Source: Micrococcales bacterium (GTDB taxonomy: Bacteria; Actinomycetota; Actinomycetes; Actinomycetales; WQXJ01). From it: DNA of 55,362 bases. The translations under genes were made by a program, and so were the position numbers. The stretch lies in NCBI GenBank assembly GCA_009784895.1, contig WQXJ01000008.1:1-55362 (forward strand), read 5' to 3'. This document shows positions 1 through 55,362 of the stretch, piece by piece. The notes beneath the pieces were generated by a model. It was not told where the DNA came from. It did not search any database and was given only the letters and a program-made list of their open reading frames with translations. Numbering within the stretch: position 1 is the first letter of the stretch; each line of letters begins with the position of its first letter.

Positions 1-586
1 GGTTGTCTGTGAACCCACGGTTCCATTCCTGGACCCGACGCAAATCGGCAAAACCACCCTTGGTGAAAGCCCGGGCCAAGTTCAGGGCCGAGGCTGAATG
101 GTGGTAGGCCTCAACCATGCGCCAGGGGTCGGGGCGGCGGTCCGCCTCGGTGAAAGCGTAAGCGTTGACGGCATCGCCCCGATAGGCCGGCAAGGTGACG
201 CCGTCACGGGTCTCTGTGTCAGCAGAACGCGGTTTGGCGTATTGCCCGGCTATCCGGCCAAGTTTGACCACGGGCAGCGAACCGCCGTAAGTCAACACCA
301 CTGCCATCTGCAAAATGGTTCGGATCTTTTTCGAGATCCTGTCTGCTTGACCCTCGGTGAAGTTCTCAGCGCAGTCGCCGCCTTGCAGCACAAAAGCATC
401 CCCAACTTGGGCTTTGGCTAGTCGCTCGGTCAGCTCGTCGGCCTCGCCGGCGAAGACCAAGGGCGGCTGGGCCGCCAGGGCCGCGGTGGCAGCCGTCAGC
501 TCGTCTTCGCTGGGCCAATGCGGTTGCTGGCTGGCCGGGAAGCGCTGATAGGAGTCCAAGTCAGCGGGCGAGGTGTGTAGATCCAT
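1..586 (-). CDS. aroG: Class II 3-deoxy-7-phosphoheptulonate (DAHP) synthase, 5' part
   Basis: The enzyme condenses phosphoenolpyruvate and erythrose 4-phosphate, the first step of the shikimate pathway to aromatic amino acids; it is cytoplasmic. The visible N-terminal 195 residues begin MDLHTSPADLDSYQRFPASQ and contain the class II hallmarks LVFAGEADELTERLA, FVLQGGDCAENF and VVKLGRIAGQYAKPRS. The gene runs off the left edge, so the C-terminal half is not seen. The start is the ATG at 586; a CTTGCCGGCG stretch precedes it, so the ribosome site is weak. It is transcribed leftwards, about 100 bp after the stop of the L,D-transpeptidase gene. The class II identity is clear; the symbol follows mycobacterial usage. 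Confidence 0.93.
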   Translation of the reverse strand, partial: MDLHTSPADLDSYQRFPASQQPHWPSEDELTAATAALAAQPPLVFAGEADELTERLAKAQVGDAFVLQGGDCAENFTEGQADRISKKIRTILQMAVVLTYGGSLPVVKLGRIAGQYAKPRSADTETRDGVTLPAYRGDAVNAYAFTEADRRPDPWRMVEAYHHSASALNLARAFTKGGFADLRRVQEWNRGFTDN

Positions 587-694
587 CGCCGGCAAGCTTA
601 GCCGCCCTGGCCCTGCCTTGCCGCCGCCAGGTGTTTCACTGGCGACCTCACAGCGCCCTCCAGGCGGTCAGACCCCAGACCAAGCAGGCGCGGC

Positions 695-3600
695 TCAGTG
701 GTGGACCTCCACTTTGGTGCCAACTGGGGCAAAGTCAAACATCTCTCTGGCCGCCCAGGTCTGCATATTGACGCAGCCGTGCGAGACCTCCATGCCCCAG
801 CCGTTCGGCTCGTTCCACGGGGCTGAATGGAAAGCCACTCCCCCGCTGAAATACGACACCCAGTTGGTGGGCGCCTCATAAGGATCAGAGGGCGGCCCCC
901 TCATGATCTGGAATTCGTACTTCATGTAGACGTAGAAAGTACCGGAAGGGGTTCCGTGGCCAATGGAGCTGCGACCGGTCGAGATGATGTATGAGTTGAT
1001 CGGAGTGGTGCCACGGTAGGTCGTAGCCCTAAAGGTCGACAGGTTGACATCGACCCAAGGGGAACCATCTGGAACGTCGAAGTCACTAGGCGCCTCTTGA
1101 CGTTCCTCGACGTAACCATCTTCTTCGAGCTCAACCGGTATTGTGATCGACTCCGAAGTGTCCAGCGCCGCCACAGTCTGGGCCGCCAGAGCGTCGGTCC
1201 CAGAGACGATGTAACCATTCAGGCCCCATTGGCTAACGCCTATGTCCTCGCCGTTATCCGGCCGCGTGACCGTGATTTGCGGCCGGGACGGCTTGCCAAT
1301 GGTTTGGTCGAGCATTTCCGGTAGGTCTCGCTCGACCGCCGCCTGGTCAAAGCCGACATTCAGCTCGCGGCCATCTTCACTGGGGGTGATCTCCATCCAT
1401 TCGGCAATAGTGGACGGGGGCACGGTGAAGCTGGGCACGGCGGCGTCCCAGGACTCTGAGGTAAACGTGATGGCCAGAGCCATGTCAGCGTTGGCCGTTT
1501 CAGCCGCCTTGGCGGCCGCTTGATCGCTGATCATGGGCGGGGCGTCAATCAACTCGATCCGGTGGGCGCCGTTGGCCTGGCCGGTCAGCGCCACCTTGAA
1601 AGCCTCAACGACTGGCTCAACTTTGACGCCAAGTCCAATTTTGCCGGCCACAACCTCAAAGGCTGTGCCGTCTTCGGTTAGTTCAACGGCGGCGTTGACC
1701 GCTTCGTCTTCAGCTGGGACAAACTCAGCGTCGAGGAAGTCGCGTAAGACCACCTGGTTGACCGTCGCCACCAGCGCGACCGGTTTCTCGCTCCACGGGT
1801 TGATGGCGAACCAGGGCGCCAGGGCTTTGCCCGCCCTCATCACATTCGACACGGTTTGAGCTTGGTCGAACTTGACGCCCATTTGTTTGGCGGAGCCGGT
1901 GACCTTTTTCTTTCCGTCGGTGAACTCCATTTGGAAGTTGTTTTCCAGTCTGTCCACCAGGTTGGTGACCTCGCCCTTGGACTTGCCGACCACGCTCAGG
2001 CCGGCCAAGGTGACGCCCGGGTTAGCCCTGGTTTCGAAGAAGCGGATGGCCCCGTAGGCGCCGCCAACAGTGGCCAGGACCAGCACAATGACCAGGGTTA
2101 GGGCAATCTTCCTCCCGCGGCGGCGCTTGGGCTTTTTGGCCCTCTTCTTGGCTCGCCGGGTTTCTTTGGCAGCCTTCTTGCCCGATGCCGGTTGTTCCTT
2201 GGCCAGGTCAGCCCTAGTTGGGTGGGTGGTTGGCTCGGACGCTGCCACAGGCTTTGCCTCCGGCGGCAGTATCGCTGTGGCCGGGCCGGCCGTGTCAAGG
2301 CCGGCCACTGGTGTTGACGGTGCGGCCGGCTCAGTCTCTATGGCCGCTGGTTCAGCCTTGACCTCTTCGGCCACGGCTTCTGCGGCGGTGGGCTCAGCCA
2401 CCTCGACATCGGGTATCGCCTGGAGAACCTCTGTCTTGGCCCCGCCGTCGTCTGGTTCGGTTGGCCCGGCCTTGGCTGGCTCGTCGACGCCTGCGGCAGC
2501 CACCGGCGCGATGACCTCGGTCTGTGGCTCATCAGTCTCGGTCGTGGCCTCGTCGACTGGCTTGGGCGCAACAAGCTCGCCTTTGGCTCTGGCCTCGTCA
2601 GCCACTGGTTCGGCTGCTTCGGGTCCAGTTGCCTCAAGCTCACCAGTCGCTAGCCCAGTGTCAGCGCCGGTTGGCTCAACCTCGGTGTCGGTTTCCGAAC
2701 TGGGCGCATCGCCATCAGTTGCCTCGTGTTCGCCTGCCGCTGCGTCGGTGTCGCCGCCGGTTGGCTCAACCTCGGTGTCGGTGCCGGTTGGCTCAACCTC
2801 GGTGTCGCCGTCAGTGGGTTCAACCTCGGTGTCGGTTTCCGAACTGGGTGCGTCGCCATCAGTTGCCTCAGGCTCACCAGTCGCTAGCCCAGTGTCAGCG
2901 CCGGTTGGCTCAACCGCGGTGTCGGTGCCAGCGGGCTCAACCTCGGTGTCGGTTTCCGAACTGGGTGCTTCGCCATCAGTTGCCTCGGGTTCGACTGCCG
3001 CTGCCTCGGTGTCGGCGTCAGTGGGTTCAACCTCGGTTTCGGTTTCCGAGCTGGGCGCTTCGCCATCAGTTGCCTCAGGCTCACCTGCCGCTGCCTCGGT
3101 GTCGCCGCCAGCGGGTTCAACCTCGGTTTCGGTTTCCAAACTGGGTGCATCGCCATCAGTTGCCTCAGGCTCACCTGCCGCTGCCTCGGTGTCGCCGCCA
3201 GCGGGTTCAACCTCGGTTTCGGTTTCCAAACTGGGTGCATCGCCATCAGTTGCCTCAGGCTCGCCTGCCGCTGCCTCGGTGTCGGTGCCGGTTGGCTCAA
3301 CCTCGGTGGCGGTTTCCGAACTGGGTGCATCGTCACCAGTTGCCTCAGGTTCACCAGTCGCTAGCCCAGTGTCAGCGCCGGTTGGCTCAACCTCGGTGGC
3401 GGTTTCCGAACTGGGTGCATCGCCGCCAGTTTGCTCAGGTTCGGCTGCCGCAACCTCGGTACCGGTTTCCGAACTGGGTGCATCGCCGCCAGTTGCCTCA
3501 GGTTCACCAGTCGCTGCCTCGGTGTCGCCGTCAGTTGGCTCAACCTCGGTATCGGATTCCGAACTGGGCGCATCGTCACCAGTTGCCTCAGGTTCATCAG

Positions 3601-3985
3601 TCGCTGCCTCGGTGTCGGTGCCGGTTGGCCCAACCTCGGTATCGGTTTCCGAACTGGGCGCTTCGCCGCCAGTTGCCTCGGGCTCGTCAGGCCTGTCCTT
3701 GGGTTCAGCTGACAACTCGGTCTGCATGACGACCTCGGCCATGGCGGCCTCGGCGGTTAGCTCATGCTCGGGCAGTTCCTGATCTGCCGCCTGGCTAGCC
3801 TGGGGACTCGCCTCCGGTGGCAACTGGCCAGCCGAAGCGCCTAAGCTCGCGGGGGTTGCGGCATCGGGCACGTTACTGGCCGCCTGATCCTGGGCCGGCG
3901 CGGTCGCGGCTGGATCGGCAGGCTGAACCGGCCCTTCCGGGCCGGTCCTTTCCTGGGGCTGATCCTCCGGGCCAGCCTTGTCCAT
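695..3985 (-). CDS. L,D-transpeptidase (YkuD) with long cytoplasmic acidic repeat region
   Basis: Predicted cell-wall enzyme of 1096 aa that would make 3-3 cross-links in peptidoglycan or attach proteins to it. In order: about 440 residues dominated by 30-residue repeats rich in E, T, D, P and S; a Lys/Arg-rich stretch; a single membrane segment near residue 635-655 (ALTLVIVLVLATVGGAYGA); a VanW/PG_binding_4-like region; and a C-terminal YkuD domain ending in the catalytic SHGCVNM motif (Cys nucleophile and His). The positive-inside charge places the repeats in the cytoplasm and the YkuD domain outside. The ATG at 3985 is chosen over the upstream GTG at 4000 because GGGAG lies 7 nt before it. 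The repeat tail is unusual for the family and probably varies in length between strains (inference). Confidence 0.88.
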   Translation of the reverse strand: MDKAGPEDQPQERTGPEGPVQPADPAATAPAQDQAASNVPDAATPASLGASAGQLPPEASPQASQAADQELPEHELTAEAAMAEVVMQTELSAEPKDRPDEPEATGGEAPSSETDTEVGPTGTDTEAATDEPEATGDDAPSSESDTEVEPTDGDTEAATGEPEATGGDAPSSETGTEVAAAEPEQTGGDAPSSETATEVEPTGADTGLATGEPEATGDDAPSSETATEVEPTGTDTEAAAGEPEATDGDAPSLETETEVEPAGGDTEAAAGEPEATDGDAPSLETETEVEPAGGDTEAAAGEPEATDGEAPSSETETEVEPTDADTEAAAVEPEATDGEAPSSETDTEVEPAGTDTAVEPTGADTGLATGEPEATDGDAPSSETDTEVEPTDGDTEVEPTGTDTEVEPTGGDTDAAAGEHEATDGDAPSSETDTEVEPTGADTGLATGELEATGPEAAEPVADEARAKGELVAPKPVDEATTETDEPQTEVIAPVAAAGVDEPAKAGPTEPDDGGAKTEVLQAIPDVEVAEPTAAEAVAEEVKAEPAAIETEPAAPSTPVAGLDTAGPATAILPPEAKPVAASEPTTHPTRADLAKEQPASGKKAAKETRRAKKRAKKPKRRRGRKIALTLVIVLVLATVGGAYGAIRFFETRANPGVTLAGLSVVGKSKGEVTNLVDRLENNFQMEFTDGKKKVTGSAKQMGVKFDQAQTVSNVMRAGKALAPWFAINPWSEKPVALVATVNQVVLRDFLDAEFVPAEDEAVNAAVELTEDGTAFEVVAGKIGLGVKVEPVVEAFKVALTGQANGAHRIELIDAPPMISDQAAAKAAETANADMALAITFTSESWDAAVPSFTVPPSTIAEWMEITPSEDGRELNVGFDQAAVERDLPEMLDQTIGKPSRPQITVTRPDNGEDIGVSQWGLNGYIVSGTDALAAQTVAALDTSESITIPVELEEDGYVEERQEAPSDFDVPDGSPWVDVNLSTFRATTYRGTTPINSYIISTGRSSIGHGTPSGTFYVYMKYEFQIMRGPPSDPYEAPTNWVSYFSGGVAFHSAPWNEPNGWGMEVSHGCVNMQTWAAREMFDFAPVGTKVEVHH
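2590..3690 (-). repeat. 90-bp tandem repeats inside the L,D-transpeptidase gene
   Basis: About a dozen in-frame units of 90 bp (30 aa, pattern PEATDGDAPSSET-TEVEP). Two neighbouring units starting near 3071 and 3161 are almost identical, which points to recent slippage or unequal recombination. Some units are shorter or carry an extra TEVEPTG block (around 2750-2830). The low-complexity composition creates long spurious reading frames on the opposite strand. Confidence 0.9.
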
Positions 3986-4011
3986 GCCAAACTCCCGCAC
4001 TACATGGCGCC

Positions 4012-4046
4012 TCTAGGGACCTGGCGACGCCCGCCAGATCCCTAGA
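4012..4046 (-). terminator. Hairpin terminator after the PPi-phosphofructokinase gene
   Basis: Two 15-nt arms (4012-4026 and 4032-4046) pair fully on the minus-strand RNA with one G-U pair, around a 5-nt loop. The hairpin lies 12 nt beyond the phosphofructokinase stop. No U-tract follows, as is common in actinobacteria. It also sits just upstream of the L,D-transpeptidase start, so that gene has less than 30 nt for a promoter after the hairpin, or depends on read-through. Confidence 0.7.
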
Positions 4047-4058
4047 GACAACGATTGA

Positions 4059-5261
4059 CTAGTGTGGCTGCCCAATCGCCTCGAGGAGGTCTTGGAACCA
4101 CGGCTTCGTCGTATCAAAGGCCTTGCCGCCCTTGATGCGTCCGAACGCTATGCAGCTTAGCTTGTCGCCGCCTTCTTCGTCATGGCCTATGACGCCGCTA
4201 GTCCCCTCAATTGCACAATCGACAGCCAAATCCGTCATTAGCTTAATCAGGTTGCGGTCGCGTTCATTCGACTTGGCCGAGCGGCTGAAGTAGCCGGACT
4301 TCTGGACCATGGTCTTCTCAGCGCCAATCCGCTCGGCAAACTCCCGCGCATACCAGCTGCCGGGGTTGATCATGTCCAGCTTGACGTGGCCAAACGGATC
4401 GCGTACTACCTCTTGGCCAGAGACTTCCATCTCCCTGACAATGGTCTCAACGCCGGCGCCTTCAGACAGGAAAATGTTGACGTTGCCAATACGATCCATG
4501 ATCTGCTTCAAGCGGCGCGATTCAGCGTCAAGATCGACTTCCATTTCGGGGATGTAGACACCGTGGATGTCCCAGCGTTCCTTCGTCAATCCGAGCGCCG
4601 GATTCCAGTCTTGCTCGCCTAACCAGCGACGATACTCGGCCGCTGCGGCGCCTGTTAGCCAACCGCAGCCCCGGCCCATGACCTCATGGACAATCAGCAT
4701 GCGCGGGTTGGAGCGGTGCTCACCAATGATGTTCTGCGCGAATAGCGAAGATTGTTCCGCGGCGGTAAAAGCCCCCAAAGACTGCTTGATCGGGATGACA
4801 TCGTTGTCGATGGTCTTGGGCAGGCCCACCACGACCATTTCGTAGTCGTGCTGGTGCAGGTATTCGGCCAAGTCAGCGGCGGTGGTGTTAGTGTCATCGC
4901 CGCCAATGGTGTGCAGCACGTCGACGTGGTCGGTCCTAAGGCGCTCCGCGGCCGCCGCCAACGGGTCCTGGCCTTCCGCCACCAGCCCGCGGCGTTGCAG
5001 GTCAGCGGCGTTGGTCAGTTTGACGCGGGAATTACCGATGGGGCTGCCGCCAAAGTTGTACAGGGTCTCGACCTTGGCCTTGGCCTCGTCTCCCAGGGTG
5101 TAGGAATTGCCGGTCAGCAATCCGTGATAGCCGTATTCGTAAACCAGGATCTCGACCTCGGGTGCTACCTCGGTGTAGCGCTCCACGAGCCCAGCAACGG
5201 CGCTTGAGAGACACGGCGCGAAGCCGCCGGCAGTCAATAGTGCTACTCGTTTGATTGTCAT
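4059..5261 (-). CDS. pfp: 6-phosphofructokinase, PPi-dependent type
   Basis: Phosphorylates fructose 6-phosphate to fructose 1,6-bisphosphate in glycolysis; with pyrophosphate the reaction is reversible. The 400-aa product has the N-terminal nucleotide/PPi-binding glycine loop (LLTAGGFAPCLS), the GGDDTNTTAA motif (Asp in the second acidic position, typical of PPi users; ATP enzymes have GGDG) and PKTIDNDV with the catalytic Asp. MGRGCGWLTG is the substrate-binding loop. The start at ATG 5261 follows AGGAG with 5 nt spacing; the ORF opens 6 nt earlier at a GTG that overlaps that ribosome site. It begins 2 nt after the plsC stop, so the two genes are probably translationally coupled. The phosphoryl donor is inferred from the motif only. 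Confidence 0.92.
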   Translation of the reverse strand: MTIKRVALLTAGGFAPCLSSAVAGLVERYTEVAPEVEILVYEYGYHGLLTGNSYTLGDEAKAKVETLYNFGGSPIGNSRVKLTNAADLQRRGLVAEGQDPLAAAAERLRTDHVDVLHTIGGDDTNTTAADLAEYLHQHDYEMVVVGLPKTIDNDVIPIKQSLGAFTAAEQSSLFAQNIIGEHRSNPRMLIVHEVMGRGCGWLTGAAAAEYRRWLGEQDWNPALGLTKERWDIHGVYIPEMEVDLDAESRRLKQIMDRIGNVNIFLSEGAGVETIVREMEVSGQEVVRDPFGHVKLDMINPGSWYAREFAERIGAEKTMVQKSGYFSRSAKSNERDRNLIKLMTDLAVDCAIEGTSGVIGHDEEGGDKLSCIAFGRIKGGKAFDTTKPWFQDLLEAIGQPH

Positions 5262-5263
5262 TA

Positions 5264-6091
5264 TCACTCCTGCTCGGGACCGGCCGCGCCGGCCTTGGGG
5301 TTTGGGTCTTCGCTGGCGGGCGGCGTGTCAGGCGGCTCTGGCGCTTCAAGGCCTGCCGGACGCGGCCGTCCACCGGGCGCGATTGGCATTGATTCGGCTT
5401 CTGGCGCCGGCGCCCCGGCGGCCAGACGTGCCTTCATGGTAGCGGCATATACGTCGATGTACTCCTGGCCGGACAGTTCCATTAGGGCGTACATGATTTC
5501 GTCGGTGACTGATCGCAAGACAAAGCGGTCGTCTTCCCGCCCGGCGTAGCGCGAAAAGTCCAGCGGTTGGCCAATAACCAGCCCAATTCTGACCCGTTTG
5601 GGGATCCGCTTGCCCACCGGCTGAGCCAAGTTAGTGCCAATCATGGCGACCGGGATAACCGGCGCCCCTGATTCAATGGCCAAGCGGGCAACACCGGTTT
5701 TTCCCCGGTATAAGCGCCCGTCAGGGCTGCGTGTGCCCTCCGGGTAGATACCGAATAGGTGCCCGCTCTGAAGCACCTGTAGCCCTTGGTTGAGCGAAGC
5801 CAAGGCCGCCTTGCCGCCGGAACGGTCGACCGGGATCATGCCCAATCCACGCATGAAACCGGCTACCAGCCGCCCCTTGACACCCTTGCCGGTGAAGTAG
5901 TCCGCCTTGGCAATGAAATAGACACGCCTGGGAACCAGGATTGGCAAGAAAAACGAATCGATGACAGCTAGGTGGTTACCGGCCAGAATGGCTGGACCTT
6001 TGGAAGGAATGTGTTCAGTGCCGCGTGACCAGGGATGGTAGACCGCCCGCATGAAGGGGGCTACCACTGCCTTGACCAGCCAGTAGAACAC
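5264..6091 (-). CDS. plsC: 1-acyl-sn-glycerol-3-phosphate acyltransferase
   Basis: Transfers an acyl chain to lysophosphatidic acid in membrane phospholipid synthesis; peripheral or membrane-anchored. The 275-aa product has the NHLAVIDS motif (NHX4D, catalytic His and Asp, about residue 39) and the YPEGTRSPDGRLYRGKTG acceptor-binding motif, then VIPVAMIGT. The last 50 residues are Pro/Ala/Glu-rich and lie outside the conserved domain. The start is GTG 6091 with GGAGG 4 nt upstream. It is first of a two-gene unit with the phosphofructokinase gene and is divergent from the small membrane-protein gene at 6146. Confidence 0.92.
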   Translation of the reverse strand: MFYWLVKAVVAPFMRAVYHPWSRGTEHIPSKGPAILAGNHLAVIDSFFLPILVPRRVYFIAKADYFTGKGVKGRLVAGFMRGLGMIPVDRSGGKAALASLNQGLQVLQSGHLFGIYPEGTRSPDGRLYRGKTGVARLAIESGAPVIPVAMIGTNLAQPVGKRIPKRVRIGLVIGQPLDFSRYAGREDDRFVLRSVTDEIMYALMELSGQEYIDVYAATMKARLAAGAPAPEAESMPIAPGGRPRPAGLEAPEPPDTPPASEDPNPKAGAAGPEQE

Positions 6092-6132
6092 ACCGCCTCC
6101 CCTCGGTTCGACTTTGAACGTCTAGACCACTC

Positions 6133-6138
6133 TAGAGT
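6133..6138 (+). promoter_or_regulatory. -10 box, leaderless start of the 6146 gene
   Basis: TAGAGT ends 7 nt before GTG 6146, the spacing expected when transcription starts on the first base of the start codon. No convincing -35 box or Shine-Dalgarno site is present. Confidence 0.45.
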
Positions 6139-6145
6139 GAAACCT

Positions 6146-6622
6146 GTGAGCGAGCGCAATTTGGACGGCCCTGAGTCCTTCGAGCAGCGTTGGCGCGAGC
6201 TGGCCGAAGAACTAGCCAGGGATCTCCCAACTGACCTGACCCAAAGCGCTCAAGAGCGCACCATCCACCATGCCATGCCAGTCGAGTTAGGGCCTGAGGT
6301 TTTGTCCGATGACGAAGCGGGCTTTCCTCCTGAACCCACCTTGGCAGGGCCGCGGGATTGGGAAGCTCCAGAGGTAGAAGAGCATTTCGAGCCGCCCGAG
6401 GCCCCGCCGGTGCTGGGCGGCGACCCTGGGCTGACCCTGGGCTGGATTGCTCTAGTGGGCGGGGTGCTGACGGCGGTGGTCTGGACCATTGTCCGCCCGG
6501 CCCTTGATCCAATCGTGGCCTGGATGGGCCTGGCCGCCGCCGTGGGCGGCGGCGCCTTCCTGATTTGGCGCATGCCTCACCGCCGCGACCCGGAGGACGA
6601 CGACACCGGCGCCCAAGTCTGA
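6146..6622 (+). CDS. Small membrane protein, unknown function
   Basis: 158-aa protein of no family I can name. The N-terminal ~95 residues are acidic and soluble (ERNLDGPESFEQRWREL and an FEPPEAPPVLGG segment). Two membrane helices follow (about residues 97-116, LGWIALVGGVLTAVVWTIV, and 122-143, VAWMGLAAAVGGGAFLIW), then a short charged tail ending DDDTGAQV. This resembles the small tail-anchored DUF-type proteins common in actinobacterial genomes. The reading frame is open to 6035, but GTG 6146 is preferred because TAGAGT lies 7 nt upstream. Its last 17 nt are repeated at the end of the toxin gene at 7544-7560. Confidence 0.7.
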   Translation: MSERNLDGPESFEQRWRELAEELARDLPTDLTQSAQERTIHHAMPVELGPEVLSDDEAGFPPEPTLAGPRDWEAPEVEEHFEPPEAPPVLGGDPGLTLGWIALVGGVLTAVVWTIVRPALDPIVAWMGLAAAVGGGAFLIWRMPHRRDPEDDDTGAQV

Positions 6623-6790
6623 CCAGCCCCTGACCAGCGCCGGTCCGCCCCTCAGTGCGCGAGGTTGAGCCCTCGCATAAACCAGTCCCTGACCAGCCCC
6701 GGTCCACCCCTCAGTTCGCGAGGTCGAGCTTCCGCACAAACCAGCCCCTGACCAGCACCAACACATGCGAAGTCGAGCTTCCGCATCATT
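6606..6790. repeat. Left copy of intergenic CGCGAG repeat block flanking the TA module
   Basis: Three imperfect units built from CCAGCCCCTGACCAGC, GGTCCGCCCCTCA and CGCGAGGTCGAGCTTCCGCA. The first ~80 nt, beginning inside the 3' end of the upstream gene (CCGGCGCCCAAGTCTGA), are repeated at 7544-7640. The same CGCGAG...GAGCTT core occurs at 11.7-11.9 kb and 54.8-55.2 kb. Confidence 0.85.
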
Positions 6791-6829
6791 CCGTAGGGGC
6801 GGGGACAACAGTAGCCTGTGCAGAGCACG

Positions 6830-6838
6830 GTGTACACT
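6830..6838 (+). promoter_or_regulatory. -10 box with overlapping palindrome, leaderless antitoxin promoter
   Basis: TACACT (6833-6838) ends exactly 6 nt before ATG 6845, predicting a leaderless transcript. It overlaps the 8-bp palindrome GTGTACAC (6830-6837), a plausible autoregulatory operator for the antitoxin, as is usual for Phd/YefM modules (inference). Confidence 0.5.
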
Positions 6839-6844
6839 TATTGC

Positions 6845-7129
6845 ATGCCTACTGTTGTAACAAACCAACCCGCCTCGACCGTTGGCCTGCGACAACTGAG
6901 GGCCAAGCTGTCTGACTACATTGAGGACGTCAAGGCCGGGCGTACCTACACGTTGACTGAGCACGGCAAGCCCGTGGCTTGCCTAGTCCCCGTTGCCGGA
7001 CAGTCCGCCTACGAGCGCCTGCTGGCCCAAGGCCTGATTGAGCCTGCCCCGCGGCAGCCCACCGGCCTGGCCGCCCCGGTGGCGGCGGCGGGCACAGTCT
7101 CCGACTTGGTGAGACAACAGCGCCGGTGA
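6845..7129 (+). CDS. Phd/YefM-family antitoxin
   Basis: 94-aa antitoxin of a type II toxin-antitoxin pair. The N-terminal domain has the Phd/YefM pattern: VGLRQLRAKLSDYIEDVKAG, then TYTLTEHGKPVACLVPV. This fold dimerises, binds the operator, and uses a flexible C-terminus to neutralise the toxin. The ORF opens at 6818, but ATG 6845 starts the conserved region and sits 6 nt after a TACACT -10 box. Its TGA overlaps the toxin GTG by 4 nt (GTGA), the usual coupled arrangement. The target toxin is the PIN protein directly downstream. Confidence 0.88.
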   Translation: MPTVVTNQPASTVGLRQLRAKLSDYIEDVKAGRTYTLTEHGKPVACLVPVAGQSAYERLLAQGLIEPAPRQPTGLAAPVAAAGTVSDLVRQQRR

Positions 7130-7560
7130 TTGGCTATTTTGACACCTCAGCCGTGGTGCCGTTGGTCATAGCCGAACCCTCCAGCCCGCCATGCGCGCAG
7201 ACCTGGCAGGCCTGCGACGTGCGAATCTCCTCGATCCTGCTCGTGGCCGAGGCACACGCTGCTCTAGCCCAGGCGCTGCGACTGGGGCGACTGACGGGAC
7301 AACAGCACAGCCAAGCACTCGAGCTGTTAGAGACCAGACTTGAAGAACTAGACCTCGTCATGCCTGATCGCAGCATAGCCAACCGCGCCGGTTCCCTCGC
7401 CCTGGAGCACGCTCTGCGCGGCTATGACGCCATCCACGCAGCCACCGCCCTGGCGCTTCAAGCCGACCATCTGGTGGCAGTTGCGGGCGACCAGGACCTG
7501 TTAGCTGCCTGGCGGGTCATGGGCCTTAACGTCATCGACGTGGCCGGCGCCCAAGTCTGA
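7126..7560 (+). CDS. vapC: PIN-domain ribonuclease toxin (VapC family)
   Basis: 144-aa PIN domain. VapC toxins are Mg-dependent RNases that cut tRNA or rRNA to stop translation. The acidic residues are visible: Asp in GYFDTSAVVPL, Glu in LLVAEAHAALAQ, Asp in RGYDAIHAATAL and Asp in VAGDQDLLAAW. The start is GTG 7126, overlapping the antitoxin stop. The final residues GAQV and the stop copy the end of the 6146 gene (17 shared nt followed by a shared repeat), so the tail was probably acquired when the module inserted. Pairing of a VapC toxin with a Phd-type antitoxin is known elsewhere. Confidence 0.9.
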   Translation: MIGYFDTSAVVPLVIAEPSSPPCAQTWQACDVRISSILLVAEAHAALAQALRLGRLTGQQHSQALELLETRLEELDLVMPDRSIANRAGSLALEHALRGYDAIHAATALALQADHLVAVAGDQDLLAAWRVMGLNVIDVAGAQV

Positions 7561-7690
7561 ACCCAGCCCCTGACCAGCACCGGTCCGCCCCTCAATTCGC
7601 GAGGTCGAGCTTCCGCATAAACTAGTCCCTGACCAACCCCTGACCAGCTCCTTTACAGCGAGACCGAGCTTTGGCACGAGCTTATGCCAG
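7544..7690. repeat. Right copy of the repeat block flanking the TA module
   Basis: Begins inside the toxin 3' end (CCGGCGCCCAAGTCTGA) and matches 6606-6700 at most positions, with 2 extra nt after the stop codon. It then shows a diverged inverted unit (AGCGAGACCGAGCTTTGGCA) near 7660. It occupies nearly the whole gap between the toxin and leuA stops. Confidence 0.82.
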
Positions 7691-7750
7691 GCCTCGACCT
7701 CGCCGGTGAAGGTGCCGGCCTGGGTGGGATCGGCCCCCTGGACCCCGGCC

Positions 7751-9481
7751 CTAGCGCAGGGCGCGGTTGACGGCGCTGATCAAGGCCTTGAACGAGGCGC
7801 TGGTGATTGACGGGTCAATACCAACGCCCCACAAGGTTTGGCCCTCGACCTCGCATTCGAGGTAGGCCGCGGCCGAGGCGTCGCCTCCGGTCGACAAGGC
7901 GTGCTCGGAGTAGTCCAAGACCGCCACATCGATACCGGTGGCATCGCGCCAGGCGCGCACAAAAGCGTCGATTGGGCCGTTACCGACGCCTTGAAGGCTC
8001 AGGCGAGTCCCGGCATCGGACACCTCGGTGCGCACCTGGGTTTCCCCCGCCTGGGCCGAAAGCTGCTTTAGGCCGGTGAAGGCGAACCGGCCCCACGGCT
8101 CAAGCCCGTTGGCCTGGTCGGCCGGCAGGAACTCGTCCTCGAAGGCGTGCCACAACTCATCAGCGGTCATCTCTTGGCCGGTGGCGTCAGTCTGGGCCTG
8201 GATCACACGCGAGAACTCGACTTGCAGCCGGCGTGGCAGGTCCAAATGTCCGGCCGATTTGACCAAGTAGGCCACACCGCCTTTGCCACTTTGCGAATTG
8301 ACGCGGATAACGGCCTCGTAGGTCCGGCCCACATCACGTGGGTCAACCGGCAAATAGGGCACCTCCCAAGGCATTTCGATCTCATCGACGCCGGCAGCGA
8401 CGGCTTTGGCCTCGCGGGCTTCAAGTCCTTTCTTGATGGCGTCTTGGTGTGAGCCGGAAAAGGCCGTGAAGACTAGGTCGCCGCCATAAGGCGCCCTCGG
8501 GTCAACCTCCATGCGGCTGCACTGCTCAACTGTGCGCCGGATGTGGTCAATGTCGCGGAAGTCGATACCCGGGTCGATCCCCTGGGTGTAAAGATTCATG
8601 CCAAGGGTCACCAGGTCAACATTGCCGGTACGTTCGCCTTGGCCAAAAAGGCAGCCTTCGACCCGATCAGCGCCAGCCATAATGGCCAGTTCGGCGCTGG
8701 CCACAGCGGTGCCGCGGTCATTGTGGGGGTGAACCGACAAGGCGATATGCTCGCGCCGGCTCAGCTGGCGGCCCATCCATTCGATCTGATCTGCATAGAC
8801 GTTGGGGGTGGCCCGTTCGACCGTGGCCGGCAGGTTCAAAATGATTTCCCGGCCGGGCCCCACCTGCCAGGTGTCCATAACCGCCTCGCAAACCTCTAAG
8901 GCAAAGTCGAGTTCGGTGTCGATGAAGATCTCCGGGCTGTACTGGTAGCCAAAAACCACATCGTCATCGAGGTATTTGGCGCCGTAGTCGATCACATCGC
9001 GGGTGCCGCTGACGGCCATCTCCCTGGTAGCGGCCTTGTCGGCCCGAAAAACCACCTGGCGAAACAGCGGCGCGGTGGCGTTATACAAATGCACCGTTGC
9101 CCGTGGCAGCCCAACTATGGATTGGATAGTCCGGTCGATCAAATCGGTCCGGGCCTGGGTTAGCACCGAACAAGTCACGTCCGGTGGCACGGCGTCATCA
9201 GCCACCAGCGAGCGCACAAAGTCGAAGTCGGTCTGCGAGGCGCTGGGGAAACCGACCTCGATCTCCTTGTAGCCCATTTGGGCCAACAGGTCGAACATTT
9301 TGCGCTTGCGGGCCGGGTCCATCGGTTCAATCAGAGCCTGATTGCCGTCCCGCAGATCGGTCGAAAGCCAGCGCGGCGCCTTGGTGATAGAGCGGCTGGG
9401 CCACTGGCGGTCAGGCAGGTCGATTGTGGCAAAGGGCTTGTATTTGTGCACAGGCATTTCTGTTTTGGTTTTGGCATTCAT
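7751..9481 (-). CDS. leuA: 2-isopropylmalate synthase
   Basis: Condenses acetyl-CoA with 2-oxoisovalerate, the committed step of leucine synthesis; cytoplasmic. The 576-aa product has the catalytic STDLRDGNQALIEPM segment, the metal-binding SVHPHNDRGTAVA and GCLFGQGERTGNVDLVTL motifs, and a C-terminal allosteric domain (residues ~440-576) expected to bind leucine. Length and layout match the long actinobacterial form. The start is ATG 9481. It is preceded by a leucine-containing leader peptide and a strong hairpin, so expression is probably also controlled by attenuation. Confidence 0.96.
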   Translation of the reverse strand: MNAKTKTEMPVHKYKPFATIDLPDRQWPSRSITKAPRWLSTDLRDGNQALIEPMDPARKRKMFDLLAQMGYKEIEVGFPSASQTDFDFVRSLVADDAVPPDVTCSVLTQARTDLIDRTIQSIVGLPRATVHLYNATAPLFRQVVFRADKAATREMAVSGTRDVIDYGAKYLDDDVVFGYQYSPEIFIDTELDFALEVCEAVMDTWQVGPGREIILNLPATVERATPNVYADQIEWMGRQLSRREHIALSVHPHNDRGTAVASAELAIMAGADRVEGCLFGQGERTGNVDLVTLGMNLYTQGIDPGIDFRDIDHIRRTVEQCSRMEVDPRAPYGGDLVFTAFSGSHQDAIKKGLEAREAKAVAAGVDEIEMPWEVPYLPVDPRDVGRTYEAVIRVNSQSGKGGVAYLVKSAGHLDLPRRLQVEFSRVIQAQTDATGQEMTADELWHAFEDEFLPADQANGLEPWGRFAFTGLKQLSAQAGETQVRTEVSDAGTRLSLQGVGNGPIDAFVRAWRDATGIDVAVLDYSEHALSTGGDASAAAYLECEVEGQTLWGVGIDPSITSASFKALISAVNRALR

Positions 9482-9542
9482 GTGCTGCCGCTTTCTGCTG
9501 AGTTGGTCTGATGTGAGGATGCATGACCGGGCAGAACAACCA

Positions 9543-9580
9543 CCGCGGCGGGGAACCGGTCCGTTTAGGCCCCGTCGCGG
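9543..9580 (-). promoter_or_regulatory. leuA attenuator hairpin
   Basis: Two 11-nt arms (9570-9580 and 9543-9553) pair CCGCGACGGGG with CCCCGCCGCGG, with one internal mismatch and a 16-nt loop. The 5' arm overlaps the last codons of the leader ORF, so a ribosome stalled on the Leu codons would leave the hairpin in a different state from one that has run on to the stop codon. This is the layout of transcription attenuation. Confidence 0.6.
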
Positions 9581-9609
9581 CTGGGCAGAAGCAGGCTAAA
9601 ACTGCGCAT
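9565..9609 (-). CDS. leuL: leuA leader peptide
   Basis: A 14-residue ORF, MRSFSLLLPSRDGA, ends 83 nt before leuA. It has three consecutive leucine codons (CTG CTT CTG) in a very small peptide and overlaps a strong hairpin, the hallmark of leucine-responsive attenuators seen upstream of leuA in other actinobacteria. The short length means the coding call rests on position and the Leu run only. Confidence 0.65.
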   Translation of the reverse strand: MRSFSLLLPSRDGA

Positions 9610-9681
9610 AGTGCCGCCTACCCTACTACGCCAACCGCTGAGGTCGCATCTGACCATGCCTTTGACCGGTCTCGCCCTGGC

Positions 9682-11055
9682 CTAGCTCAGGTCGATGGGG
9701 CCGGCTTCGTCTAGCCTGGCTTGGCGCAGGCGTCCCAGCCCACCCCAGTAGCCCAACAGTGCCAGCACTAGGGCCCCGCCGGCCAGCCCCGCGCCTAGGC
9801 GACCGCCGTCGCGGCGAGCCCGGCGGACCGCCATCGTCCCTGCTAGGGCTGTCAAAAGGCCGCTGGCTTGGACCGCGCGGTAGCCCAGTTTGACGGCCCA
9901 AGGAACCTGGCGATAGTTGGCCGCCAGTTGGACCACCATGATCAAATAGCCGACGTAGCCGGCGAAGCTGGCCAGTGTGCCCAGGCGGAACGCAGTGAAG
10001 ATTCGGCGCCGGCCGGGTGTGCCTTCGCCCCTGGCGAAGCTGGTCCCAATCGCGGCCAGAGCCGTTGCCGCCGCGCCCCCGCTCCACAACACGGCCGGCG
10101 CCTTGGGCACCTGGTCTACCCAGAACGGCTGGTCTGGTGGCGAACCGGCAATCTGTGGGCCGATGCCGGCGCGAAGGTTTTCTTGGCAAAGCGCCTGAAT
10201 CCAGGTGGCCAGGTCCAAGAAGAAGTCCGGCAGCAGTCGTTGGTCCCGCCCTTGCCTCAGCCCGTGGTTGGCTTGGCCGTAGTAGCGCACTGTGACTGGC
10301 CCGGGGGCCTGGTCTAGGACCAGCTGCGCGGCTTGATCTATTGGCATCGAAAGATCGGCCGTACCGAAGGCCATGAATACCGGCATGGTCAGGTCTTGGC
10401 GGTATTCGGTAACGTCAAAGTCGCCGTAGCCCATTGTGCCTGGCGGCATTGTTGCGCCTACGAATCGCACAGCCGCATCAAGCAAGGGGGCCGGCGCGCC
10501 CACCGACATCAGGTAGGTCGAGGCGGCGTAGAAGGCCTGCTGGCGAGGCGTCACTTCCGGTGAGGAAACCAGCACCATCAGGCCGGCCTCGCGGTCGAGC
10601 CGGGCGGAGACCTCGGCCGTCCAAGCGCCTTCTGATTCACCGTAGTAGCCAGTGAATGATTCCATGGCCCAAGGTTGGCGCCTGGCCCACTGGGCCAGGT
10701 CAACGTACTGTCTGGCCATGTGCTGGTAGTCGCGGTTGAAGGTGGAGTACTTCTGAAGATTCTTATCCGGCGTGAGACAGACGACTCCCATGGCCGCCAG
10801 GATCAGGCTGTGTTCTCTGTAGGCGGTGTGGTTGCCGGTGCCGGCGCCGTGATGGAAAACCAAAACCGGAAACCGGCCTTTTGCCCCAGGCCGGGTGACG
10901 GCCACGATGGTCGCAACTCCGTCCAGGTCAAGGCGCGCCAGTTCTTCAATCGCTTCGTGTTTGGGCAGTTCAGGACCGCCTTCGATGGCTGTCTCCGGCC
11001 GTTGTGGCACCGTGCGACCGGGCATGGGCCGCACCCGCCACTTCGGTAGTGCCAC
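9682..11055 (-). CDS. Alpha/beta-hydrolase with C-terminal membrane segments
   Basis: 457-aa protein. The N-terminal ~310 residues look like an alpha/beta hydrolase: oxyanion-type VLVFHHGAGTGNH, the nucleophile elbow GYYGESEGAW (Ser), an Asp after the FGTAD strand and a His in YYGQANHGL. The C-terminal ~130 residues carry about four hydrophobic helices ending in a short tail, so the enzyme is probably membrane-anchored. The substrate is unknown; an esterase or acyl-transfer role is possible. GTG 11055 is chosen over TTG 11061 because TAGGAT lies exactly 6 nt before it (leaderless arrangement). No operon partner is evident. Confidence 0.75.
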   Translation of the reverse strand: MALPKWRVRPMPGRTVPQRPETAIEGGPELPKHEAIEELARLDLDGVATIVAVTRPGAKGRFPVLVFHHGAGTGNHTAYREHSLILAAMGVVCLTPDKNLQKYSTFNRDYQHMARQYVDLAQWARRQPWAMESFTGYYGESEGAWTAEVSARLDREAGLMVLVSSPEVTPRQQAFYAASTYLMSVGAPAPLLDAAVRFVGATMPPGTMGYGDFDVTEYRQDLTMPVFMAFGTADLSMPIDQAAQLVLDQAPGPVTVRYYGQANHGLRQGRDQRLLPDFFLDLATWIQALCQENLRAGIGPQIAGSPPDQPFWVDQVPKAPAVLWSGGAAATALAAIGTSFARGEGTPGRRRIFTAFRLGTLASFAGYVGYLIMVVQLAANYRQVPWAVKLGYRAVQASGLLTALAGTMAVRRARRDGGRLGAGLAGGALVLALLGYWGGLGRLRQARLDEAGPIDLS

Positions 11056-11061
11056 GCCCAA

Positions 11062-11067
11062 ATCCTA
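11062..11067 (-). promoter_or_regulatory. -10 box, leaderless hydrolase promoter
   Basis: On the minus strand TAGGAT is followed by 6 nt (TTGGGC) and GTG 11055. The spacing predicts that the transcript begins at the start codon. Confidence 0.45.
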
Positions 11068-11187
11068 TGGCCTGGCCGCGGCTCGGCCCAGCAGGTCAGG
11101 GCGCCGCGGCCTCGCCCCCCCCGTGCCCGGACATGTGGCGTGAACACCAGCACTGGCAACCCGTTTACGGCATCGTTGCCGGGTTCT

Positions 11188-11643
11188 TCAGCACTGATCG
11201 TCGTGGAGCTCGTGCCAAAGCGTTCTGGGCGTCACCACCGGGTATCGGTCTGCCAGGGCCAACAGGCTGGTTGACGAGGTCACGATGCGCCTGGCTGCGC
11301 CTTCAAGATGGAGGCTGACCAGCATGGCGTCCCATGGGGTTCTTGTTTGAGGGTCGAAAACCGGCCCTGGCTCAACTGCAGTGGTGAAAAGTCGCAGCAG
11401 CCCGGAAAGCATCTCCGGGCTTGGCCCGGCTAGCCGCCTGCCGCAAATGCGCCCTACGACCCATTCGATTTCGCTCAACTGAGCCAAACCAGTAATCCAG
11501 TTGAGCGCCCCTTTCCGCCAGGCTTCTATCAAGTATCCGGGGTAGCTGGCCGGATAGGCCAGCCCAGCCAACGCCACCGGCGTATCCAGCACCACCTTGA
11601 TGCCGGCGCTCGGAATTGGCGACGGCAAATCGAAGTGCCCCAT
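11188..11643 (-). CDS. PIN-domain protein, possibly degenerate (COG1569-like)
   Basis: 151-aa protein resembling the COG1569 group of putative PIN toxins: VVLDTPVALAGLAYPASYPGYLIEAW, then LNWITGLAQLSEIEWVV, then a C-terminal WDAMLVSLHLEGAARRIVTSSTSLLALA. In most relatives the first motif is DTN and the last acidic site is GD or DKD; here they read DTP and TSS, so one or two metal ligands may be lost. ATG 11643 is taken as the start because the conserved region follows it and a TAATACT box lies just upstream; the frame is open to 11700. No antitoxin lies next to it. It may be an inactive remnant. Confidence 0.55.
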   Translation of the reverse strand: MGHFDLPSPIPSAGIKVVLDTPVALAGLAYPASYPGYLIEAWRKGALNWITGLAQLSEIEWVVGRICGRRLAGPSPEMLSGLLRLFTTAVEPGPVFDPQTRTPWDAMLVSLHLEGAARRIVTSSTSLLALADRYPVVTPRTLWHELHDDQC

Positions 11644-11704
11644 GCGCCCAAGTATTACCGCCCGTCCCGCCTTGATCTCGTTTTTCCCGGCACTGCCCAC
11701 TCAC

Positions 11705-11882
11705 CGGACACCACCTCCACCCGCGAGACCGAAACCACCTCCCCCGCGAGATCGAGCTTTCGCATAATGCCAGATTCATGCCAGAACCTAACCTCGCGGG
11801 AAAGGGGCTGGTCAGAGCCGGATCATGCCAAAGCTCAACCTCGCGGCAAAACAGCTGGTCAGGGGCTGGTCAGGGGTGGCAG
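11705..11882. repeat. Intergenic CGCGAG inverted-repeat block downstream of era
   Basis: Contains CCCGCGAGATCGAGCTTTCGCAT, written here only by its core CGCGAGATCGAGCTTTCGC, and two copies of the opposite orientation (CATGCCAAAGCTCAACCTCG and CATGCCAGAACCTAACCTCG), followed by CAGCTGGTCAGGGGCTGG repeats that are the reverse complement of the CCCCTGACCAGC motif near 6.6 and 7.6 kb. It fills the gap between the PIN gene and era; no gene is seen in it. Confidence 0.8.
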
Positions 11883-11901
11883 GCGATGGGCTAGGAGGTG
11901 G

Positions 11902-12882
11902 TTAGAAGCCGAGGCGGCGCAGGGCTTTGGGGTCGCGCTGCCAATCCTTGGCCACTTTGACGTGGATCTCCAAGAAAACCTTGCCGCCAATCAGGGCTTC
12001 GATTCCAGGCCGGGCGGCCGAGCCTATGGCCTTGAGCCGCGACCCACGGTGACCAATGACGATGCCCTTTTGCGAATCGCGTTCGACAAAGAGCGAGGCC
12101 CTAACCCGCGTCACACCCGGGCCCTCAGGCCGTTCAATCTCCTCGACCAGCACGGCGATTGAATGCGGCAGTTCGTCCCGCATGGCTTCTAGACCGGCCT
12201 CGCGCACCAACTCGGCCAGGCGCACGGCCAAGTCCTGGTCCGTCACTTGGTCTTCGGGGTACCACTTTGGACCCAGCGGCATCAAGCCGGTCAGAACTGA
12301 GGCGAGTTCCTCTAGGCCGCTGCCTTTGACCGCACTCACAGGCACGATGCCGGCGCACCGGCCGCGGAGAGTCTCGTCCGGCTTTTTCTGGGGGCCGGAA
12401 CCTGAGCCCGCTGGCCGCGCTTTGGCCGGCGGGCGATTTGCGCCCACCGCCGGCGAGACGGCGGCGTCGACCTCGGTCAGCTTTTCGACCAGCCCAGTCG
12501 GTGAGACCTTGTCGACTTTGGTCACCACCACCACTGTGGCCAGCCCCTTTGGCACCGCACCAAGTAGGAAACGGTCGCCCGGGCCAATCTTCTGGTCAGC
12601 CGGCAGGGCCACCACGACCGCGTCGACATCGGCCAAAGCTCCGTGAACCATGTCGTTCAAGCGCGAACCCAGCTCGGTCCTAGGGCGGTGCAGCCCGGGG
12701 GTGTCGACCAAGACCACCTGGGCGTCATCCCGCTGGATGATGGCCCTAATCGCGCCGCGTGTGGTCTCCGGTTTCGAAGACGTGATGGCCACTTTCTGGC
12801 CCACCAGCGCATTGGCTAGAGTCGACTTGCCCACGTTGGGCCGGCCCACAATGGCAGCGAAGCCGGACCTGAATTCGCTCAC
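11902..12882 (-). CDS. era: GTPase Era
   Basis: Essential-type GTPase that binds the 3' end of 16S rRNA and assists small-subunit maturation. G motifs: GRPNVGKST (residues ~13-21), PETTRG (G2), DTPGLH (G3) and VVTKVDKV (G4). The C-terminus is a KH RNA-binding domain (VIGHRGSRLKAIG). A Gly/Pro/Lys-rich insertion of about 30 residues (near 145-175) separates G4 from the next conserved part and is atypical. The start is GTG 12882, overlapping the stop of the CBS-domain gene by 4 nt. Confidence 0.95.
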   Translation of the reverse strand: MSEFRSGFAAIVGRPNVGKSTLANALVGQKVAITSSKPETTRGAIRAIIQRDDAQVVLVDTPGLHRPRTELGSRLNDMVHGALADVDAVVVALPADQKIGPGDRFLLGAVPKGLATVVVVTKVDKVSPTGLVEKLTEVDAAVSPAVGANRPPAKARPAGSGSGPQKKPDETLRGRCAGIVPVSAVKGSGLEELASVLTGLMPLGPKWYPEDQVTDQDLAVRLAELVREAGLEAMRDELPHSIAVLVEEIERPEGPGVTRVRASLFVERDSQKGIVIGHRGSRLKAIGSAARPGIEALIGGKVFLEIHVKVAKDWQRDPKALRRLGF

Positions 12883-13901
12883 TGCCCGGCCGCCGGATCC
12901 ACCTGCAACCGCCGTGCCAAGACAGTTGAGACTTGTTTGCGCCGACCCTCGAACCGCTCGGCCGCCAGTTCAAGGCCGCTGACCTCGACTTTGGTGCCGG
13001 CGATGGGCACGCGCCCGGCCGCCTTGGCCAGTAAACCGCCCACCGTGTCGACGTCTTCGTCGTCGATTTCCAGGTCAAACAGCTCCCCCAGCTGGTCCAG
13101 CTCCCAGCGGGTCGGCACCCGCCAAAAACCGTCACCCATGTCGGTGGCTTCGAGCGGGGTCGGGTCATGTTCGTCAGTCAGCTCGCCAACGATCTCCTCC
13201 AGCACGTCTTCAAGTGTCACCAGGCCGGCCACACCGCCGTATTCGTCGACCACCATGACCATGTGAGTGCCCATGGCTTGCAGTTCGCGCAGCAGGTCAT
13301 CGGCCGGTTTTGATTCTGGGACAAAAACCACCGGCCGGCAGTGATCGGCCACCGGCGAGCCGGCGGCATCGGCCTGAGCCTGCATCACCAAGGCGACGTC
13401 TTTGAGATAGACCAGGCCGCGCACATCGTCCAAACCCTCTGGCCCCACTACCGGCACACGCGAATGGCCCGAACGCAAAAACAAGCTCATGGCCTTGCGC
13501 AGCGGCTTATCCGCCTCAATCGCCACCACTTCGGTGCGCGGCACCATTAGTTCGCGGGTCAGCTGCTGGCCCAACTGGGCCACGGAGGACAACATTTCGC
13601 GGTCTTCGTCTTCGATTTCTTCGGTGGTGGAGACGTTTTCGACCAGTTCGGCTAGCTGCTCGGCCGTTAGGCCTTGGGATTGCGAGGCGCCGATGCCGCG
13701 TGCCAGCGCCAGCCATGGCCTGGCCAAGGCCGTAGCCAGGGTTGACAGCCGGCTGTGACCTTCGAGTCCGGGCGCCGGTCCGGCCGAGCCGGTCAACCAG
13801 CGCCGGCCCACGGCTGAGGCGGCCAAGGCTGAGATGACCGCTACCACCAGGACCCCCGTGGCCACTGCCCAGACCACCACCAGCCACCATTGGAGCCTCA
13901 T
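12879..13901 (-). CDS. CBS-domain protein, CorC/TlyC (CNNM) family with reduced membrane domain
   Basis: 340-aa protein between ybeY and era, where actinobacteria usually carry a hemolysin-like CNNM protein. It has one N-terminal helix (residues ~6-30), then MVPRTEVVAIE starting a CBS pair (HSRVPVVG, VVDEYGGVAGLVTLEDVLEEIVGEL) and a C-terminal CorC_HlyC domain (~residues 260-335). The family usually has a four-helix DUF21 domain at the N-terminus; here only one clear helix remains, so ion transport activity is doubtful. Family members are linked to Mg/Co efflux or homeostasis. Confidence 0.85.
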   Translation of the reverse strand: MRLQWWLVVVWAVATGVLVVAVISALAASAVGRRWLTGSAGPAPGLEGHSRLSTLATALARPWLALARGIGASQSQGLTAEQLAELVENVSTTEEIEDEDREMLSSVAQLGQQLTRELMVPRTEVVAIEADKPLRKAMSLFLRSGHSRVPVVGPEGLDDVRGLVYLKDVALVMQAQADAAGSPVADHCRPVVFVPESKPADDLLRELQAMGTHMVMVVDEYGGVAGLVTLEDVLEEIVGELTDEHDPTPLEATDMGDGFWRVPTRWELDQLGELFDLEIDDEDVDTVGGLLAKAAGRVPIAGTKVEVSGLELAAERFEGRRKQVSTVLARRLQVDPAAGQ

Positions 13902-13916
13902 CGCTGCGCCCGCGGC

Positions 13917-14369
13917 CTATCTGGAAGCCAAGAAGGCCAGTAGCAACTTGCGCTGCAGGGCGAACATGGCGTCGTGTTGGCCGCCTTCGGCGTGATCAAA
14001 GCCGAGCAAATGGAGAATTCCATGCACCGTTAGCACCAGCATCTCCTCAGTGGCCGAGTGGCCCAGTTCCTGGGCCTGGCGGGCCGCCACTTCGGGGCAA
14101 ACCACCACGTCACCGAGCACACCGGGCTGGCCGGACTGCTCGCCGGAGCCGGGCCTGAGCTCATCCATCGGGAAACTCAAAACATCGGTGGGGCCTTCCT
14201 CATTGAGGAAACGCTGGTGCAGCTCGGCCATAGCCTTGGCGTCAATCAGCGAAATGACCAGATCAGCCTGCGGGTGCACACCCATGGCGTCTAGGACAAA
14301 CCGGCCCAGAGCCATGAACTCAGTCTCATCGACCTGGGTGGTGGTTTCGTTCAGAACGTCAATCGCCAC
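13917..14369 (-). CDS. ybeY: Endoribonuclease YbeY
   Basis: 150-aa zinc-dependent RNase for 16S rRNA 3' processing and ribosome quality control. It has the metal-binding motif HGILHLLGFDH (three His) and the conserved DVLSFPMDE segment. The frame is open to 14417, but GTG 14369 is chosen because AGAGG lies 5 nt upstream and the protein then begins VAIDVLNET, as in relatives. The start overlaps the phoH 3' end by 11 nt, indicating coupled translation. Gap to the CBS gene: 15 nt. Confidence 0.94.
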   Translation of the reverse strand: MAIDVLNETTTQVDETEFMALGRFVLDAMGVHPQADLVISLIDAKAMAELHQRFLNEEGPTDVLSFPMDELRPGSGEQSGQPGVLGDVVVCPEVAARQAQELGHSATEEMLVLTVHGILHLLGFDHAEGGQHDAMFALQRKLLLAFLASR

Positions 14370-15393
14370 GCTTGCCTCTGCGGCGCAGGTCGTGTTCCGC
14401 CCAGGCTTCGATGACATAGCTAACCAAGCGGTGGCGTACTACATCTCGGCTGGTCAGCTCGACAAAAGCGAGATCGTCAATACCACGCAGGATCTCGCGT
14501 ACGGTGCGCAGCCCACTAGTCACCCCACCGGGCAGGTCGGTCTGGGTGACGTCACCTGTCACTACCATGGTGGCGCCAAAACCCAGGCGGGTGAGGAACA
14601 TCTTCATTTGTTCGGCCGTGGTGTTTTGGGCCTCGTCCAAAATGATGAAGGCGTCATTCAGAGTCCGTCCGCGCATATAGGCCAACGGGGCGACCTCGAT
14701 AGTGCCGGCTTCCATCAGACGCGGGATATGGTCCGGCTCCATCATGTCCTGCAGCGCGTCGTGTAGTGGCCTGAGGTAGGGGTCGATTTTCTCGCCCAGC
14801 GTGCCGGGCAAAAAGCCCAGACGCTCGCCCGCCTCGACCGCCGGACGGGTCAAGATTATGCGGTTGACCTGCTTGTCTTGCAGGGCGCGCACGGCTTTGG
14901 CCATGGCCAAGTAGGTCTTGCCAGTGCCGGCCGGCCCAATGCCAAAGGTGATGGTGTGCTGGTCGATGGCGTCAACGTAGCGTTTTTGGCCCAAGGTCTT
15001 GGGCCTAACTGTTTTGCCGCGCGAAGACAAGATTGACTGGGTCAAAACCTGGGCTGGCGGCGGGGTATCTTGGCCGGTGCGGGCCTGAGCCAGCATCGAA
15101 GCCACGGTTGGTACGTCACTGGGGCCAACCGTCCCACCCCGCTCCAAAATCGCCAGGAGCTCTGAAACCAAGGCCGTGGCGGCATCGGCCACACCGGGCG
15201 CGCCCCTGACAGAAATAACGTCGCCGCGCACATGAACATCGGCTGGCTGACAGGCCTGTTCAATGGCTTGCAGGGTTGAATCGGCCCGGCCCAGCAACCC
15301 CATCATGACCTCTGGGCGAGCCACCTTGATGGTGCGCAGAACCTGCCCGGGGCCTTCGACGGCTCTGCTATCTGGCTTCACGCAGGCGTCCAT
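14359..15393 (-). CDS. phoH: PhoH-family ATPase
   Basis: 344-aa P-loop ATPase of the PhoH/PhoL type, often cotranscribed with ybeY and linked to RNA metabolism. Walker A is [15 protein letters not shown] (residues ~147-161), Walker B is [11 protein letters not shown], and [12 protein letters not shown] is the sensor region. The N-terminal ~100 residues resemble a KH-like domain. The start ATG 15393 overlaps the HIT gene end by 16 nt; GTG 15381 is an alternative. Confidence 0.93.
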
Positions 15394-15725
15394 CCAAGTC
15401 TGGCGCCAGCAATGACATGGCCGTGGACGTGGTAGACACTTTGGCCGGCCTGGGGACCAGAGTTGAAAACCAACCTGAATTGGCCGTCAGCCGCCTCCAG
15501 GGCGACTTGCTGGGCCAAGGAGACCAGATCAGCCAGGGCGGTCGAATCGGCTGCCGCCAGGGCGGCCACGTCGGCGTAGTGTTCGCGCGGGATGACCAAG
15601 ACATGCACCGGTGCCTGGGGGTTGATGTCGGCAAAGGCGATGGCCCGGTCATTTTGGGCAACCACCTCCGCTGGGACTTCGCCACTCACGATTTTGCAGA
15701 ACAGGCAGTCCAACGGCATCGACAT
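15378..15725 (-). CDS. HIT-family nucleotide-binding protein
   Basis: 115-aa histidine-triad protein, predicted to hydrolyse nucleoside phosphoramidates or adenylated compounds. CLFCKIVSGEVPAEVV opens the domain, HVLVIPREHY follows, and the triad is YHVHGHVIAG near residue 100. Start ATG 15725 with AGGGTGG upstream; ATG 15719 is also possible. It sits between rsmE and phoH with overlapping ends, part of the dnaJ-era run. Confidence 0.92.
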   Translation of the reverse strand: MSMPLDCLFCKIVSGEVPAEVVAQNDRAIAFADINPQAPVHVLVIPREHYADVAALAAADSTALADLVSLAQQVALEAADGQFRLVFNSGPQAGQSVYHVHGHVIAGARLGWTPA

Positions 15726-15734
15726 AACACCACC

Positions 15735-16499
15735 CTAATGGTCGAACCGGCCAACCAAGGCACAAACCACGGCCAGGGCGGCTGGCCCGGCGGTCGAGGT
15801 GCGCAGCACATTTGGACCCAATCGCACCACTTGGCTACCGGCCAGGGCGCCAAGAATCTCGACCTCACCATTGGACAGGCCGCCTTCCGGCCCAACCACC
15901 AAGTTGATCCGGTGGCTTGGGCTGGTTGTCCAACTGGCCGCCCAGGCGGTCAGCGGTATTTGGGCTGACTCGTGTAGTACCAAGGTGGTGCCGCCCAATG
16001 CGGATAGGACTTTCACCAGGCCGGCTTCGATCACCAGCGGCTCGACCGGCGGCAGGTAGGCCCGCCGGGCCACTTTGCTGGCCGCCCGTACCAGCGCCTG
16101 CCACCTGGCCCGGCCCACTTCGGCTTTGTCGGCGTTTTGCCAGCGCACCACCGAGCGTTCCGCTTGCCAGGGCACAACCCGGTCGATCCCTAACTCGGTC
16201 GCCGCCGTGATGGCTTGTTCGTCTCGTTTGTGTTTGGCCAGGGCCTGGACCAGTGTCAGCTCTACGGCCGGTGGGGGTTCGGCTACCACCTGGCCAATTG
16301 CCACCGCCACCCGGCCGCCGTCCACCGCCTCGACCACGCCTTGGCCGCGCAGACCAGAGCCGTTGACCACTTCGACCGTTTCACCGGGCCGGGCTCTGAA
16401 GGCAGCACCGGCGTGGTGGGCTTCGGCCTGATCCAATTCCACCACTTGGCCGGGTACCAAGTCAGCGCCCTGGGCGGTCAAAAAGACTGCGTCAGTCAC
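15735..16499 (-). CDS. rsmE: 16S rRNA (uracil-1498-N3)-methyltransferase
   Basis: 254-aa SPOUT methyltransferase that modifies U1498 of 16S rRNA with SAM. The C-terminal knot motifs LVVGPEGGLSNGEVEIL and RLGPNVLRTSTAGPAALAVV are clear, and an N-terminal PUA-like domain precedes them (GETVEVVNGSGLRGQG). The start is GTG 16499, overlapping the dnaJ stop by 4 nt (GTGA), the usual dnaJ-rsmE coupling in this phylum. Confidence 0.94.
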   Translation of the reverse strand: MTDAVFLTAQGADLVPGQVVELDQAEAHHAGAAFRARPGETVEVVNGSGLRGQGVVEAVDGGRVAVAIGQVVAEPPPAVELTLVQALAKHKRDEQAITAATELGIDRVVPWQAERSVVRWQNADKAEVGRARWQALVRAASKVARRAYLPPVEPLVIEAGLVKVLSALGGTTLVLHESAQIPLTAWAASWTTSPSHRINLVVGPEGGLSNGEVEILGALAGSQVVRLGPNVLRTSTAGPAALAVVCALVGRFDH

Positions 16500-17656
16500 T
16501 TGCCCTGCAGCTTGTCCTTGAGCCGGCCAAACAAGCCGGGACTGGTGCTGGCCAGCACCGCCTCCGGCCGTTCCTCGCCGCGTTGGCGGGCCAATTCACG
16601 CAGCAACTCTGCTTGAGGTTCGGCCAAGTCTTTCGGCACTTCGACCTGAAGCACAATCCACAGGTCTCCCCGGCCCCGGCCGCGCAGGTGACCCACGCCA
16701 AGTCCGTCAAGTTTGATCATCTCGCCCGGTTGGGTGCCCGGCGGCACGTTGACGGCCTGAGGCCCGTCAAAAGTGTTGATCTCAAGCCCAGCCCCAAGGG
16801 CCGCGGCGGTCATGGGCAGCCGCAAAGCGCAATGCAGATCGTCGCCCTGGCGAACAAAGTCGCGGTCTGGTTTGACTACCAAGTCGATGAAGAGATCGCC
16901 GTTGGGACCACCACCTGGCCCGGCCTCGCCCTGACCGGCCAGCCGGATCCGATTGCCCGTGTCAACCCCAGCCGGGATCTCCAGGCTGACCGTACGCGTG
17001 CCTGTGACCCGGCCATGACCAGAGCATTCGGGACAGGGCTGGGTGATCAAATCGCCAAAGCCCTGGCATTGGCGGCAGACCTCGGCTGTGCGCATATCGC
17101 CCAACAAAGAGCGGACAATCCGCTCGCGGGCGCCCCGGCCCTGACAGGCTTGGCAGGTTTCGGGGCTGGCGCCTTGGGCGCAGCCGTTGCCATGACAGCT
17201 GCCGCAAGCCAGGAAGGTCGAAAAGGTCAGCTCCCTCTGTAGCCCAAATACGGCATCGGCCAAATCAATCGACACCCGCTCCAACTGTTCACGCCCGGGC
17301 GCCACCCGCGAGGCCGGACCGCGCCGCCCGGTCCCGCCGCCGGCCGCGTTGAACAGGGTCTCGAACAGGTCGCCAAAACCGCCAAAGCCGCTGGCCTGCC
17401 CAAATGGGAAACCGCCACCGGGCGCACCGCCGCCACCAGGCGCCAGAGGGTCAACGCCCATGTCAAACATTTCGCGTTTGTCTACGTCGGAGAGCACCTC
17501 ATAGGCGGCGTTGACCTCTTTGAAGCGCTCCTCGGCGCCTTCGGTGGCGCCGGCCACATCGGGGTGAAGCTCGCGGGAGAGGCGGCGGTAGGCCCGCTTG
17601 ATTTCCTCTTGGGTGGCGGTGCGGGGCACCCCCAGCGTGGCGTAGTAGTCCTTCAC
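16496..17656 (-). CDS. dnaJ: Chaperone protein DnaJ (type I)
   Basis: 386-aa Hsp40 co-chaperone of DnaK. J domain at residues 1-70 with YRRLSRELHPD (HPD motif), then a Gly/Phe-rich linker, four zinc-binding CxxCxGxG repeats (CGSCHGNG, CQACQGRG, CRQCQGFG, CPECSGHG; residues ~165-230), and the C-terminal substrate-binding domains. The start is GTG 17656, 16 nt after hrcA. Being downstream of hrcA and CIRCE, it should be heat-induced. A second dnaJ next to dnaK is usual in actinobacteria; this is the hrcA-linked copy. Confidence 0.96.
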   Translation of the reverse strand: MKDYYATLGVPRTATQEEIKRAYRRLSRELHPDVAGATEGAEERFKEVNAAYEVLSDVDKREMFDMGVDPLAPGGGGAPGGGFPFGQASGFGGFGDLFETLFNAAGGGTGRRGPASRVAPGREQLERVSIDLADAVFGLQRELTFSTFLACGSCHGNGCAQGASPETCQACQGRGARERIVRSLLGDMRTAEVCRQCQGFGDLITQPCPECSGHGRVTGTRTVSLEIPAGVDTGNRIRLAGQGEAGPGGGPNGDLFIDLVVKPDRDFVRQGDDLHCALRLPMTAAALGAGLEINTFDGPQAVNVPPGTQPGEMIKLDGLGVGHLRGRGRGDLWIVLQVEVPKDLAEPQAELLRELARQRGEERPEAVLASTSPGLFGRLKDKLQGK

Positions 17657-17672
17657 AGATTCCTAACTGTCC

Positions 17673-18689
17673 TTATTGGGCCAATATGCGTGACAGATAC
17701 AAGGCGATGGCGCGGACCACCGCAATCGAGCCAGGGTAATCCATCCGGGTGGGCCCCAGCACGGCGATGCGTCCCACTGCCTCACCCTGGCCATAGGGCG
17801 CGGTTACCAGCGAGGCTTGCAGCAAACCCGGATGGGTGTTCTCGCTGCCAATTCTGATGGCCACCTGGCCGGTGTCCGCCACCAGTTCGCCTAACAGTTT
17901 GAGCAGGACGACTTGTTCTTCGATGGCTTCGAGTAGCGGCAGGATCGAGCCGTCGAAGTCCGGGCTGGACCGGGCCAAGTTGAAGGTTCCGGCCATGACG
18001 ACCCGATCTGCCTGGCCTTCCTGCAAAGTGTCTTTGACCACCTGGGCAATTGCCGCCACGGCCGGGCGTTGGGCCGGCGGGAACTCACCTGGCAAGGCGT
18101 CCAGTTCCGTCATGGCCTGCTGCGGCCGGCGGCCGGCGGCTACCTCCATTAGCCTGACCCGCAGTTTCAGGCCAGCCTCGCGGTCAAGGTTGACCGGCAA
18201 ATGGACGACCCGCTGTTCGACCCGGCCGGTCTCGGCAATCATGACCGCCAGGCAGCGATCCGGTTCGAGCCCAATTAGCTCAACGTGGCGCAGAGTCGAG
18301 GACCCGAAGGAGGGGTATTGGACCATGGCGACCTGGTGGGTCAGCAAGGTCAAGGTCCGCACGGCCCGCTCTACTACCTGGTCAAGGTCCAACTCGCCGT
18401 CTAGTAGGGCATTGATGGCCCGGCGCTCAGCTTTTGATAGTGGTTTGACGGTGGCCAATTGGTCGACAAACATTCGGTAGCCGGCGTCGGTTGGCACCCG
18501 GCCGGCCGAGGTATGCGGCTGCGCGATTAGCCCGGCTTCCTCCAGAGCCGCCATGTCATTGCGAATAGTGGCCGGCGAAACGTCGAGGCTGTGCCGCTCA
18601 ACCAGGGCCCTGGAACCAACCGGTTCCCGGGTCGATACGTAGTCCTCCACGATGGCGCGGAGCACCTTCAGGCGCCTGGCGTCCAACAT
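17673..18689 (-). CDS. hrcA: Heat-inducible transcription repressor HrcA
   Basis: 338-aa repressor that binds CIRCE and shuts off chaperone genes under normal conditions. N-terminal winged helix (LDARRLKVLRAIVEDYVST, VSPATIRNDMAALEEAGLI), then the HrcA GAF-like domain with the C-terminal region ending AIALYLSRILAQ. Start ATG 18689 with GGAGG 10 nt upstream. A CIRCE operator lies 16 nt before the start, so the hrcA-dnaJ unit is autoregulated. Confidence 0.95.
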   Translation of the reverse strand: MLDARRLKVLRAIVEDYVSTREPVGSRALVERHSLDVSPATIRNDMAALEEAGLIAQPHTSAGRVPTDAGYRMFVDQLATVKPLSKAERRAINALLDGELDLDQVVERAVRTLTLLTHQVAMVQYPSFGSSTLRHVELIGLEPDRCLAVMIAETGRVEQRVVHLPVNLDREAGLKLRVRLMEVAAGRRPQQAMTELDALPGEFPPAQRPAVAAIAQVVKDTLQEGQADRVVMAGTFNLARSSPDFDGSILPLLEAIEEQVVLLKLLGELVADTGQVAIRIGSENTHPGLLQASLVTAPYGQGEAVGRIAVLGPTRMDYPGSIAVVRAIALYLSRILAQ

Positions 18690-18705
18690 GGTGATCTGGC
18701 CTCCG

Positions 18706-18732
18706 GTAGCACTCGGGACATGGGAGTGCTAA
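18706..18732 (-). promoter_or_regulatory. CIRCE operator (HrcA binding site)
   Basis: On the minus strand TTAGCACTC, a 9-nt spacer and GAGTGCTAC: the CIRCE consensus with one mismatch at the last position. It ends 16 nt before hrcA and directly precedes the ribosome site. Confidence 0.93.
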
Positions 18733-18759
18733 TTCTACTTGGTGGCGCTGCTTCCACCA

Positions 18760-19165
18760 ACGATTGAGTTGAACGGTTGATTGACCGTTGCAGATTGAGT
18801 TGACCGCCTCGATGACAGCGGCAAATCGAGTTGAACGCCTCGATGACAGCGGCAAATCGACATGAACGCCTCGATGACAGACCTCAGGTCTTTGCCCAGG
18901 TGGGTCGGAATCACCGTCATCCAGGTGTTCAGGTCGATCCGGGCGAATCATCGAGGTGTTCATGTCAATCCGGGGGCATCATTGATGCGTTCAGGTCGAT
19001 CCGGGCGAATCATCGAGGTGTTCATGTCAATCCGCGGGCATCATTGATGCGTTCAGGTCGATCCGGGCGAATCATCGAGGTGTTCAGGTCGATCCAAGAG
19101 CATCATTGAGGTGTTCAGGTCGATCCAAGAGCATCATCGAGGTGTTCATGTCGATGGTGCCGGAG
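18760..19165. repeat. Divergent array of 31-bp repeats
   Basis: Eight head-to-tail 31-bp units at 18918-19165 (register positions 18918, 18949, 18980, 19011, 19042, 19073, 19104, 19135; core CATCGAGGTGTTCATGTCGA) face three to four units of the same family in the opposite orientation at 18760-18884 (18792, 18823, 18854; core ATCGAGTTGAACGCCTCGAT). A 33-nt spacer separates the arms. The units have no unique spacers. The array fills most of the 599-nt gap between hrcA and the activase gene; the rest (19166-19288) shows no gene. Confidence 0.88.
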
Positions 19166-19288
19166 GCGGCGGCTTGGCCTATTGGTGCTGGCTGGGATAG
19201 CCTGCTGGAAAGGACAATCCCAGAGGAGGTATTGCGGCATGGCCCTGGTTTCGCCCGCTTCGAGCCACCACCTCCTGGGCGAGGCGCC

Positions 19289-22200
19289 ATGAAGTACCGT
19301 CTTGGCGTCGACATCGGTTCGACCACTATCAAGGCGGTACTGCTGGCCGGCGAACAGGTTGTTTTCGAGGACTACCGACGCCACCACGCCGATATTCACA
19401 TCGAGCTAGCCAAACTGTTGGGCGAACTGGCCCAGCGTTTTGGTGGGGTTCAGGCCGCGGTGGCCATGACCGGCTCGGCCGGGCTGGGTGTGGCCGAGGC
19501 CCTGAGAACCGGATTTGTCCAAGAGGTCCTGGCCGAGACCGCGGCCGTTCAGGTGATTGCACCCCAGGCCAGCGTCATCATCGAACTGGGCGGTGAGGAC
19601 GCCAAGATCACCTTCCTTGGAGCGGTCCCAGAACAACGTATGAATGGCACCTGTGCCGGTGGCACTGGCGCCTTCATTGACCAGATGGCGACCTTGCTGA
19701 AGACCGATGCGGCCGGGCTGGACGCTTTGGCCTCGCAATACAAGACGCTCTATCCGATTGCCTCACGCTGTGGCGTCTTTGCCAAATCCGACTTGCAGCC
19801 GCTGTTGAACGATGGCGCCGCTCACAGCGATTTGGCGGCCTCGATCTTTGGAGCCGTCGCCACCCAGACCATCGCCGGGTTGGCTTGTGGTCGCAAGATC
19901 ACCGGCCAGGTGGTGCTGTTGGGAGGGCCGCTGCATTTCCTGCCCCAACTGCGGGCCGCCTTTGGCCGGGCTCTGGGCGACCAGGTCAGCGAGCTGGTTG
20001 CGCCGGCTGACGCCCATATGGCCGTGGCCTATGGGGCCGCCCTCAGTGCCACCAACCAGGACGAGTCCCTGACCGGCCTCGAAGCCAAGGCCAGGCGGCT
20101 CGACCTGAGAAATGGCGGCGCCGGGCACTTGGCGCCGCTATTTGCCACAGCCAACGACCGGGCCGCCTTCGACCGGCGCCACGCCGCCGCCAATGTGCCG
20201 ATGGTCGAGACTAGGCACGCCAAAGGTACCTGTTTCTTGGGCATTGACGCTGGTTCGACCACCATCAAGGCGGTGGTGATTGACTCGATGGATCGGATTG
20301 TCTTCTCCCACTATGCCGAAAACGGCGGCGACCCAATCGCGGCGGCCGCCCAGATCGTGGCCAACGCCCGCCAACAGCTGCCCGGTCAGGCCATCATCGC
20401 CAAGAGCTGTGTCACCGGCTACGGTGAGTCGCTGATCCGGGCCGCCTTGCACGTCGACGAAGGCGAAGTCGAGACCATGGCCCACTACCGGGCGGCCGAG
20501 CACCTCGAGCCGGCAGTCACCTCCGTCATCGACATTGGCGGCCAGGACATGAAGTACCTGTCGATCAAAGACGGCGTGATCGATTCGATCTGCGTCAACG
20601 AGGCCTGTTCTTCTGGGTGTGGCTCATTCCTTCAAACCTTCGCCAAATCGCTCAACTTGCCGCTCGATGGCTTCGTGGCGGCCGCCTTGGCGGCCTTCAA
20701 CCCACCAGACCTTGGTTCGCGTTGCACCGTCTTCATGAACTCGGCCGTCAAACAGGCCCAAAAAGAAGGTGCCTCGGTTGGCGATATTTCGGCCGGGCTG
20801 AGCTACGCCGTGGTCCGCAACGCCTTGTATAAGGTCATCAAGCTGCGCCACGCCGGTCAGCTAGGCGAACGCGTGGTGGTCCAAGGCGGCACCTTCCTCA
20901 ACGACGCCGTGCTCAGGGCTTTCGAGCTGGTCACCTCCCTAGAGGTGATCCGGCCAAATATCGCCGGCTTGATGGGCGCCTTTGGCGCGGCCCTAATCGC
21001 CAAAGCCCGCTTCAAACCAGGCCAGCCGTCGCGACTGCTCAGTCCGGTCGAGCTGAAACAGATCAGCGTCGCCACCGCCACTGAAACCTGCAAGCTGTGT
21101 CAAAACCACTGCCAGTGCACCATTTCGACCTTTGGCGATGGCGGCCGCCACGTCAGCGGCAACCGCTGCGAGCGCGGGGCTGAGCCGGGCAGTCCTGGCA
21201 CAACCCTGCCAAACCTCTATGCCACCAAATACAGCCGGCTGTTCTCCTACAGGCGCCTAACCGACAAAGCCGCCCACCGCGGCCCCATCGGCCTACCCAG
21301 AGCGCTCAATTTGTATGAGAACTATCCGCTGTGGTTCACCATTTTGACCAAGCTGGGTTTCAAGGTCATCACCTCTGGCCGGTCAAACCACGAGCTGTTC
21401 GAGACCGGCATGGACTCGATCGCCTCTGAAAACATCTGCTACCCGGCCAAACTGGTACATGGGCATATTGAGCAGCTCATTTCCCGCGGCGTCAAGACCA
21501 TTTTCTACCCTTCGGTCAGCTACGAACGCCACCTGGTCGAGGGCGCCGACAACCACTACAACTGCCCCATTGTCACCTCCTACCCGCAGGTCATTTCCAA
21601 CAACATCCCTGCCCTTAGGACCGGCTCTGCCGACCAGGTCGAGTTCATCCACCCATTTGTCAACCTGGCGCTGCCGGATCACTTGGCCAAACGGGTGGTC
21701 GAGATTTTCGCCAAATGGGATGTCACCGCTGAAGAGGCCCAGGCCGCCGTCAAGGCTGGCTACGCCGAACAAGAAGCCTTCGCCGCTGATATGCGCCAGG
21801 CCGGCGAGGACGCCTTGGACTACTGCCGCCAAAACGGCGTCACGGCTTTGGTCCTAGCTGGCCGGCCCTATCACGTTGATCCCGAAATCCACCACGGCAT
21901 TCCCGAGTTGATCACTTCCTTGGGCATGGCGGTGCTGACCGAAGATGCGGTCGCCCACCTGGGCCAGGTCGAGCGCCCGCTCAGGTCCCGTGACCAGTGG
22001 GCCTACCATTCGCGCCTTTACGCCGCGGCTGAAGCCGTCACACACCTGGACAATGTCGAACTGGTTCAGCTGAATTCGTTTGGCTGCGGCCTGGATGCCA
22101 TCACCACCGACCAGGTGGCGGAGATCCTGCAAGCGCACGGCCAGGTCTACACCGTGCTCAAAATCGATGAGGTGTCTAACCTGGGCGCGGCCCGCATCCG

Positions 22201-23734
22201 CCTGCGTTCGCTGGCCGCCGCGGCTGCCGAGCGGGCCAAACGGGCCCGGGCCGAGCAGCAGGCCAACGAGCAGTCACCAACCGGACTCTCAGCGACCGAT
22301 CTGCCTGCAACCGGACAGCCAGCAACCGAGGCTACCCAGGCCGCCCAAGACCAAGGCGAGGGTCGGGTCGAACTGGCCGGGCCGGCATCGGACAACTCAT
22401 ACGCCCACCGGCGGCGCCTTTTCACCAAGCAGATGAAGGCCGAGCACACCATCATTGCCCCGCAAATGGCACCGGTGCATTTCTCGCTGCTGGAGGCCGC
22501 TTTTAGGCGTTCGGGCTACCGGGTCGAGGTGCTGCACCAGACCACCGCCCAGGATGTCGAAACCGGCCTGACCCACGTCAACAACGATTCCTGCTACCCG
22601 GCCGTGATGGTGGTAGGCCAGCTGGTCAACGCCTTCAAGCAGGGCCGCTATGACCCGGATAACACCTCGGTGCTAATTACTCAGACCGGCGGCATGTGCC
22701 GGGCCACCAACTACACCGGGCTGCTGCGCAAGGCTCTGCTCGAGGCCGGCTACACCCAGGTGCCGGTGATCGCGCTGTCAACCCAGGGCCTGGAATCCAA
22801 CCCCGGTTTCAAGCTGACCTTGCCGCTGGCCCACCGGGCCATCAAGGCGATTGTGCTGGGCGACCTGTTGCAGACCCTGGTGCTGCGGACTCGGCCATAT
22901 GAGGCCACAACCGGCGCGGCCATGGCGCTCTACTGGCAGTGGGACGCCACGGCTCGGCGCCATCTGATGGCCGGTGTTGGCACCTTCAGGGCGCTGGTTG
23001 AAGACGCCGTCCACGCCTTCGACAGCCTGGAGTTGAGGGGCGAACCGCGCAAACCGCGGGTCGGCATTGTGGGCGAAATCCTGGTCAAATTCCACCCCTA
23101 CGCCAATAACGACGTCGTTGACGTGGTCGAATCCGAAGCCTGTGAAGCGGTTCTACCAGGGCTAATGGAATTTGTTCTGAACGGCATGTACGCCGCGGAA
23201 TGGAATTACGCCAACCTGGGAGTGGGCGGCAAATCCCAGTATTTCAAACGCTGGTTGCGCCGGTTCTTGGAGCGTTACCGGACTCCGGTGCGCCACGCCC
23301 TGGAGCGAGCCGAGCTTGACTTCGCTGGTCCGGGCGATATGCCGACCATGGTGCGCGAGGCCCAAACGGTGGCCTCGCTGGGCAACCAAGCCGGTGAAGG
23401 CTGGCTGCTGACGGCCGAGGTCTTGGAGTTGATCGAATCCGGCGTGCGTTCGGTCATTTGCGCCCAGCCCTTCGCCTGCCTGCCCAACCACGTCACCGGC
23501 AAGGGCATGTTCCGCGAAATCATGCGCCGCCACCCCGAGGTTGGCATTGCCGCCATCGACTACGACCCGGGTGCCAGCCAGGTCAACCAGCTCAACCGGA
23601 TCAAGCTGCTGCTGGCTTCAAGCGCCCTGGCCGCTGAGGCACATGGCCCGGCAGACATTTCCGATCCCAGATCCGGTGGTGCAGCCGACCGCCAGGCAGC
23701 ACAAGTGGGTTTGCGGACCAAGTCCCCGACCTAG
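19289..23734 (+). CDS. Giant acyl-CoA dehydratase activase-like protein
   Basis: 1481-aa protein joining units that are separate in 2-hydroxyacyl-CoA dehydratase systems. Two BadF/HgdC-type ASKHA ATPase domains (GVDIGSTTIKAVLL at residue ~5 and GIDAGSTTIKAVVI at ~315) each have the iron-sulfur cysteine loop (NGTCAGGTGAFID; NEACSSGCGSFLQTF). A Cys-rich ETCKLCQNHCQC segment and DUF2229/HgdB-like halves follow (SENICYPAKLVHGHIE; NNDSCYPAVMVVGQLVN). The family is predicted to use ATP-driven electron transfer at a [4Fe-4S] cluster; its true substrate is unknown. No dehydratase subunit genes are adjacent. Start ATG 19289 has GAGG 4 nt upstream and begins the conserved domain; the frame is open from 19106 inside the repeat array. 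Confidence 0.9.
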   Translation: MKYRLGVDIGSTTIKAVLLAGEQVVFEDYRRHHADIHIELAKLLGELAQRFGGVQAAVAMTGSAGLGVAEALRTGFVQEVLAETAAVQVIAPQASVIIELGGEDAKITFLGAVPEQRMNGTCAGGTGAFIDQMATLLKTDAAGLDALASQYKTLYPIASRCGVFAKSDLQPLLNDGAAHSDLAASIFGAVATQTIAGLACGRKITGQVVLLGGPLHFLPQLRAAFGRALGDQVSELVAPADAHMAVAYGAALSATNQDESLTGLEAKARRLDLRNGGAGHLAPLFATANDRAAFDRRHAAANVPMVETRHAKGTCFLGIDAGSTTIKAVVIDSMDRIVFSHYAENGGDPIAAAAQIVANARQQLPGQAIIAKSCVTGYGESLIRAALHVDEGEVETMAHYRAAEHLEPAVTSVIDIGGQDMKYLSIKDGVIDSICVNEACSSGCGSFLQTFAKSLNLPLDGFVAAALAAFNPPDLGSRCTVFMNSAVKQAQKEGASVGDISAGLSYAVVRNALYKVIKLRHAGQLGERVVVQGGTFLNDAVLRAFELVTSLEVIRPNIAGLMGAFGAALIAKARFKPGQPSRLLSPVELKQISVATATETCKLCQNHCQCTISTFGDGGRHVSGNRCERGAEPGSPGTTLPNLYATKYSRLFSYRRLTDKAAHRGPIGLPRALNLYENYPLWFTILTKLGFKVITSGRSNHELFETGMDSIASENICYPAKLVHGHIEQLISRGVKTIFYPSVSYERHLVEGADNHYNCPIVTSYPQVISNNIPALRTGSADQVEFIHPFVNLALPDHLAKRVVEIFAKWDVTAEEAQAAVKAGYAEQEAFAADMRQAGEDALDYCRQNGVTALVLAGRPYHVDPEIHHGIPELITSLGMAVLTEDAVAHLGQVERPLRSRDQWAYHSRLYAAAEAVTHLDNVELVQLNSFGCGLDAITTDQVAEILQAHGQVYTVLKIDEVSNLGAARIRLRSLAAAAAERAKRARAEQQANEQSPTGLSATDLPATGQPATEATQAAQDQGEGRVELAGPASDNSYAHRRRLFTKQMKAEHTIIAPQMAPVHFSLLEAAFRRSGYRVEVLHQTTAQDVETGLTHVNNDSCYPAVMVVGQLVNAFKQGRYDPDNTSVLITQTGGMCRATNYTGLLRKALLEAGYTQVPVIALSTQGLESNPGFKLTLPLAHRAIKAIVLGDLLQTLVLRTRPYEATTGAAMALYWQWDATARRHLMAGVGTFRALVEDAVHAFDSLELRGEPRKPRVGIVGEILVKFHPYANNDVVDVVESEACEAVLPGLMEFVLNGMYAAEWNYANLGVGGKSQYFKRWLRRFLERYRTPVRHALERAELDFAGPGDMPTMVREAQTVASLGNQAGEGWLLTAEVLELIESGVRSVICAQPFACLPNHVTGKGMFREIMRRHPEVGIAAIDYDPGASQVNQLNRIKLLLASSALAAEAHGPADISDPRSGGAADRQAAQVGLRTKSPT

Positions 23735-23799
23735 TGTCTGGCGCCAACGGCCGATGCCGGACCTCACCTTAACCCTGTGCGCTTTAGTTTGCCAGGGTC

Positions 23800-24420
23800 C
23801 TAGCTCGTGGGATATTGCGGTGGGACGTAGCCCGGGCCGTAGCCCTGTGGACTGGCGCCAGGTGGGCCGTAGCCGGGGGCGGGAGGGGCATTGCGCTTGT
23901 TCCAGTTGGATCGGCGCACCAGCGTCACAATCAGCCAAGCCAGCCCGCCGAGGAAGAGCACGATAATCGCCAGAACACCGGCCACAATGCCGCCGGCCAG
24001 TTTCCCGCCAGCCAGAGTTGGCGCGACCTTGAAGCGGAGGTTTGCGTTGCTCGAACTGCATTCAATGACGTAGCTGCCGTCGACCGGGGGTGTGAAAGTC
24101 GCCGCCAAGGAGTAGTTGTTGACCTGCTGAGACACGTAGCCCGAATCATTGAAGGGCAGGATTCCCCCAGCTTGGTCAAGCACCCTGCAGTTTCCGTAGC
24201 CGTCGTAGTTGACCCAGAGCCCCATTTCTTGGCCGCCGGACAGCTCAAGCGTGGCATTTCCATCGCCGGGATCAAAGATCTGCGCGTCTCTGATGTCGGC
24301 GGTCGCCGCGACCGCCGTGACCACGATCAACACCACTCCTATCACTGGACCAAAGACCATCAAAACGATTCCCAAGACAATCCCGGCGATTCCTGGCTTC
24401 TTTTTGGCTTGGTTTGACAC
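23800..24420 (-). CDS. Two-pass membrane protein with proline-rich tail
   Basis: 206-aa protein with no named family. Helix 1 at residues ~10-38 (GIVLGIVLMVFGPVIGVVLI), an exported ~90-residue domain containing three Cys, of which NCRVL and IECSSS may pair, helix 2 at ~140-165, then a cytoplasmic PGYGPPGASPQGYGPGY tail. The outer part resembles the bacterial pre-peptidase-like or lectin-like beta domains often found in small actinobacterial envelope proteins (weak). Start GTG 24420 with GGAGG 6 nt upstream. It converges with the activase gene. Confidence 0.75.
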   Translation of the reverse strand: MSNQAKKKPGIAGIVLGIVLMVFGPVIGVVLIVVTAVAATADIRDAQIFDPGDGNATLELSGGQEMGLWVNYDGYGNCRVLDQAGGILPFNDSGYVSQQVNNYSLAATFTPPVDGSYVIECSSSNANLRFKVAPTLAGGKLAGGIVAGVLAIIVLFLGGLAWLIVTLVRRSNWNKRNAPPAPGYGPPGASPQGYGPGYVPPQYPTS

Positions 24421-24619
24421 GACCGGCCTCCTTCGACTTCAGGACTAGCTAGGTGGCAGTTTAGCCGCGGCCAGTCCGGTGGCTGTTCAGGCTCAAGGCC
24501 CACAGGGCTCATTCGGCTGACGGCAGGCGGTGGCCCGGGCGCATGGCTCGCGGCGCCAAGCTGGCTGTCGCCCGGCCCGCCCTGGGACCAACTACTCGCC
24601 GGCCCGTTGGCGTTGGTGG

Positions 24620-25951
24620 TCAAGGGGCCAACGCTCGGGTGACCGTGTCTGCCAGCAGGCGGCCTTTGAGGGTCAGGACAATCCGGTCACCTGGCAGCGT
24701 GACCAGGCCGTCCGCCCGCAGTTGGCCGATGCCGTCCGTGGCCTTGGGATCAACCGCCGCCTGAGGCAGACCCTGGCTCAGGCGCAGTCCGAGCATGATC
24801 CTCTCCAGGCGGGCAGCTTGGCCTGCAACCACTTCAGTGTCTTCAACCGGCCGCCGGCCGGCCGCCAGGGCGGCGGCATGGTCACTGGGGTGGCGCAGGT
24901 TCCAGTACCGCCGGGATCCAATGGCGCCGTGGGCGCCTGGTCCAATCCCCCACCAATTGCCGCCCGTCCAGTAACCCAGGTTGTGGCGGCATTCGTGACC
25001 GGGCCGGGCCCAGTTCGAGATTTCGTACCATTCCAGGCCTCGCTGGCTCAGCAGTTGGTCGGCTAGTTCGTATTTGGCGGCTTGGTCATCCTGGTCGATT
25101 GGCGGCAACTGGCCGGCGGCCAGCCGCCGGCCCATGGCCGTACTCGGCTCGACCGTCAAGGCGTAGCAGGAAATGTGGTCTACTCCCAGGTCAAGCGCGG
25201 CTTGAAGGCTACCTTGCCAAGATGCCATTGACTCCCCCGGTGTGCCGTAGATTAGGTCAACCGACACCTCCAAACCAGCTGCCCGGCACCAAGCCACCAC
25301 CTGGCCAACCCGCTCAGGTGAATGGCTCCGCTCCAAAGTAGCCAGCACCGCCGGATCAGCAGACTGCATGCCCACCGACAAGCGCGTGAAACCAGCCTTG
25401 GCCAGCCCTTCGATGTAGGGCTGGTCAACCGAATCGGGATTGGCCTCACAGGTGACCTCGGCCCCAGCGGCCAGGCCCCAAACGACCCGCACCTCGTCCA
25501 GCAACCTGGCCAGGTTTTCTAGCCGCAGCAAGGTCGGCGTGCCGCCACCAAAGAAAACCGTCCCTGCTGGACCAACACCGCCTGCGGCTCCACCACCCGC
25601 CGGCGAGCTCGCCACCGCACCCCGGCCATCGCCATCGGGCAGCAGACCCGCCACCAACCGCATCTCAGCAACGGCCAGGTCGACAAACCCGACCCGAAGA
25701 TCGGCCGCAGTATAGGTATTGAAATCGCAGTAGCCACAACGCCGCAGGCAAAACGGCACGTGCACGTAAACACCCAGGCCCCGCCCTTGACGGTCGATGT
25801 CCCCAAGGTGACCGCCGGCACGAGGCGGCGGGTAAAGGGGGGCAGTCGGGGTTTGGCTCCGGGCATGTGACTTTGGCGATGCGGCGGCATCGCCCCAAGT
25901 CACGGCGCGTGACGGCGCCCCTGTCCCGGCGCCGGACGCGAGCCCTGCCAC
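24620..25951 (-). CDS. hemW: Radical SAM heme chaperone HemW
   Basis: Radical SAM protein that binds heme and delivers it to respiratory enzymes; formerly annotated as oxygen-independent coproporphyrinogen oxidase-like. Cluster motif CLRRCGYCDF (CX3CX2C) after YVHVPF, then GGGTPTLL and DLIYGTPGES motifs; the C-terminal HemN domain is present. The frame starts at GTG 25951, 6 nt after the lepA stop; GTG 25903 is the other option. No start codon lies between 25900 and the conserved YVHVPF, so the 50-65 residue N-terminal extension, which is encoded by a dispersed hairpin element, must be translated. Confidence 0.92.
   Translation of the reverse strand: MAGLASGAGTGAPSRAVTWGDAAASPKSHARSQTPTAPLYPPPRAGGHLGDIDRQGRGLGVYVHVPFCLRRCGYCDFNTYTAADLRVGFVDLAVAEMRLVAGLLPDGDGRGAVASSPAGGGAAGGVGPAGTVFFGGGTPTLLRLENLARLLDEVRVVWGLAAGAEVTCEANPDSVDQPYIEGLAKAGFTRLSVGMQSADPAVLATLERSHSPERVGQVVAWCRAAGLEVSVDLIYGTPGESMASWQGSLQAALDLGVDHISCYALTVEPSTAMGRRLAAGQLPPIDQDDQAAKYELADQLLSQRGLEWYEISNWARPGHECRHNLGYWTGGNWWGIGPGAHGAIGSRRYWNLRHPSDHAAALAAGRRPVEDTEVVAGQAARLERIMLGLRLSQGLPQAAVDPKATDGIGQLRADGLVTLPGDRIVLTLKGRLLADTVTRALAP
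25845..25913. repeat. Hairpin repeat element, copy 1 (inside hemW)
   Basis: A conserved 22-nt flank (core GGGTTTGGCTCCGGGCAT), a 37-nt hairpin (25867-25903; arms GTGACTTTGGCGATGC and GCATCGCCCCAAGTCAC) and a conserved 10-nt flank GGCGCGTGAC. The flanks match copy 2 at 55084-55151, while the stem sequence differs but still pairs. Confidence 0.8.
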
Positions 25952-25957
25952 GGCGGC

Positions 25958-27781
25958 CTACTTTTTGCCCTCGGCCGCATCTTCGTTCGACAAGGCCGCG
26001 ATGAAGGCTTCTTGCGGCACCTCGACCCGGCCTATTGTCTTCATCCGCTTTTTACCCTCTTTTTGCCGCTCGAGCAGTTTGCGTTTGCGCGTGATATCGC
26101 CGCCGTAGCATTTCGCCAACACGTCTTTGCGCAGGGCGCGGACGTTTTCCCGGGCAATCACCCGGGCTCCCACGGCGGCTTGGATTGGCACTTCGAATTG
26201 CTGGCGCGGGATCAGCTTTCTCAACCGGCCGGCCATCATCACACCGTAGGAGTAAGCCTTGTCTTGATGCACAATTGCCGAAAAGGCGTCGACCGTTTCG
26301 CCTTGCAGCAGGATGTCGACTTTGACCAGATCGGATTCTTGGGTGCCTTCAGGTTCGTAATCTAGCGAGGCGTAGCCGCGGGTTTTGGATTTCAACTGGT
26401 CGAAGAAGTCGAAAACGATCTCGGCCAGCGGCAGGTTGTAGCGCATTTCAACCCGTTCTTCGGACAGGTAGTCCATGCCCAATAGTTGGCCGCGGCGCTG
26501 CTGGCACAACTCCATAATCGAGCCAATGTACTCCGAGGGGGTCAAGATACCCGCCCGCACCACCGGTTCTTCGACGTGAGCCACTTTGCCGCCGGGGTAT
26601 TCGGACGGATTGGTGACCTGGACTACTTCGCCGCTTTCCATTGTTACCTGGTAGACCACATTGGGGGCGGTCGAGATAAGATCCAGATCAAATTCGCGTT
26701 CCAACCGCTCGCGAATGATTTCCAGATGCAACAGCCCCAAAAAGCCACACCTAAACCCGAAACCCAAAGCAGCAGACGTCTCCGGCTCGTAGCTCAAGGC
26801 CGCATCGTTCAGTCTGAGCTTGTCCAGGGCATCGCGCAGCGCCGGGTAGTCGGTCCCGTCAATTGGATACAAACCGGAAAACACCATCGGTTTCGGGTCT
26901 CGGTAGCCGGCCAGCGGTGTCTTGGCCGGGTGGGTGTAGGCCGTGACGGTGTCGCCAACCCGGGATTGGCGGACGTCTTTGACGCCGGTGATCAGGTAGC
27001 CGACCTCGCCCACGCCCAGCGACTTGGTCGGGGTCGGGTCCGGCGAAATCACGCCGATTTCCAGGAGCTCGTGGGCGGTTTTGGTCGACATCATGGTCAG
27101 GCGTTCACGGGCCGAAATATGGCCGTCGACGACCCGGACGTAGGTCACCACGCCACGGTAGGTGTCGTAGACCGAATCGAAGATCAGCGCCCGGGCCGGC
27201 TCGTCTGGCTGCCCGGTGGGCGGAGTCACCCGGTGCACAATCGTGTCAAGCAGTTCCCTGACGCCATCGCCGGTTTTGCCGGAAACCATCAGGCAGTCTT
27301 CCGGTTGGCAGCCCAGCAAGTGGGCCACCTCCTCTGCACATTTGTCGGGTTGGGAGGCCGGCAGGTCGATCTTGTTTAGCACCGGGATGATGTCGAGGTC
27401 GTTTTCCAGCGCCATGTACAAATTGGCCAAGGTCTGGGCTTCAATCCCTTGAGCGGCGTCGACCAGCAACACCGCGCCTTCACAGGCCGCCAGTGAGCGC
27501 GAGACTTCGTAGGAGAAATCGACATGGCCGGGGGTGTCGATCATGTTCAAGATGTATTCGGCGCCATCGGCCGGCCAAACTAGGCGCACGGCCTGGGACT
27601 TGATGGTGATACCGCGTTCGCGTTCGATCTCCATCTTGTCGAGGTACTGGTCGCGCATGACCCGCTCGTCGACCGCCCCGGTTAGTTGCAGCATCCGGTC
27701 CGCCAACGTCGATTTGCCGTGGTCAATATGCGCAATTATGCAGAAATTGCGGATCAGAGCCGGGTCGACACGGTTGGACAC
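25958..27781 (-). CDS. lepA: Elongation factor 4 (LepA)
   Basis: 607-aa translational GTPase that acts on stalled or back-translocating ribosomes. Motifs: [15 protein letters not shown] (G1), RGITI (G2), DTPGHVDF (G3), NKIDLP (G4). The family-specific C-terminus ([23 protein letters not shown]) is intact. GTG 27781 is preferred over TTG 27790 because AGGA lies 9 nt upstream of it but abuts the TTG; a TAGGAT -10-like box also covers this site. It is followed after 6 nt by hemW, the usual pairing. The left border of the defence island lies upstream of it. Confidence 0.95.
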
Positions 27782-27862
27782 GATGGCCAATCCTATCTGT
27801 CGCCCAGACCAGTGCCCGCCGCCGCCCTGTCGCCCCAGCTCACTGGCGCGTTCGACCGGCCG

Positions 27863-28465
27863 CTAGCATTCGTCCTTTTGCCCCTCCTCCAGCCGGCACA
27901 GCGCTTCTTTAACCGTTGTGCCTGGATCCCACTGGCGGGTACCGGATTCGGGTGTGGTTAGCAGGATGGTTGGCGTACCGGCCACGCCAAAGTCGATGGC
28001 CAGAGCCGTGGCGATCTGGACCATATCGAGGTAGGGCAGGTCAGTCATGGCGCGGGTCTGGCTTGGTCCGATGCCGGCTGCTTCAGCCAGGGCGACCAGC
28101 TCGTCTTGCGAAAGCCCTGGGGTGTTTTCGTCCGGGCGGTTGGTCCACAGGGCCTGGCTGAAAGCGGCAAAACGGTCCGGCGCGACTGCCGCCATGGCGT
28201 AGGCCGCCGCCGCCGCCCGCGAGGAGTAAAGCGAATCCCCGGACATCCGGTCCAAAAAGGCCAACGGGTGCGTCACCAGAACTACGTCGCCCGCATCGAC
28301 TAGGTCTTTGATCTCCGAGCCGTGCTGGTACTCGAAGCGATCACAGAACGGGCACATGTAATCGACGAACACATCAATCCTGGACGCCTCCGGGCTGATC
28401 TGGGCAGGGGGTACAAGACTGGCCCGCCCATCGATACCCGTGACGATGCCCGGGATTGACTGCAT
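27863..28465 (-). CDS. DsbA-like thioredoxin-fold protein, no signal peptide
   Basis: 200-aa protein of the DsbA/Thioredoxin_4 group. Active site VDYMCPFCDRF (CPFC, residue ~37) and the cis-proline loop GVAGTPTILLTTP are present, with the helical insertion between them. Relatives are usually exported or lipid-anchored; here the first residues (MQSIPGIVTGIDGRASLV) show no hydrophobic signal, so it may be cytoplasmic or its original N-terminus was lost at the island border. ATG 28465 has AGGAG 6 nt upstream. Its 5' end and upstream region are duplicated in decayed form at 32254-32420. Confidence 0.8.
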   Translation of the reverse strand: MQSIPGIVTGIDGRASLVPPAQISPEASRIDVFVDYMCPFCDRFEYQHGSEIKDLVDAGDVVLVTHPLAFLDRMSGDSLYSSRAAAAAYAMAAVAPDRFAAFSQALWTNRPDENTPGLSQDELVALAEAAGIGPSQTRAMTDLPYLDMVQIATALAIDFGVAGTPTILLTTPESGTRQWDPGTTVKEALCRLEEGQKDEC

Positions 28466-28494
28466 TGATGACTCCTGGAAGCTGACAACTGTCT

Positions 28495-31449
28495 ATGTCC
28501 AACGGGCAGGGTACAGGCTCCTATTCCCCGCGGGGTCCCACAACTTGGACTGATCACAGCGTAGGGCCTTGCACCAAAGCCGGCCGCTCCAACTCGGCAG
28601 TTGTTCAGAAGACTTCACAGGCGCCAAGAATCAACAATCCCGGCCGCCTGACAATCGGCGCCCCGCACGGCGACGCCGCCGCCAGCCCCACACCAATTCT
28701 GATCCAAGATGCTGCCACAATTGTGGACGTGGCTAGAAGGATGACCGACCCAACGGTCAACGTTGGCACCGCACTGGCGACAATAGGAGTTGCAGTGATC
28801 GCGGCGGCGTCCGCAGGTACCATCGCACCCCTGGCTGGACTGGTCGCTCCTGGTGGCACCATGTTCAAAGAGGCCAGAGCGTGGGTGCGCCGAAAGGACA
28901 GCCCATTGGCCCGGGCATATGCGCAGGGTGTTACCAAGGAATGGCTAACCACCGAATTGGCCAAAGATGGCGACCTTGAAGAACAAATGGCCACCGTAGC
29001 GGAGCGGATTGCGAAACTCCTGACGCGACGGGAATCCGCCCTGGTGAAGGCCATCAACGACCCAACCTTTCCTGAGATCCACAAGACCCTGCTCGCCGTG
29101 GGTGGCCAGGAACTGCGGGACTCAATTGAGCAAAGCGGTGGCGGCCAACAAGTTGCCATGTTTGACCTCCAACTCAAGCACGTGGCACGCGTCCTCGAGA
29201 GCCTTCGCAACCCGAATGCCCAGTACTTCAAGCAGGTCCTGAACGAGCTCAAAGCCCTAGAGAAAATGATGGAGGCAACAGCGAAGGAAGGCACCGTCAA
29301 GGAAGTTGGTGCAACTAGCGAAGCAACGCACCAGGTCGCGGTGGAGATCCTTGACGCGGCCACCACTGGAGACTTTGCCGGCTACCTAGGCAAACAGGAG
29401 TCCTTTCGCCCGGCCAGAGACACTTTGCTGGATTACCTCTCCGGCAAAGTTGCGTTCGTGGGCCGCACCGAGGAGCGAAAGCGCTTGCACGGCTTTTGCG
29501 ATTCGGAGGCAAAGGTGGCCTGGGCGGCCATTACTGGACCGGGCGGCACCGGCAAGAGTCGCCTTGCCTACGAACTGTGTCGAGAGTACGAGAAGAGAGG
29601 TTGGCGGACCCTTTTTCTTCGGGATCCGTTCTTCGAGAAAACCTTCAGCAATTGGGACTATCCACAAGACTTGCTGGTGGTGGTCGACTATTTGACCGGG
29701 CGGGCGGCAAGAGTCGGCCGCTGGATCAACGAATTGAATCAGCAAGCCAGGCAGCACCGCCTAAGGTTGCTGCTGCTGGACCGAAACGAGTTCACCACAC
29801 TGGGAGGCTCGGACGGTAGGGAAAGCTTTGGTGCAGAACCAACCTGGTACCAGCAGCTGACCAGTGGGGCAGGCAGAGGCGCTGAACAGCGGCTCCACCG
29901 TGACAACGACGGACGGTGTGTAATCAGTCTGCCTCAAATGACAAACACCGACATGAAAGAAACCCTTCGATCAGTATTTGTGCCCGCTAACGCATTGGAT
30001 GACGTGATCAGTCGGCTTAACCAAATCGACCAAGGGCACAGCAGGCCCCTCTACTTGCTTTACGTTGCCAAGGCCTGGTTGGAAGACCCAGCTAAGGCCC
30101 GTGAGGTAACAGCAACACTGGCGAGCCTGCTCCAATTCATCTACCAACATGAAAAGGAGATCGTCGAGAAAGCCTGTCAACAATCTGAAGGCAGCTACCA
30201 TCCAAGCGCTGTACTGGATCTGTGGGCCTATGCAACCGTCTCTGGTGGAATCGAGGACATTCGCGGCCTGCCTTCGGGAAGCTACGCAGCCAGAACAGTC
30301 GACGACGGCGTTTCAGCTGGGAACAGGCTCGCTTTCGCGGCACTGATCCGTAGCCACGCGGGATCTCATGCTGCTGACGTTGAACCGTACACGCCAGACA
30401 TCGCTGGAGAGTTCTTGGCTCTCACCCGAGCACGTGTGGTCAAAGACGAAGACCTGACCCGACTCGTGTCCTGTGCCTGGGCAAACAGGCCCACACAGTT
30501 CCAGGGGTTTTTGGAGCGCGCTTGCCTCGACTTTGCAGAAGGGACGGCTGGGGGTGATGAGACCGGATTCGGCACGATGCTTGTTCCTGACGCAGGCTTG
30601 CTGCAACCGCCGTCTGATGCAGACCCCTGCGTTGCCAACCTCGGCTGTCACGGCTGCCTGGCACTGCTTGAGAGCACCGGACCCAGGCCAAAGGAAGCCT
30701 ACGCATTGGCCATGGCGGGTCTCGCGAATGTCGTCAGCGCGGATCATGCAGTAAAGGCTCTCCGGCCGCTGGGTGAGCTCCCTGGTGGAGTCGGGGAAGA
30801 AACACAGGCCCTCAGCATGGCGATAGCGCTGGTCAACCTGGCGGTCGATGTTGGTGAGCCAGAGCAGGCCAGGCAGATAATTGACGGTGAACTCAAACCC
30901 CTGGCCGCCGACTTCCCCGACAACCCCGACATTCACCTTCCACTAGCGCAAGCGCTATTCAACCTGACCTACAAGATCGGTGAGCCAGAGCAGGCCAGGC
31001 AGATCATCGATGATGAACTAAAGCCACTGGCCGCCAACTTCCCCGACAACCCCAACATTCACCTCCTTCTAGCGCAAGCGCTGGTCAACCTGACGTACAA
31101 GACCGGTGAGCCAGGGCAGACCAAGCAGATAATTGACATTGAACTCACACCACTGGCCGCCAACTTCCCCGACAACCCCGACATTCACGTTCGACTAGCG
31201 CGAGCGCTGTTCAACCTGGCGTACCGGACTGGTGAGCCGGAGCAAATCAGGCAGACCATTGACAATGAACTCACACCACTGGCCGCCAACTTCCCCGACA
31301 ACCCCAACATTCACCTTCCTCTAGCGCAAGCGCTGGTCAACCTGACGTACAAGACCGGTGAGCCGGAGCAGATCAGGCAAATCATCGACAATGAACTAAA
31401 GCCACTGGCCGCCAACTTCCCCGACAACCCCGAATTCAACTTCGACTAG
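28495..31449 (+). CDS. STAND-type P-loop ATPase with 42-residue repeats, 3' end truncated
   Basis: Predicted defence sensor. N-terminal ~300 residues: a hydrophobic segment (VGTALATIGVAVIAAASAG) then helical, coiled-coil-like sequence. The NTPase follows: FVGRTEERKRL, Walker A ITGPGGTGKSRLAYEL (residue ~350), Walker B-like DLLVVVDYLTGRA, then LRLLLLDRNEF, as in nSTAND proteins. After a helical middle region comes an array of 42-residue TPR-like repeats (FNLTYKIGEPEQARQIID / ELKPLAANFPDNP). The ORF stops at 31449 because of a 1-nt deletion near 31435; repeat sequence continues beyond it. The start is uncertain: the first ~30 codons resemble a noncoding flank copied at 32330-32420, so a start nearer 28723-28741 is likely. 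Probably an NLR/Avs-like system; no effector is recognised. Confidence 0.7.
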   Translation: MSNGQGTGSYSPRGPTTWTDHSVGPCTKAGRSNSAVVQKTSQAPRINNPGRLTIGAPHGDAAASPTPILIQDAATIVDVARRMTDPTVNVGTALATIGVAVIAAASAGTIAPLAGLVAPGGTMFKEARAWVRRKDSPLARAYAQGVTKEWLTTELAKDGDLEEQMATVAERIAKLLTRRESALVKAINDPTFPEIHKTLLAVGGQELRDSIEQSGGGQQVAMFDLQLKHVARVLESLRNPNAQYFKQVLNELKALEKMMEATAKEGTVKEVGATSEATHQVAVEILDAATTGDFAGYLGKQESFRPARDTLLDYLSGKVAFVGRTEERKRLHGFCDSEAKVAWAAITGPGGTGKSRLAYELCREYEKRGWRTLFLRDPFFEKTFSNWDYPQDLLVVVDYLTGRAARVGRWINELNQQARQHRLRLLLLDRNEFTTLGGSDGRESFGAEPTWYQQLTSGAGRGAEQRLHRDNDGRCVISLPQMTNTDMKETLRSVFVPANALDDVISRLNQIDQGHSRPLYLLYVAKAWLEDPAKAREVTATLASLLQFIYQHEKEIVEKACQQSEGSYHPSAVLDLWAYATVSGGIEDIRGLPSGSYAARTVDDGVSAGNRLAFAALIRSHAGSHAADVEPYTPDIAGEFLALTRARVVKDEDLTRLVSCAWANRPTQFQGFLERACLDFAEGTAGGDETGFGTMLVPDAGLLQPPSDADPCVANLGCHGCLALLESTGPRPKEAYALAMAGLANVVSADHAVKALRPLGELPGGVGEETQALSMAIALVNLAVDVGEPEQARQIIDGELKPLAADFPDNPDIHLPLAQALFNLTYKIGEPEQARQIIDDELKPLAANFPDNPNIHLLLAQALVNLTYKTGEPGQTKQIIDIELTPLAANFPDNPDIHVRLARALFNLAYRTGEPEQIRQTIDNELTPLAANFPDNPNIHLPLAQALVNLTYKTGEPEQIRQIIDNELKPLAANFPDNPEFNFD

Positions 31450-31965
31450 CGCGAGCGCTATTCAACTTGACGCACAAGATCGGTGAGCCGGTGCGAGCCC
31501 AGGCGGATGTTCGATGGTGAGCTCAAACCGTTGACCGCCAGCTTCCCTGACAACCCCGACATTTAAGTTCAGCTAGCGATGGCGCTGGCCAACTTGACAG
31601 CCACTCTGAGTGAGCCGGGTCAAGTCAGGGAGATTGTTGAACGCGGTCTCAAACCGCCGGCCGTCAAGTTCCCCAATAACCCCGACATCCAGCTTCAACT
31701 GGCAATGGCTCTGTTCAACCTGTCGAACAAGGTGGTCGAGCCAGAGCAGGCCAGACGGATCATTGACGGCGAACTTAGACCGCTAGCCGCCGACTTCGCT
31801 GGCGACCCCAGAATCCAGCGTCAGCTAGCGAAGGCGTTGGTCAACCTGACGATCGAGGTGGGTGAACCGAAGCAGGCCTGGCAGATCTTTGCGCATGACC
31901 TGGCACCTCTCGTGGCCCGCTTCCCTCAGTGGCTGGAAAACGGCGGCCCCTTTGGCGCACCTAGA
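30832..31965 (+). repeat. 126-bp (42-aa) repeat array of the STAND protein
   Basis: Nine units of 126 bp, starting at 30832, 30958 and so on. Units 1-5 are intact and similar to one another; unit 6 carries a 1-nt deletion at its border and a 1-nt insertion in GGTGAGCCGG-T-GCG; unit 7 is preceded by an in-frame TAA; units 7-9 are more diverged. The stop in unit 5/6 ends the present ORF. Confidence 0.88.
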
Positions 31966-31990
31966 GCGCTAAGCAGTCGAAACCCACGCA
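31450..31990 (+). pseudogene. Severed 3' repeats of the STAND gene
   Basis: Continues the 42-residue repeats in the original frame after a compensated pair of frameshifts (deletion near 31435, insertion near 31490) and a nonsense codon at 31564-31566 (ATT-TAA instead of ATT-CAG). An open stretch from 31579 still reads ANLTATLSEPGQVREIVE and FNLSNKVVEPEQARRIID. It could be translated separately only if a start exists at 31579; more likely it is a dead tail. Confidence 0.75.
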
Positions 31991-32070
31991 TAGTCCCCGA
32001 TCTGGCCGGCGATGGGCTGCGGTCGTGGGTCGAAAGCGTTCAGGTGTTTGTGGCTTGGGGGTCTTGGGGG

Positions 32071-32230
32071 ACGTAAGTGATTTCGAATTCTTCGATGGCG
32101 CGGTAGTCCTGTTGGCGGAGGCGCGGGTTCAGCCCGTTGATGCCGATGGGCCGGCACACGCCCAGGCCCCGACCCAGAGAAACTGGTTAGCCCATATCCG
32201 CCCTGATGGAGAGGTCTCTGGGTCGACCTG
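32071..32230 (-). pseudogene. Decayed copy of a brxL 3' end
   Basis: On the minus strand it reads LGRGLGVCRPIGINGLNP and then RLRQQDYRAIEEFEITYV, matching the intact BrxL end LGRGLDVFQPFGSNWLDL and RLRQQRYRAVKEFEITYV at 34984-35110. A stop codon lies upstream in the frame and the proper 3' stop is lost. It is a remnant of a second, diverged brxL, not a fresh duplication. Confidence 0.8.
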
Positions 32231-32253
32231 GGCTGGGGACACCTAGCTAGCCA

Positions 32254-32420
32254 GTCCGTCGCGGCCCGTGACGATGCCGGGGATTTGCTACATCAGCTAC
32301 TCTCGGATGAGGCCGCTGCGTCGAGGGCTGGTGGGCTACTTCCTATCCACCGGGCCTGAGACAGGCTTCTATTCCCGCCACGACCCGTGGTTGGACTAGT
32401 CCAGCGCAAGGCCTCATGCG
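32254..32420. pseudogene. Decayed copy of the dsbA-like 5' end and upstream region
   Basis: Matches 28415-28583 at most positions: GTGACGATGCCGGGATTT against GTGACGATGCCCGGGATT, then GGCTTCTATTCCCGC against GGCTCCTATTCCCCG and TTGGACTAGTCCAGCG against TTGGACTGATCACAGCG. The start codon survives but a TAG follows at codon 2. It abuts the brxL remnant, so the scar joins two gene fragments. The following stretch, 32421-32875, shows no supportable gene. Confidence 0.78.
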
Positions 32421-32875
32421 ATCCGACGGTGACCGGACCAAGTTGCCGTGCAGCCGAGGTCAAAGCTGCCCTCTGTCGACAAACCCGTTTTTGCTGGTGG
32501 ATGGTGCCGCTTCGGTTACGACGCCAGCACCGGGTTCACTGGTTCGGCCCAACACGCCCACCGCAAAGGGTGCCATAGCCACGTCTCCAATCTGGGGTAA
32601 ACTGGTGCGGCCGGGCTCTATGCGCGGGTCCGGCCAGTAATGATGCACCCGTCGTCTTTCTCGCGTGCCGGGTGCACTGGAGGGAAAGTCCAGATGCTCG
32701 TGGTAGGCCGGGCGAGCGGCTCGGCCCAGGTGCCGGCAGGTTGTGCCTGTGGCTATCTTGCTGCCAATGAACGTGCACTGGCGCGGTGCCTGATACTGGG
32801 GAGATCACAAGCCCCCGTCCTCGGCGACAGATTCCTCGTGCTTTTGGACCCAGCGAGATCGGAAGTGACCTGAAG

Positions 32876-33076
32876 ATGCTCAAGAATCCGACGCCGACGA
32901 CGGAGGCTCACCTTGCTCAATCCCACGCGGAGAGGGTTCCGCGTAAGGGCAAGATTCCGAAGCCGTTCCGTCGAGGTGTCCGTGACTGGTTCAGCCACGG
33001 AGGCACGCCGCGCACCGATGGTAACGGGGGCGGGCAGGGCATCGGCGATCTTAACCCGGAAGAGCTCGACTTCTAG
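32876..33076 (+). CDS. Small ORF upstream of the 528-aa membrane protein, doubtful
   Basis: 66-aa reading frame, MLKNPTPTTEAHLAQSHAE at the start and GIGDLNPEELDF at the end, basic and glycine-rich in the middle. It ends 33 nt before the 33110 start, in the same direction, and might be a small partner gene. The ribosome site is weak (GGAAG about 11 nt upstream) and I recognise no family, so it may be chance. Confidence 0.25.
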   Translation: MLKNPTPTTEAHLAQSHAERVPRKGKIPKPFRRGVRDWFSHGGTPRTDGNGGGQGIGDLNPEELDF

Positions 33077-33109
33077 AACACAGCCTCGGCCCCACTCCCC
33101 CAAGGTGCT

Positions 33110-34696
33110 ATGCCAATGCAGTCTCTTACCCCCAAGGACAAGTGTCTGAGTGAACTCATCCGGCAACTCATGTCCAATGACATGGAATGGATTCGCCGAA
33201 GAGAGGAGTCGCTATTCCCCCTGACAGAAGACGGTGTCGGACGGTCGGTGAAGTTCGAAATTGACGTCTCCAAGCTCAGTCGAATCGCGGAAACTTGCGG
33301 ACCAATTGACCGGATTCTCGTCCCACTGGGATGGCTGAAGAAGGACATTGAGAAACGCTTCGTCGCAACCGTCGACGGTAAGCCGGCGACCCGACTCACA
33401 CGCGACGAAGTCTCAACTGCCGCTGTGTCCATACTACTCGATTGCATGCCAGAGGAGCCTCGCAGAAGCCTCTCAAAAGCCGCAATTCAGGTACTATTTG
33501 ATATCTGCTACGGATTCCCAGTCAAAAAAGACTTCCAGATAATAACTGGATCAGGAAAGGCGAACGGATCCAAAATGCCGTTGCCACCGCTTTGGGCTGG
33601 CATCAAAAGCCTCGCGCAGCCGGACAAGGACGCACTGAGGGCAGCGATGCGTGACCCGCAATTCCTGGCATTCCTAATGCGATTCACAATCAACTCCCTG
33701 CCCACAATCGAGGTTCGTCTGGCCGACATCGAGAATAGGCCGTCGTGTTTTGTGGAATACGAGCTTCTGTCAGGTCCTACCGGTCGACAACAGTATTCTG
33801 AGTTGGGCCAGGGGAAAATGCGCAACCGAGAAAAGGGATCTGGCCGTATTTGGTCACGCTTCGCCATGATGAGTGTCCCGTATGAAATCAAGATCTCTGG
33901 GTTCATGGAGGCTCAGCGTGAGCACCTTCGGATTCACCTACCAGAAGGCCTTCAGCTGGCGTCGTTGCCCCACATCGCTGTCAACCCGGAAGTAGATGAG
34001 AACAGTAGGGCCGAGATAGCAGAGTCGACCTACTTTTCGGCAACCTTGGGCACCCTCGCAATCTATCGGGCCAGACTCAAACAGAGGCACGATGACTACC
34101 GCTACCGGCTTAGCCTGTTTGCTGATCTTTCCGGTTTTGCAGTCCCGGCCTTGCTCAGCCTTGCGGCTGGGGCGATGTGCCTGTTCCTGCTTGTGCTGCT
34201 GCATTTCCTGTGGCGTTGTGGTCACGCCACATTCTTTTTTAACGCCAAGGTGTTTGACCCGGACAATTACTACAACGTGCTCGAGGTGTTGCTACTTGGC
34301 TCGGCGCTGGTGACAGGCTGGTCAGTCCACGCTGATCCGAAGGGTGTAAGGAGAATTCTTCTAAGCCCTCCGCGACGGATGGTGGTGTTTGCGATGATCG
34401 TAAACGTCAGTGTTGGCCTATTCTCGGCGGTGTTTGGCCACGAAATTCCCCCCAGTCCTCTGGTTTTGGCATGGCTAGTCGCTTTGGCTGTAAATGCGGC
34501 AGTGATCGTGTCCCTGTTTATTTCGATCGTCATCCATAGGAGGGCGACAAAAGCCATACTCCCGCATCTTGGCGAGACGCTCAGGCCACCTGTGCTGGAT
34601 ACGGATACCAGATTCCCGTTCTTTTCCAAGTACACAGGTAGAACCGAGGCTGTGCTGGGTACTGAGGAGCCGCCGGAGGACCTGCAAGGTGGATGA
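33110..34696 (+). CDS. Large membrane protein of unknown function in the defence island
   Basis: 528-aa protein with no family I recognise. Residues 1-340 are soluble, with SLSKAAIQVLFDICYGFPV and an RIHLPEGLQLASLPHIAVNP segment; residues ~345-485 hold four membrane helices (FAVPALLSLAAGAMCLFLLV, VLEVLLLGSALVTGW, MVVFAMIVNVSVGLF, LAWLVALAVNAAVIVSLFI); the tail is cytoplasmic. The base composition is visibly less GC-rich than the neighbours, consistent with transfer. Start ATG 33110 has AAGG 5 nt upstream. It converges on brxL and lies between BREX and the STAND gene. A soluble sensor plus membrane effector layout is possible, but this is inference. Confidence 0.65.
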   Translation: MPMQSLTPKDKCLSELIRQLMSNDMEWIRRREESLFPLTEDGVGRSVKFEIDVSKLSRIAETCGPIDRILVPLGWLKKDIEKRFVATVDGKPATRLTRDEVSTAAVSILLDCMPEEPRRSLSKAAIQVLFDICYGFPVKKDFQIITGSGKANGSKMPLPPLWAGIKSLAQPDKDALRAAMRDPQFLAFLMRFTINSLPTIEVRLADIENRPSCFVEYELLSGPTGRQQYSELGQGKMRNREKGSGRIWSRFAMMSVPYEIKISGFMEAQREHLRIHLPEGLQLASLPHIAVNPEVDENSRAEIAESTYFSATLGTLAIYRARLKQRHDDYRYRLSLFADLSGFAVPALLSLAAGAMCLFLLVLLHFLWRCGHATFFFNAKVFDPDNYYNVLEVLLLGSALVTGWSVHADPKGVRRILLSPPRRMVVFAMIVNVSVGLFSAVFGHEIPPSPLVLAWLVALAVNAAVIVSLFISIVIHRRATKAILPHLGETLRPPVLDTDTRFPFFSKYTGRTEAVLGTEEPPEDLQGG

Positions 34697-34812
34697 GTCA
34701 ACCCCGTGGCAGCCACCTCCTCAAAGTCGAGGACCGTCACCCGGAATTTGTCACGCTGGTCTGCGTAAACTCAGAATCCAGGGGCATGGCGGTTTGCCGT
34801 TCATGATAGGGC

Positions 34813-34937
34813 ATCCGATCTGTTCGGATACCGTTTGTCTAAGGCTTTTCGCCGATGGTCGACACTCAGCCGCATGCCTTGGCAACTCCCCAAAACGCCG
34901 ACCCATCGACGTGGGCCCAAACAGGCCAGGCATGCGG
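34813..34937. terminator. Hairpins between convergent genes
   Basis: Two inverted repeats lie between the ends of the 33110 gene and brxL: ATCCGA/TCGGAT (34813-34829, 5-nt loop, followed by CCGTTTGTCT) and a wider CCGCATGCCT/AGGCATGCGG pair (34870-34879 and 34928-34937). Either could act as a terminator. The remainder of the 262-nt gap shows no gene. Confidence 0.35.
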
Positions 34938-34958
34938 TGGCCGGCCTCAAGCAGAAAC

Positions 34959-37154
34959 TCACGACCGATTGCGAGGCTCGAAGACATAGGTGATTTCGAA
35001 TTCTTTGACTGCGCGGTAGCGCTGTTGGCGCAGGCGCAGGTCTAGCCAGTTGGAACCGAAAGGTTGGAACACATCCAGGCCGCGGCCCAGGATTATTAGC
35101 CAGCCGGTGTCCGCCTGGATCGAGCGGTCGTGGATGGTGTCGCTAAAGGAGTAGTCGAAGCTGATTCCGGCCACGGCCACGTTGGTGCGCACGTCTTCCA
35201 GGAGGCCAAGTTGCTTCTTGGCCTCTTCTGGGGTTTCGTCAACCTTCGTGGTGAGGTGCACCTTCACCTCAACGCTGGGGTCTGTCACCTTTGTGATGGT
35301 CTCGATCAGCTCCACCAGATTCCGCATCTGGTGGGAGGCGCGGATGTAGGGATCGATCACCTCGATCCGGGTCGCGGCCCGGAGGTAGGGGCCGAAGAAG
35401 CGGTCGAAGCTGAAGCCGCGGCGGCCTTCGGCGAACTTGTGGTGGCCAGGCTTCAGCACGGTCTGTGCCGGCGTTGAAGGCTCAGCAGGTCGCTTGGCAT
35501 CAGGCGCCCCAGCTGCCGCCGCATCGGCTGCTGACCCCGCGGGCGAGGGCGCGCCAGAGTCAGCCGGGGACCCGGCATCGGCCTCCCCAGTCCCAGGCTC
35601 CGGCTCGGCCGCCACCCGGTGGTAGAGCTCGGGGTACTCGTCTTCCTCTAAGGTCGCAACCGGGGACCACTCACCACCGCTCTCAGCAAAGCCGAACCGG
35701 ACAGGGGTCATGGTGGTGTCAATCCGCAGCAACTGGTCTTTGACCCGTTTGCGCCCCTCGACCGCGGTCCGCAACAGCGCCTCCATCTCGCCAGCAGAAG
35801 CCTCGCCGGTGGGATGCACCAGCTTCATCAGCCCAGAGAAGGTCTTGTGGATGCCGTCCCGGTCGCGGGTGGAGATATCACCCGAGAGCTCGAAGTGGTC
35901 CTGAAACTTGTCGGAGAAATCGGTGTCCCGCATATCGCGCAGCACCTCGGCCAGGTAGTCCACCACGAAGCCGTGCCCAGAAGAGAACATCTCGCCGCGA
36001 ATCTGCTCGAACTCCCAGCCCGGGATGTAGAAGTGGATCCGGTCAAGGAAGGCCGGGTCGTGGTACTGCTCAGGCAGCTCGTCAAACAGGTCGGAGTTCT
36101 TCAACATGTAAGGCACCGTGTGGGCGGTGTTGCCAATGAAGACCATGGATGCCTCTGCCCCCAGCGTCTCAATCCCGCGGGAGAAGGACTTGTTAGCCAT
36201 GTAGTTCTTCATGATGTCAACCAGCGCGCGGTCGGCTCGCTTCTTCTTGCCGGCAAACTCATCGAAGGCCACACAGTCCCAGTAACCAACCAGGCCAATC
36301 CGGCCATTGGCATTGTTGACGAACAGCTTGGCCACCGTCACCTCGCCACCGGAAATCAACATGCCGTGCGGCGAAAACTCCGAGTAGATGTGGGACTTGC
36401 CGGTCCCCTTGGGCCCCAGCTCAACCAAATTGTAGTTGCGTTCAACAAACGGAATCAGCCGGACCAAATGCAACAGCTTGGCCCGCCGGCCAAACAAGGC
36501 TGGGTCAAAGCCGATCGATTGGAGCAGCAGGTCGATCCATTCCTCAGTGGTGAACTGGGCCCGGGCCTGCTGGTAGGTGGAAATGTCGAGGTTCGACAGT
36601 TGGATTGGCTTAAGGCTGTGCAACCGCCAGGGCACATCCTTGGAATCGCCAGAATGCGCGTAGACAATCTCGCTGATGCACCACACCCCGCCAGTAAGCA
36701 ACTTGGGATGCTGGCGCACGGTTTGGGCGGCCACAAGCACCCGGCTAATGCCAAGGTTAGAGAATTCGGCCTCGTAGACATCCAGCTTCTCATTCAGCGC
36801 CACCGACACCTTGTCGATTACCCGGTAGCGCCCCTGCTCCTTGATCCGGGACTGGATCAGGCGGCTCTCACCACGGTGGACATAGTTGTCGCGCAAAATG
36901 CTCCGCACCGCGTCAATGCCACTTTTGATGGTGGCCTCATCATCAGTGGCCGCGTACTGCGCCAGCAGGTACTCCAGCACGTAAGTGGGGACTATTGCGT
37001 TGCCTTTGACCGCCTTGACCAGATCCTTGCGGACAACTACACCTGGGAAGGCCGCCGTGATCTTGCGGTCCAGTTGGCTGGGCTGAGGCGAGCCGGAGGG
37101 CGGGCCGGTTTGACCTGGCTGCGCGCCAATTGCCGGATCGTTTGGTTCTGTCAT
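34959..37154 (-). CDS. brxL: BREX protein BrxL with PLD-like instead of Lon C-terminus
   Basis: 731-aa AAA+ protein, last gene of the BREX operon. The N-terminal core is typical: LDRKITAAFPGVVVRKDLV, Walker A GPKGTGKSHIYSEFS (residue ~250), Walker B VAFDEFAG (~296), then DLFDELPEQYHDPAFLDRIH and SGLMKLVHP. After an Ala/Pro/Ser/Gly linker (~515-562), the C-terminus reads FDRFFGPYLRAATRIEVIDPY, HDRSIQADTGWLIILGRGLD and RLRQQRYRAVKEFEITYVF. This looks like a MIT_C/phospholipase-D-like domain and shows none of the Lon protease Ser/Lys blocks of E. coli BrxL. ATG 37154 is chosen (AGGACGG upstream, 7 nt after pglZ). BrxL cores form DNA-binding rings; the role of this tail is unknown. Confidence 0.87.
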   Translation of the reverse strand: MTEPNDPAIGAQPGQTGPPSGSPQPSQLDRKITAAFPGVVVRKDLVKAVKGNAIVPTYVLEYLLAQYAATDDEATIKSGIDAVRSILRDNYVHRGESRLIQSRIKEQGRYRVIDKVSVALNEKLDVYEAEFSNLGISRVLVAAQTVRQHPKLLTGGVWCISEIVYAHSGDSKDVPWRLHSLKPIQLSNLDISTYQQARAQFTTEEWIDLLLQSIGFDPALFGRRAKLLHLVRLIPFVERNYNLVELGPKGTGKSHIYSEFSPHGMLISGGEVTVAKLFVNNANGRIGLVGYWDCVAFDEFAGKKKRADRALVDIMKNYMANKSFSRGIETLGAEASMVFIGNTAHTVPYMLKNSDLFDELPEQYHDPAFLDRIHFYIPGWEFEQIRGEMFSSGHGFVVDYLAEVLRDMRDTDFSDKFQDHFELSGDISTRDRDGIHKTFSGLMKLVHPTGEASAGEMEALLRTAVEGRKRVKDQLLRIDTTMTPVRFGFAESGGEWSPVATLEEDEYPELYHRVAAEPEPGTGEADAGSPADSGAPSPAGSAADAAAAGAPDAKRPAEPSTPAQTVLKPGHHKFAEGRRGFSFDRFFGPYLRAATRIEVIDPYIRASHQMRNLVELIETITKVTDPSVEVKVHLTTKVDETPEEAKKQLGLLEDVRTNVAVAGISFDYSFSDTIHDRSIQADTGWLIILGRGLDVFQPFGSNWLDLRLRQQRYRAVKEFEITYVFEPRNRS

Positions 37155-37161
37155 GGCCGTC

Positions 37162-39663
37162 CTAGAAGTCGAAATCGCTGGTGAAGGTGCGGTTGAGAGT
37201 GAAACGAAGCGTCGGAGGGTAACGGACGCGTTGTGATGTGCCAACTGTCTCGAATAGCCTCAGCTCGATGGTCTGGCCGTTGAACGGGTCGGCTTGCCGG
37301 CTGAGCACCAAGGTGATCGGGTGGAATCGGTCGCGTTTCTCGGATGAAGTCTGTGAGCAGACCACACAAACTTCGTTGGAGACCATGGTGTCCTCGACGT
37401 AGAGAGCTGCGAAAAGCTCACGCGGCCGGATCTTCTCGGTGACAGGTTCTTCTTGGTACAGGTGGACCGTGATCTGACCCGTGGTGATCCGGTCTGTGTC
37501 GGCCATAGGACGCACGGCCACCCGGTCAGTGTCCTTCGCCCGCTTCTTGTTGATGGCCAGGACCGGCACCACCACTTCCTGTAGCGAGGCGCCACCGTGG
37601 ACGTACCTGACGCCCGATCCGCCGGCTTTCAACCGGTGAATCGATCTGGGCACTTGGGCTTCCACCCGGCCGGTCAGGCCAAGTTGGGCCGAGGTAAAGG
37701 TGGTAAAGGCGGGCTGCCGCAGCAAGCCCAGCCCCAGCGCGAAACGCGGATTGATGACCGGCACCTGGTCACCATGAGGCTTCTCTGAGAGGTAGTCAGA
37801 TTCATTCAAACCGCTGTCTTGATAGAGAAAGCCGTGGTCGGCGGTGACCAGGATGTTGCTGGCATTGGCGCTGGCCAGAGCCTTGATAATCCTGATCAAG
37901 TCGGTGATGGTTCGCTCCACCGCATCAAAGACGCCGCCTTCGGTGGCGCGTTCTTCGCCGGTCCGGTCAATCAAGTCGTGGTAGAGGTACAGCACCTGGC
38001 TGGCTTTCAGCGTCTCACGCCGCTGGCTAGGGCTCTGCTCCAAGAAGGCCTCGCACCTAAGCGCCGCCCCGCCACATTGGTCCAGGAGCTTACCCCGATT
38101 GGCCGTGCCGTTGGAAGGTTTGCCGTCAACCGCCACATGGGCGCTTTTGTCTTCCGCAAACGCCAAGGTTTCGTGTGGCAGCAGGGCCGCCATACCCAGC
38201 TGCGTGTAGGAAGGCAAAGTGCTCAGCACGGAGTCCAAGTTGCCCTCGAATTTGTCCTCACGGCGAATGCGGCGGCATAGTTCCTCAGCCACCTCGTAGC
38301 GCAGCCCGTCAGAAATCAGCACCACAATCCGGTTGCCCTTAGACAGGTAGGGGCCTTGGACGTGCTTGGCAAAGAACTGCCGTTGCGGCGTGACGCCCTC
38401 GACGCGCCACTGCTCCAAGGTGTCGACCTGGCGCTGCCACTCATCGCCCAAGGGCCTGAGGAATCTGGTCGTGTAGAAACCCTCGACCTTTGCACGCAAG
38501 GCGGCCAAAGTGGGGTCGCTATCAATCTGGTCACAGTGCCAGGTGAAATGGCGGTAGGCCTGGTCAATGGCAAAAAAGGCCTCAGTGTATTGGTGGAAAC
38601 CTTCGGTCGGGCTGGCCATCGATAGGTCAGCCAGGTCAATTCGCGTCAGGCAGGTTGAGGCCGCCGTCAGGGCCAGGTAGTGGTGTTCGAAAACCGAGCC
38701 CCAGGTACCGGCCAGGCGGCTGCGTGCCATGTCCTTCACGTCCTGATCGAGCAAGGTGCGCTGCTCCACTCCAGCGGCCAGCCGAGTGGTTATCTCTTGG
38801 TCGGCTTCACGGAAGACAAACCGCTCCATCAGCTCCGGCAGGTCAAGGTCAGCCAGCTGTTCGCTGATCCGCAGGCTGACCGCGGACATCTCGGCCAAGG
38901 TCAAATAGGCCTGCGTGAAACGCAGGTCATTGCTCCAAGTACTGAAATCGCGCTGGATGTTGCGGTACTGGTTCGGCACGTCTGAGGCAAAGCCCTGCCA
39001 GGCCAGACCGAAGACCCACAGCATGAAGTCTTCGACCGATGGCGCATCGCTGGAGTAGCCGTAGATTTCTTTGGTACCGGCCCAGTGGTAGCCGTCCAGC
39101 CCAAGCTTGGTGATCTCGTTAATCCAGGTTGACCGGCCCGCCGCGTGTTCTTGCAGCAGATGGCGCCAGATCATGTCGAGCGAATGATCCTCGCAGCCGA
39201 TGACGGTGGCCACCATTTTGGCGGTAGCGACCTTGGCACTATCTTCAGCCGAGACTCGCTGACCCAGCTTGGTGTTGCGCTTGTCGGAGTTGAAAAACGC
39301 CGGGTAGTGTTCGACCAACTCCGCCGGCACCCCAAGATCTTGGGAGAGCAGGGCTTCCCTGTCAGCTGTGAACAAACCGTAGGTCAATTCCAGGTCCAGC
39401 AGCCAGTTGTCCAGGTTGGTCGCAGGTGGTGGACCGGCTCGATAGATCAGGAACTTGGCGGCGGGTTCTTCCGAAAGCACCTGGACCTTTATGGCGAATT
39501 CGTCTGAGTCGACCCGCAGGACCGTCACGCCAGGCAGGTCAAACTGATCGAGTTGGCTTTTGAATTCGCCCTCTGGATCAGACCAAATCACTAGGCGGGA
39601 GGTTGGGTCCGCCCCGGCGAACCGCTGTTGGAGCTGGGCCTGGATCGAAGCCAGTGCGATCAT
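37162..39663 (-). CDS. pglZ: BREX protein PglZ
   Basis: 833-aa alkaline-phosphatase-superfamily protein, a required core part of BREX and Pgl phage defence. The N-terminal IWSDPEGEFKSQLDQFDLPG is typical. The metal-site motifs are VVLISDGLRYEVAEEL (residue ~450) and ILVTADHGFLYQDSG (~609), and GGASLQEVVVPVLAI precedes the C-terminal domain. ATG 39663 overlaps the pglX stop by 1 nt (TGATG), so translation is coupled. Family members act as metal-dependent nucleases or phosphodiesterases in vitro; the in vivo substrate is unsettled. Confidence 0.94.
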   Translation of the reverse strand: MIALASIQAQLQQRFAGADPTSRLVIWSDPEGEFKSQLDQFDLPGVTVLRVDSDEFAIKVQVLSEEPAAKFLIYRAGPPPATNLDNWLLDLELTYGLFTADREALLSQDLGVPAELVEHYPAFFNSDKRNTKLGQRVSAEDSAKVATAKMVATVIGCEDHSLDMIWRHLLQEHAAGRSTWINEITKLGLDGYHWAGTKEIYGYSSDAPSVEDFMLWVFGLAWQGFASDVPNQYRNIQRDFSTWSNDLRFTQAYLTLAEMSAVSLRISEQLADLDLPELMERFVFREADQEITTRLAAGVEQRTLLDQDVKDMARSRLAGTWGSVFEHHYLALTAASTCLTRIDLADLSMASPTEGFHQYTEAFFAIDQAYRHFTWHCDQIDSDPTLAALRAKVEGFYTTRFLRPLGDEWQRQVDTLEQWRVEGVTPQRQFFAKHVQGPYLSKGNRIVVLISDGLRYEVAEELCRRIRREDKFEGNLDSVLSTLPSYTQLGMAALLPHETLAFAEDKSAHVAVDGKPSNGTANRGKLLDQCGGAALRCEAFLEQSPSQRRETLKASQVLYLYHDLIDRTGEERATEGGVFDAVERTITDLIRIIKALASANASNILVTADHGFLYQDSGLNESDYLSEKPHGDQVPVINPRFALGLGLLRQPAFTTFTSAQLGLTGRVEAQVPRSIHRLKAGGSGVRYVHGGASLQEVVVPVLAINKKRAKDTDRVAVRPMADTDRITTGQITVHLYQEEPVTEKIRPRELFAALYVEDTMVSNEVCVVCSQTSSEKRDRFHPITLVLSRQADPFNGQTIELRLFETVGTSQRVRYPPTLRFTLNRTFTSDFDF

Positions 39664-42600
39664 CAGACACCATCCTCCGGCCTGAGTGGATGCTTGGGCC
39701 AGGTCCAGCCCTCGACGTCGCGGCGATTCTTCTCGATGGCGGGGATGGCAGCCACGGCCCGGCCCAGGCGCAGGTAGTTCACCAGAACACCGTCGTCAAG
39801 ATCGAGGCGGAGGTTGCGGGAGACCAACGGGTAGAGCACATCGCGTTCGTAGTCTTGGCATTCGGTTAGCATCAAGGCCAGGTCATTGGCCTTTTTCTGG
39901 TCGGCGGCCTGGCCGGACGATTTCAGGGCGTTAGCCTCGGCTTGCAGCTTGGTCTGGAACTCCCGCAGGTAGTCGTTCAGTAGGTGGCTGAGCGTTTCCG
40001 GGGTGTAGCGGTGCAGGTAAATCAAGGCGTTGAAGGCGCCCTTGCCGTCGCGGCGGGTAGAAAAGAGCCAATAGATGGGCCGGCCTTTGTAGCGTTTGAT
40101 GTGGTCGGCGTAAAAGTCTCTCAGGAAATACTGCCGCATTTGTTTGCCCAAGGTCTGGTCGATGTAGGCCAAGTTGTCGTCAAAGTGGTCTTGACCGAAA
40201 GCAACCCGCAGGAACTGGCGGCAACGGGCCACCACACCACCTTCAAACCAGGTCTCACCAGTGAAAGGAATGACGTTGTGAGCATTGGGTCTGAATCGGG
40301 GCTCTGGCACCTTGGCCAGGTAGTCGCCGAGTGACTCACCCTGGCTGGCCAGGATTAGGCCGGGTTGGTCCAACGAGTAGCGGCCAAAGATGCAGCCCAC
40401 GGTGTAGCTCAGCAGCTCCTTGACCGATTCTTCGGCAAACAGGGTTTTGCGCTCGTCCTCATTCTTGCCCGGCCAGCGGAAGGCAGTGTTGCGGGTCAGC
40501 GAGACCCGTTCCAACGGCACTTCACAAGGAACCTCGTCTGCCAGGTCGTAGAGCTCGGCGACGGCCCGGTTGTTGGCCTCTTCCAGAGCCTGCTGCTGCG
40601 CAGAACGCTCGTCCCACACGGAACGATGCTCCTCTATGGCCTGCTCCATCGGGTGGTCGTTGCGCTGGGTGAGCAACGGATTGGCGCCGAAGTCCCACGA
40701 AGTCTCAAAGTCGTCCCAGTCACGCTTGGCCTCTGCCACCAGCGCCTCAATTGCCGCACCTCCTTCAAAGGATCTACATGGCACTGGCATCTTGGCAACG
40801 TATCCAGTGGGGAGGTGCAGGGTCGGAGCAATCGCCTGGAGAAGAGCTGCCGCCACAGCCGAGTTTAGAAGCGCCAAGAGCTTTGGATCGTCCTGGCCCG
40901 AAGAAAACAGCGACATGCCCACTACGTCGTGGATAAACCCTGGCGGAAAGCGACGGAACGCGGGGGCGCCGGACGTGACATCGGACCATGCCACCGAGGG
41001 CATGAAATAGGTGTCCGGATTCCGAAGCACCGAACGCGGGCGAAATCCCGTGAGTTCAGCTCCGTCGTTTTCCCAATTGACCACTTCTTGCTGGTTCCCA
41101 TGCCAGCGACGGAATTCGCCTCCCTTGTTGTACGGGAACCAGCGCCGGCCGGTAGCCCTAGCTGCGGGCCGGTTGCGGCAGCCAATCGCCGTGTTGTCTT
41201 TGTCAATCTCCCACCACTGGCGCACAAAGCGCATTACGTCCCCTGTGGACAATCCTTGACACGGCTTGGCCACCTGGGCAATGGGCTGCCCCCGAGTGAA
41301 GGCTCGGCGCATCTTCTCCGAAAGCCAGTAGACGATGGGCGTGCCCGGGATGTGCCTGAAAGACTTCTGGTCCACCGCAAAACTGTTGTAGGCCCTGTCA
41401 AGGAAAAGCGCTTCGATCTTGTCAACTGACCTGACTTCAACGTGTTGCTCGAACAGCCTGCGGTAGACACCCTTTCGCCCGCTGGATCGCGCCTTTTGAA
41501 CGATGAAGGCGACGGACCCGAAGTCGGATCCAAAGACCCCGCGCCCAAGGTGCGCCATCAAACAAAGGAAGTCTTCGCTGACCAGCCATTCCCGCAGGGT
41601 CTCAAATGATTTCAAAAACATCCACGAAGGCAGGTTGATGATCGCCCAAGTGCCCTGGTTGTGTGCCATTTCGTCGGCCCGGAGCATGAAAGCAGTCATC
41701 AGATCAGACCTGCCGCTCGGGTATTCGTCTCTCAGCCAGGTGGCGAGTGGGGTCGACATGTTGCGGGAGCCCATGTATGGCGGGTTGGTCACCACAACGG
41801 AGTACTGCCTGGCCAGGAATTCGGCCTGGTTCACCACCTGTTCCAGGCGTCCATCCAGGTCAACTTGATCAAAGGTCGGCGACTCGTGTTGGTCCCACCG
41901 CTCAGCCAGCCTGGCCTGGCTGTCCCCGCTGACGCCGTCAAACGGGGACAGGCCCCGCTGAGCCAACTGAGACTTGGCCAAGGCCAACCGGTCCGGATTG
42001 ACCCGCAGCAGCGAGCCGAAGGTGTTGGCATGTTCGAAGGCGTTCCAGAATGCGGCCTGAGCGCCCGCATCCGCCTCGGGGTCGATCAGGCCATCGAGCT
42101 CGTCCGGTTTGACCTTGACCGGCTCGAGCACACAAACGCTGGGCCTGACGCCGGTGGTAAAGAAACGACGCTGCTTGGCCCTGGCCTTCATGCAGAGGGC
42201 AAAGGCCGCCAGCGCCCCGGCCCGCTCGTCAATCTCCAGACCAAAGAGGTTGTGGGTCAGGATCAACCCGGGGATCTTTGACGGGGCGTAGCCCTGCTCG
42301 GCGTAGATGGCATAGAGCAGGTCAAAGGCGTAGGTCAGCATGTGTCCCGAGCCGCAAGCCGGGTCGCATACAGTCAGTTCCTGTGGTGAGTCGATGTGGA
42401 GAAACTCGCCTAGGTCACCTTCCGGCGCTATGAGGTGCTCCATCTGCTGGGCCAGCTGGGATTCGGGGTGGTTCAGCAGCCACAACCGGCCCACTGAGTT
42501 CTGTACCAAGTAGCGGACAATCCAATCCGGTGTGAACAGCTGTGTGGCCGGCGGGATCTCATTGGGACCGGCTTTGAGGCCTTTCTTGAAACCGGCCATG

Positions 42601-43262
42601 ACCTGGTTTTTGCGCTCTGCGATGTAGTACTGGTAAAGCCAGCCAATAACCTCGACATCCTGGCAGTCTTCTGGTGCCAGGCACTGCACAGCCTGATCCA
42701 AGACTGAGCCTTCTACCAGCAGGTTGGCCGGCATTAGCAGGCTGGTGTAGTTGCCCTCCGGCTGGAACATAAGGGGCATGGACTTGGACCAGTAGGCGCA
42801 GTGGGCAGCCAACACCAGGCCGTAGGCCTCCCCTTGGGGATCACTCGAGGGCACAGAGCCATTCAGCAGCCCGGTGATACGCTGGCGGGTCTCAGCCTTG
42901 CAGTAGACCTCGGGGTCGAAGTCACCGCGCTTGACCACCGCCAGTGATGCTGGCTGGCCGGCAGGAAAACCCTCCGGCGGCGAAACCACCGGGGTGTTGG
43001 TGTAGCGGTTAGCGTCCATGAAACGCAGAGCCACGATCCGGTTGAACCAGACATAGGCCTGTTGTTCGGTGACATACTGGCGACCGGCTTTCCCACCGCC
43101 ATGTGCCGCAATCACTTTCTCCAGGGCTCTTACCGCCTCAGACGCTTCGACCCTGGCGGTGGACGAGGCCGCCAAGACAATGCCCACCCGAGCCGCAACC
43201 TGCTGGACTAGCTCAGTGCGAGACGATGTGGCAAAGGCCTCAAGCTTGCGGCGGTCAATCAC
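39663..43262 (-). CDS. pglX: BREX adenine-specific DNA methyltransferase PglX
   Basis: 1199-aa methyltransferase that marks host DNA at a non-palindromic site and sets BREX specificity. SAM motif VCDPACGSGHMLTYAF (residue ~302) and catalytic motif VVTNPPYMGSRNMS (~492) are present; a KRYKGRPIYWLFSTRRDGKG block marks the C-terminal part, and the region between residues ~600 and ~900 should hold target recognition. GTG 43262 overlaps the brxC stop by 4 nt, with AGAGGA upstream. The length is normal for type 1 PglX; no frameshift or simple-sequence switch is seen. Confidence 0.95.
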   Translation of the reverse strand: MIDRRKLEAFATSSRTELVQQVAARVGIVLAASSTARVEASEAVRALEKVIAAHGGGKAGRQYVTEQQAYVWFNRIVALRFMDANRYTNTPVVSPPEGFPAGQPASLAVVKRGDFDPEVYCKAETRQRITGLLNGSVPSSDPQGEAYGLVLAAHCAYWSKSMPLMFQPEGNYTSLLMPANLLVEGSVLDQAVQCLAPEDCQDVEVIGWLYQYYIAERKNQVMAGFKKGLKAGPNEIPPATQLFTPDWIVRYLVQNSVGRLWLLNHPESQLAQQMEHLIAPEGDLGEFLHIDSPQELTVCDPACGSGHMLTYAFDLLYAIYAEQGYAPSKIPGLILTHNLFGLEIDERAGALAAFALCMKARAKQRRFFTTGVRPSVCVLEPVKVKPDELDGLIDPEADAGAQAAFWNAFEHANTFGSLLRVNPDRLALAKSQLAQRGLSPFDGVSGDSQARLAERWDQHESPTFDQVDLDGRLEQVVNQAEFLARQYSVVVTNPPYMGSRNMSTPLATWLRDEYPSGRSDLMTAFMLRADEMAHNQGTWAIINLPSWMFLKSFETLREWLVSEDFLCLMAHLGRGVFGSDFGSVAFIVQKARSSGRKGVYRRLFEQHVEVRSVDKIEALFLDRAYNSFAVDQKSFRHIPGTPIVYWLSEKMRRAFTRGQPIAQVAKPCQGLSTGDVMRFVRQWWEIDKDNTAIGCRNRPAARATGRRWFPYNKGGEFRRWHGNQQEVVNWENDGAELTGFRPRSVLRNPDTYFMPSVAWSDVTSGAPAFRRFPPGFIHDVVGMSLFSSGQDDPKLLALLNSAVAAALLQAIAPTLHLPTGYVAKMPVPCRSFEGGAAIEALVAEAKRDWDDFETSWDFGANPLLTQRNDHPMEQAIEEHRSVWDERSAQQQALEEANNRAVAELYDLADEVPCEVPLERVSLTRNTAFRWPGKNEDERKTLFAEESVKELLSYTVGCIFGRYSLDQPGLILASQGESLGDYLAKVPEPRFRPNAHNVIPFTGETWFEGGVVARCRQFLRVAFGQDHFDDNLAYIDQTLGKQMRQYFLRDFYADHIKRYKGRPIYWLFSTRRDGKGAFNALIYLHRYTPETLSHLLNDYLREFQTKLQAEANALKSSGQAADQKKANDLALMLTECQDYERDVLYPLVSRNLRLDLDDGVLVNYLRLGRAVAAIPAIEKNRRDVEGWTWPKHPLRPEDGV

Positions 43263-46200
43263 AAAGAAATCCTCTTGCCCTGGTCGATCGCCTGTTGCAA
43301 GGTGACACGCAATTCCTCAACGTAAGCGTCGACATCGGCCACGGTCTGCAACACCTTAGGCGCGGGAGCGGGCAAGGACCTGATCGACACAATGGGCGCA
43401 GCCCGGGGCGTTGGGCCTGCCTCTTTGGGCCCGGCCGGCTCCAGCAGTTCAAGTATTTCCAGGAAACCTTGTGCGGCAAACTCCTCTCGGAGCTGCTTGA
43501 TCACAGGGATGCTGGTAGCCGCAGCCACCGCCGCAAGAACCCTCTCCTGGATCTGCTGGACTTGCCCCAGCACCTCAGGCGAAGCCTGCTCGAGCACATC
43601 GCCTTGGACCGTGACATCGATCCGGGCACTGATCTGTTCAAGCGCGGCCTCGCGTTCGGCGTTGACGATGGCGCCGGCGGCCACTTTGAAAGCAGCCGCC
43701 GCGTCTTTCAGCCGGTTGGCCCCGGTGCGGATCAAGTTCGGGTCGGCTAGTAAAGCCTCGACACGCTCGGCCTGACCGTCGGTTAGGTAGCGCCGGTTGT
43801 CCTGGTTGGCGGCCAGGAGGTGGCTGGCTTCATCGAAGACGTCCTTTTGCGACGAATTCAGGAACGAGCTGATTGGGTCGATGAAGTCCTGCTTGGCCTC
43901 AAGCAACTGGTCGATGTAATCGGTGAACTGGTCCAAGTACCAGCTGGTGGGTCGGTTGACCACCTGGGTCAACCGGGAGATGGGCTGATCAAGGCCGTTA
44001 ATGAACGGGTAGCTGCCGTGAGCGGACCGGAGAGCCTCAAGGCGGCGCAGCTCGTCCTCCAGGCGCAGCTTCACCTGGGCGGCCAAGTCTCTGGGGTCAA
44101 CCGTGGCGATATTCTCCGCAGAGAACTCTTGAACAAATGTGCGGACTTGGTTGACCTTGGCCTGGTCGAACTGGCGCTGCTCGGTGACCTCGACATTGGG
44201 ATGATTGGCGGTGTTGCGCAGCACCTCGGCAACTTGCGTGCGGGCCAACTCCGAGCCGTCCAGGTGTAGGGTCACCTGGTCGGTGGCAAACAGCTTGGCA
44301 ATGACGCAAAGAATGGCCCCGGGCGGCCAGCCGTAGGGGCGGTCCTCAAACTGTTCCATGATCTTCTTTACCGTGACCATGGCGCCCTGGGCGCGCTGCT
44401 GGTTGATGTAGGACGCCAGCTCGGCGGCTGGCGGCTGGAGCTTGTCAAAGTCGCCGGCCAGCAACACAGGGTCGTTGGCCAGCACCTTGGCGATATCCGG
44501 TTCGGAATAGGCCACTCCGCCCAGGTCAGGCAGCCGGGTGTAGAAAGTGGCCACCAGCTGGCCAACGCCCTCGTCTAGGCGGGCCTCTGGTTCCGTGGCC
44601 GTGACGGCAACCTGGGCGCCGTTGATGACCATGGTCGAGTTGGCCAAGGCGCCCCGGATTCGTTTGACCAGTTCGTCACGACGCTGTCGGTTGAGTCGAG
44701 TTCTTGATTCGAGGATGTAGCGCCGGGTTTCGGTCAACCCAGAATGCATGGTCAGCTTGACGTACTTGTCAGTCTGGAGGTGGAGCTTCAGATCTCCGTA
44801 GAGCCTGGGGTCATGCGCCAGGACCACCCTTAGCTCAGGCCGGCCCATCGACTGGGCCTTGATGATGTCTTGGTCCTGCCCCAGCGCCGGGGAAATGTAG
44901 TGCACGGACAAAGTGTGTTGCCGGCCGTATGCAGAGTCATCAAGCTGGAGACCATATTTGAAGACCCGGCCGGTGGCGGCATGGGTCCATGAGTTGGTCT
45001 TGGCGACATCCTCGACAATCAGCTTGGCCAGCAGGCCAGAAATCTCGCCGGAATCCACGCCGGTGCCCTTGATCTCTTGCTCAATGTCCTGTTCTTCGTT
45101 GGTCAAATACTCATAGCTCGAACCACTTCGCTGAACGTAGGTTTCCCGCTCCAAAGTGTCCAGGGCCAAGCGGACCTCTTCACCCAGAACAGTCAGATCT
45201 TGGCCAAAGTGGTCAATCAGTAGGACCGCGAGGTTACGTGGCGTGGCCTTGAAACCCTCGACGTATTTGACCAAGAACAGGGCCATGAGCAGGCGGATGG
45301 CGGTCTCGCTGCCGGCCGGAAGGAGGTTTTGGGCGGTGGTGAGGTTGCGGGTGGCCGTGGACTTGACCGACTTGGCGATACCAGCAAACATGGCGTCGAG
45401 CGAAACCAGGGCGCCAACTGGCCGGGTGGTCATCTGCTTGCCGACCTCCTGAACCACCCCTAGCATTGACCGCTCACCAACGGAAGAATGCCGTCCTTCA
45501 AAGACGTTGTGGAGTGACAGCCCAATTAGGGCATCCTGGAAGAGCGCCAGCTGGTAAGGGACAAAGGGATAAAGGTCGGTGAAATCGTCCTGGTCTGAGT
45601 AGTTGCGATAGGACTTGGCCCCGTCAACGAAGTCGAAAAGGGTGCGGAAATTGGGCCGCTGTTGGTGGTACAACCCGGCAAAGCTGCCGGCCGCCGCGTC
45701 GGTCTTATCCAACAAACGCCGCTTGATGACCTCCTCAAGGTCGCGGCTAGTTAGTCTCATTGGAGCGACGAAACGAGCCTGGATTTTGGAGAAGTCATTG
45801 GCCTGTGTCTTGGTCCGGTCGCCAATCACCCCCTCAATGTCTTCCTGACTGGTGACAAAGACCCAGGCCCGGCCGTGGCAGCGCGTGGCCAGCGACTCAA
45901 CAATCGTTTGGAGGTTCAGCATCAGCTTGGTGTTGGTGCCAATGAACTGACCCACTTCATCGGCCATGAACAACAGACGGTGGTCGGGTGACTGGCCGTC
46001 CAACCAGTCCTTGACCTCATCCGCGAACTCTTCAATCGAGAGGGTGTACTTGTCCTCGTAGCGACCTAGGATGCTGTCACTTGGTGGCTCGCCGGTGACC
46101 ATGGACCAGGCCTGAGTGACGGCGTGCTCTTGGAGAATGCCCTCTTCGCGACCCTGAGCCCAAGGAACACCGGCGATCTGCTCGAAGGCTTGGCGGAACT

Positions 46201-46747
46201 GGTCCAGCAAACCCCGCCGGTCCAAGTCTCGTTCAAACCGGGCGACCGAGGGGTCATTGCCGTAGTATCCCCTGACCTCGTTGAACACCTTGAGGAAGAC
46301 CTGAAGCAAGGCATCTGTCTGGCTCTTGTCGATGAGCGGTGCTTTTTGGTCGATGTTGAACAACAAGGTGGTGGCTGGGATCGAGGCCGCCTTGCCCAGC
46401 GCGGCCGTCAGCATTGAATCGCCAATGGCCTTGCCGGCGAAGGTTACCACCACGTCTTGGCGCGTGATGGACTGGCCCGCCACGTCCCCCAGCAGGTGCG
46501 CCAGCATTTTCAACAGGTGGGACTTGCCTGAGCCAAAGAAGCCCGAGATCCATACCCCGTTGCCACCGCTGCCGGAACTGTTGTAGCTGTCGAGCAAATC
46601 AAGCAGCGCCGAGGCGGTTTCCCCAGTCAGGACGTATTCGTCAATTTCTGTGGCCAGGTTGGCGGCATCGTCCGCCTTGATGACTCCCTCGATGGGCCGG
46701 TTGATGTCCTTCGCGAAGATGTCGGCAATCAGGGGGGCGGGGTTCAT
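43259..46747 (-). CDS. brxC: BREX ATPase BrxC
   Basis: 1162-aa P-loop ATPase of the BrxC/PglY group (DUF499/DUF6079-like), a core BREX motor. It opens APLIADIFAKDINRPIEGVI, has Walker A ISGFFGSGKSHLLKML (residues ~67-82) and the acidic strand LLFMADEVGQFIG, followed by the helical region FVTSQEDIEGVIG. ATG 46747 overlaps the brxB stop (ATGA), with AGGAG upstream. In type 1 BREX it sits between brxB and pglX, as here. Confidence 0.95.
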   Translation of the reverse strand: MNPAPLIADIFAKDINRPIEGVIKADDAANLATEIDEYVLTGETASALLDLLDSYNSSGSGGNGVWISGFFGSGKSHLLKMLAHLLGDVAGQSITRQDVVVTFAGKAIGDSMLTAALGKAASIPATTLLFNIDQKAPLIDKSQTDALLQVFLKVFNEVRGYYGNDPSVARFERDLDRRGLLDQFRQAFEQIAGVPWAQGREEGILQEHAVTQAWSMVTGEPPSDSILGRYEDKYTLSIEEFADEVKDWLDGQSPDHRLLFMADEVGQFIGTNTKLMLNLQTIVESLATRCHGRAWVFVTSQEDIEGVIGDRTKTQANDFSKIQARFVAPMRLTSRDLEEVIKRRLLDKTDAAAGSFAGLYHQQRPNFRTLFDFVDGAKSYRNYSDQDDFTDLYPFVPYQLALFQDALIGLSLHNVFEGRHSSVGERSMLGVVQEVGKQMTTRPVGALVSLDAMFAGIAKSVKSTATRNLTTAQNLLPAGSETAIRLLMALFLVKYVEGFKATPRNLAVLLIDHFGQDLTVLGEEVRLALDTLERETYVQRSGSSYEYLTNEEQDIEQEIKGTGVDSGEISGLLAKLIVEDVAKTNSWTHAATGRVFKYGLQLDDSAYGRQHTLSVHYISPALGQDQDIIKAQSMGRPELRVVLAHDPRLYGDLKLHLQTDKYVKLTMHSGLTETRRYILESRTRLNRQRRDELVKRIRGALANSTMVINGAQVAVTATEPEARLDEGVGQLVATFYTRLPDLGGVAYSEPDIAKVLANDPVLLAGDFDKLQPPAAELASYINQQRAQGAMVTVKKIMEQFEDRPYGWPPGAILCVIAKLFATDQVTLHLDGSELARTQVAEVLRNTANHPNVEVTEQRQFDQAKVNQVRTFVQEFSAENIATVDPRDLAAQVKLRLEDELRRLEALRSAHGSYPFINGLDQPISRLTQVVNRPTSWYLDQFTDYIDQLLEAKQDFIDPISSFLNSSQKDVFDEASHLLAANQDNRRYLTDGQAERVEALLADPNLIRTGANRLKDAAAAFKVAAGAIVNAEREAALEQISARIDVTVQGDVLEQASPEVLGQVQQIQERVLAAVAAATSIPVIKQLREEFAAQGFLEILELLEPAGPKEAGPTPRAAPIVSIRSLPAPAPKVLQTVADVDAYVEELRVTLQQAIDQGKRISL

Positions 46748-47361
46748 GACGGCTCCTGTTCCAGGATGTTCTTAGCTCGGTAGTACTGATCATCGGTGAG
46801 CTGATCAAACAGCACCAAAGTCGAACCAAGGGCGGCAGATTGGCGATACTCGCCGGGAAAGAGCATCAGCATGGGCCGCCCGGAAACGGCCGCGTGCAGA
46901 TTGTTCAACAAACTGTGTGAGCGAATGAAAGGGAAGACTTGGCCAACCCCGACTACCAACAGAACGTCGTAGCTGGGCGTTTGGGCCAACCTCTCTTTGA
47001 TGGCAGGTACCAAGTGTGTCTCTGGGTCCAGGAGCTTTTGGAGGTCGCGGCGGAAGGCCTCCCTTGACCGCTTGGGCTCAACCTCAATTAGCCGGCGCAG
47101 CACCTTGCGCTGCTCCAACAACTCGACCGTCAGTGCAAATAGATCGATTTGTGGGACGTCCAGGCCATGTTTGGTTTCGAGCTGGTTGCGGATCCTCTTG
47201 GCGGCCGCCTGGGCTGTTAGCTCCTGGTTGGCAGGGTAGGCCCATATGTAAAATGGCACCTCGTTGCCGAGTCCCTGCATCTTGAGGAACCGCTCGGAGC
47301 CGAGCACCTTCAGGATGTTCTGCTCCTCGCGGCCAAGGTCACGGGCTGTTTCGCCTGTCAA
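46744..47361 (-). CDS. brxB: BREX protein BrxB (DUF1788)
   Basis: 205-aa DUF1788 protein, small core component of type 1 BREX with unknown biochemical role. Typical pieces are EVPFYIWAYPANQELTA, TYDVLLVVGVGQVFPFIRSH as read at its centre (SYDVLLVVGVGQVFPFIR) and MLMLFPGEY near the C-terminus. The start is TTG 47361, unusual but well supported: AGGAGG lies 5 nt upstream and the TTGA overlap links it to the brxA stop. Confidence 0.93.
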   Translation of the reverse strand: MTGETARDLGREEQNILKVLGSERFLKMQGLGNEVPFYIWAYPANQELTAQAAAKRIRNQLETKHGLDVPQIDLFALTVELLEQRKVLRRLIEVEPKRSREAFRRDLQKLLDPETHLVPAIKERLAQTPSYDVLLVVGVGQVFPFIRSHSLLNNLHAAVSGRPMLMLFPGEYRQSAALGSTLVLFDQLTDDQYYRAKNILEQEPS

Positions 47362-47957
47362 AGTGCGCCTCCTGCTGGGAAGTAGCGGATGTCGCTGGGC
47401 GCACGCTGGTCCAGCAGTGCGGCAATCTGAGGTGACAGAAGCGGCTCGACGATACTGCCCGTCTCTGTGAGGAAACCGGCCTGGCGCAAAGCCAGGAACA
47501 GGTTCCGGCGGAGCTTATCTCTGGTTGAGTCTTTGAGCTGTTCGAGCTGGGCGTGCCACAAAGCCTGGCTGATGCAGAACCGGTCGAAGTCCTCATATGC
47601 CAACGACAAGTCACCAAGTAGATACTTGTCCCGGAGCACGGACTGTGCGAATTGGCCCACCAGCTGATAGCGACGGCAAACGGCCACCCACATTATGTGG
47701 TTGCGGTCAGTGCCCGGCGCCTGGGCTAGACAGCGCAACTCGTCACGGGACAACTCGCTTAGCCGCTGCACAACCTCACGACTGACGCGAAGAGCGGTGG
47801 TCCGGAGACGAGTGCCTAGCAGGTTGCGTTCCATCAACTCGGTCCGCGCCAATTCCCAGTCGCCCGATTCGAGGAACAACGGCGCGGCCACTGCGGCTTC
47901 TTGGGAGAGAAGACCGCCAACGGTAAATGAGAGGCGGTAGGGATCACTGGTTGCCAT
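47358..47957 (-). CDS. brxA: BREX protein BrxA (DUF1819)
   Basis: 199-aa DUF1819 protein, first gene of the operon. It starts SDPYRLSFTVGGLLSQEAA and includes RNHIMWVAVCRRYQLVGQFA and a helical C-terminus; the NusB-like fold is known from BrxA structures and binds DNA. ATG 47957 has GGAGG 5 nt upstream; the frame is open to 48038 but that extension has no ribosome site. A promoter should lie in 47958-48230, which also serves the divergent 48234 gene; a TAGGCT box near 47998 is a candidate. Confidence 0.93.
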   Translation of the reverse strand: MATSDPYRLSFTVGGLLSQEAAVAAPLFLESGDWELARTELMERNLLGTRLRTTALRVSREVVQRLSELSRDELRCLAQAPGTDRNHIMWVAVCRRYQLVGQFAQSVLRDKYLLGDLSLAYEDFDRFCISQALWHAQLEQLKDSTRDKLRRNLFLALRQAGFLTETGSIVEPLLSPQIAALLDQRAPSDIRYFPAGGAL

Positions 47958-48233
47958 CACCGCCTCCTTCCCCAGCGTCTGCCGAATAGAGCAGCCTACA
48001 AGCCGGCACCGACATGCCCGGCCCGCCACCAGCCTCACTCATCCGGCTGACCTGGCGTCAAGCGTAGTAGGCTCCCTCGCCACTTGGGTTACCGCGCATC
48101 AACCGTTGTGGCTCATTGGCCGCCGGCGCAGGCGGAACCGCCCGCTATGATCAACCAACGGCACCCAAACACCGGCAAGCCTTGCACAAAGACGGCGGCG
48201 ACGAATCCACGCCGCCTCTGAGGAGACAGCCCC

Positions 48234-48983
48234 ATGAATGCCACCACTTGGTCCACCTCTGACCCAGGGCTCTGGCTTGGCGGGCTTAGCCTAGTTGCGG
48301 CCGTCGTGTTTGGCACCATCACCTGGCGCCGATCACGGATTAGACGCCTTCAGGTCGATGGAAGTTTCACGAGCTTGCTGCCGCCTGCAGTCCCGGTTCC
48401 GAGCGAGCTAGAGATCAGGGTTGGAGGAAGAGCTTTAGATGCACCCGGGGTGGAGACGATCATTCTTAGGAATCTTGGGCCCAGAGACATTACCCCAGAC
48501 CAGTTCGACGACCGCCGCCCAATGCGGATCGACGTCGGCTGCGAAATTGCGAGCGTTCTTCGTTTTGAAGGCCTTTGCCAACCGGTAATCGACGTGACAG
48601 TTGTTGAGATACCCCCCTGCCGCCTGCGAGAGGGGCAGTCTGCGACACTGACGCTCCTAGTCGATGGGTATCCACGAGAACGACTCGATGTGGCCGATTA
48701 TCCATCCGACACGAGACTCTCATTCGGAGCGTCACAGGGCAAATGGAGAAGACTTTTGCTCCCGTCTGTCGGCACAATGGGACTGCTCTACCTCATTGCA
48801 GGCGTGGCCGCGTTGGGAGGCAGCGGACCAGGGCTGTCGGATGGAAACACTCCCGGAGCATATTTGGCAGGCTCTTTGATCACGGGCGGCCTCATCCTCG
48901 TTGCAGCGGTCGCAACCTTCACTCTGCTGATTCACAGAAAGGGCAGGCAACGGTCCACCCGGGAGGCGGAAAACTCTGACTAG
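48234..48983 (+). CDS. Three-pass membrane protein divergent from brxA
   Basis: 249-aa protein not matched to a named family. Helix 1 at ~13-33 (LWLGGLSLVAAVVFGTITW), a soluble domain ~35-175 with IRVGGRALDAPGVETII, LRNLGPRDITPDQFDDRRP and a beta-rich pattern, then two helices (~178-198 LLPSVGTMGLLYLIAGVAAL and ~213-235) and a basic tail. Start ATG 48234 has GGAG 9 nt upstream. It sits at the right border of the BREX island, next to rpsT, and shares the brxA regulatory gap, so a BREX-associated accessory role is possible (inference). Similar small domains occur near actinobacterial defence genes, from memory only. Confidence 0.65.
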   Translation: MNATTWSTSDPGLWLGGLSLVAAVVFGTITWRRSRIRRLQVDGSFTSLLPPAVPVPSELEIRVGGRALDAPGVETIILRNLGPRDITPDQFDDRRPMRIDVGCEIASVLRFEGLCQPVIDVTVVEIPPCRLREGQSATLTLLVDGYPRERLDVADYPSDTRLSFGASQGKWRRLLLPSVGTMGLLYLIAGVAALGGSGPGLSDGNTPGAYLAGSLITGGLILVAAVATFTLLIHRKGRQRSTREAENSD

Positions 48984-49105
48984 TGGCCAACTAGGTAGGT
49001 TGTCCAGGGCCAACCGGCCTGGCTGGTAGGCTTGGCGGTTGGCGCGCGCCCGGTTGGTGTGCGCGGCAGTGAACCCATGAGCTAACAGGGAAGACAAAGC
49101 AACCA

Positions 49106-49366
49106 GTGGCAAACATTAAGTCGCAGATGAAGCGCATCCGCACCAATGAGAAGCGGCGGCTGCGTAACAAGGCCGTCAAGTCGGAGCTGAAGACCTACGT
49201 CCGGCGCACCCGCGAAGCGATTGACGAAGGCGATAAGCCAGCCGCCACCAGCGCTCTGCGCGTGGCCGCTCGCAAGCTAGACAAGGCCGTCTCCAAAGGC
49301 GTGATCCACAAGAACCAGGCGGCCAACCGCAAATCAGCGCTGGCCAAGCAGGTAGCAGCTTTGTAG
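49106..49366 (+). CDS. rpsT: 30S ribosomal protein S20
   Basis: 86-aa S20, binds 16S rRNA early in 30S assembly. It begins [20 protein letters not shown] and ends [18 protein letters not shown], full length. Start GTG 49106, with AGGGAAG about 16 nt upstream, so the ribosome site is weak. It is transcribed opposite to holA, the usual actinobacterial arrangement, and marks the right edge of the inserted island. Confidence 0.96.
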
Positions 49367-49383
49367 TAGGCGCCTACTACAAA
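49360..49383 (+). terminator. Perfect palindrome over the rpsT stop codon
   Basis: A 24-nt perfect palindrome, half-site TTTGTAGTAGGC, begins in the penultimate sense codons of rpsT and contains its TAG. As RNA it forms a strong hairpin with a short loop; a U-rich tract is missing. It may end rpsT transcription or protect the 3' end, and being symmetric could also act on transcripts arriving from holA. Confidence 0.5.
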
Positions 49384-49471
49384 CCCAACGCACAGCGCTT
49401 TCTTACCGCGTCCTCTCCGGGGAGCAGAGCTGCATCGCGTGCGACGCGGTGTGGCCGTTACCCTGCGCCAC

Positions 49472-50482
49472 CTACGAACCGGACCGGCTGAGCTGCGCCA
49501 CCTTCAGAATCGCTCTTTCGGCGGCATAGGCGCGGGCTACCTTGCCCGGGGCTCCACCCAAACCCTTGATTTCGGCATCGGCCCTCGCTACCGCCCTAAT
49601 GGCCTGCCCCAAAGTGGCGCCGTTCCAGCGGTGGAGCTCACGCTGGGCCTTCTGAACCTGCCAGGGCGCCACCTTGAGGTCCTTGGTTGGATTCAAACCG
49701 GCCCGCCTGGCGCCACCGACCCGGGCCAGCGTGCGCAGCTTCGCCGCCAGGGCCGCCACCAGCGGTAACGGATCAACCCCGGAGGACATGGCGTGGCGGG
49801 CCAAGGCGATGGCTTTGGCCGCATCACCTTGGATGGCCGAATCGGCTACGGCAAAGCCGGTGGCTTCGACCCGCCCGCCGTAATAGCGATCCACGGTGGC
49901 CTTGGTGATGGGGCCATCGGTGTCGCTGATCAGCTGCTGGCAGGCCGAAGCGAGCTCCCTTAGGTCGGCCCCGACGGCTTCGACCAGAGCCTGAATGGCG
50001 GCGGGCTCGGCTGGGCGCTGGGCGGCATCGAACTCACCTTGGGCGAAGCGGGATTTTTCGGAGTCGTACTTGATTTCGAGGCAGGCCACTTCGCTGGCGC
50101 CGGCTTGGCGCAGGGCGTCGAGCAGCTTTTTGCCCCGTTGGCCGCCTTGATGGCGCCAGATGACGGTGGCCAGGTCGTTCGGAGCGGTCAGATAGGCCAG
50201 CGAATCGTTCAAAAAGGCTTCCGAAAGCTGGCCCACGTTTTGGGCCACCACCACACTCGATTCGGCGAAAAGCGACCCGCCGGCCGCGGTTTGAACCAGC
50301 GGACCGGCCGGATCGGAGGCATCGAGATAGCTCAACTCGACCTCGGGGTCGTCTTGCCGCGCCAGAGCCACTATCCGCTGCACAGCCCGCTCACCCAGCA
50401 ACTCTTCTGGCCCAGTGATCAGCACAAATGGAGCCGGTTTGGCTTGATCGTGGCTGATAACCGGGTTGCGGGGTGACGACAT
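49472..50482 (-). CDS. holA: DNA polymerase III subunit delta
   Basis: 336-aa clamp-loader subunit that opens the sliding clamp. It has the N-terminal AAA+-like fold without a P-loop (FVLITGPEELLGERAVQRI), the clamp-binding stretch SLFAESSVVVAQNV, and the C-terminal collar helices. Start ATG 50482; the box TAGGCT lies 6 nt upstream on this strand, so the mRNA should be leaderless. It is paired divergently with the lysE-like gene. Confidence 0.93.
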   Translation of the reverse strand: MSSPRNPVISHDQAKPAPFVLITGPEELLGERAVQRIVALARQDDPEVELSYLDASDPAGPLVQTAAGGSLFAESSVVVAQNVGQLSEAFLNDSLAYLTAPNDLATVIWRHQGGQRGKKLLDALRQAGASEVACLEIKYDSEKSRFAQGEFDAAQRPAEPAAIQALVEAVGADLRELASACQQLISDTDGPITKATVDRYYGGRVEATGFAVADSAIQGDAAKAIALARHAMSSGVDPLPLVAALAAKLRTLARVGGARRAGLNPTKDLKVAPWQVQKAQRELHRWNGATLGQAIRAVARADAEIKGLGGAPGKVARAYAAERAILKVAQLSRSGS

Positions 50483-50487
50483 GCAAC

Positions 50488-50494
50488 TAGCCTA
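50488..50494. promoter_or_regulatory. Overlapping bidirectional -10 boxes of holA and lysE-like gene
   Basis: TAGCCT (50488-50493, plus) is followed by 6 nt and GTG 50500. On the minus strand TAGGCT (50489-50494) is followed by 6 nt and ATG 50482. The near-palindrome CTAGCCTAG thus provides both -10 elements in 9 bp, with both transcripts starting at their start codons. Confidence 0.55.
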
Positions 50495-50499
50495 GACGG

Positions 50500-51102
50500 G
50501 TGCTACCGGTAGTGCTGGCCGGCCTGGGGACCGGTCTGTCGTTGATCGTGGTGATTGGCGCCCAAAACGCCTTTGTGCTGCGCCAAGGGCTGCGCCGCGA
50601 GCATGTTTTCTGGGTGGTGGTGGCCTGCGCCGCCTCGGACATGATCCTGATGGCGCTTGGTACCGGTGGCTTGGAGCAGGTCAGCCGGCTGGCGTACTGG
50701 TTGCTGCCAGTCCTGCGCTGGGCCGGCGTCGGATTCCTGATCGTCTACGGTGTCCTGACCTTGCGCCGGGCTTTCAAATCTGAGTCGATGAGCGCTACCG
50801 GCGAAGGAAGGCCAGTCAGCCTGGGCCGCTGCCTGGCCACCTGCCTGGCATTGACCTACCTCAACCCCCATGTCTATATCGACACGGTGCTGTTGATCGG
50901 TTCGGTGGCGAACTCTCACCGACCCCTCCAATGGTCCTTCGCCGCCGGCGCCATGGCCGGAAGCTGGATCTGGTTCACTGCGCTTGGCTTTGGCGCCCGT
51001 TGGCTGCGCCCAGTTTTCGCCTCACCCGTAGCCTGGCGCGTTTTGGACATTGTCATCACCGCCATCATGTGGACCCTGGCTGTCTCGCTCATCCTGGGCT
51101 GA
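50500..51102 (+). CDS. LysE/ArgO-type amino-acid exporter
   Basis: 200-aa inner-membrane exporter of the LysE superfamily, expected to export basic amino acids such as lysine or arginine. The hallmark first helix GLSLIVVIGAQNAFVLRQGL with its GAQNAF motif and the later TYLNPHVYIDTVLLIG are present; six helices are visible. GTG 50500 starts it with no 5' leader (TAGCCT 6 nt upstream). No lysG-like regulator is nearby, so its control differs from C. glutamicum lysE. Confidence 0.9.
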   Translation: MLPVVLAGLGTGLSLIVVIGAQNAFVLRQGLRREHVFWVVVACAASDMILMALGTGGLEQVSRLAYWLLPVLRWAGVGFLIVYGVLTLRRAFKSESMSATGEGRPVSLGRCLATCLALTYLNPHVYIDTVLLIGSVANSHRPLQWSFAAGAMAGSWIWFTALGFGARWLRPVFASPVAWRVLDIVITAIMWTLAVSLILG

Positions 51103-51147
51103 CTTGGCCCTCGCCGGCCACCTGAGACTAGGGGCATGGTCGCCACT

Positions 51148-51444
51148 TCAAAAGGGCCGGCGGCGGCGTGCGGCCTCTACCAGGCGGTCGATTTCGCCGA
51201 TCCCATTGAGCAGCTGCTTGTCGGAAAAGGCCCGGGTTATCTGGGCCGAGAGGCGGTCGAGAGCCGCCCGCATGGAGAAGATCCGCTCGAACAGGCCAAA
51301 GTCGATCACCGCGGCGACCGGTGTGCCGTGGCGGGTCACAATGACGGCGTGGTCTCTCTTCTCGGCGTGGGCGATGGTGTCGCCAAAGTTGGATCTGAAC
51401 TGCGAGGCGGAGACCGCCTTGTAGACACCGGTCTGGTCGGTCAT
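51148..51444 (-). CDS. Orphan Phd/YefM-type antitoxin
   Basis: 98-aa Phd-family protein: VYKAVSASQFRSNFGDTIAHA, then HAVIVTRHGTPVAAVIDFGLFERI, and a helical C-terminus ending AARRRRPF. No toxin gene is next to it: the lysE-like gene and comEC flank it, so it may act as a lone regulator or be a relic. ATG 51444 is chosen because the conserved domain begins there and GATACT lies exactly 6 nt upstream; the frame is open to 51606 inside the comEC end. Confidence 0.82.
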   Translation of the reverse strand: MTDQTGVYKAVSASQFRSNFGDTIAHAEKRDHAVIVTRHGTPVAAVIDFGLFERIFSMRAALDRLSAQITRAFSDKQLLNGIGEIDRLVEAARRRRPF

Positions 51445-51450
51445 ACCAGC

Positions 51451-51456
51451 AGTATC
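51451..51456 (-). promoter_or_regulatory. -10 box of the orphan antitoxin
   Basis: GATACT on the minus strand, then 6 nt (GCTGGT) and ATG 51444: predicted leaderless start. Confidence 0.45.
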
Positions 51457-51523
51457 GACACCGCGGCGGCGGCGCGGTGCCTTGTGGCCAAGAATCCCAC
51501 TATTCGGGCCCCCGGCGGTCGAA

Positions 51524-53950
51524 TCAATCACTGGCTCCTCCAGGGGCGCATTTGTCCCCGGTGTAGACCACGGCATTGCCCCTCTTCGACACCGTGACCA
51601 GGCCACATTGGTCAGTCCGGGCGACCTCGGCCTGGCCGTAAAGCTTCAGGGCGGCCTCGGTGGGGTGGCCATACGCATTGGGGCCAACCGAAAAGACGGC
51701 CAAAGCCGGAGCCAGGGCCCGGCCCAGCGGCTCGGATTGGCGGGCCGAGCCGTGGTGGGCCACCACCACGATCCCGCCGGCGGCATCACCGGCAGCCCTC
51801 AGGTCACTGGTCGAGGACAGCAGGGCCTGTTGACCGTCGGACTCGAGATCCCCCAACAGCCAAACGGCCAGGCCGTCGACCCGGGCGAAGATACTGAGGC
51901 CAGCGTCATTCGACAGGGAGTCTTCGCCTGCGCCGGTTTTCGTCGGGTTTGACGCCTCCGCCCCGGCGGCGGCATTTCCAGCCGGCACCGAAGGGCAAAG
52001 CCGGTCCCATCTGGAAGGGATCAACCAAAGGTCAACCGGCCCAGCCCGGGCCGCTCGGGGGCCAGCCACTGAATCGATTGTGATTTCCTGCGCATTTTCG
52101 TGCCTGGCTTGGGCGCTGATTTGGCTGGCTGCGTCCGGCCCACCGCATGGCAGCCCATGAACCAAGGTCAGCCAGTTGCGTCCCCGGACCGCACCTTCTA
52201 GGCCGGCCATATGGTCGGCGTGAAAATGAGTCAAGACCACCGCCTCAAGGCGCATCACTTTGAGGCGGGACAAACACCGGTCGACCGCTTCTGGTTCAGG
52301 CCCGGCGTCGACAAGCACGGCCGCACCGCCGCCAGCATTCAGGACAACAGCCGTGCCTTGGCCAACGTCGCAAACCGCCACCAGCCAATCAACCGGGGGA
52401 CCTGGCTCCCACAACCGTCTCAGCTGCTGGCGGCCCGGACCAGCCACCAGCACCACCGCAACCAAGGCCGCAGCCAAGGCCCCCCGGCCGCGAATAGACC
52501 ACCGCTGCGCCCACCAGGCCAATCCGGCCACCGCCAGTACCACCCCAAGTAACCCCAGCCCTCCGGCCGGGCCGCTGGGCCAGGCGATGGTCGCCATCGG
52601 CCAAGTGGCACACCAGCGGGCTACCGTGGCGATCCACCAGGCCGCTAGGCCAGCCGGCCACAGGCCCAGAGCTGCCAACTCCGACGAAAAAGGCCAAACC
52701 AGGCAGGTCCACAAGCCGCCCATGGTGGCCACTGGCAAAGCCGGCACAGCCAGCACGTTTGCTACCACCGAAACCAGCGAGGCCTGTCCGGCGAAGATCA
52801 CGATGATGGGCGCACAGGCCAGTTGGGCCGAGGTCGGCAGTGCCACGGCCTGGGCCAGCCGTTTCGGCATGACCCTCTCCAGTCGAGAGCCCATCCAAGG
52901 CGCCAGCAGGATTAGCGAACCGGTGGCCGAGGCTGACATCATCAGCCCATAGGACCGGGCCATATATGGGTCAATCACCACTAGCACCATCACCGCAGCA
53001 CAAAGCGCTCCCAGGGCGATCCGCCGCCGGCCCATGGCTAGGGCCATCAAGCTGACCCCGGCCATCAACCCGGCTCGCAACACCGACGGCTGCCCGCCGC
53101 ATAGGGCCGCGAAGCCAGCCAGGATCGCCCCGGCCAGACCCGCCACCGCCGCGCGGGGCAGGCGCAACAACGTCAACAGGCCAAGTACTGCGCTTAGGAC
53201 AATGGCCATATGCTCGCCCGAGACCGCCGTGATGTGGCTGGTCGACGTGTCCTTCATGGCCTGATCCAAGGCCGCGGGCAAACCGGAACGGTCGCCCACT
53301 GTGATTCCAGGCAACAACCCGGCAGCCTCGGCGGGCAGAGGCTCGACCGCCTGGCGCAGCCCGGCCCGCAGGTCGAAGACAACTCGGCGCCATCCCTCAG
53401 GCAACACCACCTCCACCACCTGGGCGCTTAGTAGCACCACGCGGGCAGCCTCGGCGCGGCCAGTCAACTCCGCTTTAGCCCTCAGTTTGACCTGGTGACC
53501 GGCGGTGATTCGCCCATCTGGACCATCCGGCCAGGTCCAGGCCAGGGTCCGCACACCGCCGGCCTGACCCTCGATGATCAGCCGGTCTGGACCGCCTAGC
53601 TGCGAGGTGACCGTCTTGGGCATGGCGTCGACTCTGAGCCAGACTGTCACCAATTCGCCCTGGCTGGCCGCCTTGACCAGGTCGGCTCGCTGGTCCATCA
53701 GACCCTGCAACCCGATCGAGACAGCCACCGCCCCGCTGGCCACCGCCGCCAAGGTGATGGTGGCGGCCAGGCCGGGCCGCCCACCCCGCCGCCGCTCAAC
53801 CACCAGGGCGACCAGTCCGCCTGTCGTTAGGCAGACCCCGCCCAGCAGTACCGGCAGCCGCGGCGGCAACACCCCGACAAAGGCGCTGAGCCAGGCGACC
53901 ACTGCCGGCAGAACCAGCCGCAAGTCAAACTTGCGGCCGGTCCGGGCCAC
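51524..53950 (-). CDS. comEC: ComEC/Rec2-type DNA uptake channel
   Basis: 808-aa polytopic membrane protein predicted to pass single-stranded DNA across the membrane in transformation. N-terminal helices and a DUF4131-like outer domain come first, then the Competence domain (TSHITAVSGEHMAIVLSAVL, residue ~240), then a C-terminal metallo-beta-lactamase-like domain with LTHFHADHMAGLEGA (~575), a VWLLGDLES strand and VVVAHHGSARQS. All major parts are present. It starts at GTG 53950, directly after the comEA stop. Whether the host is competent is not shown by this window. Confidence 0.93.
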   Translation of the reverse strand: MARTGRKFDLRLVLPAVVAWLSAFVGVLPPRLPVLLGGVCLTTGGLVALVVERRRGGRPGLAATITLAAVASGAVAVSIGLQGLMDQRADLVKAASQGELVTVWLRVDAMPKTVTSQLGGPDRLIIEGQAGGVRTLAWTWPDGPDGRITAGHQVKLRAKAELTGRAEAARVVLLSAQVVEVVLPEGWRRVVFDLRAGLRQAVEPLPAEAAGLLPGITVGDRSGLPAALDQAMKDTSTSHITAVSGEHMAIVLSAVLGLLTLLRLPRAAVAGLAGAILAGFAALCGGQPSVLRAGLMAGVSLMALAMGRRRIALGALCAAVMVLVVIDPYMARSYGLMMSASATGSLILLAPWMGSRLERVMPKRLAQAVALPTSAQLACAPIIVIFAGQASLVSVVANVLAVPALPVATMGGLWTCLVWPFSSELAALGLWPAGLAAWWIATVARWCATWPMATIAWPSGPAGGLGLLGVVLAVAGLAWWAQRWSIRGRGALAAALVAVVLVAGPGRQQLRRLWEPGPPVDWLVAVCDVGQGTAVVLNAGGGAAVLVDAGPEPEAVDRCLSRLKVMRLEAVVLTHFHADHMAGLEGAVRGRNWLTLVHGLPCGGPDAASQISAQARHENAQEITIDSVAGPRAARAGPVDLWLIPSRWDRLCPSVPAGNAAAGAEASNPTKTGAGEDSLSNDAGLSIFARVDGLAVWLLGDLESDGQQALLSSTSDLRAAGDAAGGIVVVAHHGSARQSEPLGRALAPALAVFSVGPNAYGHPTEAALKLYGQAEVARTDQCGLVTVSKRGNAVVYTGDKCAPGGASD

Positions 53951-54700
53951 CTAGAACGCCACCAGGCCGTCAAGCGAAGCGGTCAATTTTGGCCCGATGC
54001 CGCTGACCTGCGCCAGGTCGCCCAGGCCACCAAACGGCCCATTGGTTTCCCGGAAGTCGACGATTCGTCCGGCCAGAACCGGTCCAATGCCGGGCAGGGC
54101 GGTCAACTCCTCTTGGCTGGCCAGATTGACGTTGACCAGGCCAGACCCGCTTTGGCCGTTGCCGACCGAGCTGCCACTATCACCCCCTATCACCGGTGGC
54201 GGCGTCTCGCCTGGCAGCGGGACATAGATCCGTTCGCCGTCGGCAACTACCGCCGCCAGGTTGAGCACTGTTAGGTCGGCTGCGGCCAGCGGCCCGCCGG
54301 CCTTGGCCAAGGCGTCTTGAACCCGAGCGCCGGCTGGCAATTCGACCACGCCTGGTTGGTTGACCGCGCCGGTGACATATGCCATGACCGGGCCGGGTTC
54401 AGCCTGGCTGGTTGCTGTCTCGTCTAGTGTCGGGCTGGCCTGACCTGATATTTCAATGCCCGATGCCGGCCCGTCAGTTCCCGTCCCGCCTCCAGCCAGT
54501 TGCCAGGTACCGACCCCAACCACTAGGGCTACCACAGCCAAGGCCGCGCCCAAACCGGCCGCCGGATGCATGGCCAGGGCCTGGCGGGCCCGGCCTACCG
54601 CACCACTGGACCTGGCCTTGGGTTGCAGAGCCGGATCTGCCGCCTCGGCCAGAGATGCCCGCAGCCGCAGCCGTGCCATGACGTCGTCGGCCTCACTCAT
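53951..54700 (-). CDS. comEA: ComEA-like DNA-binding competence protein
   Basis: 249-aa membrane-anchored DNA receptor. The single N-terminal helix is at ~46-66 (LGAALAVVALVVGVGTWQLA), followed by a Gly/Ser/Thr linker, an SLBB domain (VMAYVTGAVNQPGVVELPAG, ~128-185) and a C-terminal double helix-hairpin-helix (TALPGIGPVLAGRIVDFRE, VSGIGPKLTASLDGLV). ATG 54700 has TACGGT 6 nt upstream, a leaderless layout. It is followed at once by comEC. Confidence 0.92.
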   Translation of the reverse strand: MSEADDVMARLRLRASLAEAADPALQPKARSSGAVGRARQALAMHPAAGLGAALAVVALVVGVGTWQLAGGGTGTDGPASGIEISGQASPTLDETATSQAEPGPVMAYVTGAVNQPGVVELPAGARVQDALAKAGGPLAAADLTVLNLAAVVADGERIYVPLPGETPPPVIGGDSGSSVGNGQSGSGLVNVNLASQEELTALPGIGPVLAGRIVDFRETNGPFGGLGDLAQVSGIGPKLTASLDGLVAF

Positions 54701-54706
54701 GGCCGC

Positions 54707-54712
54707 ACCGTA
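54707..54712 (-). promoter_or_regulatory. -10 box of comEA-comEC
   Basis: TACGGT on the minus strand, then 6 nt (GCGGCC) and ATG 54700, predicting a leaderless comEA transcript independent of leuS. Confidence 0.42.
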
Positions 54713-54856
54713 TCTAGGCCCGGCTAACCTTGCACCCCGGCCTGTGGACGATGGGAAAACACTGGTGGCCTAGGCCCGCCTAATTCGGCCCTCGCACCGC
54801 GAATTGGGTCTGGCCAAAACTGGGACGGGCCGCCCCGGGCCGCCCCGGCCCCTTAT

Positions 54857-55038
54857 GCCAAAGCTCAACCTCGCGGGGAAAGTGGGTTTCACCTGCACTT
54901 CTGCCGCGAGATCGAGGTTTGGCACACTCTGGTTCATGCCAAGGCTCAACCTCGCGGGGAAAGTGGGTTCCACCTGTGCTTCTGCCGCGAGATCGAGGTT
55001 TGGCACACTCTGGTTCATGCCAAGGCTCAACCTCGCGG
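54857..55038. repeat. 81-bp tandem units of the CGCGAG repeat family
   Basis: Two nearly identical 81-bp units (54857-54937, 54938-55018) and the first 20 nt of a third. Each unit is itself an imperfect inverted repeat: GCCAAAGCTCAACCTCGCGG against CCGCGAGATCGAGGTTTGGC. A further fragment (AAGGCTTGATCTCGCGGG) ends at about 55200. With the hairpin element at 55084 these fill the 519-nt gap between comEA and leuS; no gene is seen there. Confidence 0.88.
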
Positions 55039-55083
55039 GCGCAAGGTGCGCGCTGGTGAACCGAGGGGCGGCGCAGTGTTGTG

Positions 55084-55151
55084 GTCGGGGTTTGGCTCCG
55101 GGCATTTGACCCGAGAAACGCCGGGGCGTTTCCCGGGTCAAGGCGCGTGAC
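55084..55151. repeat. Hairpin repeat element, copy 2 (between leuS and comEA)
   Basis: Same conserved flanks as copy 1 (core GGGTTTGGCTCCGGGCAT on the left, GGCGCGTGAC on the right) around a different 36-nt hairpin (55106-55141) with arms TTGACCCGAGAAACGCC and GGCGTTTCCCGGGTCAA, 16 of 17 positions paired. It is downstream of leuS on the minus strand and could act as a terminator there. Confidence 0.8.
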
Positions 55152-55219
55152 CACGATGCTGTGCCGCCCCGGCCTTTCCAGCCAAGGCTTGATCTCGCGG
55201 GTATTGAGTTGGGGCGGGT

Positions 55220-55362
55220 CTAGGCGACGACTAGGTTGACCAGGCCGGGCGGACGGACAATCACCCGCCGGATGTCCCGGCCCGCGACTAGGCGCTGGAC
55301 CTCGCCGTCGGCCAGGACAATGGCCTGAAGATCGGAGGCCGAAATCTGCGGCGAGACCTCCA
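55220..55362 (-). CDS. leuS: Leucyl-tRNA synthetase, C-terminal end
   Basis: Last 46 residues of a protein that runs off the right edge: SPQISASDLQAIVLADGEV, then RRVIVRPPGLVNLVVA and TAG. This is the C-terminal tRNA-binding domain of LeuRS, whose end in actinobacteria typically reads RxVIVxP-x-LVNxVV. The position before comEA-comEC supports it. Only a short stretch is visible. Confidence 0.82.
   Translation of the reverse strand, partial: EVSPQISASDLQAIVLADGEVQRLVAGRDIRRVIVRPPGLVNLVVA

What the first reader, a model, noticed from the sequence alone, without database searches (positions are those of the whole stretch)
34959..35470. BrxL with its Lon protease domain replaced by a PLD-like (MIT_C-like) tail
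The AAA+ core is standard, but after an Ala/Pro linker the C-terminus carries IEVIDPY, HDRSIQADTG and IILGRGLD, resembling a phospholipase-D-like fold, with no Lon Ser/Lys region. This would change the effector end of BREX, perhaps to nucleic-acid or membrane binding or cleavage.
Basis: partly seen in the sequence, partly recalled or inferred. Interest (0 to 1): 0.72.

Follow-up and report, generated by a model that had tools for sequence, protein, structure and literature searches.

The report
BREX BrxL with a MITD1-like tail
The last gene of a normal bacterial anti-phage (BREX) operon ends in a phospholipase-D-like domain related to human MITD1 instead of the usual Lon-like domain; this is real but already described in about a third of such genes, and what the domain does is untested.

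Summary
brxL (37154-34959, minus strand, 731 aa) is the last gene of a complete type-1 BREX operon. Its core is ordinary (BrxL_N plus BrxL_ATPase), and residues 580-724 are a Pfam MIT_C domain (E 8e-39). AlphaFold plus fold search puts the domain on human MITD1 (Z 20), with phospholipase-D-like nucleases next (SauUSI Z 9.7; NucT, Nuc, BfiI Z 7-8). There is no Lon domain.

It is not novel. A 2026 survey (PMC12839542) counts 1030 of 2913 type-1 BREX taxa whose BrxL carries such a tail, calls it an HKD-endoDNase with an HRD motif, and cites a 2025 report. PADLOC already has a BrxL profile covering core and tail. 'Lon protease replaced' overstates the change: the usual BrxL Lon-like domain already lacks the Ser-Lys dyad.

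Added here: His675, Arg691 and Asp694 are invariant in 28 unselected tails; Arg677 is 27/28; the canonical Asp (682) is often Asn. The domain also occurs outside BREX, on a dynamin GTPase and an IF2_N protein. The BrxL slot also holds Schlafen AlbA_2 and protein-kinase tails, which that paper's main text does not list for BrxL. Best reading: a tethered PLD-type phosphodiesterase, probably a DNase. Activity is untested.

The parts
34959..37154 (-). brxL, 731 aa (ORF extends to TTG 37244; ATG 37154 preferred)
36660..37052 (-). BrxL_N (PF20442)
35715..36626 (-). BrxL_ATPase AAA+ domain (PF13337)
35439..35609 (-). Ala/Pro/Glu-rich linker, about residues 516-572
   Evidence: translation; boundaries by eye
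34983..35417 (-). MIT_C (PF16565) PLD-like domain, residues 580-724
   Evidence: model and fold search
35109..35132 (-). H-x-R-x4-D motif, His675/Arg677/Asp682
35073..35087 (-). GRGLD motif, residues 690-694; R, G, L, D invariant in 28 unselected tails
37162..39663 (-). pglZ (BREX-1 type A)
39663..43262 (-). pglX, BREX-1 adenine methyltransferase
43259..46747 (-). brxC
46744..47361 (-). brxB
47358..48038 (-). brxA

Best explanation
A type-1 BREX BrxL whose inactive Lon-like C-terminal domain is replaced by a MIT_C domain of the phospholipase-D fold. Shown: the architecture, predicted fold, operon context, conserved residues and wide occurrence. Inferred: as in the solved BrxL, the core forms an ATP-dependent ring on DNA; the tethered tails pair up as single-motif PLD domains do and sit near the ring equator, where they act as an HRD-type phosphodiesterase, most likely a DNase on unmodified phage DNA alongside PglZ.
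For: MIT_C far above cut-off. The full-length PADLOC BrxL model covers core and tail. The model (pLDDT 82) matches MITD1 at Z 20, then SauUSI Z 9.7, with NucT, Nuc, NgoAVII and BfiI at Z 7-8. A canonical HxKx4D protein aligns with its H and K on His675 and Arg677. His675 is 28/28 and Arg677 27/28, with Tyr603, Gln609, Asn612, Arg691, Asp694 and Arg714 all 28/28: the pattern of an active or ligand site. Tails sit on BrxL after pglZ in several phyla, in a complete operon in Arthrobacter. The published interpretation agrees. Ring, DNA binding and equatorial C-terminal domain: PMC10164562.
Against: Lys is replaced by Arg. The motif Asp is Asp in only 20 of 28. The nearest structure, MITD1, is a membrane-binding cytokinesis protein (title of Hadders 2012), and I found no report that it has an enzyme activity. 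The domain is also fused to a dynamin GTPase, which fits a membrane role. No activity data exist in anything I read.
Confidence: 0.6

Rival explanations
1. The tail is a catalytically dead PLD fold that binds membrane lipid or phosphate ligands, as MITD1 does, and tethers BrxL-bound phage DNA at the membrane or dimerises the rings.
For: Closest fold is MITD1, Z 20; Lys to Arg and variable Asp; a dynamin-MIT_C fusion in Thiodictyon; the Lon-like domain it replaces has a dimerising role.
Against: An invariant His and a dense set of invariant polar residues across phyla are more than a lipid-binding surface should need; the rest of BREX acts on DNA.
Confidence: 0.25
2. The tail is a phosphodiesterase acting on something other than phage DNA (RNA, nucleotide or phospholipid), that is an abortive or signalling effector.
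For: Distinct motif set (DPYxR, HxR, GRGLD) unlike canonical HKD DNases; the same slot holds Schlafen AlbA_2 (putative RNase) or protein-kinase tails in other BREX loci.
Against: No direct evidence of any substrate.
Confidence: 0.15

Closest known systems
BrxL with C-terminal HKD-endoDNase (HRD motif), Rakesh & Krishnan 2026, PMC12839542, citing Li et al. 2025
   Same: Type-1 BREX BrxL with the Lon-like domain replaced by a PLD-fold domain with H-R-D; 1030 of 2913 taxa
   Different: That paper does not mention MITD1 or MIT_C. I equate the two by architecture, fold and motif; its supplementary alignments could not be opened, so the identity is inferred.
Human MITD1 C-terminal domain (PDB 4a5z, 2ymb)
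   Same: Same Pfam family and fold; phmmer E 6e-20; shares DPYIR, HDR and GRGLD
   Different: MITD1 has an ESCRT-III-binding MIT domain instead of an AAA+ core, and Asn at the motif Asp position
Acinetobacter BrxL with Lon-like tail (PDB 8emc)
   Same: N-terminal and AAA+ domains over residues 55-510 of the ORF (E 7e-132)
   Different: C-terminal domain is Lon-like and without protease residues, not PLD-like
PLD-type restriction nucleases SauUSI, BfiI, NgoAVII, and the nuclease Nuc
   Same: Fold, Z 7 to 10
   Different: About 10% identity; Lys in the motif (family knowledge); no GRGLD known to me

Membership tests
BrxL | BrxL_N and BrxL_ATPase domains | tested here: met
BrxL | Encoded in a type-1 BREX operon next to pglZ | tested here: met
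   brxA-brxB-brxC-pglX-pglZ-brxL
BrxL, Lon-like subtype (TIGR02653) | Lon-like C-terminal domain | tested here: not met
   TIGR02653 stops at position 455 of 675 and 572 bits is under the 628 cut-off; no Lon_C
MIT_C (PF16565) | Profile score over the curated cut-off and MITD1 fold | tested here: met
   133 bits against 25; Z 20 to 4a5z
PLD/HKD phosphodiesterases | PLD fold | tested here: met
   predicted model only
PLD/HKD phosphodiesterases | HxKx4D motif | tested here: not met
   HxRx4D here; Arg in 27/28, Asp in 20/28
PLD/HKD phosphodiesterases | Catalytic activity | not testable with these tools
   needs enzyme assay

The most novel reading that the evidence does not exclude
BrxL is a plug-in platform: one ring ATPase that swaps Lon-like, MIT_C/PLD, Schlafen AlbA_2 and protein-kinase effectors at the same C-terminal slot. 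The MIT_C effector is a distinct phosphodiesterase class (HxR plus GRGLD) shared with bacterial dynamins and with human MITD1, so that a eukaryotic cytokinesis protein carries a bacterial-immunity-type active site.
Probability: 0.3. Interest if true: 0.65.

Novelty: already known. Interest (0 to 1): 0.28.

Why it matters
How BREX stops phage is still unsettled, and BrxL tails point to exchangeable effectors. If the MIT_C tail cleaves DNA, about a third of type-1 BREX systems carry a second nuclease besides PglZ. The link to MITD1, absent from the survey that describes the tail, would make a testable prediction about a human protein.

Tried and rejected
Phage records: no tail match. Viral contigs with the tail: none confirmed; with the BrxL core, 12 of 14 loci carry MIT_C, but the query was of that type so this is biased. 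Weak MIT_C matches in Bacillota and some Pseudomonadota (open frames about 350-450 aa) look like ABC-transporter ATPases by their sequence, not relatives. L145 is a truncated tail fused in frame to an unrelated protein, L144 is cut by a contig end, L008 is a broken brxL. Papers on the MITD1 structure and on Menshen are not held. Residues near GRGLD are biased in the 80-locus set because the search pattern contained them; the 28 unselected tails were used instead.

Full report
What is there. The minus-strand ORF 34959-37244 encodes BrxL. The likely start is ATG 37154, shortly past the pglZ stop, which gives 731 residues. It closes a complete type-1 BREX operon, brxA-brxB-brxC-pglX-pglZ-brxL, at 48038-34959. 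The N-terminal and AAA+ domains are ordinary (BrxL_N 1.7e-46, BrxL_ATPase 4.4e-127; solved BrxL 8emc E 7e-132). After an Ala/Pro/Glu-rich linker come residues 580-724, a MIT_C domain (E 8.4e-39). By sequence alone it finds human MITD1 in the PDB at E 6e-20. There is no Lon_C match, and TIGR02653 stops where the Lon-like part would begin.

Fold. AlphaFold2 on 41 related tails gave a model with mean pLDDT 82. Foldseek ranks only MITD1 chains at E below 1e-14, followed by phospholipases D at E about 1e-3. VIA-align 2 gives MITD1 Z 20.3 over 153 residues, the SauUSI restriction enzyme Z 9.7, then PLDs, NucT, Nuc, NgoAVII and BfiI at Z 7-8.5.

Is it known? Yes. PMC12839542 (Rakesh and Krishnan 2026) reports that 1030 of 2913 type-1 BREX taxa with BrxL have the Lon-like domain replaced by an HKD-endoDNase with an HRD motif, and credits an earlier 2025 paper. 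PADLOC's PDLC02508 BrxL model covers core and tail together. I infer that their HKD domain and this MIT_C domain are the same from architecture, fold and motif; their supplementary alignments were not open to me. They do not mention MITD1.

My own survey. In 396 genomes of the window's phylum 23 brxL genes were found besides one small fragment; 22 have a readable tail: 10 Lon-like, 6 AlbA_2, 5 MIT_C (the window's own included) and 1 kinase; one gene is cut by a contig end. The Lon-like label was given by Pfam for three of the ten and by eye for the rest. In 155 genomes of another phylum 8 were found, 3 with MIT_C (the seed genome included) and 5 Lon-like. Leaving out both seeds, 6 of 28 carry MIT_C. 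In plasmids, 321 records match the BrxL core and 25 match the tail, two of the latter not being BrxL; the core set is dominated by Acinetobacter and Escherichia. A tree of 72 BrxL cores needs three changes for the MIT_C label, all forced by well-supported branches (0 of 200 bootstrap trees with one), and two for AlbA_2. Three changes may be one gain and two losses, and some rows have long branches.

Residues. In 28 tails not chosen by motif, His675, Tyr603, Gln609, Asn612, Arg691, Gly692, Leu693, Asp694 and Arg714 are invariant. Arg677 is 27/28. Asp682, the Asp of a canonical HxKx4D motif, is D 20, N 7, S 1. Human MITD1 has HDREIRFN...GRGLD, that is the same constellation with Asn. A canonical PLD protein (L006, with MHQKFAIID) aligns its His and Lys on His675 and Arg677. 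The published 'HRD' therefore rests on an Asp that is not strictly kept, or on Asp694.

The slot is wider than Lon or PLD. Six BrxLs in the phylum sample carry a Schlafen AlbA_2 domain (E 5e-10 to 5e-19) and one a protein kinase (E 1e-33) in place of the Lon-like domain. In the three loci whose surroundings could be read, brxC, pglX and pglZ precede it. The main text of PMC12839542 names only Lon-like and HKD tails for BrxL, and a text search found no other paper that holds both BrxL and Schlafen.

MIT_C outside BREX. A 947-residue protein of a Thiodictyon plasmid has a dynamin GTPase domain and a C-terminal MIT_C; a 349-residue protein of a Paenarthrobacter plasmid has IF2_N and MIT_C. Neither lies beside BREX genes in the stretch read.

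Mechanism. Shown by others: BrxL rings assemble on DNA with ATP, and the C-terminal domains meet at the equator. Inferred: MIT_C tails pair there and act as a PLD-type phosphodiesterase, probably on DNA. Against this: Arg for Lys, variable Asp, and a membrane-binding nearest relative. I give the catalytic DNase reading 0.6.

Noticed in passing
L146, L148, L150, L161, L163, L166 (brxL ORFs): BrxL with a C-terminal Schlafen AlbA_2 domain in place of the Lon-like domain; in L161/L171 and L166/L174 the gene follows brxC, pglX and pglZ.
   Followed up: partly
L165:1012-3480 (L175:9345-11795): BrxL with a C-terminal Ser/Thr protein-kinase domain in a BREX locus with brxC, pglX, pglZ type B.
   Followed up: partly
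L009:5574-8417: Dynamin GTPase fused to a C-terminal MIT_C domain on a Thiodictyon plasmid, outside BREX.
   Followed up: partly
L007:9386-10435: IF2_N domain fused to MIT_C on a Paenarthrobacter plasmid, outside BREX.
   Followed up: partly
window 28495-31449: 984-aa protein with a STAND-like NTPase region and TPR repeats near the BREX operon, a possible further defence gene; no PADLOC match.
   Followed up: no
window 33110-34696: 528-aa ORF with no Pfam match, convergent with brxL.
   Followed up: no
window 24620-53950: The BREX region lies between genes for HemN/LepA and for DNA polymerase III delta/ComEC, which suggests an island inserted among core genes.
   Followed up: no
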